In this document: positions 1-64,000 of the stretch, piece by piece | Position numbering within the stretch: the first letter of the stretch is position 1 | Layout of the letters: each line of letters starts with the position of its first letter | Source: Xenopus tropicalis | Lineage: Eukaryota > Chordata > Amphibia > Anura > Pipidae | Assembly: GCF_000004195.4 (NCBI RefSeq) | Contig: NC_030678.2 | Span: 75,761,404-75,825,403, forward strand | Reading direction: 5' to 3' | Length of the DNA: 64,000 bases | Program-made: the position numbers and the translations under genes | Notes under the pieces: generated by a model | What the model was told of the DNA's origin: nothing | Databases searched by the model: none | The model's input: only the letters and a program-made list of their open reading frames with translations

Positions 1-77
1 GCAGAAGTTGCTTTACTCATGCATATGGCATTATGCTACTAGCAAATGAAAGGATTTCTCTAGACCTTTTAAACCTG

Positions 78-412
78 TAAAGCTATTAGAGAAATAAAAC
101 AATTTTTTAAAAAGAAACATTCTGGATTCTGCTGAACCCCCGAACCCACCCTGATGGATTTGGGCGAATACCGTACCGAACCCTAATTAGCATATGCTAA
201 TTAGGACCAGGAAGGGTTAAAAATCTGCACGTGCTGCAAATCCCCCCCAGAACATTTACCCTTCTGAATGCTAATTAGCATATGCTAATTTATGCTAATT
301 CGGATTCAGCCAGGACCATGGATTTGGCCGAAACTGAACCCTGCCCAAAAAGGCCGTATCCTGGCCAAATACCGAACCAAATCCTGGATTCGGTGCATCC
401 CTAAAGCTATTA
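78..412. mobile_element. Non-autonomous hAT-like element, degraded left end
   Basis: The interval ends with GGATTCGGTGCATCCC, the reverse of a hAT-type terminus (GGGATGCACCGAATCC). Inside are repeated GGATT/GAACC and TTAGCATATGCTAATT palindromes. The 11-bp direct repeat TAAAGCTATTA lies at 78-88 and again at 402-412, which may be or include the target duplication. The left terminus itself is not a recognisable inverted copy. A related copy is at about 46290-46553. Confidence 0.55.
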
Positions 413-698
413 TTCAGAATGTTTTGAACTTTCTGGGTTTTCCATATGAGATTTTTCTATAATTTGGATCACCTTAATTCTGCTAAAAATCATTTAATCA
501 TTAAATAAACCTAATAGGTTTGGACCCAATAGAAGTCCATGCAGCTTAGTCACTGTCAAGTACAAGCTACAATTTTATTATTACAGAGAAGTTTATTGAG
601 GCTATGGGAGATGGCAATGCAATTGGAGCTTTGTGGATAAGTGGTTTGCACATAAGCGATCCCATACCCATTTTTGACCTGCATTTTTGTACTCTTAG

Positions 699-779
699 GC
701 AGTGGTTAGCAATTCAAAAACTCCGGAGCAAGATCAAGAAAAAAGTGGACACCAAGGCAAGCAAAGGGCGAAAAATTAG
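699..779 (+). CDS. AATF: AATF, third-from-last coding exon
   Basis: An 81-nt exon sits between a pyrimidine-rich acceptor (…ttttgtactcttag) and a GTAAGT donor at 780. It is entered at the last base of a codon and reads [18 protein letters not shown], then KASKGRKI, leaving AG to be completed by the next exon. I recognise this as the conserved basic C-terminal part of AATF (Che-1/Traube), a nuclear and nucleolar protein that binds RNA polymerase II and Rb and takes part in early small-subunit ribosome assembly. The stretch is rich in Lys and Arg, as expected near the family's nucleolar-targeting region. The preceding exon, expected to encode a DPNDQVAMG-like segment, is not in the window, so the gene is truncated at the left edge. 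The match is from memory of the vertebrate protein, supported by phase agreement with the two downstream exons. Confidence 0.9.
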
Positions 780-789
780 GTAAGTTCAT

Positions 790-1190
790 AATCATTAGCA
801 TCCCTAAAATGGAATTTTAGAGGCAGATTTAATAAAAACCTATTTTATCTTTTATTTCTATTTTATTTTATTTTTTTTAATTCGAATAAATTCATTTCCA
901 CAAATGTCTGACATTTATTAAAAAATCCGAACTGAAAAAAACTTGTGCGGAAAAAGTCACAAACAATAAGACACACGATAACTGCAACTTTTTTTTTAAG
1001 GGGAACATCTGCCATTAATTTCTACATGATCTTGACAGGTTTTAGATGGAGTATTTTCAGATTCAGAATTGTCACAGTTTTGATACATAGTAAATCTCAG
1101 AAAAGTCGCAACTTTTTTTTTAGTGAATTTTAGTGCTAAAAAAATCCAGATTGAAAAAAAATCTGACCTTTAGTAAATGGGCCCCTAAGT
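790..1190. mobile_element. AT-rich MITE remnant
   Basis: An AT-rich stretch with several A/T-run plus GTCGCAAC-like motifs ends in TTTAGTAAATGGGCCCCTAA. That ending resembles the GGGG-CA-TTTACTAA termini of the elements at 48511-49065 and 60307-60814. The left end is not clear and no target duplication was found. Confidence 0.35.
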
Positions 1191-3764
1191 TTTAGAAATG
1201 GAAACTTTTAATCTACGCCCTCAATGATGGCGTAGATTCGGCAGAGGTTTAATGGTCTCCAAGTTAGAGGTGCAGTTGTGGGTAGAGTTCCAATTGAAAA
1301 AAAGTTGCACTTTTGGGTTGTCCCTATGAACACACCTACACTTTTAAATAATTTATATGTTTAAGTTATTGCCAGAGCACCCTCTTAGATTACAGAATTC
1401 TCATGGTGAATGATCAGGAAGGGCAGTCCTGATACTGTTCGATTTCAGTGCATATTCTGATATGATCTTTTAGGAGAGAACTTTATATGTTATGTGCGCT
1501 GGCAACAGGTACAGGAAAAATGTAGCCGGACTCTCTACTGTTAATGTAAGTGTTCTTAATATGTCTTGCAGGTAAAGCATCATATAAACTTAACCATGCA
1601 GTTCACTACCTTTTTCAATGTTAGTTCAACCAGTAGGGTTTGTGCAGGACTTAATGTTTGTCTGTTATGTTAATTATAAAATATCTAAAGTTTTTTGTGA
1701 TTTCTTGCATTGATCAGGACAAAATCTGAAAAGAAAAGTAAAGTCAGATTCTGTTTCTTGTCCATACAAGCAAGGTAAAAAAATCAGCAGTCCCCTCAGA
1801 TGCTCTCTGAATAATAAATTACTTTTTTGTCTTATAGCCTAAAAGGCTGCAGCTGGGGGAAGAGAGGAAATCTTAATGGACAGCTGATTTGTGTTGCGTT
1901 TGCTCATAGGGACAGGAAGTAGAATATGACTTTACTTTCATTTTCAGATTTGTTCCTGTGCAAAAAATTTTAAAAAATATATTCTTTCATAAGGAAAACA
2001 GTAGGTTAAAAGTTTGTTTAGCACCTATGAACTTTCGTTGAAAAACTGGTGTATGGCCCCTTTTACACTTATAGCTACACACTCAGATACATGTAAGGTA
2101 ACATAAGACCTTCTTATTTCAGATCACAGTAGGTTGCAGAGGAGAACACATCAGTTGCCTTTAAAATGCTTGTTCCACATAACTTGGATTCAGCTTAATC
2201 CTAAGTATTCAGTTAAACAATATCCAACCTCTTCAGAGGAAAAAATACCCCTGAACAATGTAGGTCTCTATAGAAAAACATTGCATAAAATAGCCAATAT
2301 GTAAAACACTGCTTCATCTAGATCTAATAAAAATGGATAATCCTAAATTTTAAAAAATGCCATTATAAGTGCTAAGGTCCACCCCCTGGCTCACATGATT
2401 CACTCAGCATGCAAAAAATACTGTACTATATCCAAACAATAAAAACAATTATGACTTTTGTGCATCCCTAGGAAATTCATTCCTAGCACAGACATTAAAA
2501 GCTGTCCTCTACTCCAGGTCCATGGCCCTTTTTTATTATCCCTACAGAGCCATCTCTTCTCATTCATTGTAAAGCATTTTATGTTTAGCCATTAAACCTA
2601 TGAAAATATTAACCTCTTGTATAATTACACAATTTTTCATTTTAATACAGGACTTACATTCTTAGCTGTTACTGTTGCACTCATTGCTCTTTTTGTCGAG
2701 TTCTTAATTTGAACTTAGCCAATGTAATTTTTTTCCAATATGAGGGCTTTTTTTTTTTGTTCTTATACAGTATTTTTCCAGTTTTGCAATAAACAGCAGA
2801 ATAAGCCCTTGATAATCCTTTGGTTGCAAAGGCATCAGAGAGAAAGTCATGCAAGTCAGTCTGGGTCAGTTGTGGCATAGTAATTTTTAAGATTGATGTT
2901 CTAGGATAATTTATTAAAAGAGGAAAGAGCTGCTTTGTTGGCCTGAAAAGCCTGTAATTATTGGCTATCAATATTCTTTTCTGTCAGCATCACACATAAT
3001 TGGATGTATTCATGATTCAGTCAAAAGCGGCTGACAACATCACACGACTGAGTCACACTCTCATAAAGCTTTTGAAATAATGCAACCCATCTCTGTGTGT
3101 GCGACATGGACTATTCTCATTCCGTCTGAGATCAAGGCCTGACCATGGCAATCTTATTACCCAGCTTTAGATAACAATTGAGCAGACTGGCCCAGATCAG
3201 CAGCAGCAGAGAGGTGAACAAAATGTTCAATTACAATCTGAGAGTAACAATCTTCTGCTGTTAGAAGTTTTAAGGGTGGTATTCTGCCTTACTTCTAAAA
3301 ATGCATACAGAAGACAGTGTCAGATTTTCATTCTTTGCCATATATTTTGTATTTGGGATTACATTGTAGCCCTTTGCTTCTGTGCTGAATTGCCAAATAT
3401 AATCACTTGTGGGTTACCTGCAAAGGTTTATGATACAAGTCAATAGGATAACTAAAGGAATTGCCTGCTAATCCTTAAAATACTACAAGACCTCTTGAGA
3501 TAGCTAAATGGCAAATATTTGCACGTTAAAATGAAGAATCCATATAAGTATATTATGTGTGTCGTGTTATACCTTTTTCTCTGCTGCTGAGGAGATTTTC
3601 CTTTAGCTGTTCTTGTAAGCAGTATGTTCTAAGCTTCAGTAAAAGAAGCCAAAAATCAGAGTGATAAATATTTCATTTTTGCTCTTTATTTTGAAATTTG
3701 CAAGTAAATAATACAAACTTATTTTGACACTGAAATACAGCAATATTTAGGAACTGAAGCAGTT

Positions 3765-4090
3765 ACATTTTGTGCTTTTTTTGTAGTGTGTGGTGTGTAG
3801 GCAGTGTGTGTGTAGGCAGCCATCCCAGTGAGCTGAGCTTTCAGAAATAGCCAGTGCTACACATTAGAACTGCTTTCAGAATAACTATTGTTTCTCCTAC
3901 TCAGGAGGAGTCATGAACTGGACTTGGAGTTTTATATTATTGAGTGCTATTCTCATATCTACCACTTTTAGCAATACAGTTGTCAAGGAGCTGCTATCTT
4001 GCTACCTTCCCATTGTTCTGGTGATCGGTTGCTGGAGGGGGAAGAGAGGATGGTGGTATCAGTCCTTGTAGATCTTGTAGTGCAGAAGTA
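3765..4090 (+). mobile_element. Truncated T2-type MITE, same family as 34300-34782 and 36808-37422
   Basis: The sequence shares long stretches with the element at 34300-34782, for example GAGCTTTCAGAA, CTACACATTAGAACTGCTTT, GCTATCTTGCTAC and TTCCCATTGTTCTG. Both TTAA ends are missing. Similarity stops exactly where the CTCTGGCACACGGGG palindrome begins at 4091. Confidence 0.7.
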
Positions 4091-4262
4091 AGGGCTCTGG
4101 CACACGGGGAGATTAGTCGCCCCACGACAAATCTCCCTGTTCGTGGGCGACTAATCTCCCCGAAATGACATCCCACCGGTGAAAATGTAAATCGCCGGTG
4201 GGATGGCATACACGGCGGCGCGATTTCAGTGAAATCGCGGAAGTTTCCTCTCAAGGCAAGAA
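4091..4262. mobile_element. Palindromic MITE, CTCTGGCACACGGGG family (partial)
   Basis: It begins AGGGCTCTGGCACACGGGGA and contains two nested hairpins: GAGATTAGTCGCC against GGCGACTAATCTC, and CATCCCACCGG against CCGGTGGGATG. Related copies lie at 4872-5042 and 23613-23975. This copy lacks the mirror-image right end, so it is a half element. Confidence 0.7.
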
Positions 4263-4279
4263 AAAGGGCTTAACTGCCA

Positions 4280-4433
4280 ACGATGTGTCCCATACATCGT
4301 CAGCAGATGAAGGATTCTCTCTGCAGCGGCAGCATGTGCCGCCGCTGCAGAGAGTTTCTAGTGATGACAGCCCCCTGGGCAACGATCCAGGGGGGCTGTC
4401 ATGTGGGTCCTGCGACGCGATCGTCGCAGGACC
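4280..4433. repeat. Array of four consecutive perfect hairpins
   Basis: Four separate inverted repeats follow one another with gaps of 4-16 nt. They are 4280-4300 (ACGATGT/ACATCGT), 4317-4354 (CTCTCTGCAGCGGC against GCCGCTGCAGAGAG), 4364-4402 (ATGACAGCCCCCTGG mirrored) and 4406-4433 (GGTCCTGCGAC against GTCGCAGGACC). They form the GC-rich left end of the 2.7-kb repeat. Confidence 0.85.
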
Positions 4434-4844
4434 ATCCTAGAAGCAGTAGACGCGATCGCATCACGTCTGCCGCTTCCTGCTTCCCCCCCAACACCGCCGC
4501 CCACTGAGATCCTGCAGCCTGGAGGACAGAGCCAAGCGATCGGTGCTTCAGGACAGGTAAGGTGTTTTTTGTTTTTTGTTTTTGCACTTACACACACACT
4601 TACATACATTTATACACGCTTACATACATTTACACACACTTACAGCACACAATTTAGCAGTTTTTTGGGGGTTTTTTTGTTTTAGTTTTTTTCATTTTTT
4701 ACACTTATATACTCTTATACACTCATATACACACTTACACACTGTCACACAACTTTTACACATGAGTTGTGTATACAGTACACAAACACTTTGTTTTTTT
4801 TGTTTTGTTTGTTTTTTTTTCCATTTTACCACTTTGTTTTTACA

Positions 4845-5042
4845 AACCGGATTCCAAAAAAGTTGGGACACTAAGGACTCTGGCACACGGGGAGATTAGT
4901 CGCCCGCGACAAAACTCCCTGTTTGCGGGCAACTAATCTCCCCGAGTTGCCTTCACCTGCCATCCCACCGGCGAAAATGTAAGTCGCCGGTGGGATGGCA
5001 CACGCGGCAGCGCGATTTCGCGCAAATCGCAGACTTGCCTTT
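4845..5042. mobile_element. Mariner-type terminal repeat fragment joined to a CTCTGGCACACGGGG palindrome
   Basis: TACAAACCGGATTCCAAAAA and the following AGTTGGGACAC at about 4840-4871 match the terminus of a common vertebrate Tc1/mariner element as I remember it. It is cut after 4871 by a second copy of the GACTCTGGCACACGGGG element, which has the same inner hairpins as 4091-4262. Only a terminus of the mariner element remains. Confidence 0.6.
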
Positions 5043-5059
5043 GTACGCAAGAAATTGTG

Positions 5060-6560
5060 TGAGATAAAAGCGGCAAATTGCAACATTTTTAGGCGATTTT
5101 GTGAAATGTCATAAAAACCAATAACTTTAGGAAAGCTTTGCAGATTGGTACTTGGGTGTAGAAAGGACTCTTTACCCTTGTTGGATTTGTCAGAATGTGT
5201 ACTTTCCAAAAATATATGGTCTCTGTATGGTCTCTGTATAGTTGGGGAAAGTTTCGGCACATAATACACTGACGGGGGCTCTGTATAGTTAGGGGTTGTT
5301 ACGGCACATAATACGCTGACAGGGGGCTCTGTATGCAAAAGCTGAGTTGGCAGGCGAAAAATCCTTATGCGCTATTTTCATTTTGGGTTCAGTACATACC
5401 GCAGACTTGGGTATCTCTATGCATATTGGCCATCAAACTGTTCAGTAGGCCTTAGGTGTTCCTATTTGGGGTGATTTGCCTTTATCTGATCTTTATCAAG
5501 AAATTGTGAGAGATAAATGCGGAAAATTGCAACATTTTTATGCGATTTTCTGAAATGTCATAAAAATCTGCAAACTTAGGAAAGCTTTACAGCTTGGTAC
5601 TTTGGAGTAAAAAGAAATGTTTACCCATTATAGATTCGGGGGAATGTGTAATTTCCAAAAATATATGGCTTTCTGGGGTGAGTGTACTTTTTTGTAGCAT
5701 TATCCCACATAAAGGATGTAAATGTGTTGATTTTGCAGGAGCTGAAATGATAGATCATATGGGGGTATGTTCCCATTGGGGCCCCTACATGCCAAATGTT
5801 AAGGTAAACCTATACATATTGGGCATCAAACTGTTCAGTGGACCCCTGGTGTTCAAATTCAGGGTGTTTTATCTTGGTACCTAACACTATGTGGGAGATA
5901 AGATGCTGCAAAGTGGAAGCTTTGAGAGGATTTTTGGAAATGTCATCAAAATTGCTAACTTTAGAAAAGCTGTGCGGCTTGGTACTTTGGAGCAGAAAGA
6001 CATGGATACCCATTTTAGATTCGGGGGAATGTGTACTTTCCAAAAATATATGACTTTCTGGGGTGAGCGTACTTTTTACTAGCTTTATCCCACATATAAT
6101 GATGTAAATGTGTTGATTTTGCTGGAACTGAAATAACAGAAATGATAGATCATATGGGGGTATGTTCACATTGGGGCCCCTACATGCCACATGCTTAGGT
6201 AAACCTATACATATTGGGCGTTAAACTGCCCAGTGGACCCCTGGCATTCATATTTAGGGTGTTTTATTTGGTTACTTTATGACCTGTAGGAGATAAGATA
6301 CTATAGACTGGAAGCTTTGAAGCGATTTTTTTAAAATTTCACAAATTTTGATAAAAACCAATAACTTTAGGAAAGCATTGCGACTTGATAGTTTGGAGAA
6401 GACAGACAGTTGTGCCTATTCTGGATTCCCCAGAATCTCTTCTTTCCAAAAATGTACAATTTTCTGGGATAAACCTTCTGTTAGTGGAATTTTTGTCCTT
6501 GAAATCTAAAGTATGCAGTTTTCTGAAGCAGTGCTGGGAGTTTTTGACATATACAAGTGA
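5060..6560. repeat. Degenerate tandem repeat, ~390-bp unit, about four copies
   Basis: The recurring landmarks are ATAACTTTAGGAAAGC-like, TTGGTACTTTGGAG, GAATGTGTACTTTCCAAAAA and TATGGGGGTATGTTC…GGGGCCCCTACATGCC. They recur at about 5110, 5570, 5960 and 6365, and once more in the distant copy at about 54585. Spacing is roughly 390-450 bp. Copies are clearly diverged from one another. Confidence 0.75.
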
Positions 6561-9285
6561 GAAATCCACATAAAATTATATATATTTGGTATTGGCACGC
6601 TCAGGAGACATGTGACTTTCCAAATCAGTTGTATATTCGTGCATAAAATAATTTTTGTTTCTGGTATGTGTGTTTATATTATGGAAAATTGGATTTTTTT
6701 TTTCATTTTTAGACATTTAGAAGCCTATATCTTGTTACAGAATTGGAATTACACAAAAATTCTACCATATTTTGAAAGCTTAGGTTGTTCTGAAAAAAAC
6801 GATATATTGTTTTCCTTGGTAAACTAAAAGTCCCCCCGAGGAAAGGCCCCTAAAGTGAAACAGTGCAAAATGTTCAAAAACTGTCTGGCAATACAAGTTC
6901 CACTTTGACCAAAACAGCTGGCAGTAAAAGGGTTAAAGGAGACATGGTTTTCCTTTTTACAAAATATTTAATTGACTGCATTTTGGTTGCAATGTAAACA
7001 CCACAGGAATGTGCCAGTCCATTGTCAGCCTTATGAATGCTCAAACCAAAGTCTAACTGGATAATAAGTGCTTTGAAAATTTTTCCTAGATCTTCCTCCA
7101 GTTTGCGTTCTTTCAAGAAAAAAAGTCCTAAACTGAACAACCGCATGATTAAGATATTCAAACTCAAATAGCGTATATATATATATTGCTTTATATCTCT
7201 GAAGTAATTTTAAAGTAATAGTGTTGACAATTTATTTCAGCTTGTATTTACCATGTCTGATTTCCTGTGGGTCAAAAGTTTACAAACACCAAGTTGACCT
7301 AATAAGGCCGATAACGCACAAGGAAAATAGTTGCCTCATAATTATTCTCCTCTATCGGTTGCGACTCGATTGCTTTGCTACTGGCAAGAATGTAAATTGC
7401 TGGTAGGAAAACATGCTACGCTCTCGACAGAAATTTTCAAGTCTTTTGCACAAAATGCCCATGCCCCCGTCCTGAGCCCAGCCTTTTACCCCAACCAGTT
7501 AATTTGTGCAGGCCCTTTAGAGTCACACTGTACAGATGATAATGTGATTCTCCTGGAGGCTGATGTGTTTTTTTCAGCCTAATATGACTAGCATATCTGA
7601 CTTTATGTAGCTTGAGTAGTTTAGCTGGTCATAGTGTCTGACCCTAAGGTAATACTGAGCTGGGCTGGGGTAATTTGTGCCACAATAGGCATAGAGTGAT
7701 GCCTTTTAACTGTCTCTGTATTATTCATATTGTCTGTTGTAGCTTATTGCAGACCTGGGATTTAAGAAAGCCCTTCTGAGCAGTATTTCTAAGCAGTCAA
7801 AATTAAAAGCTACTGGGCTGAATTTACAACCTGTTATTGGTTAGGACATGAACATGTATTGAATGAATTAGAGAAATTGAGAAACCTGTTATTTAAAATA
7901 AACCTTAGTGGCAAGTGCAAAGGCAACTATTTTAGACCTTGTTTTAATTATGGTTGATTTTAATTATCTGAAAATTGACAAGAGTAATAAGTGTACTGGC
8001 TCTGGTATTACTGTTACTTAAAGGGAATTATAGTCCTAACAAGATTTATTGCCCCTTGGGGAGTCTATATGCTGGACATGCATAATGCATTTCAAGGAAC
8101 ACTTAGATTTGGAGTAGACTTTACCATATAAGCATAATGCTTATGCTTAATGTATAACCACATAGCAGCTATTAGAAAAAAATATTGATCATCTCAGTCA
8201 AAAAATTAGGCAAGCATAAATAAGAAAAAAAACAAAGAACAATAAAAATAGATAATCTCTGTTTTGTGGAATTTAGATGCATGGCTGTATTTTTCTAGTG
8301 TGAAGTGTAGAATCTAAATGGTGTAGAACTTTCCACATAAAATGTTCGTGAAATTATTTGTTCTAACAAAATAGATAATATGGCTTTTACCATGAATAAA
8401 CATATCAAACCTTGCACAATCCTTTGTCAATTTTCTTTTTTGGTGCAGCCAAGGAACCTAAAGCCTGTTTGATTTTGGTTGTAGAAAAACTTTTACAAGG
8501 ATATAAGAGACATTTCAGGTCACAACTTTATTAGTTGTTATTATCTCCTAGCATGGTTTCATGTATAACATATCCTGTCAGACTATTCTACTTTTAAAAG
8601 GAGGTAAGTAGAAACCTAAACTCTGGATGTGCACTGGATATGGTTGCTAAAGTTTTTGGTACAATACCACAAAAATGGTTACTGATGCATAGAATGTTTT
8701 TTAGTTGGGAAAGTAGTGGAGTACTAAAAGGTCTGTTGGTCCATTGCTCTTAATATATACTTAAATAGCATAAAAGTTTGTAAATAATGTATCAATTGAT
8801 GATTTTAAACCATCAGTGCAGGATATTTCCATATCATACAGGGACTAGGCAGCAAATTAGGGTCAATGTTGCTAAATGTAAGCTACTGAAACAAAATGAA
8901 AGTTAGTTATACACTAAATGGAATTGTATGTTGAGGTAATTGTATACTATAGGCTGATAAAGCTAAATAAGTACTTTCTTGTATTCAGTCGGCCCTTGAC
9001 ATGAGGGCCAAAAGGATCATTTTGCCTCTTTATTGATCCTTGGTAAGACTTCATCTGAAGTATTCAATGAAATATTAGGTTTGAGGTAGATGTTCATTAT
9101 GAGGAAGTTAAAACAATGGATATTGCAGAAAACATGTTTATAATTGAGAATTTGAATATTGCTGAAAGATTCAACATTAAAGAGGAGCTTCACCCAAAAA
9201 CAACTTTTTGTGTTATAAAGGAAAATGTAATTTTGAGCAACTTTCCTTTATATATTAGTTTCATTGGATTTAAAGATACAAATAA

Positions 9286-9440
9286 AGTACCTGTTATCCA
9301 GAATGCTCTGGGTAAGGGCTCCTAATAATTTGGATGACAATATCTTACATCTACTAAAAGTTAGGACAACAGTATATTATATTTTAATTACTTTAAAACA
9401 TTATTTTTTGGGGGTTACTGTTACATCTGTGAATCACATT
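9286..9440. mobile_element. MITE fragment of the TTATCCAGAATGCTC family
   Basis: CCTGTTATCCAGAATGCTCT followed by AATAATTTGGATGACAATATCTTACATCTACTAAAA is a widespread frog repeat pattern. Related pieces lie at 34125-34300, 34805-34905 and 59375-59455. No complete pair of ends is visible here. Confidence 0.5.
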
Positions 9441-9471
9441 TTATGATTCTAATATAGAGCTCATGCACAAG

Positions 9472-9745
9472 TTACATAGTTACATAGTTACATAGGGTTG
9501 AAAAAAGACCATTGTCCATCAAGTTCAACCCATCCAAGTAAACCCAGCACACAACCTATACTAACCAATCTATACACTCACATACATAAACTATATATAT
9601 ACAACCAGTAATACTAACTGTAGATATTAGTATCACAATAGCCTTGGATATTCTGCTTGTTCAAAAACTCATCCAGGCACCTCTTAAAGTCATTGGCATT
9701 AAATTCAGTGGGGAGTTTCTAACATGCAGATTTGTTTCTAAATTC
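9472..9745 (-). mobile_element. 3' end of a non-LTR retrotransposon with (TTACATAG)n tail
   Basis: Three tandem TTACATAG octamers are followed by GGTTGAAAAAAGACC, TCCATCAAGTTCAACC and ATCCAGGCACCTCTTAAAG. The reverse-strand reading (GTTGAACTTGATGGA … TTTTTTCAACC … CTATGTAA) is the tail of a CR1/Rex-like element. The same tail, in the opposite orientation, is at 43958-44150. No reverse-transcriptase coding remains. Confidence 0.6.
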
Positions 9746-9782
9746 CTCAGACCGGAAGTAGACTGTAAAAGGATTCACTTAA

Positions 9783-10194
9783 AGGAGAAGGAAAGGCTAA
9801 GTCACTTGGGGGTGCCAAAATGTTAGGCACCCCCAAGTGACTTTAATCGCTTACCTTGTACCCCGGGCTGGTGCCCCTGTATGGAGAGAACAGCACCAGC
9901 CTGGGGTAGCTGCAGCGCTTCCTCCTTCCTGTTCGCTTGCGCGCGCATGCGCAGTAAAGGGAAAAGCCTAACTTTAACAGAGAAGTCGGCTTTTCACTCT
10001 ACTGCGCATGCGACGGTCCTTTAGTCCCAGCAAAACGAAGCAGGAAGGAGGAAGCGCTCCGCTACAGGTACCCCGGGCTGGTGCTGTTTTCTCCTAACAG
10101 GGGCACCAGCCCGGGTTACAAGGTAAATGATTAAAGTCACTTGGGGGTGCCTAACATTTTGGCACCCCCAAGTGACTTAGCCTTTCCTTGTCCT
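9783..10194. mobile_element. T2-type MITE, near-complete 412-bp palindrome
   Basis: Flanked by TTAA at 9779-9782 and 10195-10198, with termini AGGAGAAGGAAAGGCTAAGT and ACTTAGCCTTTCCTTGTCCT. These fit the TTAAAGGRR signature of frog T2/Kolobok MITEs. The two arms mirror each other almost to the centre. Each arm carries its own sub-hairpin (TGGGGGTGCC…GGCACCCCCA), so a folded strand would be cloverleaf-like. It is GC-rich in the middle (GCGCGCATGCGCAG). Confidence 0.85.
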
Positions 10195-10198
10195 TTAA

Positions 10199-10831
10199 AG
10201 GATATGTAAAGCCTACATTTGCCTACAATGTATATCACTTGGGCATGTCTCCCCCACCAAAATTGCAAAATTTGTACTGCATATATCCCCTCCGCTTGCC
10301 AGCACCATAACATTTTCCTAACGCAAATAGCAGCTTTCACCCGGTGGCCTTTTTTCCTCTGATACATAATCAGATGCATTTAAATTTGCAAACAGCATAC
10401 ACACACACAGACCCATATTCAGCATACATTTCATCAAGAATACAGGTTCACACAGGCACTGTCTTTGATAAAAGTTCTGCTTTGTTTGAGCTGAGTTCAG
10501 GAGAGGAGGTTAGGAGAAAAAATTGAAGCAGACAGCTAGAGCTCAATTTCTATGGCAACCAACTATGCCATCTCTTTACTAGCTGCTAGACTAGAAGGCG
10601 TGTTTAGTAGTCTGAGCTTATAACCACTGAGCATGACTGACAAGCCAGAAGTCAAAGAAAATTCCTGGGGGGGGGGGTAGAGTGGGTTACAGGAGGAGAA
10701 GGAAATCTAAGGAATTAAGGGGGCGCTGCAGCCTTACTATTAACCTCTGGACAGCCAGAGTGGCAGGTATTGAAAGATTTCAAAGAGGCTGTTCACTGAT
10801 TACATTTTTGTGTGTGGGGTTTACATGTCCT
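10199..10831. mobile_element. Second T2-type MITE abutting the first
   Basis: Left end TTAAAGGATATGTAAAGCC, right end GGTTTACATGTCCTTTAA; the TTAA copies are 10195-10198 and 10832-10835. The left TTAA is the same four bases that flank the previous element on its right. The interior has no ORF of note and contains a G9 run at 10669-10678. Confidence 0.8.
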
Positions 10832-11016
10832 TTAAAATGGAAACAAATTATTTGGTTACTTTTGCTGTAGCAACTAAAAAAAAAAGCAATAACAAACGAT
10901 ATTAAGCTGCTTATAATGTTAATTGTAAAACTTGTTGGATAACAAATTATGTTCATGTTGCTGGTTTGGATGTTTTTTTAAATACATGTGGCTAACAGTG
11001 TTACTTTTTAATGCAG

Positions 11017-11088
11017 GTATCATGTTCACAGCAAGTTGGTGAGCTTCATGGCTCCTATTGACCACAGCACAATGAATGATGATGCCAG
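11017..11088 (+). CDS. AATF: AATF, penultimate coding exon
   Basis: A 72-nt exon lies between an acceptor (tttttaatgcag) and a GTGAGT donor at 11089. Its first G completes the Arg codon begun in the exon ending at 779. It then reads YHVHSKLVSFMAPIDHST and MNDDA, and its last two bases AG start another Arg codon. The SFMAPIDHxTMNDDAR string is the most conserved signature of the AATF C-terminal domain that I know, and it makes the gene assignment firm. The exon is flanked by introns of 10.2 kb and 29.2 kb. No frameshift or stop is seen, so the gene appears intact here. Confidence 0.95.
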
Positions 11089-11789
11089 GTGAGTAATAGG
11101 CTAATTATGTTTATCAAATAGCTTCATGACAGCATGATATTGACTTGTTCTTCAGACTGTCGTTGCTTCTGCTTTTTCTTATCAGTTAACTATTTGTCTC
11201 TAATGTCATAGCAAAGCTTTCTTTGCACATCTGTCCTAGCAATCTAGCTGACTTAACGTTTCTGTGATCACAAAAACACCTTGCATGTTCTGTAAATGAA
11301 TCTGTTACCCATAAAGCTGACCATATGTAAACAGTTAAGCAGTTTTTTCATTTACTTAATGAAAAAAGAGTATTTCTGCTGTTATGGTTTAGAAGGATCC
11401 AACATATTCTGCAGCACAGTGGAGTAGCAGAGTGTATAACTGATTAAAACATTAAATACAAACACTGACTAATACAGAAGAGAAAAAGCCCTACTCATTG
11501 GAAGTTACTAAGCGCTAATTTATATAAGTATAATTTGCAGACAGAAAAGAATTATACAAATTTATAAATAAGCATATTATAAATGAAATTTCAATGAAGT
11601 CACCCACATATCCAAAATAACAGAAATAGCAAAAGGATTTAATGTGTGTAGGAAAAAGGAACAGATGTTTCAAGCGAGAGATAACAGCAGTAATACAAAG
11701 ACTATTATCATGATAATCAATAAAAGGATTTCCTTCTTCAAAAATTATCCTTTATCTACCTAGTAAAAAGTCCATAACTTCTGTAACTT

Positions 11790-12125
11790 TGAAAGGCTAA
11801 GTGGGTTTATGTAGTAAAAGGCACTAAGTTTGCCCAGGAGCAGTAACCCGTAGCAACCAATCAGCAGGTAGAATTTACAGGTAACCTGTTTAATAGCATA
11901 CATCTTTTTAGTTGCAATGGGTTACTGCTACTACTGGACAAACCGGGGGAAATATACTAAACATGCATGACATTATGTAGTAAAAGGAGCAAAGTTTGCT
12001 ACTGATCTAGTCATCTATAAAAACCAATTAGCAGGTAGCATCCATTGGTTTCCTGCAGATATCTAATTGAATACTATGGTTACTGCACCTGGGCAATCTC
12101 TGTACTTTTTATTACATATGGGGGA
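11790..12125. mobile_element. Two tandem copies of a CATAGCAACCAATCAGC-type MITE
   Basis: Two similar ~165-bp units follow each other. Each starts with TATGTAGTAAAAGG, includes a (G/C)TAGCAACCAATCAGCAGGTAG-like core and ends with the mirrored GGTTACTG…TGGGCAA/TGGACAA…TACTTTTT-type half. Similar cores occur at 13740, 32600, 41850, 50640, 56350 and 61880. Target duplications were not clear. Confidence 0.5.
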
Positions 12126-12654
12126 AGCATTTCTGTTGACTTGTTTGTTCCCTTCTGATACAGTTGTGTATTGTGATCACAAAATTAAGTACTTAATTTA
12201 AAAATATTTCCTGGAAGCATAATTGAGTCTTGTTTAAGAATGTCTAGTGCTGTTGAAATAATCAATTAACATTTTTGGTCCAACAAAGTCTAATGTCAAG
12301 CAGAGTTAGCCTGTTATGTAGCAAAGTAAGGCCACATATAGCCTGGCCAGACGCACTGGCTCAAGTTTTACTGACCAGCTAGTAACAAAGCTTGACTTTT
12401 GTAAAAGGTGAGGACAATTTAAGACTTATAAGAGAGGTTTCTTGAATAGTTCAAACTAGACTCACCACATCACTTGGGTGGTCCAGGTGAGTATCAAGGC
12501 CAGAAAGTAAGTCTGCTGCTGTGTCTTTATCCACTGTATTATTAATAGCAGAGTGAGCACATAAGTTGCCTGCCACTTTTGTCCTATCCAGTTTTGCCAG
12601 TCTTATATTTTCAGTTACAGATGAAGGGATGAACGCTGCCCTAGAAGCTCCATC

Positions 12655-12941
12655 TGTCTCCGTAGCTTCCTGCTGCTGGTAGCTCAGATCATGCATTTTG
12701 ATGGGAGAGGGAGTGAGTTCTTTTGAGGAGGGGGTGAGTGAGTTCTTATGGGAGGGGGGAGCAGGAAAAGGGAGAGAGGAGAGAGTTGCGATGACTCTGG
12801 CTCCGGGAATGAAGGATTGAAGTCTGATACCAAAGAACATCTTTACACAAAAGCTGGACTCTGCAGCTTTTCTGTAAATGCTTATAGCTGTATTTACATA
12901 GACTCTTTTAATAAAGCTTAGTTTTTACCTTTCCTTCTCCT
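12655..12941. mobile_element. T2-type MITE fragment (right half)
   Basis: The 3' part matches the right end of the element at 48294-49278: GCTTATAGCTGTATTTACAT, ATAAAGCTTAGTTTTTACCT and TTCCTTCTCCTTT. The terminal TTAA has decayed to TTGA, and the left half is absent. Confidence 0.65.
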
Positions 12942-13685
12942 TTGAATAGTGTGCAAGCCTACACACAGCCTTGTTATTTCTATAAAGAAATCAGCCCCTT
13001 TGGAATTGGACTACTAACTCTGCTTTCATTTTCTTTATAACATTTTCAGCAGGTCAGCATTCACTTATTCTTTCTGCTATATAACCTCTGCATTTTATAG
13101 TAGTCACATTTAGGATATTTGTGATTTAGACTTCACTCTCTTAGTCAAGGCATAACTCTATTATACTGCATATGTCCTTAACACCCTCCATCAAGTTTTC
13201 ACATTCCTAAATGATTCCAATTTCCAGGGCCTTGTAAGAATGCTTATTGCAGCTGTCAGCATTATCCAAGTTAATTTCTCTTTCCCAGTGCTTTGTTGTA
13301 ATGTACCTGGACATCTCCCAAGTTCTATATTTGGACCAAGATCAATGTCGGGGGAAACATTATTTTTTTTAAATAATAAAAATCCAATGTAAATTCCCTA
13401 TGCAAATTCATAAAGCACCACTTGTTTTTGTTTTTTTATAATATCACCCCCCTTTTTGACATAAGCTCTTTCTGTTGAAAGGTGCATGAATACTGAATTT
13501 CTAGAATTAAATATAAATTATTTTATTTTACACATACATACCTGATTCCACAGATTGAAATGAAACCATAGATGTTGTCCTTGTGGCTGCAGGGACCAGC
13601 ATCCCCCCCCTCCCTTTAGCCTTGCAGAGTGAACCAACCCCTCCCTCACCTGGTTCCATAGTGAAGTGATAGATTCTGACTATTA

Positions 13686-13872
13686 GGGGTATATTTATCA
13701 TGCTGTGTAATAAGTGAAGTAAAACATTACCGGTGATGTTGCTCATAGCAGCCAATCAGATGCTTTGCTTTGGTTTTCCAGATGTTGAAATCTAATTGCT
13801 GATTGGTTGCCCTGGGCAACATCACTGGTAATGCTTCACTCCACTTTTTACTCAGCATGATAAATATACCTC
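13686..13872. mobile_element. 187-bp MITE with TTA target duplication
   Basis: Termini GGGGTATATTTATCATGCTG and CAGCATGATAAATATACCTC form an inverted pair flanked by TTA at 13683-13685 and 13873-13875. The interior is a palindrome built on GCAGCCAATCAGATG against CTAATTGCTGATTGGTTGCC. A 3-bp TTA duplication is typical of PIF/Harbinger-type elements. Confidence 0.8.
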
Positions 13873-13945
13873 TTACAGTCCCTCTTCTTTCGATAGTGGG
13901 TGGTGCACAGATTCTCTGAAAAGCAAAGACTTCAAGTTCTAGAAT

Positions 13946-14206
13946 CAGAGTCGAACTGGGCCGCCGGGACACTGGGAAAAATCCTGGTGGGCCCCGGTAG
14001 CACAGATCCGACCCTTGCAACGCTTCCCCTGCCCAACCGTTTCTCCCCTGATGCGTTAAATTAACGCATGCTCGGGGGAGGACGCTGGGTGGGGGCCCCT
14101 GCGGGAAGTTAGGGGGCCCCCCTGTGGGGGCGGGGTTAGGGGACACGGCCGGTGGGGGCACCTGCAGAGCCCCGGTGGGCCCTACACCCCCCCCAGTCCT
14201 ACCCTG
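13946..14206. mobile_element. hAT MITE with exact 8-bp target duplication
   Basis: The element runs from CAGAGTCGAACTGGG to CCCAGTCCTACCCTG and is flanked by TCTAGAAT at 13938-13945 and again at 14207-14214. The 8-bp duplication and CAG…CTG ends identify the hAT superfamily. It is GC-rich (GGGCCCC and CGGGGTTAGGGG motifs). The open frame that spans it on the minus strand is a compositional artefact. Confidence 0.88.
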
Positions 14207-14444
14207 TCTAGAATCCATCACTTCATAATAGAACAAGGTGGGGGAGGGGGTGGATTACTCTGTAAGCCTAAGGGGAAGCCAACCCCTGCAGCACAGACAG
14301 ACTATCATGGTTTCCATTCAGTCTGTGGATTCAGGTATGTCTGTGTAAAATAAAAATAACATTCAAATACAACAAACTTGATGACATCAAAACCCACCCC
14401 CTCGTGTACAAACAAACAAACAATATTTGTTATATATACAATAT

Positions 14445-14836
14445 ATACATATTCTTGGGTTACATGGTTAACATAAGGGATGTTATTTTCCATAGCATGC
14501 AGCTCTTTTCATAGCCCTAATTGCCAGAAAACCCACCCCCTCGTGTACAAACAAACAATATTACCCATATCCTTAAAATCCAAATAGAAATCCAAAACAT
14601 GGAGAAGATAAGAAATGAAAAATAAGAAATAAAAAATAAAAGTTTACATAAACTTTTATTTTTTATTTCTTATCTTTTCCATGTTTTGGATTTCTATTTG
14701 GATTTTAAGCATATGGGTAATATTGTTTGTTTGTACACGAGGGGGTGGGTTTTCTGGCAATTAGGGCTATGAAAAGAGCTGCATGCTATGGAAAATAACA
14801 TCCCTTATGTTAACCATGTAACCCAAGAATATGTAT
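14445..14836. repeat. Foldback element, ~190-bp arms
   Basis: An almost perfect inverted repeat centres near 14640-14648. The left arm begins ACATATTCTTGGGTTACATG and the right arm ends with its complement at 14836. The left arm is ~14 nt longer near the centre (extra AAAATAAGAAAT). A further direct copy of the arm segment ACCCACCCCCTCGTGTACAA lies just outside the left arm at 14391-14410. No transposase-type termini were recognised; the left flank is TA-rich. Confidence 0.85.
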
Positions 14837-14849
14837 TATTGTAATGACA

Positions 14850-17800
14850 TGTAGAGTGATTAGTGGTAGAATATAAAAAGGCGATGTTGTTGTAATGATT
14901 TTGAAATATTATAATTTGTGCCCCTGGCATCTTTCAAGCCAAGGGAGTGTTTTATTTGAAACTAGAATGAAAAAGTAACCATGAGAGCGTTATGTCTAGG
15001 AAGAGTCCCAGGCAACGTTACAGAATTGGGTTTCATTCACCTTTTGGATAAAATGTATTTCAATTATTAATTTAGCATCTGTTTATACATATACATATGT
15101 TTATTTCTAATGAAAGGTATTTTATAATATAGGAGTCCCTCCTGCAGCAGAACAAAGTCAGGCAATGTGCATGTGCTGCCTCTGATTAATTGCTTCTTGC
15201 CTTCAGCAAAACTATTCAGTTAACCATGTAAGTGCCAATAGAGAAAAGAAGATTACTCCTGTCAGTGGCAGCTGACTCATATATCATTCTTACCTTTTTT
15301 TTACCTTTATTGCAATACAGAGCAGTAATAAAAAAAAAAATATTAATTGTAACAAAGATTAAGTGGAGAAAGGAGGTGCCCTGCCTTGCAGAGTGTATAC
15401 AGTCTGTAAAATAAACATGCATAAAATAGAAACATCAGTAAGCTGGGGGTCCATTTGGATGGGTTGAATTTGAGACTTTTGTATTTTTTTCTACCAAATG
15501 TAAGTAAACTTTGTATGCAGACTAAATCTGTTATATTTATTAATATAAATTAACTTAGATTTAAACATGTGGTGAAATTATTAATGTACACTAAGCCCTT
15601 GATAAAACTTATTTAAACCTTACAAGCCATAGATTATAGCTGGAATATTTGATATTTGACAATGTGCTTGCATGCAGTCTGATAACTTTCACTGCTGTGA
15701 GGTTTGCATTGTTAGCACATAGTCTTATTTATCATCTTGAGTCACTGCAGAGATGCTGACACCTGAAATTGAGCATGTTTTTAAAAATATCATAACATTG
15801 TCTTTTGTATGCTATTTGTAATGTTGTATTTAAGTATTTTCCAATGCTATTCTGCTGCCTATCTGACCCCCCATGTTCCTCTATGAGGGGGCTGTCATAT
15901 TTGTCCAGCAGTAGACCTTTAGCATTAGAAGCTGTAACTGACAGGTTAAGAATGGGCAGTCAGATTTAGGAATTCAAGTAACAACTAATAAAAGCAGCCT
16001 CTTCAGCAAATAATGATCAACATGACCTATAGGTAACTTTTTATGTACATTCATATTGTAAAAAAGTAATTTTTTTAGTGTCTGTATCACTTTAAACCCT
16101 TTGCAACAATGTAATTTCCAACATCTCCAATCTTGCAAGGTTCTTCTAAGACCTATTAGGAAAGTGCCATGCAGTCAGCAAGACAAGAAGAGTGACAGAT
16201 TTTGACAGAACTGAAACATTTCTTATTAATCCACATTCCACAATTTCATGATGCAGTATAAAATACTTCATGATCCATGTAATGTTTTATTTAATTTTTG
16301 CATCCAGTTTTATTATAGTCACATACCTGTGCATGAGGTAACAAACAAAATCTGTGGTTCTCTACCATACCCAGGGTATTGCTGACTTTGTATAAAAATT
16401 TAATAATGAGCCTACCTTTTTTAAGCCTTCAATATTCTATTCAAACACAGGCGAGTCCTAACAGTGCTAGCCATTTATCTGCTAGGTAATATTGTTCAGG
16501 TTCTCTGTAGGCAGTAATGTATTTGCAGGTATGTGGTATCACAAACATATGAGAAATATGTGGCTAGAATCGCATAGTACCCTGGAGAATCAAGTACACC
16601 TTCTTGCACATTATGGTGCCAGTTAAATATTTGAGAATGTCAGATGCAGTGAAGCCAAAGCACTAAATGTGCATACTCTGCTGCTTCATTCCTTAGAGCT
16701 ACAAATGAATAACAACTGTAGAGAAATTCTTAGGCAGCCCTGCTGAAAGTGATTACAGTAGCATCCGACATGCTTGCCTCTGCTGAGCAGCATTCCACCA
16801 CTGCTCACTATGTGTATCCATGCACGCACATCCATCTGGCTGCCAGGTTTATCCAAAACCTCTCATGAGTGCCCAAGGACAACCCTGCTGGTTGAGAAGC
16901 TAATTCAGAGAAAGGCAAGGCATAGTACTTTAACTCCTGAGGTTTCAAGTATACATTCACAGTTGGCAGTCATTTTTTTTTTCTTTTTACCTTTTAATTG
17001 GAAATGTTTTGTGTGCATTTCTTAAAATACCTTACCTTTTTTAGTTTAAGCATATTTTCATGTGTAAGATTTTTGTAGACTAATTTTTCTCATTTCAAAT
17101 AGTGTAGTGTTTTTAGCTATTTGAAGGTTGTGCAAAAGCAAGTTTGGTTTAGTCTTACGTCATGGAGTCCCACTTTGAATTTGTGTGATATGCAATTCTG
17201 CTGCCTTATATATTATAGTTTCATGACATTCTCCCAAAAACCTTGCAAGTTTTTTTAAACTAAAATATCAAGGTAAAGACAAAATCAAAAGTTTTCAAAA
17301 TTTCAGATTAAGTAACCAGTATTTATAAACGCATGTAGGGCATTTTCATGTTCTACAGCAGAAATAGAAAACAATAATTTGTATGTTTTCCTTAGCTTTT
17401 AAAACCATGATCTTAGAAATACAGTAACTATTGTCTGTTTTGTTTTATGCTGTAAAGATTTGTATTTGTGACATTACCACAAATATACAAACACCACAGT
17501 AGAAATCCTTACACGGCCTACGAATCCAGCAAGTGTTGTCAGCCGCTGACAATTGCAGAACTTGAAAATGAAAAGTTAAGGGGGAATGTGAAAGTCAAGA
17601 CAAGAGAGAAAAACCTCATATGACTGACAAGGACCTATAGAAAGGTTTAGCTAAAACAGGAGTGTTGGGACACCATTTCACAGTGCATCCTTGATCTTCA
17701 TGGAAGAGAAACCTGCAGCCTCATTACAAATGTCAATGTCTGGAGTATGCAAAGTTTTGCTGGTAGTTATTGTTCAGGAGCTGATCAGTCACCACATTTT

Positions 17801-19875
17801 GACCATCCCTCTAGTAAATTTTTTATTTTTGGTGTGCTAAATAAATTGCTTATTGACTTACCAGGTCGACAACATAGTCAGGCACATGCAGTGAGATAGC
17901 AAACCACAGGCAAAAATACAAAGAAAGGGATTGGCAAAAACTTTAAAAAGAAACACAGAATGCCATGGGATATGACATGGGGGAAAAATGGACAAAAACA
18001 ATTGTTACTCATAGTAGAATAAAAAGATTGATAGAAAGGCAGATTTAGAACAACCATGATACTAATAAGGAAAAAAGAGAAGCATTCTTACAATGAGGCT
18101 AAAAATACAGGCTAGTAATAAACTAGAACAGTGCAGAATATGGGTAAATACCAGGGCAAGTAGTACATGATGAGAAATCACCAAACAAGAAACTGGAAAA
18201 TAGTTAGGACAGCAGCCTTTGTTTTGGGGCATTAGGACAGAATGAGATGCAGCCTTCATTCTCCAAATCCCTTGAATAATGGAATAAGCAACAGGGTAGG
18301 CTAAACAGTAATTATAAGCACATCTCCATGGTCAGAAGGACCTAGCAGCAACTGGAAATACTGCTTAAAAAAAAAGAGCAGTGCTATTTCAACAGCCATC
18401 TGCCTAAAGGGAGAGGATATGCAGTGGTTGTGGAAGGTTAATTGGGGAAAGGAAGTGTCAAGCAGGAAGCTAATTAAGGTGCATACATGGAGTTACATAC
18501 GACATATAAAAAGGAACTTAACATTATTTTGGGAATGTAAAAACTACATGTTTGCCCAACTCTCCTGTTTTTGTCTTCTGCTTCCAGTGGGTTAACTGGC
18601 ATTAATTTCTTAAAGATTCTCTATCATCTATGAAGGAAAGCTAATTCTGACAGGTGAGACAACTGCAAATATGCAACATTGATCTAATCGTTGGAACAAG
18701 AGCAATATTTTAACTGGTGCTACCTTTTAACAGCATCATTAAGGCCTCTCATTACTCTTTTATTAGAGGCTTGCTCTGTTTCTTATCAGATTACAGACTG
18801 AACATAACTCATGGCACTGATTTGATCTCTTGTTAAAGAGGATTACAGCTTTGCATTAACTCAGATTGACACGGTTTATAATTCGATTGTTGATACCCAG
18901 CCTGGCAGTGTTACATGTTTGACCCCCCAGTAGAGCAGCAGAAAAGGACAGCCATACATCATCATTAAAGATGGCATGCAGCACTCAGGCAGGAGGCGAG
19001 AGGTCCCCTCTGCTGGAATTACAGAAAGGACAAAAAAGACAATGTCTCAAGAGCAAAATTAAATCCATTTTGCTTCTTTCTGCATATGTATTGTGCTCCT
19101 CTTGCAAATGAACACCTTTATTGTGACTGTAAACAGATCCAATACAGCACAGATCGCAAGGATCATATTTCATGCAGCACTAACAAAGCTTCAAGATGTT
19201 CATTATTTTCCCATTCTCTGTTGAAATGGGTAACATCAGAGTTCCATTCAGCAGAAGAATGATACACAATATAGTTTGGTTTGATTACAAATAATTCCTC
19301 CCATGTAAAATATCTGCTATATCTTCTGTAAACATGTTAATGATGATTAGAGGAAAATGTCCTATTTACAAAAAGGGGTTTCATTCAATTTATTTTTTCT
19401 ATAAATGCCCAGTAAATCAATGGAGCATAGGCAATCTGCTTAAATTTGCTTATGAGTAGGAGTAGCCATGATTGTTCTTAAAAAAAAAAAAAAAAAAAAA
19501 AAATATTGCCCTAAATGCCTCTATGACCAGATTATCATTGTCACCTAGGCACTGCAGCACCATGTTTTAAATAAAGACTACCCTTTTTGCTTCAGGAAAG
19601 CAGTTTAATGCTAAGTGCCTGTTTACTGTATTGTGTTTTTTCACTAAACTGCTGTCCAAGTCCTACCCACTTAGTCGCCATGTTCCAGTATCTAGCACTA
19701 TAAATCTAAAGACTTCTAAACAGTGTGGCTATATGGCTCTAATTTATTGTGCTATATCTGTTCTATTAAACCAGTGGTTTTTAATTCATAGTTGACCACA
19801 AGTACATTAAGCAGTCATTTGCATGACTCCTCCCATAACTCCTTAAGTGATTGCTATAGCCTCTCATTTTTAGTT
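14850..19875. other. Intronic DNA without recognisable gene or complete repeat
   Basis: This stretch has no convincing ORF, RNA gene or full transposon. A T2-like right end (GTGTCTGTATCACTTTAAA) is at about 16078-16095 and a 20+ A run at 19480-19502. Dense non-repetitive stretches such as 18720-18930 could hold conserved regulatory sequence, but nothing in the sequence alone proves this. Confidence 0.5.
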
Positions 19876-19879
19876 TTAA

Positions 19880-20808
19880 CTAAAACTAAACCTCCAGAAT
19901 GAATACCAACAGTTTACACTGTAACCACAAGAATTTTGCCCATTAATTGGCTCATGTGTCCTAACATGTATGTGTGCCCTTGGTTTGTTTGTGTGCACCG
20001 TAAATCATGTGATCTCAGGGGGGCGGCCCTTAGTACTTAAAATGGCAATATTCTGTTTAGGATTACCCAATGGCGTTTACTAATCAAGTACCGTATATAC
20101 TCGAGTATAAGCCGATCCGAATATAAGCCGAGGTACCTAATTTTACCTAAGAAAACTGGAAAAACTTATTGACTCAAGTATAAGCCTATAGGGTGGGAAA
20201 TGCAGCGGCTACTGCTAAGTTTCAATAATCAAAATAAATACCAATACAATTACATTAAACGAGGCATCAGTGGGGTATATGTTTTTAAATATTTATTTCA
20301 AAGAAAAACAGTAAACTAGCTCTGTAAGCGGAGAAGAGGGTCAACAAAAACAATATGGTATCAACAATGATACCTTAAGAGTACTACCCCCTTAGCTCAA
20401 TCAGCAACCCAGCTAAAACACAAAGTTAAAATCATTCAAAACTATATATAGATTATATAGAATATAAAGTGCAATGTCTAGTGCAGAATGGGACAGGTGA
20501 GGATGGTAGGTGAAGATGAATTTGGGAGCGGGCCAGGTCAATGGAGGGTCTGGTTGCAGGTGGCCTAATTTGCACACAAAGGGCAGAGGGTGCTAGTCTG
20601 GAGGGACCCATGGCACACGACTCAAGTATAAGCCGAGGGTTACTTTTTCAGCACATTTTGGGTGCTGAAAAACTAGGCTTATACTCGAGTATATACAGTA
20701 TATTGTTATGAAAATGTTTTATGTAGACTACACAGGGTTTTACATATGAGCTTGTTTATGCAATATATTTTTATAGAGGCCAACATTGTTCGGGGGTATA
20801 GGTTTCCT
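19880..20808. mobile_element. T2-type MITE copy A, interrupted by another element
   Basis: The right end is GGGGGTATAGGTTTCCTTTAA, with TTAA at 20809-20812. The left end is decayed (TTAACTAAAACTAAACC at 19876). Outside the insertion it matches copy B (23984-24347) through CCAGAATGAATAC, GGTTTGTTTGTGTGCAC, GGATTACCCAATGG and GGGTTTTACATATGA. The 608-bp element at 20091-20698 sits in the middle. Confidence 0.8.
20091..20698 (+). mobile_element. Non-autonomous TA-flanked element, ACTCGAGTATAAGCC family
   Basis: Termini CCGTATATACTCGAGTATAA and TTATACTCGAGTATATACAG are inverted copies flanked by TA on both sides (20089-20090 and 20699-20700), suggesting a Tc1/mariner-like target. Sub-terminal CTCAAGTATAAGCC motifs recur inside. 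A second, reverse-oriented copy is at 42338-42850. No transposase frame is present. Confidence 0.75.
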
Positions 20809-23612
20809 TTAAGACAGTGCTGTTTGTTTAGCATGAGGCAATTCCTTCTTTTTTAAGGCTGCTTTCACTGCATTTTTTGTGTGTGAATACTGTTGTAAGT
20901 AGGCTTTTATTGCATTCACTAAACTTATAACACACAAAGCTGTCTGTCACCTGTGGCAGCAAAAGAGGCAGGAATATAAGCAGCACAACAGTAGGGAACA
21001 GTGGACAGCTGGCCATGTGACTCTGCAGATGAGAGTTACATGGCGCTAATGAACAAAATCTTGATCTTTCTCGCAGAGAGAGCTACACAGAGTTTCTAGA
21101 TTATTTTTAATTAAAAAAAAATATATATATTTGTCTTAAAATTTACGTCCAGTTTTTTTTTTTTTTTTTTTTACATGATATTGTTTACCACAGTGAAACT
21201 AGCCTCACGACTGATATACATGTAATAAGTGAGCAGCGATGATATGAAGTTCTTACATGGACCTGCAAAATCATAAGGCCTTTTTACTGTTGATTTAGAG
21301 TATTTTGTATTAAAACTATGCTTTCTAGCATGAAAATGTAGAAACCATCATTCAAATATTTATTTTCTAGGATCAGCATAATGAAGTTGATCTAGAAAGC
21401 ACAGCATATTTACACTGTGTATCAGAAAGGACATGGTGACCAGAAAGAGTTAAAGGATGCATGGCGTTGGTTTAATTGTTGTGTAAGCAATTCAGCGTGA
21501 AAAGAAATGCTGGGACACTGAGTTGTGGGCAGCTTCAAAGCCAAGACATTCAAATGAATGTACATGTATTAAACAAAGCAAATAGCATCACCTTAAATAG
21601 AATCAATTGCTAGCAGACAATTGTGACTTGTCTTACTCCTCGATTGCTGTCAATACACTTGCTGATAGCTTGCTAGTATCTTGTCCAGTCCTGCGGTGAT
21701 CTCATAACAAAGAATCAATCATTATTCCACAGTATTGGAATTCCCGCACGCTGCTCAGGGCGTAGCACCAAAAGAAGCTGTGCCATTTCTGTGGAACGAA
21801 TTGAAGATGCTCTACTTGTATAGGTATTGATAATATTGACAGCTCGCACATACAAAGGAAGTCAACCCTGGCTGCATGAGTATTCATCATTGCAATCCAC
21901 TCTTTACTTTGTATAGTACTTTATTATATAAGGGTTGGGGTGGAGCAGGCTTTCATTTCATGTAAGCTTTGAGGCGTCTACGGATCTAGGCAATTGTTGG
22001 AACCAGAATTCTTTTTTTCATATTGTCTACATATAACAATGCTGTTTTATCTCAGATTGTGTGTTGTAAATCCACTATACTGCATGTTCTCGGCTAAGAT
22101 GATACAAATATGGCATATAAATAAGCTATTAGGGTTGCTATTCAGGCTGAGGTCTATATATAATTTTCTAACTGTGGACCTCCAATTGGGCAGTCTTATA
22201 TATTGTAGGTGTTAGTAGAGTGTGGGGTTTAATGCAAAAGTGATATAGTCAAGAACAAAAAAAGTAATTGACCAAGATATTCAAACTGTGGGGGGAGGGG
22301 CTCAGCTAAAACCTACCCTAGAGTGGGTTTGTGTGGCTATGGCAGGAAATCCAGATTGGGGCAGTGGAATTGGAGAACAAGTTCTGTATAACATGTTAAT
22401 ACCTTAAGAGTAAGGGATGATAATGCATACATGAGCAGATGGGAATGGGCCCAAGACACAGGGGCAAATGTATAATTAGCAGTGATTACTTTTATTTGTA
22501 AAGCAGTGTCATTAAGATGTAACAACCAGGACCCACCAACACAAAATTGTGCTGTGACTTTACAGACATGCCTTTTATAACACTGTATGTCTAGTGAAAA
22601 AGTAGTTAAACTGCAGAGATGTCAAAATGGATGGACAGTGTTATCCAGATGCTACTGGAACAAATCTCTAAGACAGAATACTCAGAGGGAATCTGAAGAG
22701 CACCCTGGATAGGGAAATATTTCAACTGACAAAAACAAAGGTGTTAACTCAGATTACATTTTCACTCTTGCTGTATATCTACATATACTGTGTCTGATCT
22801 TTTACATTCCCTGCCTGTTATCCCCCCCTCCTTCTTTCTTGTTTTGCTCACAATCTGTCTTGACAGTGACAGAGATTTACGACAGGCTCCCATTCACTCT
22901 TCTTTTGCTTCTCTGTTCAATTCATTATTATCTGTTTTCTCTACCACTGTTGCCTTAACCCATCCATGCTCTTCTCACTTTTTCTCATGGTTTGGCCAAT
23001 TCATTTAAAATGCGTTTTGCACACATTCATTTTTTAAATTGCACAATGGATTTTTGTATTAGGAAAAACCTATGTTTTATTTTTTTTAAAAAGTACCTTT
23101 CTTATCGATATATTCGATTTTGATATATTTGAGCACCCAGAATTGGCATCGGAACCCATGATTTCATGACCCCTTTTTGTTGCGCTATTGATAAATAATG
23201 ATCAGGTTGATCAAGCAATAGTGCTTCCCCAGCGCCGTCTGTGAGACATCTAGCGTCAACTCCTGTCCTTTCCCCCTCCCCTGCTACTGGCATTACCCAA
23301 AACAAGCTAAAAGCTAAGATGGCAAATGTGCTGCCTTAGCCAAACACTGTACTTATGGCAACATTAAGTAAATGCGCTGGGAAGACCCATGGATTCTATT
23401 TAGACATATTGTTCTTTTAGTAAATTCAAATGCACAAGGGAGAATATGGCGCAAAAACCCAATTTATAGTCCTTCCTAGGCCTTTTTTTGTGGGTAGGTT
23501 ATTATATGACAGCTTATTCAATACCTTATCAGGGGTTTGGTGGGGAAAAAATTGTTTTTAATGTTTCCCCATTGAATAAATAATGAGTTAGCAAGTGTGG
23601 TTTGTTCTCTTA

Positions 23613-23975
23613 GGGCTCTGGCATACGAGGAGATTAGTCGCCCGCGACTGTAATGTTTTATCATGTTTAAACAAGTTAAGGGCTCTGGCACACGGGGAGA
23701 TTAGTCGCCCGCGACAAATCTCCCTTGTCACGGGCGACTAATCTCCCCTAACTACCATCCCACCGGCGAAAATGTAAGTCACCGGTGGGATGGCACACGC
23801 TGAGCAGGCGATTTGGCCAAATCGCCGAAAATGCCTCGCGAGGCAACATTTTCGCCGGTGGGATGGCAGTTCGGGGAGATAAGTTGCCCATGACAAGGGA
23901 GATTTGTCGCGGGCGACTAATCTCCCCGTGTGCCAGAGCCCTTAACTTGTTTAAACATAATAAAACATTACAGTT
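23613..23975. mobile_element. CTCTGGCACACGGGG palindrome, with an extra half copy on its left
   Basis: The complete palindrome runs from GGGCTCTGGCACACGGGGAG to CTCCCCGTGTGCCAGAGCCC (about 23679-23942), with CATCCCACCGGCGAAAATG arms inside. The flanks CTGTAATGTTTTATC…AACAAGTTAA and TTAACTTGTT…AAAACATTACAG are also inverted copies, so the mirror symmetry extends 30 bp beyond the element. A separate half copy lies immediately left at 23613-23648. Confidence 0.8.
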
Positions 23976-23983
23976 GTACTTAA

Positions 23984-24347
23984 AGGTAACTATAGCACCA
24001 GAATGAATACTTATATATAATTATGTTAAGTGACCTATTAAAGAATCCCTCTCTAACTGTAACAGGAAGTAATGTGGAAACGAAAGGCAGAACTTTGTCC
24101 ATTAAATGATCCAGCATGTATGTGTGCCTTGGCTTGTTTGTGTGCACTGCAAATCCTATGACCCAGGGGGTGGCCCTTAATTCTTAAAATGGCATTTTTC
24201 TATTTACGATTACCCAATAGCACTAACTGCTAAAAAGTATATTTTTAAGAAAATGGTTTATTTAAATGAAGCAGGGTTTTACATATGAACTTGTTTATGC
24301 AAAATATTTTTATAGAGACCTACATTGTTTGGGGGTATAGTTTTCCT
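23984..24347. mobile_element. T2-type MITE copy B
   Basis: Left end TTAAAGGTAACTATAGCACC, with TTAA at 23980-23983. Right end GGGGGTATAGTTTTCCT, followed by GTAA, a one-base decay of TTAA. Internal similarity to copy A at 19880-20808 is high, and copy B is uninterrupted. It starts only a few bases after the palindrome at 23613-23975. Confidence 0.8.
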
Positions 24348-26908
24348 GTAAATATTGGAAAAGGCTTTGTGTTCATTTGGCAAGTTTTGTTCTGGTAGAG
24401 TCAAACAGAATCATTTAGTGCTGATAGAAAGTCTGGATGGATGGAGAAAAAAAATACATTTGTCTTTTGTTTTCATACCTATTTCCAATGTCAGTTGAAA
24501 CACATAACTGATATGAGTCTAAAGTTCATAACCAGTGGCAGATTAATGAGATGTGAGGCCCCTAGGCTACACTTTCCACAGGCCCCCTTCTAGGCTACTC
24601 CCACCTGGAGATATACAGCATAGTCAGCAGGCAAGGCAAGCATCATTTGTTTCCCTAGGGGTCCAGTGTGATCAGGGGCCGCTCACTTAGCTTTTGCTTT
24701 AATTATTATTTCTATTTTTTTATTTTTCCAAATCTTTTAATATTTATTTTCATTTGCACTGGTGGGTTCAGTGCAAACTGTTGATGATAAGGCAGGCAAG
24801 GCGTTTGCATATGGCTGAAAGCGTTCAGATCCAGGCACGCAAGCTCTCTATGCCAGGTCGGGTTCAAAATGCGCCAGTGACATACCTGGCTCACGCTAAA
24901 CTTGAGAGAAAATAGAGCTCAGATGCATGCATGCTTAGATCTGCACACATCGGGGCACACGCCTTGCCTGCCTTCTCGTTTCTAGTGCATATCAAACTCA
25001 ACCTGGTTTAGAGAGCTTGTGTGCCGGAAACTGAACGCATCTGAGTGCAGCACAAGCACGCGCCTCGCCTGCCTCCTTCTTCAAGGTGCACCTGATCAAA
25101 CCCAGCACAAATAAAAAAAAAAAAAAAACGTTAAAAGTTTCAGAAAGAGAACTAATGATTTTTTTAAAAAGTTAGATGGGCTACTAATCACACTGAACCC
25201 CTAGGCTATAGTCTGTGCATAAATCCACGCCTGATCATGGCATTGATTTGTTTTTCATGTAGCCCTTATCTGCAGCCAGCTGAAGGCTTAAGGATTCTGG
25301 TAGTTGTAGTTATACCTGAGGGCATAGTCCTAACACCCCTGCTTTACTTTACTGCACATTAGCTTTTTGTTCTGCTGATTTCATATTTGTTTTACTGTGG
25401 CTTTGATTCTCCCTTGATGTTTATAGTTTCCGCTTTGGTGATCCAATCTTCCGAATAAACCCCTTTTCACCCACACATTTTTTTTCCTGAATCTACTTCT
25501 GTCTTTCCCGATATCATGTTGTTTAGGGCCACTACTGACCTTAAATATTTATAAATCTTATGTCTGATCTCATGAGAGGCAAGGCAGGGGTCACATGTCA
25601 TCTTTGATAATTTAAAGCCACAGGGCTAAAAGCATTTGCACAGGCTTAAAGTACCCAATCCTGACCTTACCAAAAGAGAGGGAATTGAAGCAGACCTTTC
25701 TGAATCTCCTCCAAGCACTGGGATGATGGTGATGATGATGGCAGGCTTGCTGTATAATTTATGGCCTTAGCCTGTGCAGCTTTCTAACCCCACTAGAAAT
25801 GAATGCCACATTGCCACCTTGTGGCTTGATGATTTACAGCAGCCAAATTCAGATTTTTTTTTCCTCTTAGATATTCAGGTTTACAGGATTGCGAGCACTA
25901 TTTGATAGCAAGCAATCCAGCACTATACTGTTAATATTCAGTTTTGTGCTAACTAATAACTATAGGTTGTTGAATTTAGACTGCAAACCTTTAACCATTT
26001 TGAATGTATTTAAATGTGTTACCCTGTTTTTATTATTAGTTATAAACCAGAATATCAAAGAGAATTTGGTGATAAAAATGATACCAATGTTAATTTAAAA
26101 ATGTAATTTAATGAGCCATGTTGGTCAGAGGCTTATACAAATAGAAGTCAGGTTGCCTAGGATTTTTGGCCATATTCCAGGGCATGCATATGATAATGGG
26201 CAGTTTAGATCCTTGCCTCAAATAGCACTTTACCAGGGGGACTCATAACATTAAGATATTAATATCTGTTTTTGACCAGAAATTCAACTTTTCAATGCAG
26301 AGAGTGCAGTTGTGCTCGACACGACAATTCCTTGCCCTGTTCCAAACACAAGAGAAGTATATGGGTTGGGATTGGCTTTGGGTGCTTGCAGCACTAGAAT
26401 AACACATGAACATAATATATTTTAATTCACATTGCCACCTTTTGATTGAAATGTAGTTCAATAATCCTAAATGCACACACAGTTTCTAAGAAGGTGTTAA
26501 ACAAAAAGTATAATTATTATAAATTCTTTGATTATACTGTGGGCCTATAACCAACATGAAATATACTGTTAGTTATGACCTTTAAAAGGCCCCTTAAATC
26601 TTTCCTGTTGCCTCCACTGGCTAAAGCCTTTCTGGTTTTTGTACAAACAGAAGACATATTCTTGATTAAGCCACAGTTTTATTAAATATGGCAGCAGATA
26701 GAATTCCATTTCTTTTCTAGAAAAAAAAATAAAATCTTATAGATGAATATTAATAACATTTTGAGCTCTCTCTTAATGTTTGTATGCTAAGTTTTGCACT
26801 TTTGCCCTAAAAAACAGCAAGTGTTTCTAAAATTGAATAAACAATTCTGATGTGGGTGGGGGGTGTATGCATATTACAATAAGTCTTTAAGTCGTGTCTT
26901 TGGCCAGC

Positions 26909-27217
<309 letters not shown>

Positions 27218-27749
27218 CTTTATATGTTTTTGCTAGCATCCTGGGCATTTGATCTTTAATAGGGTGTGCTCCGTTTGTTCTCTCAACCCTCTTGCTCCTG
27301 AAAAGCTAATTTAGTACATGCATCCTCTGGCTCTCAGGTCAGTAGTACAGCTCTGGAGTGGAGCCAATGTGTCGCATGTAATAACTTGTCCGGGGTATAA
27401 TTTGTGAGAATTTGTTCTCTCTGGACTTGGATAGTTTCAATAATAAAGTGCAGGTAGTAATATATACACATGTTTAATAGCAAATGCCAATGTGATTCAC
27501 AGTCATTTCCACACGCTCACCACCCCCCAGTAAGGAGTTTTATTATGCTACAATAAAATATGAAATTAAAAAATTCCTTTTACTTATTGGATGATTAAAA
27601 ACACAATGTAGGCGGAGATAGATAATTATCCCTTTGCAGCCTAAATGAGCGTTCAAAGAAATGAAACTGTTATACATTTTTGCAGTCCATGAAAAAGTGG
27701 CTTTAATATAAAATATTTTCCTCTTTCCAAATTGAAAGATTAAAGACAA

Positions 27750-29438
27750 ACATTGGAGGAACTAGACAACAATGGACTCAGGGGAAAAACTTGCAACTGG
27801 AATTCCCCTACCTTTCCCCCAGTATCTTACAAAACACTGTAGAAAAGATATATACAATCAGTGGCAAACTATGACATCTAAATACCTTATATGATTTCTC
27901 CAAAAAATATACATTATATAAAATTATAGCTGAGATATGCACCTTCAGTTCAAGGGGAAACTGTCCAGAATATGATACTGGTCCTCATAGATAAACCTAA
28001 TCCCTGCATCTACGAGTGAACCAATCAAAATCACAAATTTTTCCAATAGATCCACTTCCCCACCTCAAGTAAAGCAGATAGGACAATTACAAGTAGTACA
28101 TTCATTTAAATACCTGGGAGTTGTTATCAACAAGCAACATACCAAATTTAAGGAAGACAACTTGACCCCGATAGTCCACAACCTATCCAACAAAATAGAT
28201 ACATGGACACAGCTACCCCTCACCCTGCCGGGCAGAATCAACCTACAATTAATGGTATTTCTCCCCAAATTTTTATACATTTTTCACAACTCTCCTATAC
28301 CAACCCGTGCCAAATGGTTTAAACGTATTGACTCCCTGATCCTAGGTTTCCAATGGGCAGGAGAACACCCTTGCATAAGCCTAAAAACCCTGCAAGCCCC
28401 TGTCACCCAGGGAGGCCTGGCCCTACCCAACATGAGATTATATTACCTCGCCAGCCAATTAATCTATGCACGCTGGTGGTTAACTCCACATCGGGACAGC
28501 ACATCCACACTACTCGAAGCCAATATATTGGGTTCACTCAAAGCTCTAGCAAACTTACCATACAGAGGGAACTCGCAACACTACACAACCACTACCCCTA
28601 TGTGCACAGTCATAACCGCTTTTCAAAAGGCCCGCAACAAGTATGGTCACGTTGGACACCATTATGGGGCAACTGTTCCTTACCTGACTTTACTTCCCTA
28701 CCCAACATTGCCCAATGGGCTTCCTATGGGGTTAAACAACTGCAAGATATACTAGTAAATGGGAACCTCAAACAATACCAAGAACTCAAAGAAAGCCACC
28801 AAATCCCGCAAACAATGCACTTCAATTACCTTCAACTCAGACATGCTTTCCACTCCCAATTTCCCACCAAACCAGTGGAAATGAAAGACACCCCCCTAGA
28901 AAAATACGTACGCAGGGAAAACCTCATATATGCATGTGTTCTGGAGCTGTCCAACTGTGGAGAGAAATCATTAACTATATCTTTGACGCCCTAGGCTTTC
29001 CCTGGATTCTGTCACCAATTGTTTGTCTACTGGGAGTGGCAGAGGACGTAGGTCTTACACACCACTCCAGACTTTGCTACCTCCAGCTTCTCTACTATGC
29101 CAAAAAAGCCATTCTTTTACAGTGAAAATCCTTGCCCCCCCCCAACCCTACCGTTCTGGAGAACTCTAATCAACAACACCGTTACCAATCAGAAGCTGAC
29201 CTACCACGCACGGGGTTGTCCTAAAACATTTCATGCAATATGGGGCCCCTGGTTGATCTTCCATGAAACCCTAGAAAACTCCATGGACTGCATACCACAA
29301 CAATGAAGACAAACTGGTTCCAATCTCTTTCCTTTTTCCTTACTCTTTCACCCTGCTTCCCCTCTGATTTATTTTCTTTTTTTGTACTTTTATGTTAAAT
29401 TGAAAAATGCAAAAATAAAAACTTTAAAAAAAAAAAGG
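27750..29438 (+). pseudogene. 5'-truncated, frameshifted L1/Tx1-type LINE (RT C-terminal half and 3' tail)
   Basis: Broken frames encode the later part of a LINE ORF2. MILVLIDKPN (27970s) is a remnant of the RT palm, with the YADD box no longer legible. FKYLGVVINK follows at 28108. Then come LTLPGRINLQLMVFLPKFLY, WFKRIDSLILGFQWAGE and GGLALPNMRLYYLASQLIYA. After a frame change near 28650, SLPDFTSLPNIAQWASYG appears, then a CPTVWREI-like cysteine segment at about 28940, LLYYAKKAI at 29090 and a TYHARGCPKTFHAIWGPW end at 29200-29260. A short A-rich tail follows AATAAA-like AAAAATAAAAAC (29410-29438). This is the order expected for L1-clade elements. The several frameshifts and stops mean it is dead. 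The 5' limit is approximate and no target duplication was found. Confidence 0.85.
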
Positions 29439-31469
29439 TACCTGCATCCAAATGTGCTCTGTGCACTTTCATATAGTTACGCTCAGTCCTTCCTGCCTTC
29501 TGTTTAGAATTGAGTGCTGCTGAGCCTTTTGGTGCAAGGCGCTGTGCAAATCCTGGAGCTACCTTCCCATCCTGACCAGCTCCAGGTTTCCCTTCGCAGC
29601 CTGCACACAATAATGTATGAATTCTGTTAAAAACCCAGTGCATTGTGGTGATAGCATCCAAACTTGCACTTTGCTCACTGAATCAAATTACGTGTTTGCC
29701 CCCCTACTGTGTAGTTTTTTCATCAAGTGCAGTGCACTGGAATTGGTAAATGAGCCCTGATATCTGTGGCCTTATATACCTGTAGATACAGATGGGCTGT
29801 TAACGGGTAATGCCTGGGGGTAGTGTTGGGGGCATACTTTTGGCCAATACCACAAATTATATAGATTCTTGGAGCTACTACTCCCATGATGTGGCTTATA
29901 GGTACTTTAGAATATTTTTTTTTACCAACACAAATGCTCTAAAAACCTTGGCAACAATAATATATTTTTGGTACGTTTTTTAGTCATCATAATGTGCAAG
30001 AAGAAAGAGGAGCAAGATATATATGTTGCTGAGGTTTTTCTTATCTGGACACACACAGGAATTTCCTCTGTTTAAATGTAATCATTTAATTTTTGGTAAC
30101 TGGGGCATCAGAAGATTGACTTGTCTAAGACCGCATTGAATTGGTTAAGACCTATGGTCTTTTGCTTTATAGTCGAGTGCATTTGCTGCAAAGCTATTTT
30201 ACAGCTAGTTCTTCACTAAGTCCTGTTAAAACATGTCCTGGAAAGGAGAAATCCAATTTACATTTGCATGAATCTTGATTAGTTGGAGTGTATTAATGCC
30301 ATGTAGTTTCCCTTATTCCGTAGACTCTTTTCTTGTCCTGTATTGAAATGCATGGCACAGAATCTCTAAGCAAATAAGATTACTGGTGGCTCAAGTATAT
30401 AAAACAAAAGCATGAGACAGTAATGGAAGAATAGGATATATGCAAATCCTGGATATTTTTTCTTTCTTTGATTATATATTATTATCATCTGAGGGGAGAG
30501 ATTTGAGCTTCAGAAGGACACTGTATTCTCACACAGAGAGGTCCTTGCTTCTGATGGTGGCAGTACATAGCAATTGTTCTGCACCTTCCTTATTGTTGCA
30601 TAGAAACCCACTTCTCTGGGTGCTCAGTGCAGTGTGCAGGACGGATTAACTCTGATTGTTGGATTTAACATTTTCCTCCATTATGGGGTGTATAGAGCAG
30701 TGCCCTGCAAACCCACCAGCTGCAGATTTTCTGTGGCAGCCACTTACTGCTGATCCCTGCTGGGGACAGTGAGTGCTGCTTTCTCCCTATGAATTACACG
30801 GGCAAATCATGCATGTGAAATTTAGCTTCAAGGCAAAGTGGTAAAATAAAGATTTAAATGGTTTACCATATGGTGTGCATATTCCCAAGATTATAGTTGA
30901 TTTCTGTGTTTAAAGGGGAAAAAAATAAACATTTTGTATTTAAAATTTAGATGCTAGTTATTTTTACCATAAGCAGTAAATTTGCCCATAAATTGATATT
31001 CTATTTTTTTTTAAGTGTAAGGGCATAGTGCATGCTTATTTTATGTATGTGTAGGGAACTTGCATGTGGATAAACAACAGGTAGTATTATTTAAACAAGC
31101 AAGAGTAGGACATTATCATAACATGTGTACAAGTAAGGAGTTATTATCCCTGTTTATCCTTTAAATAATGTATCATATTTTATACACAATGTCTAATTTA
31201 CAATCAGACATTTTGAAGAGCTGCCGCATTATATTAAAAGTGGAATCAATAGGGAAATAGTTTCACTTGTTGTGTGCTGAAAGTTTGCAAGTCCTGCTTG
31301 CCATCTTGTTGGCAGAGCTGCTGCTTTATGGAACAGACAGCGGGTCACTAGTTTCTCTCGCCTTGATATATCCCCATGTACATGCAGCAGATATTGGGGG
31401 TCATTTAATTCTATACATTTAATGTGTATGCAAGCTGCTTCCCTATGCACAGTGCACCCAGGTAACTAA

Positions 31470-32335
31470 TGTTCGAGAAGTGAATAAACACTCCTAAGCC
31501 CAGCGCTTCTTGATGAAGAGTCCGTGTATGAAAATCTTCAATGTAGTAGAAACTTGCTGCTTCCTCCTGGTATCAGCTCCCCTTTAGATGAGCCTCAAAG
31601 TATATATGCAGTGGTATTGATGGAAGCGCATAAAAGTGAAAACAAAAAATAAGAAATATGGTGCAGATCAAATGGAACAAAAAATATGAGTTAATAAATT
31701 AGGACGTGAGTGCTTAGTCAAAACACCAATATTAGGTAATGTGACCCCAACTCTATATATATTATAGAGATGTTATATCTGCTCACCAGAACATCATAAA
31801 AAGGAGCATGTAGATCAATCCCAGCCGGGCATTAATTGAAGAGGGATCCAATATCACAATGTACATAGGATAGAAGATAAGGCAGAAATAGTGTAAAATA
31901 GTTTAATGTAGAATAAAATCCTGCGCAATACAGGCTACTTACAATGTAGTAGTAGAGTAAAAACAATGAACATGAAGAGAGTCAGTGGTAGCTCAACGCG
32001 TTTCGCGTGCTCTCTGCACGCTTCCTCAGGAGCAAAAAGTATTCTGAGAATACTGCCTTATCTTCTATCCTATGTACATTGTGATATTGGATCCCTCTTC
32101 AATTAATGCCCGGCTGGGATTGATCTACATGCTCCTTTTTATGATGTTCTGGTGAGCAGATATAACATCTCTATAATATATATAGAGTTGGGGTCACATT
32201 ACCTAATATTGGTGTTTTGACTAAGCACTCACGTCCTAATTTATTAACTCATATTTTTTGTTCCATTTGATCTGCACCATATTTCTTATTTTTTGTTTTC
32301 ACTTTTATGCGCTTCCATCAATACCACTGCATATA
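31470..32335 (-). mobile_element. Foldback retroelement with 15-bp target duplication and hammerhead-like core
   Basis: The 15-bp direct repeat CACCCAGGTAACTAA flanks the interval at 31455-31469 and 32336-32350. Inside, 283-bp arms (31603-31885 and 32053-32335) are inverted copies around a 167-bp spacer. On the minus strand the spacer reads CTGAGGA, then a six-pair hairpin GCGTGC/GCACGC, then GAAACGCGTT, which matches the conserved core order of a hammerhead ribozyme. A 15-bp duplication points to target-primed integration, as used by LINEs and Penelope-like elements, not cut-and-paste transposition. No protein is encoded. Confidence 0.7.
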
Positions 32336-32574
32336 CACCCAGGTAACTAAGCTTGGGCACCTGTAGGAGTACCCCAAGTACCTAACATTTGCACATGCTA
32401 TTTGTTTCCATAACATTCAGCTCACAGCAAGGGTGATTTAAATATTAAAAATCTCTGTTACCAAACATAGCCTGTAGAGTCACTATTAGGGTGCATTTTC
32501 TTTCTGTATGCTGTATTAAGCATTGATGGAAATTATCCATGAACATAGTGTGGCTTCTTTACTAATGCTAGGCA

Positions 32575-33235
32575 AAATTCCCTAAGTGCTGTAACCCATA
32601 GCAACCAGTCAGCTGCTCGGATCAGTCAGTTGCAGGTAAAATACTGAAACCAAATAACTGGTTGCTTAAAGGAGAATGCAAGTCAAAATGTAAAAAGCAT
32701 ACTGCCCAATAGTCCTCCTATTGTTTAGTAACAACACCGCACTTTTGGCTCACCTAATCAAATATTTACTCAGTCACACTTACTTCACATTTTCTAGAAC
32801 AGGCAGCCATCTCTAAAAAGGTATTCTCCCTTCCTTTCCCTCCTTGCTTCATACTGCACATGTGTTTCCTTCCCTCCCCCCCTCCCCTCTGTCAGATCCG
32901 CTTCTGATTGGCTGGTGTGCATGTGTAGCTCAGAACAGGAGACAGGATCAAGTTACACACATGCTCAGAGAATAGGAAGGCTGCCGCTGGCAGCCTACAG
33001 GAAGGACAGAGAGATTTCAGTGATGTCACTGTAGTCTTCACACTGCTGAAGGCTGCCAGCACCATATCTCAGAGAAGCAAGCAGGGATCTGGGAATTTAG
33101 ATATGCAGTAAGTACTTAAAAAGAATGCCTTTAGACTTACTTTTAATTTATATTAACCTTTTATTGTCCTTTAAGGGTTACTCTACTGAAGCAGTTTTGA
33201 CAAGTTTTAGTAAATGAGCCCAACTGGCTCATTTT
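32575..33235. mobile_element. MITE of the CATAGCAACCA type split by a T2-MITE
   Basis: The outer element runs from TTTACTAATGCTAGGCAAAA through CATAGCAACCAGTCAGCTGC to GGTTGC. It resumes at GGGTTACTCTACTGAAGCAG and ends with TTTAGTAAATGAGCCC. The break is exactly a TTAA-bounded insertion at 32670-33170. Confidence 0.7.
32670..33170. mobile_element. T2-type MITE, 501 bp, with TTAA duplication
   Basis: TTAA at 32666-32669 and 33171-33174; termini AGGAGAATGCAAGTCAAAA and ATTAACCTTTTATTGTCCT. It is inserted in a CATAGCAACCA-type MITE, whose sequence rejoins cleanly if one TTAA and the element are removed. Confidence 0.82.
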
Positions 33236-34124
33236 TATTCTCTTGCATACAATGTATCTTGTTCCAATTTGCATTTGCAAACAAATATTTCCAATGATTT
33301 TGTTGTGCTATTTTTATAGAAATTAATGTTATATCATTTGAAATATTTTTAAAATTGTCTCTCAAGACAACTGCATTTTCTGTCTCTCTCTTATGCCTTG
33401 CCTTAGAACAGGCTGAACTGTTTGTCAGCCAAGCCTGTATATACTACATAAGGTGCCATTAATAGTGTAATGCTTGCCTGTATACCTTTTCTAGCACTGC
33501 TTCTGCCGTAATGTGTGTATATTCAGGGTTAAATTCTCATTGTGATGCTCTCCTCGCGAGCAATATGATCAAGGCTTATGATATGTAATTTCTTCCCTGA
33601 AATAGCAATATGTAGAGTTATCAGTTAATAGAGAGGCAGGATACGCAGCAGTCTGGAGAATCCCTTTGCATTTGCCTGATGAAGATAATACTGTGAAAGA
33701 TGTTATCATTAACCACATTAAAATGGGTATTTGCATGTTGTAATGATAGCTTTTTTTACCTTAGTCCTTTAAAGTGCATATTTTATGATAACCTGCCTTG
33801 TTTGCTTATTTTGTGGGCCGTAATCTTGATGAACTAACTCCGAATGAAAGTCATTTTAGAATTATGTTGCTGCATTTTATGAATGGTTTCTCTAAAACGA
33901 ACTCCTGAGTGGCTGTTTTGTGTTGTCTGGCTGCAGGCATAGAGACTGGAAGCCATTCAGGCACAGCTTAGTGGTTTGTCTTTCCTTCCCTCTGTTAACC
34001 TTTAAAATATTCTGAATAAGTAAACACGGTTCATTGGTATAACCTATTGAATCACAACCATCGATAAAGAACCCTCATGTGCTTAGTATGAAAACCTCTG
34101 TTATCCTTCAGATCATATACAGCT

Positions 34125-34300
34125 TTGGGATCCATTATCTGGAAACCCCTTATTCAGGAAGCTTCAAATTTCGGGAAGGCCATCTACCATAGCCTCCATT
34201 TTAATCAAATAATTCAACTTTCAAACATGTTTTTCCTTTTTCTCTGTTATAATAAAACAGTACCTTGTACTTGACCCCAACTTAGATGTACTTTTTTAGC
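34125..34300. mobile_element. MITE fragment of the GGATCC-TTATCTGGAAACCC family
   Basis: GGGATCCATTATCTGGAAAC, CCTTATTCAGGAAGC and CCATCTACCATAGCCTCCAT followed by ACAGTACCTTGTACTTGACC are characteristic of an abundant frog MITE. Related pieces are at 9286, 34805 and 59375. Confidence 0.6.
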
Positions 34301-34782
34301 TGTAATATTGGCATGTAGGTGCCATGTCAGTGCATTGTGTCTGAGCTTTCAGAAGGAGCCAGCGCTACACATTAGAACTGCTTTCAGATAACCTATTGCT
34401 TCTCCTACTCCCATGTAACTGGAGGAGTCCCAAGCCGGGCTTGGATTTCTTACTATTGAGCGCTATTCTGATATCTACTGGGAGCTGCTATCTTGCTACA
34501 TTCCCATTGTTCTGCTGATCAGCTGATGGGGGGGGGGGTGATATCACTCCAACTTGCAGCACTGCAGTAAAGTGTGACTGAAGTTTATCAGAGTACACGT
34601 CACGTGGCTGGGACACCCAGGGAAATTAAGAATATGGCTAGCCCCATGTAAAAATTTAAAATTGAATATAAAAAAATCTATTTGTGTTTTTTAAAAACTG
34701 ATTTTAATGCAGGATTCTGCTGGAGAAGTTCTATTAACTGATGCATTTGGTTTTTTTTTTGTTTTTTTAAAACAGTATTCCT
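34300..34782. mobile_element. T2-type MITE, left-truncated
   Basis: The right end AAAACAGTATTCCTTTAA has TTAA at 34783-34786. The body is the reverse complement of 36808-37422, which lies only 2 kb away in the opposite orientation. The left ~100 bp and its TTAA are missing. A G9 run is at 34528-34538. Confidence 0.8.
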
Positions 34783-34804
34783 TTAAATGGTATTTTAGTT
34801 TACT

Positions 34805-34905
34805 TATGGTAGGGAGATCCAGATTATGGAAAGACCCCCTATCGGGAAAATCACAGGCCCCGAGCGTTCTGGATAACACGTCCCACACCCTGTATATCTA
34901 TACAT
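34805..34905. mobile_element. MITE fragment, CCAGATTATGGAAAGACCCC family
   Basis: GATCCAGATTATGGAAAGAC, GGAAAATCACAGGCCCCGAG and CATTCTGGATAAC-like GCGTTCTGGATAACA belong to the same abundant MITE type as the pieces at 9286 and 59375. It is short and lacks paired termini. Confidence 0.5.
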
Positions 34906-34999
34906 ACTTATTAATGTAAAGCTGCATTTGCCATGTTCAGTATTAAAATTAGATATTGTAGACAGTAATAAAGTTTATCTTACCCCGCTTTACACAGGA

Positions 35000-35335
35000 C
35001 AGGAGGATGTTGGGTGGATGCTGGGGGGAGCTGAAGGATGTTGGGGAGGATGCTGGGGGGAGCTGGAGGATGTTGGGTGGATGCTGTGGGGAGCTGGAGG
35101 ATGTTGGGTGGATGCTGTGGGGAACTGTAGGATATTGGGGAGGATGCTGCAGTGGGGATTGGCCCATAGTATGGGGATACTGGGGGAGGACCAGCAATGT
35201 TTTAGAGGGCCCTGGGCTGGCTTGGCTAGCAATGTTTTAGGGGGTCCCTGCTCTGGCACCAATGCAAAACATAACACCTGGCTACCAATGTAAAACATAA
35301 CACCTGGCTACCAATGTTTTAGGGGGGCCCTGGCT
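35000..35335. repeat. Two adjoining minisatellites
   Basis: 35000-35155 holds about five ~30-33-bp units of GGAGGATGTTGGGTGGATGC followed by TGKGGGGAGCT. 35175-35335 holds repeated GGCTACCAATGTTTTAGGGG / AATGTAAAACATAACACCTG units of 25-40 bp. The Gly/Trp-rich and Pro/His-rich frames over them are by-products of the repeats. Confidence 0.85.
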
Positions 35336-36807
35336 ACCAATTTACAGGTGCCACAGTGCATAATGAAATTCTTAGGTCCACAATATGTCATAAAATGATT
35401 GGGGCTACTGTGTCTTTCTTCTGGTGCGCTTTTGTGTATTTTATACTTTTCCGGTGTGGTTTTGTAAAATGGGCCTGTTTGGGGGGGGGGAAGTGGCCAC
35501 AAAGTGGGCGTGGCCTAAAAATGTTGCCGCGCTACGCACTGCAGATATTTTTGTCCCTCTTTCTGCTTTTCAAATGTTGGGAGGTATGTTAAAAGTGATC
35601 CTGTCCTGCTTCACCAGTCAGACTGGCTCAGGTGTACATGTGAGCATGAATGTATTGCTTTTGCTTTTCAGGCATACACAGGTTCCCCAGCCACTGGTTA
35701 AATAACATCCTTTTCCCTTTATGTATTCACCATTTTACTTTCAACATTATTTCCAACTATTTTTTTTCTTTATTATTGAATATGATTGTCTGGAACCATA
35801 TTGCAAATCAGTAATATTTTCTTACACGTTGTTCCGATATCAGATGGCTGACAATTTATTGTAACACAAGTGCCTCCTCTTGTATATCGGCCTTACAAAA
35901 GAATTCATTTTCAAATAAAATTTTACACTTCAAATCTGCCTTCATACAAAAAAAATAGGGGAGTTTGTTTTAATTTGAACAATTAGGTACAATATAAGAG
36001 GTGGTGTTTGTGCAGCTGGGGATCATTCATGACACTGTCTGAATTAGACAGCACTTAGTGTCTCTGGCTCAGCCCCTGGCTTACATTAATACCTATCCCA
36101 AGCATACAGATCTCCCCATTCATCTCAAAACTGAGGTATATGTGATACTAATTAGAATGTTGTTGCTGGGTCACTTCTATTGTTTTTCAAGTATGGTGAA
36201 GTCCAACCAGATATAAATTCTAAACTATACCCACATAGCTTGTCTGATTGAATCCTTCATGTGGCTCTGCTGTTTCATACATTCTGATATAACAGTCAAT
36301 TGTGTTTTGTGTTTTTAAGGGCCTGTCTGAGAAGATGCAGTTTATAGAAATACCTAATTTCACAGGGATACGGTATCCAGAAACACAAACTATTTACATA
36401 ATTGTGTAGTGTATTTGATGGGGGCCTTCATCTCCGCTCCCATGTATTAGTGAAATGCATCTTTAATTAAAAGGATGCTTTTATTTTAACACTTCTGGCA
36501 GAGCTAAACTGTATCCACTGACTTAATCTGACCTTGAATTTCTGCTTCTGCTATAAAATAAGCAATTAACTGAGCATAAAATGCCTTTGTCAGGGCAATT
36601 GACAGTCGCAATCTCCTTACCAGACTTACAATCTTTATTACAGCATCCACAATCAAGGTTATGGCAAACCTTTGCTTTCACATTGATGTTATAAAGTGCA
36701 TGTTGCATATGTGCTTCCTTTAATGGCTAGATATATCATGTTGCTGGGTGCTGATTATTGGGATACTAAAATATCCCAATATATAGCTTCATGGTTTTTA
36801 GTATTAA

Positions 36808-37422
36808 AGGAATACTGCCATGGGAAAACATGATTTTTTTTTTTTCAAAACATATCAGTTAATAGAGCTTCTCCAGCAGAATCCTGCATTGAAATCCATT
36901 TTTAAAAACACAAAGTTTTTTTCATATTTAATTTTGTAATTTCACATGGGGCTTGCCATGTTCTTCATTTCCCAGGGTGCCACAGCCATGTGACCTGTGC
37001 TCTGATAAACATCATTCACATTTTACTGCTGAGCTGCAAGTTGGAGTGATATCACCCCCTCCCAGCAGCCGATCAGCAGAACAATGGGAAGGATAGCACA
37101 GTAGCAGCTCCCAGTAGATATCAGAATAGCACTCAATAGTAAGAAATCCAAGTCCGGCTTGGGACTCCTCCAGTTACATGGGAGTAGGAAAAACAATAGG
37201 TTATCTGAAAGCAGTTCTAATGGGTAGCGCTGGCTCTTTCTGAAAGCTCAGAATCATTCACAATGCACTGAGATGGCTGCCTACACACCAATATTACAGC
37301 TACAAACATACATTTGTTGGTTCAAGAATAACATTTTAAATGATAGAATGAATTATTTGCTATGTAAACAGTAAAAAATTTAGAAATATAAAGTATACCA
37401 TAAGAATCATGACAGTATCCCT
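36808..37422. mobile_element. T2-type MITE, complete, 615 bp
   Basis: TTAA at 36804-36807 and 37423-37426. Termini AGGAATACTGCCATGGG and CATGACAGTATCCCT are an imperfect inverted pair (AGGRATACTGYCATG). It is the full-length relative of 3765-4090 and 34300-34782. Confidence 0.88.
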
Positions 37423-37583
37423 TTAAGGTATTTTTAGTCAAAGACTACAAAAGTCATGGTTCATATGCATTCCATGGTTGTCCTTAATTTGTGCTTTTGT
37501 GGTTTTATATTTTAAAATCAGAAATAATGGCTTCCCTTTTTGTTTTTTAAGTATAAGGAAAAAAACCTGTTTATCAGCTATAT

Positions 37584-38557
37584 CAGTGCTGTCCAACTGG
37601 CGGCCCGCGGGCCAGTTGTGTAAGCTTTAAATGGTATCAGTACTGAGATTAACTGGCCCCCTGCATGGTTCTCACCTCAGATTCAGGCTGTAATCAGGCT
37701 GTATTGTTTAAATATGTAATCCCCTGTGTTGTTCACCCCTTTTAATCTCTGCATTGTTCACCCCCTGCAGTGTTCACACCTCAGGCTCAGGCTGTAATCA
37801 ACCCCATTGTTCCCCTGTTCACACCTCAGGAGCAGTAGAAACCCACAAATAATCCCTGCACACTACAAAAAGAACATATACTGAGGTGGTACTGCAATTA
37901 AAACGTTTTTTAATATATAGTTATTGTGCAGACTGTAGGAGCAGTGCCAGCATTGTGTCACTGTAGGCTGACTGTGTGTGCCATACACACAGGCAGCATA
38001 GGGCAAGCAGAGTATGGCACACACAGGCAGGGTAGGGCAGGCAGAGTATGGCACACACAGGCCAAGTTTGGCACAAACCAGCCAAGAATGGCACACACAG
38101 TGAAAGTATGGCACACGCAGGCAGGGTAGGGAAGGCAGAGTATGGCACACACAGGCAGAGTAGGGCAGGCAGAGTAGGGCACACAGAGGCCAAGTTTGGC
38201 ACAAACCAGCCAAGAATGGCACACACAGTGAAAGTATGGCACGCAGGCAGGGTAGGGCAGGCAGAGTATGGCACACACACACAGGCAGGGTAGGGAAGGC
38301 AGAGTATGGCACACACAAAGGCAGGGTAGGGCAGGCAGAGTATGGCACACAGGCAGGGTAGGGCAGGCAGAGTATGGCAGGTTTTTGCTGTACTACAACC
38401 ATTAATATGGGTATGGTCATGTGATAACATGGGTGTGGTTTCAAGTGGGTGCGGTTTCAAAAAGGGGAGTGGTCAAAACTGGCTTCCATTATCGGCCCTC
38501 CACCACGTAGGTCGGAAAAATTCCGGCCCTCGGTACAACAGAAGTTGGACAGCACTG
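37584..38557. mobile_element. hAT MITE with exact 8-bp target duplication and internal minisatellite
   Basis: Ends CAGTGCTGTCCAACTGGCGG and AGAAGTTGGACAGCACTG are inverted. AGCTATAT flanks both sides (37576-37583 and 38558-38565). The sub-terminal GGCCCGCGGGCC and CGGCCCTCGG motifs fit the same family. The interior has gained a GC-rich tandem array at 37965-38385. Confidence 0.92.
37965..38385. repeat. Minisatellite inside the hAT MITE
   Basis: The array is built from two interleaved motifs: AGTATGGCACACACAGGCAG plus GGTAGGGCAGGCAG (~34 bp), and the longer variant CAAGTTTGGCACAAACCAGC plus CAAGAATGGCACACACAGTGAA. The pair recurs as a higher-order unit of about 150 bp (38048-38130 and 38190-38260). 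Cys/Pro-rich frames on the minus strand are repeat artefacts. Confidence 0.9.
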
Positions 38558-39299
38558 AGCTATATGGAAGGAGAAAGACAATGTCGGTGATCCCCTAAAC
38601 TTCCCCCTAATCTTGCTATACCCCCTTCTGAAACTCCATTAATGAGGGGTTAGTTTAGAGAGTAGATGTGCATTCATAAAGAAAGTTTTAAAGTTCTGTT
38701 AGATTGAATATTTAGGTAAGAAGCCAGGGTGGGAAGATGGTTTGGTGATGCATACCTGGGGGAAGGAGAAATAGGTTGTTACAGGGGTTTGAATCCAGGG
38801 GAGAAGGGGGGTGGGGGGTAGGGAGGCGTACTGATAATGGTAGCTTGCAAACATATGGCATACATGGTAAGAGGTTTATATCAGAGATGGAGGGTGGTGA
38901 GGAAAGCATACATTGTATGAAAGGCACAGCTGGAAAAGAAAGATAAAAGCAGCAAGCTCAGAAAGAGGTATGTCAGGAAAAGAGGAAAAGGTACATAACT
39001 GAATATAGCATCTATGCTGGGTGTAATCTAGCATCAGTACCACTGCAAAATCATTGGGAGATCGGCATAAACTGCTCGTGAAATTACACTGCATAGAATG
39101 TTCATGGGCTTTGCCTATTTTTCTACAATCTCCCTTTTAATTAAATTACGTAGCACAGAATGCTATGTATTATATTTATGAACTCAGCACTGCTTCTGGG
39201 GGAACCTTAGAGCGCTCCATTGCTTAAAACATAATGTATAAAATTGTGTCTGTAAACCTTTATCTAGCAACCTCTGCCCACTTCTGATTAGCCACCTAA

Positions 39300-39736
39300 A
39301 GGCGTTGTTCACCTTTGAATTAACTTTTAGTTTGATGTAGAGAGTAATATTCTGAGACAATTCACAATTTGTCTTTATTTTTTATTTGTAGTTTTTAATT
39401 ATTTCAATTTGGTTCAGAAGCTCTTGAGTCTGGCATTACAGCAGCTATCTGGTTGCTAGGGTCCAAATTACCTTAGCAACCATGGAGTGGTTTGAATGAG
39501 ATGAGGACCTGAATAGAAGCTGAAAAGAAAAATAAGTAATAAAAAGTAACAATAACAATAAAACTGTAGCCTTACAGAGCAATAGTTTTTTGGCTGCCAT
39601 TTGAAAGCTGCAAAAAAGTTAGAAGGCGGTGGCAAATAATTCAAAAACTATTTAAAATAACATGACCATTTGAAAAGTTGCTTAAAATTAGCCATTCTAT
39701 GGTAAACTAAAAGTTAACTTAAAGGTGAATCGCCCC
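39300..39736. mobile_element. MITE, GTTCACCTTTAARTTAACTTTTAGT termini
   Basis: Left GGCGTTGTTCACCTTTGAAT and right ACTTAAAGGTGAATCGCCCC are inverted copies, extended by AACTTTTAGT / ACTAAAAGTT. The right flank is TTAA at 39737-39740; the left flank is CTAA, one base off. The body (GGTTGCTAGGGTCCAAATTA…) is a widespread frog MITE. No coding capacity. Confidence 0.8.
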
Positions 39737-40326
39737 TTAAATTGAATGAATAGGGCTTTTTCCCATGTATTTACTAAAATGCTTTACTGCCTCCCTGCTG
39801 CAGGCAAATTACAAAGATCTGAACGTGTAATGTGCATAAAGTGACAGTTTGTGTGACTCTACTCAATGTGAAATGTCATTGGATAAGGTAGAACATTGGA
39901 CAGTGTGGATAAGAAATGGGTCTACTATTTTTACATTATGTAAGCCAAAATAGGGGACCCAGCCTGAAGGTGAATAAGGGTGAAATTGGTGGGTGATTAT
40001 TTATTGAATATCTCCTGATCTAAGTAGTTATGACATTTTTTTCCTATACCTGATATGCACTAAGGCTTCACCAAATATTGAACTGCAGAGATAAATAATT
40101 TGATGACGTCAGCAATAGTGTGTTGTGGAGGTGTGACCCAGGCTGCTAATCACTGCCCTACGTTGGCCATTACAGAACAGACCATTGCTATTTACCCTTA
40201 TATTAATAACATATTTATTTATTATTTATATATAAGAATTAAATACATTAAATAGAAAGCAATGATGCTGGTATATGGATGCAAAGCAGATGTTTCAAGC
40301 AAATGTTTGTGTTTTATCTTTGCCAG

Positions 40327-40390
40327 AACTGAACTTTATCAGTCGTTATTTGGAAAAACCAAGTGTCAAGATGAAGAAAAGCAAGTATAG
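40327..40390 (+). CDS. AATF: AATF, terminal coding exon with stop codon
   Basis: After the acceptor tttatctttgccag the frame continues in exact phase (AG|A = Arg) as TELYQSLFGKTKCQDEEKQV and ends at TAG 40388-40390. The TELYxSLFG motif is the C-terminal end of vertebrate AATF. The acidic tail after SLFG is short and differs from the mammalian tail as I remember it, which fits the fast divergence of the last residues. Twenty codons plus the stop lie in this exon. It is separated from the previous coding exon by 29.2 kb of repeat-rich intron. No alternative coding exon could be recognised in that interval, though a poorly conserved one could be missed. Confidence 0.93.
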
Positions 40391-40645
40391 CAGATGCTGA
40401 AGTTGGAAAGATAATCAGAACCCAGCCCTGTTGCTACAGATTGCTACACAGCTTTGGAGGAATTACACTACCAAACCATCGAACTGGATTCTTCCATGAT
40501 CTTTACCTCTAAGTGATATCTGCCCATGCTGCATCATGCATATATACTTCCCGGGACTATTGCTGTTTATATGCTATTTTTGCAAGTCACTGTTTTATTC
40601 TTCTTTGAACCTCATTGGCAATAAATGCTGGTACCATTTTTGTTT
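40391..40645 (+). other. AATF: AATF 3' UTR with AATAAA poly(A) signal at 40620-40625
   Basis: A perfect AATAAA hexamer lies 230 nt after the AATF stop codon. It is followed within 30 nt by a T/GT-rich stretch (ccatttttgtttgc) suitable as a downstream element, so cleavage is expected around 40640. Later AATAAA-like sites exist (about 41200), so a longer 3' UTR cannot be excluded. The exact end is inferred; transcript reads would decide it. Confidence 0.6.
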
Positions 40646-40649
40646 GCTA

Positions 40650-41790
40650 CATATCTACCTGTTCATATCCTCAGAGAATACCATAGTTGCAAGGCCATCA
40701 CGTCTCTCTGGTAGCCTGTGACATTACAAATTCAAGTTTGGATATCAAACAGTTAAAGGTTTAGAAGGGATTATCTTCACTTGTGCAGCTCTTTAAAATG
40801 TCTTGCCCTTATTAAAAAAAATGTTCTTAATTCATAATTGTATCTTATGATACAACCAGTGCATCCCAGATTGTTCAGTCCTAAGGAAATTAATGTTCTT
40901 GGTGACATTATCATTGCAATCAGCAGAAATCCATTTGCCTAACAAACATTGTTATTTAATAACAATATAATACTGCAACATTTCCATTTCTAATAGTCTG
41001 TGATCACTTTGTTTTTATTACCATTACATTTTTTAGCAAACATTTCTAATGCAAATGAACCCCATTTTAAGTAATGTATGTCTGCATGACTCAAGGTAGT
41101 TTTACAGTTAAATATCTACATTCATTTATTTGAAAATGACAATAATCACAAAGTTATGTTAATTATCCAGTTATATTTTTCTTAATATACTCTATTATAA
41201 ATAAATTCTGAACCCTTTTGATGATTTCAAGGCTTTAATGCCCATTCCCCCTCCCCAGCAGCCACATTCCTCTGCTCTGAGGGACTTTATTGGGTTTATT
41301 ATGGAATATAAGTTTAACTGCTGGCATACATGTAAATATTTAATTGCGGATACATATTCCCCAGAACAGATGATCCTTCCCCTGTCTCCCTAAAATCCAA
41401 CATTGGCTTAGACAAAAAATAACTGCTTGGATCCATTTCTCTACTTAAAACAGAATTCGATCAGTGCATGACTATAATGACAATTAAAAAGAATATTTAT
41501 AAAACTACAAAACTTGTTGCATTTCATGCCCCTTTTGGTAACTTCATTAGAGGAGACTTTTTTTTTATTCTCTCCCATATAAATACATAAAGCAACACAT
41601 GATTATCCATTAGTCCTTTTTTTTTCCCTTAAAGTGATATCCACCACAACTAATGTCTATTGCCCAATTAGAGTGAAATCTGATTGTGAACGTTTATTTA
41701 TGGTCTTGGATCGGTAGGACTAAAGGAAAGTTACATTTGACCCTGTTTTCATATATCTGTAACCTGATCATGAGCTAAGGGTGTCTTGCT
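40650..41790. other. Downstream flank of AATF, nothing recognised
   Basis: AT-rich DNA with no ORF of interest and no repeat I can name. Alternative poly(A) hexamers occur (about 41200), so part of it could belong to a longer AATF 3' UTR. Confidence 0.4.
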
Positions 41791-41794
41791 AAGG

Positions 41795-41977
41795 GGCATA
41801 TATTTTATGGTGTGTAATTCAACATCACTGGCGCTGTTGTCCATAGCAACCTATTAGCATATCGATTTGAACGGTCACCTACAAGTTAGAAAACAAAAGC
41901 AAAGATCTGATTGGTTGCTAAGGGCAATAACACCGGTGACGTTGGCTTACACACTATAAGAAATATGCCCCTTAGTG
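41795..41977. mobile_element. ~180-bp MITE, GGGGCATATATTTTATGGTGTG termini
   Basis: Left AAGGGGCATATATTTTATGG and right CTATAAGAAATATGCCCCTT are inverted. The interior is a palindrome around CCATAGCAACCTATTAGC against GCTGATTGGTTGCTAAGG-like sequence with AACATCACTGGCGCTG / AACACCGGTGACGTT arms. The flanks are TA on both sides (GCTA / TTAG). Confidence 0.7.
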
Positions 41978-42337
41978 ATCACAAATGGGGCCACTACCAA
42001 TAAAAGTCTGAAGTTCTTTGTGCTAGAGCTTTTACTCTTGTAAGTGTCCCGCTTCCAAAAGTCCATCTCAGAACTCTGACCTGACTAAGTCAAATTTTAG
42101 CAAGATCACTGACAGCAAACAGTTTAGTATTCTGCTAAATCCCATGCAGCCCACACACCAGCCTGTTTGCTGGAGAACATGGCTTCTGGGGAGTTTAGAT
42201 GGGCATTAACCCTTAAAGGATTCCAATTGAATAGTTCTCTCCAATGGCTCATACATAATAATAAAAAAAAAAATCTTGATAGTTCCATTTTATTTCTTTC
42301 GACATCCCTTTGAATGGGTATCTACTCTGCAAAACTA

Positions 42338-42850
42338 CTGTATATACTCGAGTATAAGCCTAGTTTTTCAGCACCCAAAATGTGCTGAAAAAGTCACCCT
42401 CGGCTTATACTCGAGTCGGGTGCCATGGGTCCCTTTGGACTAGCACCCTCTGTCCTTTGTGTGCAAATTAGGCCACCTGCAACCAGACCCTCCAGTGCCC
42501 TGGCCTAGGCTCCCACTAGCAATACTTATTTCCCCTTACATCTCCTCCGGGACCGGGTCTGCTGCTAGGTTGCCAACGTGCAATGAGCGTGGGGTAGTAC
42601 TCATATTGTTTTTGTTGACCCTCTTCTCCGCTTACAGAGCTAGTTTACTGTTTTTCTTTGAAATAAATATTGAAAAACATATACCCCACTGATGCCTCAA
42701 TTAATGTAATTTTATTGGTATTTATTTTGATTATTAAAACTTAGCAGTAGCGGCTGCATTTCCCACCCTGGGCTTATACTCGAGTCAATAAGTTTTTCCA
42801 GTTTTCTTAGGTAAAAGTACGTACCTCGGCTTATATTCGAGTATACTCTG
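42338..42850 (-). mobile_element. TA-flanked ACTCGAGTATAAGCC element, second copy
   Basis: It starts CTGTATATACTCGAGTATAA after TA (42336-42337) and reads as the reverse complement of 20091-20698, including CAGCACCCAAAATGTGCTGA, GCAAATTAGGCCACCTGCAA and CCAGTTTTCTTAGGTAAAA. Its far end (CGAGTATACTCTGGG) is slightly decayed, so the exact boundary is uncertain. Confidence 0.75.
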
Positions 42851-42854
42851 GGAC

Positions 42855-43825
42855 ATCTATTTCTGTGTTGATTCTAGATCACTAGTGTAAAATGATATGT
42901 GTCCTGTTCATCCTACTTCGGTCTTCAGTAAGTAATTATATAGATGTTTAAAGGAAAAATATACAATATTTATAAGTAGCATTTTCATTTAATTTTTTTT
43001 GAAAATTGTACAGTAAAATATTGTTCTGCAAGAGGGTTATACATGATATATTTAACTACTAGCATTCAGGTCATCATGAGAAATAGAATGCTGCTTGCTT
43101 GTCACTCACCCTAATATTCCTCAGCAAGGAAAGCAATACTCACACATGTTATTTTCTAAAATTATATTTATAATAAATTAGTAATAAATCAATTGAATTT
43201 TGAGTCATAAGAGAGCTTTTTAAAACCATAGAGCCTGTGGTACATTGCTGTTAGCAATTTATTGTGGCCTCTGTGTCCCCTGCCTTAATATACAGCCTTG
43301 AAGTATCCAAAGCAGTACATAGCACTTGCCCAGCGTTCCTAGCATTGGACACACTCATTGTCCTTGTTCTTCTCCCTAATCCAGGCCAGATTCAGACAAA
43401 CTGCCTGGTATAGACATGTAAGAATAAGAATTGTATGTGTCAAAAAGAAGCCCCTAGCAGATCATTCTGTTGGGTCGGGTTATTTGCATGCAGGGAAACA
43501 CAACACAAGGCATACAGTAGATGTATGATAGTAACTTGCACATTTCAGTTACAATCTTCTGCATAACAAATATGTATGTTTTATAGATCAGATGTATTTA
43601 TGGGTCAGGTTGTAGTTGTTGGCCTACATCTAGCTGTCACAAATAATGTCGCTTTCAGACAATAGGGGGCCACAGATTTTAGCTGAAGTGAGAGTGCAAT
43701 TCTTTTTGAAATCATTATGGCTGACTGGCCACTTCTGGAAAGATTCAACACCGTTACACTGAGATAATGGCTCTTACTTTGGCTTGAAGGATAGCAACTT
43801 TTCCTTATCTCTTCAGGAATTTGAT
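42855..43825. other. Unassigned DNA
   Basis: No gene, RNA or complete repeat recognised. ORFs are short and without family motifs. Confidence 0.4.
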
Positions 43826-44150
43826 CCAGTCCCTGGATCAACTTGTACTAAGAGCTATCTCCCATAACCCTGTATTCCCCACTTGCTAAAAAGCCATCCA
43901 GCCCCTTCTTGGGTGTTATGGGAGATAGCTCTTAGTACAAGTTGATCCAGGGACTGGTCCGATTGCCATCTTGGAGTCAGGAAGGAGTTTTTTCCCCTCT
44001 GCGGCAAATTAGAGAGGCTTCAGATGGGGTTTTTTGCCTTCCTCTGGATCAACTAGTAGTTAGGCAGGTTATATATAGGCATTATGGTTGAAATTGATGG
44101 ACATATGTCTTTTTTTCAACCTAACTTACTATGTTACATAGCATTCTTGT
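43826..44150 (+). mobile_element. Non-LTR retrotransposon 3' end with an inverted duplication
   Basis: The part from 43958 reads CTTGGAGTCAGGAAGGAGTT, GGCAAATTAGAGAGGCTTCA, CCTTCCTCTGGATCAACTAG, GTTGAAATTGATGGACATAT, TTTTTTTCAACC and ends ACTATGTTACATAG. This is the same tail as 9472-9745 in the other orientation. Upstream, the 43-bp sequence at 43826-43868 is perfectly repeated in inverted orientation at 43915-43957 across a 46-bp spacer. Confidence 0.65.
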
Positions 44151-44405
44151 AAAAGTCTGAGTGACTACTTCACTCGCATGGTAAGGCATAAAATTAAACT
44201 GTTTTTTAGATCATTCTGTGCTGTATTACATTAAATAGATACCAAGTTTGGTTGACGTGTTTCAATCCTAAACCTTCATACATTAAGCATAGAAAGAGAT
44301 GCGTAGAGGAGACATGTCAATCATTTAAGCAGGTTAATCATAACAAAGATGGGAAGGTTTCTGGTTTATAATCTATATATTTTACATGAATTTGTCTATG
44401 AAGAT

Positions 44406-44627
44406 TTTCATTCATCCAGGTCATGGTATATCTAGTATAAATAAATTTAAAGCAACTGGACTTGTTAAGTAATCATTGAAGACGTTTGGATTAGTGGAAG
44501 AGTATATATGCTGAGGACTTCCCATACCCATACGTCAGTTGAACTGAAGAAGCTGCTCGGATGAGTAGTGAAACGTCTTCAATGATTACTTAACAAGTCC
44601 AGTTGCTTTAAATTTATTTATACGAGA
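44406..44627 (+). mobile_element. 222-bp foldback retroelement with 15-bp target duplication and hammerhead-like core
   Basis: TTTACATGAATTTGT occurs at 44391-44405 and 44628-44642. Inside, AAATTTAAAGCAACTGGACT followed by TGTTAAGTAATCATTGAAGACGTTT is mirrored by AAACGTCTTCAATGATTACT…TTTAAATTT. Between the arms the + strand reads ACGTC…, CTGAAGA, a seven-pair hairpin GCTGCTC/GAGTAGT and GAAACGTC. That has the CUGANGA - stem II - GAAA layout of hammerhead ribozymes, with ACGT on both sides able to form stem III. A normal stem I is not evident, so activity is doubtful. Confidence 0.7.
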
Positions 44628-44653
44628 TTTACATGAATTTGTTATTTAACTTG

Positions 44654-44655
44654 TT

Positions 44656-44690
<35 letters not shown>
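44654..44690. repeat. (TG)n(TA)n microsatellite
   Basis: A TG tract followed by a TA tract, directly left of the next foldback-related sequence. Confidence 0.9.
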
Positions 44691-44691
<1 letters not shown>

Positions 44692-44814
44692 GCAAGTGAA
44701 GATGTCCCGCACTCACAGGTCTTAGGTGAAATAAAGGTGTTTATTCAATCCACATCTAACGTTTCGGCTAAGTGGCTAATTGACCCAGGTGCTACCGATT
44801 CAAGCAATTTCAAT
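44691..44814 (-). mobile_element. Single arm of a GAAACGTT-type element
   Basis: On the minus strand this reads CACTTAGCCGAAACGTTAGA, then GATTGAATAAACACCTTTAT, CACCTAAGACCTGTGAGTGC, and runs into the TA repeat. The order GAAACGTT, AATAAA, then TGTGAGTGC, then TA tract parallels one arm of 27065-27217 and of 44815-45032. Confidence 0.55.
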
Positions 44815-45028
44815 AGAGTCCACAGGTATAGCGGTGCACACTGGGAATCCTTTAAAAGTTAGCTTTTATTGAACTATATAAAACTTAATACATGGAGAAA
44901 TAGGTCAACGTTTCGGCCCAAGATTGGGGGCCGAAACGTTGACCTATTTCTCCATGTATTAAGTTTTATATAGTTCAATAAAAGCTAACTTTTAAAGGAT
45001 TCCCAGTGTGCACCGCTATACCTGTGGA

Positions 45029-45032
<4 letters not shown>
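44815..45032. repeat. 218-bp palindrome, 105-bp arms, GAAACGTT core
   Basis: Left arm 44815-44919 and right arm 44928-45032 are inverted copies with an 8-nt loop (AAGATTGG). The centre reads AACGTTTCGGCCC…GGGCCGAAACGTT. Each arm contains AATAAA (TTCAATAAAAGC). The right arm ends in a (TA)n tract at 45033-45063. Confidence 0.93.
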
Positions 45033-45070
<38 letters not shown>

Positions 45071-45085
45071 TTTTTTTTTTTTTAT
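45033..45085. repeat. (TA)n and poly-T tract
   Basis: About 15 TA units, then a ~20-T run, then more TA. It borders the palindrome at 44815-45032. Confidence 0.9.
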
Positions 45086-45089
45086 ATAT

Positions 45090-46285
45090 ATAAACACATT
45101 GTACAAGTGGGTGGACTCTTGTACAATGTGTTTAAAAAAAAAAGTCACTTTTTTATAGGGTGTGACGGTTTAATATAATTTTTTGTATATTTATTGTAAC
45201 ACCCCTGCATAAATTGTTTTTGCATTTATGTGCAAATACATGTGCGTATAAATGATAGAAAATTGTATTACTTATATTTCATACATATTACTGACGTTGG
45301 CTCTAGGACCCAAGATTGTAGTAAATTTGTACCCTTTTACTTTTCATTTTGTGTTCATTTTACAGCATCCTTTTCTTTTTTCTCATTGACTTGAATATCT
45401 TGAAACATAAGTAATTTAGCATTCTATCTTTATGTGCTGTTCATATTGCATTGCTTATAGGTTTAAACATGTTAATAAATAACATGCAGGCAAACTGCAG
45501 GCCAGTATTTCCACTAGGAAGCTCATGAATTAGTCATTGGCCAAACTAAATCTGTGCATATGGCAGATTATAAATGGACGTTCACTGTAATGATCAAGTC
45601 ATTTTTATATTTTTCCATTTAAACCAGCATCCAATGTTTTCTTTTGACAGATTTCAGATATAATCTCCTTAATAATTAGCGTGTTACAATTGTAATGAAG
45701 TGGACTTAATGAGGTAACATAGCTTTGATGTATCTCTATAAAATTCTGTTATAGTTCTCTGTCAAGCAAAGCATGGCTCTAGTAGCGCAAACCTGCTCTA
45801 GATTCTCTAAATCCTTCATTGTTTTATAGTTGCAGTTTGATAAGTGTTTTTTTTTATTAAATGATCTGTGCTTCATGTAATTGGCTCTGCTTCTCTTCAC
45901 CCCATGAATGCATTGTCTGGAAATTAGATGGTTTCATGACAAACAGTAAGATTTTGGTTTGGGGTTCCTTTTGTAAAATATAGGTATGCAGCACTTGTTC
46001 TTCTGTTAGCATAAATGGCAAGGGTGCTTATCATCTGAAACATTGCCCTTTTTTGACCAGTTGTGTTATACAGTTTGTGGTAATAAACGCATTGGCTGCT
46101 GCCTGCCTTTATGTTTTACCTTGTGATGTTGCTGGGGTTGCTGCTTTTCATAGTTGTGAGGTCCGAACTGTGTTGCACTGATCAGTGATTGGCAGATCGC
46201 CAAGTCATTAACTGCAGAGTCCTGTTCAGATTTCCTTATTTGGGGAAACCGCCTTGTGAAAACCAGACTATCCAGTCCTAAACAG
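45090..46285. other. Unassigned DNA
   Basis: A short inverted pair CACATTGTACAAG / CTTGTACAATGTG at 45098-45131 is the only notable structure. No gene recognised. Confidence 0.4.
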
Positions 46286-46289
46286 AATA

Positions 46290-46553
46290 GGCAGAAGCCC
46301 TAGTTGGAACCAAATCCAGGATTCTGTTCGGGATTCAGCCAAAATTCTGCCTTTTTCAGCAGGATTCAGATTCTGTGGAATCCAAGCTTCTGGCCAAACT
46401 GAATCCAAATTCTTAAAATCACATGACTTTTTGTCACATATACATGGCACGCACAGTGCTCTTTAACCCTTCCTGGTTTGGTATTCCGCTGAATCTTTTA
46501 TGAAGGATTTAAGGGTTTGGCTGAATCCAAAAATGGTGGATTCGGTGCATCCC
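46290..46553. mobile_element. hAT-like non-autonomous element, GGATTCGGTGCATCCCTA end
   Basis: Repeated GGATTCxG/CxGAATCC motifs with terminal GGATTCGGTGCATCCCTA match the right end of the element at 78-412. The left terminus and target duplication are not clear. Confidence 0.6.
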
Positions 46554-47644
46554 TACTTTAAAGAGGAGAATTAAGTGATCCATAATTATCTTGTGAGGAA
46601 CATGCAATGCAATGATCGGCTAGACCAATTTGTTTAAAATGATTTCAGATTTTTTACTTTCTGTCTGAAAAAAGTGGACAGTCTGAAACAATGGAACTAT
46701 TCATATGACCAAATATTAACTTTTAAAGAAGAAGATAACATTGAAACCCTTTTATTTCTTTATATAGCTGCTAAACAACCACACCATGGGCTGATTCCCT
46801 GCAAACAAGCTTTGCATGAATATCATTTGCTGATCATTCGATTATTGTATTAGCTAATGGCCCCACACAGAATATTTACTGGTTTTGAAGATTTTTTGCC
46901 TGAATTGATGACTTCTTTGTGTCACATATATTTAAGTGAATACATATATCATGTTGAAGGTAGGCACAAGATCACAATAACTATGCTGTAACACAGTACT
47001 CATTGGGAACCATTGGATGACCTGGTTGCCATTTTGGTGATGGGACAGTGAGCAAAAACTCTTGTCCAGAGGCCACATACAAAACATTTTTCCCATAGGT
47101 CTGCAGAGAAAATAGGTCTCAAATCATTTTTCAGCATCTCCCCCAAATTAGAGATATTGTAATCAGCTAGACAAGGTATATACTGTAATATATCATTGTT
47201 AGGGGTGATAAAACAGTCCTTGGATTATCTGGGGCTGAAACTCAATTTGTGAATGTCCCCATTACTTTTCAACTAAGTATATACAAAAATCTATATGTAC
47301 AGAGAATATGGAGGGCGGTGTACTAATACCAATTCTAACACCCAGTGCAATATCTGCCCTTTCCTTTTTGCCAGATATCCAATTGTCAGCCTCTAGGATA
47401 AAAGCTCTTTGCCAGTATTCACTTTGACACTGTTAATATTAGCTCTATTTGAAAGGTTCTCTTTCTAGTGCTAACGGCACTAATTTCCTACAATATGATT
47501 TATAAGTTAACCCTTCCAATTCCCTGTTTATTTTTACAGTACATGTTTAAATGCTCCTTGATGATCAAAAGAGGCAAGCAATTCACATCCTTTCTTTATC
47601 TTTCCTGCACTAACATCTGCTAACTTTTGATGAAATAATACTAA

Positions 47645-48125
47645 CAGTGTACAGAAGTGACAGGCTGGGGGAAAAACTTTGCTTCATAGATCTTGCCAAA
47701 ATTTATTTTAAAGATATGGACATTTCATTTGATTTTGAAAATAATCAGAATATTGGACTCTTAGATGTCACATCTCTTTCCACTAGAATCACCCTGATGG
47801 GTGCAGTGATTGAAGTACCCTTTAAGTGCAATGGTAATAAAGTTGACTGATAGATGGAAACTCCATCAACTCTTAACCTGCTGCCCTCTCACGTGATACT
47901 TGAGCCAATGAATCACAAGATGATGATGTGGATTTTATCTGCAATTTACTTGATTTGCTGAGAAAAAAAGTTGTTATTTTGGGATTCTATAAATCTTTGC
48001 CTTGCTCTTACAAAAATGCAAACAGGTAAAGGTATGCAAAGGGTGTGCTTACATAGAATCCTCCCACCACATCATGTGACACAGGGTGAATGTGATTTGT
48101 TATTAACATACGATATACAAACAAC
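47645..48125 (+). pseudogene. Degenerate Penelope-like reverse-transcriptase remnant
   Basis: One frame reads DISFDFENNQNIGLLDVTSL (47718-47777), resembling the xIxFxxExxxxxIxFLDV block of Penelope-like RTs. Further on, after frame changes, TDR(W) (47848) and DDDVDFICNLLDLL followed by GFYKSLPCSYKNANR (about 47922-48026) resemble the TDRN and DxDFxxxAxxL…RGYxxxxLxxAxxR blocks. The last legible part is CDLLLTYD (48091). Several stops and frameshifts lie between them. The assignment rests on motif order remembered for the family, not on an alignment. A T-rich run follows. Confidence 0.45.
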
Positions 48126-48293
48126 ATTTTTTTTTTTTATTTTTTTTTTTTTTTAAAAGGATACATTTTACCACATAAAAAGGTGAGGGGATTCCTACTT
48201 GCCACAATATAAAAAAACAAACTTTTTTTTTTACAAAATCTCCTTTATTAAGCCCTGCTTTTCTCCTATTCACTGTTACCATAGCAGTCTTAA

Positions 48294-49278
48294 AGGAGAA
48301 GGAAAGGCTAGTAAAGAGTTAATCTCAAGCTGCAGGCATACCTTCAGTTGTATCAATGGTGCCCTTAAGTCTCCCAATATTTCACCTGTTCAGATGATCA
48401 CAAGCCAAACAGGAAGAAAAAACGCTGAGCTGTGTAAAGAAAGTTCCCATAATGCCTCACTCCTGCACAGACACCCAGACCAAGTGAACATGCTCAGTCA
48501 GTAAGACTATGGGGCATATTTACTAATCCACGAACGTCCGAAAAGCGTCCGAATGCGTTTTTTTCATAATGATCGGTATTTTGAGATTTTTTCGGAAATT
48601 GTTGCGACTTTTCCGTAGCCGTTACGACTTTTTCGCGAATTGTCGCAACTTTTTCGTAGCATTACGACTTGCGCGAATTGTCACAACTTTTTCGTAGCCA
48701 TCGCGCCAAGTTCGAAAGTTTCGGATTCATTCAAGCTTCGGTATCGTGACTTTCCTTGGGCCAGGTTGGAGTGCCATTGAGTCCTATGGGAGGCTTCCAA
48801 AATCATGCAAAGTCTGAAAGTTTTGCCCGCCGTTTACGAGAGCTTAATACGAAAAAGTCGCGACAATATACAAGCAAATCGTAACGGCTACGAAAAAGTC
48901 CCGACAATTCGCACAAGTCGTAACGTCTACGGAAAAGTCGCAAGAATTTACGATAAAGTCGTAATGGCGACGAAAAAATCGCAAAAAATGCGGAAAAAGT
49001 CGCAAAATGTTGGTTTCCAATCCAAATTTTTCCCATTCGGATTCGTGGATTAGTAAATCAGCCCCTATGAGTCAGCTTCCTGCTGATTGGCTCAGATCCA
49101 CATTCCTAAGGGGGGGAGCAGGAGAGAGCAGAAAGCTGTGTGTCTGTGGCACAGGAATTACAGACTCTAGAAATCTTTTTTTCAGAGAAGTCAGTGCAGC
49201 GTTTCTGTGAGTGCTTATGGCTGTATTTACATAGACCTTTCTGATAAAGCTTACTTAGTTTTTACCTTTCTTTCTCCT
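48294..49278. mobile_element. T2-type MITE interrupted by a TTTTTCG-rich palindrome
   Basis: TTAA at 48290-48293 and 49279-49282; ends AGGAGAAGGAAAGGCTAGT and TTTTTACCTTTCTTTCTCCT. Removing 48511-49068 restores a continuous ~430-bp MITE. The right half is shared with 12655-12941. Confidence 0.8.
48511..49065. mobile_element. GGGGCAYATTTACTAA palindromic MITE with TAT duplication
   Basis: Termini GGGGCATATTTACTAATCCA and GGATTAGTAAATCAGCCCC; TAT at 48508-48510 and 49066-49068. The interior is a run of TTTTTCG / CGAAAAA and GTCGCAAC motifs arranged in mirror order. It is the same family as 60307-60814. Confidence 0.82.
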
Positions 49279-49282
49279 TTAA

Positions 49283-52240
49283 AGAGCTTAGTTTAGCTTT
49301 TGCTAGGCTGCTTTTCTAAATACTTGGGTGTTTTCCATCACCACTGCAGAGCGGCTCCTGAATAAAAGAACTGATTTAGCACATTTGCTGTTCCTTGCAA
49401 TCAAAGTATTTCAATTATTTACTCTCAAACTTTTTTATTATTGATATATTTTACTGAACATGTGATATTTGTCTTTGCAAGTGAAACAATCAGTTTCATC
49501 ATTTTCTATGTTTTTCCATCTTAATTGTTGCTTTACAATGCTTCATGTAGTATTTACATGCTCTAAAAAGTGTCAGAAGTGTTGGTTTGAAATGCTATCC
49601 CCTTCATTCCTATCACCTTCCTTACATCTGAGTTTAGCCACATAGGGTTGCACTCAACACTTTTACATTTCCTTCAGGAAAACAGCAATGATTTAATATA
49701 AGACAACCATTCTGTTGTTTTTTATCTGAAAACCTCATGTCCCAAAACAGTAATGATATTAGGGGCTAATGTTTGCTATTTCTGAGTCTTTGTTGCAAAA
49801 ACCAAACATAGCTTCAGCAACAAACATTAAAGGCAAATAATATTATGGTCACTATTACCAAGGTCTTCTAATACCAGCATATCTGCTCTGTTTTGGATTG
49901 TTTAAGATCACTAGATAGTCTATACCTATACGATGCCTAGTTTAGTGCTGTTTTATGATATGCATGACATTCTGCTAGGTTACTGACAGAATCCCAGCCA
50001 AAAACTACTAGAATTGCTCATTTTTGCTATAAAGAAGAGATACAACCATATAGAAAATATATTGCACAATCATTGCTGGAGTGTAATTTTTCCATTTTAA
50101 TTCAGCTGTGCCTGGAAGTTTGGGGTCTCTAATACTGAGCATTTCAAAAAGCATCCTTGGATACTGACAAATTCTGTATTGTTCATTCGCCCATTGGTCA
50201 GAGAATTTTTCATTTTTTCAAGATACACACAGAATGTGTTGCCTTGGAATCTAGCAGAATGCATTCAATAGGCCTGACGCACAGAAGGCCCAGAGCGTGC
50301 TGGTATTGTAGCCAATAGTCCACGTGGGTAGAGCGGAAATTGCCATTTCATGAATTTTTAGATGGCTTGTGAATTTTTCGGTCAAGCAAAACAGGCTTAT
50401 CTCAGAATATTTATATCATGCCTTATTGTTAACAACAGATTAAATAAAATAACAATACATCACAATTCCTTTGTAACTGCTTCACAGTTTTGCTTTGCTG
50501 TTAAAATGATACCATGCTGTAAATACACTCTGTCAATTACATACCATCCCAATAACGGTTTATACCATTTATATTGCGGCAACCACTGACCTTCTCCTTG
50601 CCCAAAGCCCAAGCTCCCAGTCAATGGGGCAGTAAGTCATAGCAACCAATCAACAAAAGGTGCGAGTTTGCCCAGCGTTTATAAATGTAACCCATTATCT
50701 GTTTTATGGTTTGCCCCTAACATAAGGGGATAATGTTATCTGTTTCATAACTGAAACATCATTGCCTACTTTTTGTACCAGCTTAGGTGTATACAGTCCC
50801 ATTAACCCTATATATACATATATATTAGGAAAAAAGTGAAGCACCTTAATTTCATACCAATTGCCTTGTTACACACAGGTTACAGAGTTCCATTTTAGTA
50901 TTAACCAGAACTAGAAACTGCATCAGACACTTTATGGGCTTGGTAAGAAACAGTGATAGAATTATTTGTGCTTAGCTGTGCAAAGCTTAGACTTGGGTAT
51001 TGAACTGGTGCCTTGAGAGCAAGCTTAAGATCAGAGTCTATTCTTTTTTTCCCCCCATAGCATTTGATTATCAACAGTCTTTGGGAATCCAGCAGTCCGT
51101 ATACACATGAAATACCTCATCAAGAGGAACAATAGTCAGAACTGCTAATATGATTGGTATCTGAGGACTCCCACAAATGTTCTATGTCCCTAAGGTTATC
51201 AAAATAAATTCCAAGCGCCCTCTGTCAAACTAAAGAAACTTTCCAGAAAATTCTCTTTTAAAGCCACAGCGTTTAGTAACCAATACTATTGTCAGTTTAG
51301 CCCAAGTAGTTTTGTATCTCATTCAGTTCCTGAAGAAGAAAGCAACAGACCTAATGGTTTTACTGACAGCAAACCTTAATCCTAGGAGATTATGCCAAAA
51401 ACATTTCACACGCTGTAACCTGCTGATTGAACAACCTGCTGACTCCTGTCTTTATTTCTAGCCATAGACAAAGATTGTATGTTCTCAACAATAGGGAGAT
51501 TTGTTATGTTTTCAAGGCACTTGAGATGGAAAGTTTGTCACTGCCGACAATGAATTTTATAGCATTTGTGTCTTTAGCACATTTCCAAGAGAAGCTGACA
51601 TGCTAGTTTAGGGAAAAAAATAAATCCTACATTTCCATGGTCTTTTTCTTGAAAGCAACTACCTAAATTATATGGATTGTGCTGCCAACAGGTAAAAATA
51701 TCTGTCCAAGCACCAATTATATACACAATCCATCTGCATTGAAAGTTGAAATCAGCAGTATACTTGGATACTGTTGGATTTCATCTTGTTCAGCTTGGAA
51801 ATTACCTCCGGTCAGAAATAATTAAACTGGCAACATAATACTTATCAATGTGAAGGAAGATCATTTGTCAGGTTAAACTGGCTCATCATGCCGCTCTTCT
51901 AGTCAATAGATTATTTCGAATATGTTCATTTGTCAGCTTATAGCGTCATGTTCGTATTTTACTAGTACGATTAGCCACTAGCCGTTCTAGTAGCCAAGGC
52001 TTAATATCTTTGTTCTACCCTGTAAACTGATCCTGATGGTAGCATGATGGGACATAGATGTACTCCCCTAATTATATTACTGCACTAGCCGCAGGGCTTT
52101 ACAAAGTCACCTAACATCTAGTTTTCTAGTGAGAGACCATTAGTTGGAGCCAGGCACTAGCATTTTGAATGCATGCTGTTTTATATTATAGCCATCTGTG
52201 TTGGAATGAAATTCAACTCCAACTTTTACAAAACATTTAA
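49283..52240. other. Unassigned DNA downstream of AATF
   Basis: Mostly single-copy looking, AT-rich. A partial CATAGCAACCAATCAAC motif is at 50638. No exon with conserved protein similarity was recognised on either strand. 51830-51970 looks compositionally unlike the surrounding repeats but is unassigned. Confidence 0.4.
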
Positions 52241-52499
52241 CAAGTTGACCTGTATGAAGAAAAACAATAGGAGTCGCCAGTGGAAAAGGTTCCTCCTGAA
52301 GGCAAATTTGTGCGACTTCAGAAAACTGAAGCAATGCAAAGGCCTTTCTAACAGACTCCTTTTGTTGCCAGCAGAAAGGCATTTCGCAGAGGTTAGTTGC
52401 CTGCGATACACTCTCTGTGAAATATCAACCTAAGGGATGAATCGTTCTTAATGGAGAGAGGGAGAGAAGTTTGGACAAACAATTGTATTATAGTGTAAA

Positions 52500-52817
52500 A
52501 ATCAAAAAAACCTTCAGGGTATGGCACGAGTCTGCTCAGTTTTCTTCCCTCTCCCTTCTACTTCTCCCCTTCCCATCAACTCTCACTCCCACTCCTAACT
52601 GTGCTATGTATACTGAGCTATCAGCAGCCAGAGCTGCAGCATGAAAGCTACTGGGGCCAAACTAAAATGGCAGCTGATATCTTAAACAAACAGAGGGAGC
52701 TTCTATTGCTGTTTACTCAGGTACGGTAAATCTTTCTGCAGAATAAATATAGTGTTCTAGCTTGTACTATTGTGACTAATCTATTGGCTGTAAAATGCCA
52801 AAATGCCTTTACTTCTC
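52500..52817. mobile_element. T2-type MITE fragment (right end)
   Basis: The right end TGCCTTTACTTCTCCTTTAA includes TTAA at about 52818-52821, preceded by AAAATGGCAGCTGATATC and GGCTGTAAAATGCCAAAATG. No matching left terminus was found. Confidence 0.5.
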
Positions 52818-52989
52818 CTTTAATAACAGAATCGATTCTGTGCTACGGTTCTTTAAAGGGCATTGGACATATTGCCTTTGTAGGTCTCAACACTTTTTGG
52901 GTTATAAAGGACTCTAGGGTGTATAAGTAAACTTAGGTACACTCCTTTTTTGTAGGATATGTTGTTATTGCCATGTTCAGAAAATATTG

Positions 52990-53620
52990 AGTGACAAAAT
53001 ATTGGGTTTACGCAAGGTGTATCTCCTGTTTTAAAGGGGAGCGTATATCTTGGTAGCTTAATGTGCGGAATGTTTTAATGGCCTAAATGTTTTAAAATGA
53101 GTGAGCGCAGAGGATTTCTTGTTATTGTCTATATGAATGTGGTCACAGCCTCACTGCACCCCCGCATAATGGTTTAAAATGTAGTGGTTGAGCACAACTT
53201 TCCCTTTTTTGCTATAGTTTATACAGGAGCAGTGGCCAGCTCCATGTGGCAGCTCCCACTCTTCCCAGTTACAGTCAGGTGATCCCAGTGGAGCCAATAA
53301 AAGGGCACCATTTGGGGGTTTTAACCTTGAACGCAAGAAAGTTGCAGGTGAAACTTAGTCCCTTTGTTAAATGTATATTGAAGCAGTAGAATTCTTAATC
53401 AGATAAAAGTAAGTGTAGGACTGGCCAGACAAGGGATAATTGAGGTGGTTGGCCAGCTTGAAGTATATTGCAATATATGGACAAACAATCCCTGTTTTGC
53501 TTAAAGGGAAGGGCATTTCTTAGTAGCTTAATGCACAGAATGTCTTAATGCCCTATATATACTGATAATGGGTGAGTGCAGAGGATCTCTTGTTGTCTAT
53601 ATAATGCTGGAATGTCTCAT
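52990..53620. repeat. Diverged direct repeat pair, ~450 bp apart
   Basis: TAGCTTAATGTGCGGAATGT…GAGTGAGCGCAGAGGAT (53055-53117) recurs as TAGCTTAATGCACAGAATGT…GGTGAGTGCAGAGGATC (53523-53587). Each is preceded by a TTAAAGGGRAG-type motif and followed by TCTTGTTRTTGTCTATAT. They may be two copies of a T2-like element end. Confidence 0.6.
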
Positions 53621-53839
53621 TAACCTCAGAAAAACACCAAGTTTTTATCTACATGTTAACTTTTGACTTCATTAAGCACCATCTGCGTTTTGTGGATAAT
53701 TGGACTGAAGTGCCACAGATTATAGATAGTACTGTGCATTCTGCAGCCTTTCCAGGCAAGAAGTGTAGAAGTGGCTTTTAAAGCTACTACTTCATTCTCT
53801 GCTCATTAGCCTTAAGGCAAAGACATCCTGTACCCCTCT

Positions 53840-55085
53840 GTGTCACTCAAGCACTGGATCCTACACTGATAATGGCCTCTTTCTGCATCACTTTTGCCCC
53901 TTTCACTGGATCTGCAGCCTGTGTACTCCAGGTTAGTGTCACACAAATACACAAACACACACTTTTTACATATATACACACATCTACATTTACACATATA
54001 CACATACATTTGGGGGGGGGGGTCACACTTTCACAGGGCTTACATACAATGCACAGTTTACAAGATGTACACACATGCATACACACAATTTTGTGACTTT
54101 TTTTGTACCGAATTGTGTGGGTTTTTTTATTTGCTAATTGCACTATACCTTTTGTATCTTATTTCAGTGGCTGTATTCTATTTTTGGTGATTTTGTTCTA
54201 TCTTTAGCCATTTGACTGCATTTTCAGTCCTGAAAGGTGGTCTTTGGCTGTTTTTGTCCATAAAACTTATTTGGCCAAGCAAAACTATTTATGCAAGTGT
54301 TGAGAGGATTTTCAGAAATGACATTTAAACTGCTATGTTTCTGGGGTCCATTTAAAAAACACAAAAAACTGCACATACATATTTCATGGCTGCCTGTGTA
54401 AATTTTGTGGTCTCTACATGCCACATACTTAGATAATCCTATGCACAATGGCCATACAATTGTTTGGTGGATCCCTGGCGGTCATATTTAGGGTGTTTAC
54501 CATTGGCACCTAATGACATGAGGGAGAAAAGATGCTGGAAAGTGAATGCTTCAAGGTGATCTTCAGATTTTCATTAAATTCGCTAACTTTAGGAGAGCTT
54601 TGAGACTCAGTACTTTACAGTAGAAAGACAAGGTTTCTCCCTAATGTCTAATTTCCAAACATATATAGTTTTCTGGGGTAAACATATATTTTGTGGCTTT
54701 ATCCCCTTAAAATCCAGTAAATGTGTTGGTTTTTCAATAGCTGAAATGACCCCCAGGACAATATGTATGCACTAACTTCATTTTTGGGGCCCCTTCGTGC
54801 CACATACTTATGTAAACTCTACAATGGGATCTAAAGTATGCTGATTTCTGCTGTAGTGCTGAAAATTCGATCTCCCTAAAACTAAACATATTTGGTACTG
54901 GCACATTCAAATGACATGATGCTTTCCAAATCAGTTGGATCTTAGAGAAATAGGGGAAAAGGTTTTATTTATGCACTAAGTCCAGAAGGGAAAATACACA
55001 ATGTCCCTACAGTAAAGTGAGAGAGCTCAAAATGTTCAATAAACCTCCGTGCAACTGAAATGTAAAATTCTGCTGGCACTTAAAG
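53840..55085. repeat. Second, shorter copy of the 2.7-kb composite repeat
   Basis: It contains a TACACACAT-rich tract (53940-54090), one unit of the ~390-bp repeat (54510-54900: GGAGAGCTTTGAGACTCAG, AATTTCCAAACATATATAG) and the end GCTGGCACTTAAAGGGTTAA. The four hairpins of the first copy are not present. Confidence 0.6.
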
Positions 55086-55506
55086 GGTTAAAATTTAGTG
55101 GTGCGCACAACTTTCCCTTTTGTGCTATAGAATATTATATGTTGCTGTCTAGCAGCAGTGGTAGGTTCTCTCATTTCCAAAGAATGTTAGTTCTCCATGG
55201 CAAGCTCAAAATCACAGGTAGTAATAAAAATGCTGCCAAACTGTGGAACATGCATTGGAGTCTATGGCTGTTTTTTTCTCCAGTTTTTCTCGTATCAAAT
55301 GCAGGCAATTTTTCCAATGTTATTTTTTATTTGTGAATCTGCACTAGAATTTTACCGTGTTTTGTTCATAATAACAAACATTTTCGGCACTTGTAAATAC
55401 GCACATTTTTTCACAAAGTATCAGGTGAAAATATTCACTCAGCCCTAACCACAAGTTCTGGAGCTAGGGAGCTTGAAAATTTACCATGTAATGTAATTTA
55501 TACTTA

Positions 55507-55836
55507 AGGTGGCCACACACGTGGCGATTGTAGATCTTTCGTGCGACCATCAGTCGCACTAATCCGCCACTAACCGTTCAGGACTGAAACAGCAGATAAG
55601 GAGGTAGAAGCAATAGGATTTCTACCTCCTTCTGCTGATTCAGCCCTGACGGCAGATTTTGCTCAAGCGCCTTCTATGGCGCCCGATCAAAATCTTTAAA
55701 CCTGGCCGATCAGTGAGTCGTCCGATATCAGCAGCCTCCTGCGATATCAGTCGTCTCGCCGACATGCCATACACGCACCGAATATCGTACGAAATGAGGA
55801 CCTGGTACGATATTATCGGTGCGTGTATGGCCAGCT
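55507..55836. mobile_element. MITE, AGGTGGCCAYACACG termini, TTA duplication
   Basis: Left AGGTGGCCACACACGTGGCG and right CGGTGCGTGTATGGCCAGCT are inverted; TTA lies at 55504-55506 and 55837-55839. Internal hairpins include AAGGAGGTAGAA…TTCTACCTCCTT and CGATATCAG motifs. It is probably PIF/Harbinger-like from the TTA site. Confidence 0.8.
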
Positions 55837-55839
55837 TTA

Positions 55840-56050
55840 GGGGCAGATCTTGTAAGATTAGAGTTTACTAAAGAAAAACTCACCCACGTCCTGTTCATTC
55901 CAATGGGATTTTTAAAAGTGTTTTATCAAATTGTGAACTCTAACTTTCGCCCATTCATAAATACGCTTCTAAAAATCCTGTAGGAATGAAAAGAAAATGG
56001 TGATTTTTTTTGTGACGTGCTCTAATCTCACATTTTAATAAATCTGCCCC
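55840..56050. mobile_element. MITE, GGGGCAGATTT termini, TTA duplication
   Basis: Left GGGGCAGATCTTGTAAGATT, right CACATTTTAATAAATCTGCCCC; TTA at 55837-55839 and 56051-56053. The left TTA is shared with the preceding MITE. Its AATGGGATTTTTAAAAGTGT core is flanked by mirrored segments. Confidence 0.8.
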
Positions 56051-57414
56051 TTAGTCAACATTTTCACTCTTTTTTTAACGATAATAGTCCATGTCTATGA
56101 GGTGTTAATCGAAATTCATAGTGTAACATAACATGTGCTACAGCATTGGCAAGGAAATTGGGGTGAGTGTTCTTTGGCCTGTGTGCAACATCTTCCCAGC
56201 TGTTAGTAATACATTTCTCAAGATAAAATCGTCATCACACACAAGCATTGGATATAGTAGACTATCTTGTTTCACTAGATGTACTGTTTGTATAAAGAAC
56301 TCACTAGGGCTCATTTATCAACACTTGGCAAATGTGCATCTGGGCAGTTACCCATGACAACCAGGTAGCTGGAAAAAAAAATCTAATCACTGATTGGTTG
56401 CATTGGTTAGTGCAAATGTTGCTAAACAGGCACCACTAACTACATTTTAGAAACAGTTACATACACAGGGTTTTATGTTCATTTTTCTGGACTAGATCCT
56501 GTAGGCTTTGAAAGACTTTAGGGATGGAATTAGTAGCTAATTTTCTGGAGCTCATTATAACAGAGAGATAAGCTGCAGTGGCCTCTTTTCAAAACAAAAA
56601 GAAATTGTCATTTGTCACAAGCAAAGAATGCTTCATGACTTCTACAAATATCAATAACTGTTCATGCCCAAGGTTGAATATTGATGTATGTCATACAAAT
56701 GTGTATCTGGGGCTGTTTCTATTGTTCACCTAAATGCCCCTCAAAGAAATATTGATTTTCCTGCTCCTGACCAGCCTGAACTGGCCATGTGGAACAAAAT
56801 GTCACAGTATCTGAACTTTCTATTTCTGGTTCAGAGTAATAGGTGAGAGGGTTTTTATTAAATATTATTTGTATGCATGAAGAACATATAAGATAATCTG
56901 AATGATAACAGATTGCCTTTATAACATTGCGTGTTGTTGAACCTTAAAAGTTTTTCTTTGTTTTTTTTTAAACTGCAGTGCATCAGCTCAAAGATGTTTC
57001 CCTTGGTGTTAAATGAGTCGTGACAAAATGGGCACAACTAAAGCTTGCATCTTATACGTTACTTGTACCCTCTATATTGGAATATAAAGATATTAGAGTA
57101 ATAACCCAAACCAAAGTATATGGTCATAGAAATTCATGGTGCCTTCTATTATCTTTATATTTTACAGTAGTGGTACATTATTCTAGGTGGTACTCATAGA
57201 ATAAAATTGTTCAACAAAACAAAAATATTGCAATGCACCAGAATGACAGAAGACAAAAAGGAAAATGTTATTAAAATGTCAATGAGTAGAGCACACCATG
57301 AAACCATGTTTTGAATCATTTAGACCTCATGGCATTAGCAGGTGGACAGGAAGTAACTATGCTCTCTTTTAAGAGCTGTGGCTGTGTCCTTGCCAAAAAA
57401 AAACCCAAAGTAAA

Positions 57415-58270
57415 TGTAGGGACCCATAGGGTTAAGCTCCCTATGGCTTTATCCCCTACCTCTTCACACCTCTACTGTTATTGGGTAATAGCCCCTGTAC
57501 TTAAGTTACAGTTCTAGCACTATTCCTTATAGGTTTAGTCAGGTTGGCCACTCCCCCTGCAGACTGATATAGTGTCTAGCAAGGAGGAGTGGCTTCCTCT
57601 TTTGGCTGCATGCTGTTTCCCAAGCAGAGCTCCATCTGAGCCTGGGAGCAGACTGTAGGCCCCAGAAGCCATTTGTACCCTAGAGGATATTCTACCTCTA
57701 GTGAAAGCCAGGGATAGGGCCCCATGAATGAGGATAAGTAAGCACAGCAGAATATTTAAGAGCACCCTCTAGGAGAGTGAGTATAGTCAGATCTATCTAG
57801 CACAAGCAGCTGTAGCTCCAAGATAGGAGACATTAAGGGTTCAGCTTCCCCAGGCTCTGTATGCCTTGCTGTAGGGACCACAGTTAAGACATAGGATTTA
57901 GGCTAGTATTAACTCCTGAACCACCGTTGGCTGTAGGGATCCGTTCCAGTAAAGGGCATCCATCTTGGGATTCCTGGCTACTACTCCTACCTATCTCCAC
58001 TGTGTGCTGCACTGTCTATAGGTCACAACTGCTTCTAACCACTGTGACATGCTATATCAACTGCTTGTGAGTATATGATTACCCTGATCTCACCATCTGT
58101 GTCTTGGACAATAAATCTGTATTATAGTTCACCATAAGAATCCTCTGGCGTCCATTTATACCATCCGCACCACACCTCAGCAAGTTGTAGTTTAACTACA
58201 CCCTCCGCTCCATAGTACTTCTCCCACTTAGCGGAGGCCCATACCTAAGAATTAAGGGTCGGATGTAACA
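57415..58270 (+). mobile_element. Probable solo LTR
   Basis: The interval starts TGTAGGGACCCATAGGGTTA and ends GGGTCGGATGTAACA (TG…CA). It contains a TATA-like TATTTAAGAGC at about 57750 and an AATAAATCTGTATTATAG poly(A) signal at about 58110, in the order U3-R-U5. No 5-bp target duplication is obvious, and no internal retroviral-type coding sequence or primer-binding site flanks it. Assignment as an LTR is from architecture only. Confidence 0.5.
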
Positions 58271-59374
58271 CATGCTCTACACACGCTACTAGCCTGGATT
58301 TGCCTAATTTAAGTCAAAATAGTGTTACATAAATAATTTACTTCTTTTAACTTATTGCATTTTCACCTGATCATTCAGACAGCAGAGGCCACAGGCCCCA
58401 ATGTGGCCCTGTCTAAACCACCTGTTATGGGCGGCTAGGCTGTGCCCTTCGACTGTGCGCTACACCATGTAGCAGGTTTTTTTGTTATCCAGCACAAGGT
58501 GCAGAACACATCCATTCCCTGGGGAAGAAGTACATAAGCACTAGAAGTAATAAGCACACTGTTATACCCCTTAGAGCTCCCGCACTTCTGCCCAGGCAGA
58601 TAGTAAATGCCCCCAGTGTTTTTTATTACATAACCCTATTAGTGCAAGACATAAAAAGATCCAGTAACTGGGATACCACTAGTAATTCTACACCTTGAAC
58701 ATCCCCAGATGCAAACATAATCTTCCTGATGATCAGTTTTAACTTATCAGGTCTCTACAACTCCCTTTATATATGAATTTCCTTTGGCCAGAAAACTTGC
58801 CTTTTTTTTTTTATCTCCTCTTAAATTTTTCTTACTTTAAAATACTCTTTTGCAAAGACATGAGATCTAAATATCATGGTTAACTGTCAGGCAATAGTAA
58901 ACTGTAAAACTGTGCATTTTTTTTCAGCTTTAATGGCTGCCCCCATGGCTACGAAGCAGATTATTTATATAAACTATAGTAGCGTTTCTGTAGCAAACAC
59001 ACCAGTTTTACCAGCATAGAGCAACAGTGCATTATATTTTAGTACTTTTAAACACTTTAATTTTTTGGTGTTACTGTTACGTTTAAGATTCAGGTCCTAG
59101 TTCCCCCAAGAGACTTGTTTATATTATTAGTTACAATTATATCTAAGCGCAGGCACTGAGTATTCTGGCCTCTATGCCAAAAGCCTACTTATCTAATTAA
59201 GTTTGAGAAACTTTGTATCTTATTTGGTGTTCAGTGCAGGAGATCAAAAGGAAACAAAGGACTTTTCAATAAGAATCCAGGACTACGGGCTGAGCTGCCC
59301 CTTCTCCGGACATTTGGGAGGTAAAATTAAATCTAATATGTAATTATAAAACAATGTAATGTTTTATTATTACA

Positions 59375-59455
59375 TATTTAAAAGGAGATATGATAAAATT
59401 TGGAACCTTCTAGATAACAGGTTTCCGGATAATGGATCCCATACCTGTATTTTTT
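59375..59455. mobile_element. MITE fragment, GATAACAGGTTTCCGGATAA family
   Basis: ACCTTCTAGATAACAGGTTT then CCGGATAATGGATCCCATAC is the end of the same abundant MITE seen at 34125-34300. Confidence 0.65.
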
Positions 59456-59689
59456 ATATTTTACACAGTGATCCAACTTTTTTTGTAAACTGACTTGTAG
59501 ATATTGGTACAGTGCTTATTCAATAATACGGTATTCAATATAGGAGATAAATACCACAATAAGGGTAAAAAAAAATATCTCAACGTACAGTTGCAAGAAA
59601 AAGTATGTGAACCCTTTGGAATTATATGGATTTCTGCACAAATTGGTCATAAAATGTGATCTGATCTTCATCTAAGTCACAACAATAGA

Positions 59690-61318
<1,629 letters not shown>

Positions 61319-61699
61319 TCACATCAGGCAATGCTTCTTGGGAAAAGCAAACCCAAAACTGGTGTGTGTTTTTTATAGGGCAGGGCAGCTGTAACCAACA
61401 CCTCCAATCTCATCTCATTCATTAGACTCCAGTTGGCCGACACCTCACTCCAATTAGCTCTTGGAGATTTCATTAGTCTAGGGGTTCACATACTTTTTCC
61501 ACCTGCACTGTGAATGTTTACATGGTGTGTTCAATAATAACATGGAAACATTTAATTATTTGTGTGGTATTAGTTTAAGCAGACTGTGATTGTCTATTGT
61601 TGTGACTTAGATGAAGATCACATCACATTTTATGACCATTTGTGCAGAAATCCATATAATTACAAAGGGTTCACATACTTTTCCTTGCAACTGTAACTA

Positions 61700-63690
61700 T
61701 AAATGGATAGTCCAAAAAGCTGTTCATGTGTATGTGCTATGGAATTTGATATGACTCAGTTCCATTAGTAATATCCTACCAATATATTAAATACATAAAT
61801 ATGAGAGAAAGAAAAAGAAGGAAAATGTGTTTCTTATTAATAGGTCATATGGTGTACTGTGATCAAAGCTTGCTAATGGTCATGGCAACCAATCAGCAGG
61901 CAGTTGGCTAATTGGTCAGCTCTTGTTAAAAAAAAAAATATCTGATTGGTTGTATTCTTAATGGACCAGGGCTAACATTGAGACTTTTGTTACATTACCC
62001 TGATAGGGTAGATCTAAATATTAAGAATATTAAATGTTTTGTATCCATGCACTTAAAACATTTAAAATGTGGCATCTCAAATAATGATTAGCTATAAACT
62101 GCAGCATACTTAACCAATACAAGCAGTAGCAGAGCCTCAAAGAACACTGTTGTTTTCCAAAACCCTTTCAATCAAATTTCATATATATTTGGCCTTAAAT
62201 ACATTGGAATTCTCCCAAAAGACATGTATTAATAGTTCTAGTTTCACATTTGTGAAAAATAAATGTATTTTCTGCTTTTAATAAACAGTGAAAAAATATC
62301 ATATATGAATTCTTATATGTGTATATATTCTGGTTATAACTAAGAAGTTGCAAATAAATATTGCTTGTTATATTTCACTATTACAAGAGGTGCCGACAAG
62401 CTGTGGCACAAAATAACCAGCAGGTAAGATTAAAGATACGCTCCTTTCTTTTATACTGAGCTTAAATGTAATCATTTTGGAAAAAACGCCACTGAAGTTA
62501 AAGTGTTCATATATAAGATAAAAATTTGATTCTCAGAGTTAACCTTGGGGACTCATTTAACTTTATTTAGCACTGAGTTGCCCTGATAAGCCGTAAAGCA
62601 CAGTAAACACAATGCTTACAAAGTGCTCAAACAATAGCTTCTGTGAGGGATTGCAAACCTCCTACACTCTGTCCTTCATCTTGTTTCTATTGCCTTTGAA
62701 TTTTCTTATCAGCAGGTTAGCAGGTTTTCACGCATTTCACATATGTACAGCCATTGGGGATACCAAGGAGCTTTCATTTGAGAAAGACTAAGATTTCTGT
62801 GTTCAAAAAGTCAAACATATAACAAAAAAGAAACTGCAAGGGACAACACATTCACATGTGCACCTCAGGTTTACCTGTGATAATATGCATCTGCACTGGT
62901 AATTCACTTGTAAATGTCATTTACATTTTCCTTGCATTTCTGGCACAGAAATGCTTATGGTGCTAGGAACTGTGCTGTTGTACAATGCGTTTAGACACAA
63001 GCTGTGTAGGCAAATCACACAAAGGGAGCCCTGGAAGTAACACTACCTTTTGCACCTTATTGAGCAATACAGATGGAGCATGATTTGACACTGGTATTCC
63101 TGAAGCACATTGGCAGTGATGAGCAAAACTAGCATTTGTTGTATTGTTGAAAAATTCATGAAACTGCTGCTTTCACAAAATGCATTGGTGTCAATGGGAA
63201 GTTAAGGTGTTTGTTCACTCTGCAGTCGCATATACATTGCCTCTTGTTGGATAGGCTCCTTCCCAGCAGGCTACAGCTGTTCTTTATAGAAAAGAAAAAG
63301 CTCCATGTTGCCAATTTCTTCCAAATATGGACAGCTCTCTAGATAGACAGGAAGAGCTCCAATCCTATAGTGGTTAGTACGTGTCTAAGATAATCTGTTT
63401 TTGACTGGATAACTGGGTGGGTCATATTTACCAAGGGTTAGACTTCTAATTTGGGTGTGGTCTAATTTTAGCTTTTTTCTTTTAACCAAGGGGTTTATTT
63501 CTACCAATAAACTTTAAAAAGTATTTAGGTGCAGCCCTAGAGGGACATTTCTTTTTATTTTCCTGATAAATATGTGTATCGAAGGCGGGAAAAACCTATT
63601 TAGCTATTTTTTCAATATGCTAATACATAGTAACACACAAACTGAATTACAGAAGATCAAAATTCTGGCCCTAGAGTCAGTTGATAGTAA
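61700..63690. other. Unassigned DNA
   Basis: Apart from a GGCAACCAATCAGCAGGCAG palindromic MITE core at 61885-61955, nothing was recognised. ORFs are short. Confidence 0.4.
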
Positions 63691-63696
63691 GGCTGA

Positions 63697-63760
63697 TGTC
63701 AGACGTGGCGTATTCTTGGCAAGCGTTTTTCAGCTTGCCGAGAATACACCACGTCTGACA
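63697..63760. repeat. 64-bp hairpin, probable tiny MITE
   Basis: TGTCAGACGTGGCGTATTCT…GGCAAGC pairs with GCTTGCCGAGAATACACCACGTCTGACA around an 8-nt T-rich loop, with two or three mismatches. It resembles the CCACGTCTGAC-type ends of short frog MITEs. The target duplication is unclear. Confidence 0.75.
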
Positions 63761-64000
63761 AAATAACCACCATATATAGGGATGCCTGATTTCTCTGGCC
63801 CACAAACGTGCAATGTCCGAAATTCTGTGTCTTAATGGGGATTATATACTCAAGACCCCTCTGAGCTGGCAGGGGTAACTGTAATTCCAGCAGTTGTTAA
63901 ACAATACATAGCAGCACCTAACCCCATGTTTATCTAGTTGGAAATTGTATGAGGCTCCCGTAGCTGGAGTGCACATGATGACCATTCCAACTATGTAAAT

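Follow-up and report, generated by a model that had tools for sequence, protein, structure and literature searches.

Among described Penelope-like elements (PLEs), the closest to the one reported here are Pen2a and Pen3 of Adineta vaga, which combine reverse transcriptase (RT) and GIY-YIG sequences with head-to-head inverted pseudo-LTRs and a target duplication (PMC3846280). The parts of that paper covered here describe a tail optionally present on one inverted pseudo-LTR and palindromes at the inverted junction, both of which are also seen in the Xenopus tropicalis family examined here; the tail is 31 bp in the A. vaga elements and 133 nt in the frog family, and duplications are 8–10 bp in the described A. 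vaga copies whereas ours are mostly 13–15 bp. The same parts neither count the pairing of long and short ends nor mention a hammerhead. A second close system is Poseidon, as represented by PAc of Anolis carolinensis, for which the covered parts of PMC11167929 report a hammerhead near the region where reverse transcription starts, two internal start sites bounding a tail, and cutting and extension of both target strands in vitro. In PAc, the hammerhead overlaps the ORF start, the start sites lie 111–118 bases into the ORF, and the tail measures 30–40 nt, whereas the frog family has start sites ~390–520 nt downstream of the hammerhead and a tail of 133 nt. Finally, amphibian repeats include non-LTR retrozymes, which share with this family a type I hammerhead with a weak helix III; as described in the covered part of PMC7229834, these are non-autonomous, with RNAs of ~170–400 nt, whereas the frog family has RT- and endonuclease-encoding relatives and forms palindromic insertions.

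In the covered parts of both PLE papers, integration of these elements is described as unsettled with respect to the second strand, the origin of the inverted pseudo-LTRs, and the meaning of the tail (PMC3846280; PMC11167929). Many palindromic copies, a 133-nt tail by which ends can be typed, and a narrow range of duplication lengths make one question countable in the frog family, namely whether a single insertion invariably uses a different start site at each of its two ends.

The window, a 64,000-nucleotide stretch of X. tropicalis DNA, contains a foldback insertion at 31455..32350 that sequence reading, repeat search, and BLAST all place as 866 bp between 15-bp direct repeats. These repeats, the target site duplications CACCCAGGTAACTAA, lie at 31455..31469 and 32336..32350 (repeat search and BLAST). 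Within them, inverted arms at 31603–31885 and 32053–32335 match over 283 bp with no mismatch by direct reading, stretching to 286 bp with one mismatch by repeat search and BLAST, and enclose a spacer of 167 bp (31886–32052); the 133-bp segment 31470..31602 is present on the left side only. The coordinates and lengths given by an earlier sequence-only reading all hold. The long copy runs on the minus strand and comprises the 133-bp tail U' (31470..31602), which belongs to the long end only and to the RNA 3' side, the arm A' (31603..31885), an exact inverted repeat that relatives place sense-downstream of the hammerhead, and an upstream part (31886..32045) that starts immediately 5' of the hammerhead, extends to the arm, and aligns to relatives from R1780 (R being the sense reference, taken as one continuous slice of locus L031). 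The short copy, on the plus strand at 32053..32335, is arm only, with its outer end at the short site defined below and its inner end inside the arm region. Between the two copies, seven of the 167 spacer bases (32046–32052) have no alignment to relatives and, from the reading and a comparison of inner junctions, look like junction filler: six of the seven are the inverse of adjacent bases, and together with their neighbors they form the palindrome TATTCTGAGAATA at 32040–32052, as a snap-back filler formed in this copy would. No further copy of the element was found within the 64-kb window by BLAST. The insertion is young, since its two arms match perfectly over 283 bp and its nearest relatives differ from it by 2–3%.

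Relatives in the genome identify the family. The assembly searched, in which the window lies at G000:C2:75761404–75825403, holds 1,451,301,209 bases in 167 contigs, and the arm has at least 45 matches in it (40 of 234 candidates scored), so the arms are not private to this locus, as a local inverted duplication would have them. Of 40 stretches taken around arm matches, 8 from the second batch repeated earlier ones with wider margins, so that 32 loci remained. Longer relatives with RT and GIY-YIG frames between the same ends, which the sequence-only reading had proposed to look for, are indeed present. L031 shares both ends, has arms of 1480 bp that are 99.1% alike, and carries at its center a 190-codon GIY-YIG frame (PF01541, E 9.2e-5, above the cut-off), while L068 carries in different frames an RT piece (PF00078, E 3.3e-5, below Pfam's own cut-off) and a GIY-YIG piece (PF01541, E 2.3e-4, just under the cut-off). 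Three frames of relatives, when searched with Pfam, yielded GIY-YIG or RT but not a transposase, which would have spoken for a DNA element. The endonuclease frame is found in at least 150 scored relatives, of 6362 candidates, with open frames of up to 884 codons and some relatives sitting in frames of 770–884 codons. A frame of the family gave one protein match among 745 candidates, an RT-domain protein of X. tropicalis that is 64% identical across 55% of the query. The RT is putatively of the PLE type, by its motifs and by the features that accompany it. Judged by these predicted domains, the family is an endonuclease-bearing PLE, in agreement with the Penelope-type assignment first made from the window, and the window element is a palindromic, 5'-truncated copy of it, of a known and well-explained kind.

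The spacer had also been described as hammerhead-like on its minus strand, and here the evidence is divided. From 32033 to 31991 that strand reads, in order, GCTC (stem I, with the closing GAGC), CTGAGGA, A, GCGTGC and GCACGC (stem II) around AGAGA, GAAA, CGCGTT, and GAGC, with a predicted cut between 31995 and 31994. A purpose-made structural descriptor, whose background was 1 match in 200 dinucleotide shuffles of the window, matches two sites in the window (32033–31991, minus strand; 44544, plus strand), and the same core recurs at 25 of 27 family sites, all picked by their 5' half. Rfam hammerhead covariance models, run as the reading had suggested, gave no match at gathering scores over the whole window or at E<=10 over 31400–32400, and the 61-nt hammerhead stretch folds no better than shuffled sequence (z -0.92). 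We attribute the Rfam result to a nearly missing helix III; in the covered part of PMC7761336, helix III is described as almost absent from PLE-type hammerheads. By its sequence, the family thus has a predicted type I hammerhead of the minimal form, nearly lacking helix III, recognized by the descriptor and not by Rfam, and the one in the spacer is part of one of the two joined copies. One hammerhead pattern searched in viral contigs gave 0 matches. A possible second hammerhead in the left-only segment (TTGATGAAGAGTCC...) was rejected, the core being incomplete by eye and the descriptor silent. Hammerheads associated with X. tropicalis repeats are mentioned in the covered part of PMC3088659, and a hammerhead in a frog repeat is therefore not new.

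The direction of the two copies was read from relatives. In 19 of the 20 mapped loci, the order is hammerhead-T-A' with the spacer adjoining the arm (within 5 bases), and the remaining locus, L048, keeps the order with part of the spacer and arm missing; where the 133-bp segment is present in mapped loci, it follows the arm as U'. With both arms thus placed downstream of the ribozyme, the palindrome has the RNA 3' side at its outer ends and the 5' side at its center, and the insertion consists of two 5'-truncated copies joined head to head. Neighboring endonuclease frames agree: among 27 pairs spaced by no more than 8 kb, the orientation is head to head in 22, tail to tail in none, and shared in 5, a group that includes fragments of a single frame, so that every inverted pair (22 of 22) is head to head. 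Five head-to-head pairs lie 50–77 kb apart on G000:C2 at 161.85–162.09 Mb, possibly because a segmental duplication has multiplied a single palindromic PLE, which would make them one duplicated event; taken as one event, the count is 18 of 18. The sequence-only suggestion of two partial copies joined head to head is borne out by both lines of evidence. A tail-to-tail reading, with the arms upstream of the hammerhead, had been considered from the window alone and was ruled out since relatives run hammerhead-A'-U' in one direction and the 22 inverted endonuclease pairs all diverge.

When mapped on R, outer ends fall mostly at two places, a long end at ~2336–2353, which closes with ...GAACACTAG in young relatives, and a short end at ~2216–2228, which closes with ...GCATATA; the short end of L041 maps to 2234, and its duplication puts the true end 12 bases earlier. 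A first typing covered 33 copies, window included, of which 17 were two-armed and 16 one-armed. Eleven of the two-armed copies paired one long with one short end (the window, L031, L032, L034, L035, L041, L044, L049, L050, L052, and L058), five paired a long end with one further in (L033, L054, L055, L064, and L070), and one had a short and a truncated end (L061); none of the 17 had two long or two short ends. One-armed copies ended long in 11 cases and short in 5. If ends were drawn independently at these one-armed frequencies, long-plus-short pairs would be expected in 43% of cases, and the chance of finding 11 out of 11 would be ~1e-4, with copies taken as independent. We then predicted the far ends of four long palindromes chosen for a long end near an endonuclease pair: three fell at the short site, that of L078 lay ~40 nt further in, and none was at the long site. 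In total, 21 palindromic copies (window included) comprise 14 long-plus-short, 6 long-plus-further-in, and 1 short-plus-truncated, with no copy having two long or two short ends, and 20 of the 21 have the 133-nt tail at exactly one end. Likewise, the 40 places in the genome scored for U' include no pair that face each other across one element. The family thus has inverted pseudo-LTRs, one of which can bear a tail, and the one-sided 133-bp segment is not an accident of the window copy. The left end of L033 and the right end of L078 nearly coincide, both ~40 nt interior to the short site, perhaps a third, minor start site of reverse transcription.

Inner junctions, in contrast to outer ends, vary from copy to copy, and arms within one copy are more alike than separate copies are to each other. 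The variation means that each palindrome formed anew, and we accordingly abandon the earlier notion of a foldback element with heritable terminal repeats. In 14 short palindromes (the long L031, L034, and L058 being left out of this tally), 17 of 28 inner ends fall at R1780–1799, just 5' of the hammerhead, from which we infer an RNA 5' end at that place; subfamilies diverge upstream of R1780–1799, and a mapped end there may be partly the end of the alignment. At the junctions of L032, L035, and L049, the arms overlap by 2–3 bases. The inner end of L062 (2722) is exactly at the predicted ribozyme cut (GAGC...) and that of L067 (1927) is one base off, two cases only, which would fit a hammerhead-cut RNA as template.

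Target duplications were sought as direct repeats of at least 9 bp near the ends. They are present in 18 of the 33 copies at lengths of 10–19 bp: 14 are 13–15 bp, three are 17–19 bp (L044, with some letters overlapping the element end, L058, and L069), and one is 10 bp (L063). Of the 15 copies with no such repeat near their ends, 12 are one-armed. In eight copies (L044, L049, L050, L052, L054, L055, L056, and L058), the repeat stands 8–20 bases from the mapped end on one or both sides, the likely reason being that the long end finishes in divergent bases that failed to align. A separate search of 11 copies gave repeats of at least 14 bp in 9, and the four long palindromes have end duplications of 17, 17, 14, and 14 bp, overlap letters included; flanks of the third share two more repeats, one of 15 bp and one of 17 bp, neither of them adjacent to the element. 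The calculated chance of a 13-bp repeat in such a search is ~1e-4 per copy.

We consider it probable that the window element arose as a single insertion, by two-sided target-primed reverse transcription of an endonuclease-bearing PLE. The GIY-YIG endonuclease would cut both target strands ~14–15 bp apart, a stagger suggested by the duplications, and each exposed 3' end would prime cDNA inside the PLE leader RNA, one at the long (distal) start and the other at the short (proximal) start, 133 nt upstream of it to judge by the end positions. Both reverse transcriptases would proceed towards the 5' end of the RNA, a little upstream of the hammerhead, or terminate before it; in the window, whose ends are at 32045 and 32053, the long cDNA would have reached the former and the short cDNA stopped at the latter. 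The cDNA ends would then be joined in mid-element by end joining with the 7-base snap-back filler, giving a palindrome of two head-to-head copies whose tails point outward, with a long end, a short end, and a duplicated target. A separate start site for each strand would in this way account for the equal arms, the one-sided 133 bp, the 15-bp duplication, and the single hammerhead. Two-sided priming is favored by the RT and GIY-YIG pieces of relatives, the sense order, the diverging endonuclease pairs, the pairing of ends, the duplications, the varying inner junctions, the greater likeness of arms within a copy, and the behavior of PAc, which in vitro cuts and extends both strands and starts at two internal sites bounding the tail (PMC11167929). 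Against it count the 7 of 21 palindromic copies that are not exactly long-plus-short, the 15 of 33 without a duplication of at least 9 bp, the eight of 18 duplications that stand 8–20 bases from a mapped end, and the lack of a start-site difference between strands in PAc in vitro; moreover, the arm region could be copied twice only from two RNAs or with strand displacement.

The chief alternative is the self-priming model proposed for rotifer Penelope elements in the covered part of PMC3846280, whereby one cDNA (or antisense RNA) folds back and copies itself into an inverted arm. It permits inner junctions with any loop size, and the palindrome exactly at the window's inner junction (32040–32052) resembles those of the rotifer elements, but it predicts a second long end or random stops, whereas in 14 of 21 copies the second arm ends at a single fixed site, and two long ends never occur together; we hold it to be unlikely. 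More doubtful still is transcription of a master palindromic locus into a foldback RNA, inserted by target priming on one side only and truncated at its 5' end: this would leave a duplication and two ends, the one full and the other truncated, yet truncation would not land at one fixed site, and inner junctions vary among copies. Long perfect inverted arms between direct repeats would also suit an element with terminal inverted repeats (a DNA transposon or MITE) or an inverted duplication of local origin. This alternative is hardly credible and already contradicted: the ends are unequal and not symmetric, relatives encode RT and GIY-YIG, with no transposase in the three frames scanned, and arms occur at many loci, many with their own target duplications.

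Beyond two-sided priming of this one insertion, the counts raise a broader proposal, on which we are evenly divided: that each integration event uses both internal start sites, one per cut strand, so that in double-ended insertions a long end is matched with a short one and the stagger is almost constant at 14–15 bp, that this would replace the self-priming model for PLE palindromes, and that copies ending at the ribozyme cut would be traces of a hammerhead-cut RNA template. In the covered parts of PMC11167929, PAc start sites in vitro are alike on both strands, which is not decisive because either strand may take either site, and mutation of the PAc hammerhead leaves in vitro insertion unchanged; the lizard data do not prove pairing of start sites in one event. 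A one-long/one-short rule is not stated in the covered parts of PMC3846280 and PMC11167929, subscription papers and Repbase lying outside the search. Since the former already has an optional tail on one inverted pseudo-LTR, the asymmetry itself is not new; the newer parts are the long/short regularity over 21 copies and the 133-nt tail length, the kind of element being known.

Several other features of the window were recorded. Pfam scans of six window frames gave a Tc1-type transposase and nothing else above cut-off; the corresponding transposon, at 60557–61318 on the minus strand, is interrupted, has HTH domains, and is flanked by 97% inverted repeats (59586–59800 and 61482–61695). Open frames at 27991–29125, two of which were scanned with no Pfam match, are presumably LINE-like. 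Near-perfect palindromes at 27058–27225 (95%) and 44813–45034 (97%), each beside a (TA)n run and centered on CGAAACG motifs resembling hammerhead 3' halves, are probably more PLE palindromes, and another GCCGAAACGTTAGATG motif at 44755–44770 on the minus strand is followed by an AATAAA-rich stretch resembling a PLE hammerhead tail. A second hammerhead-bearing foldback, of 232 bp at 44381–44642, differs in sequence and shares the same plan: 15-bp direct repeats TTTACATGAATTTGT at 44381–44395 and 44628–44642, a 40-bp extension on its left end only, and a single hammerhead at 44544 on the plus strand.
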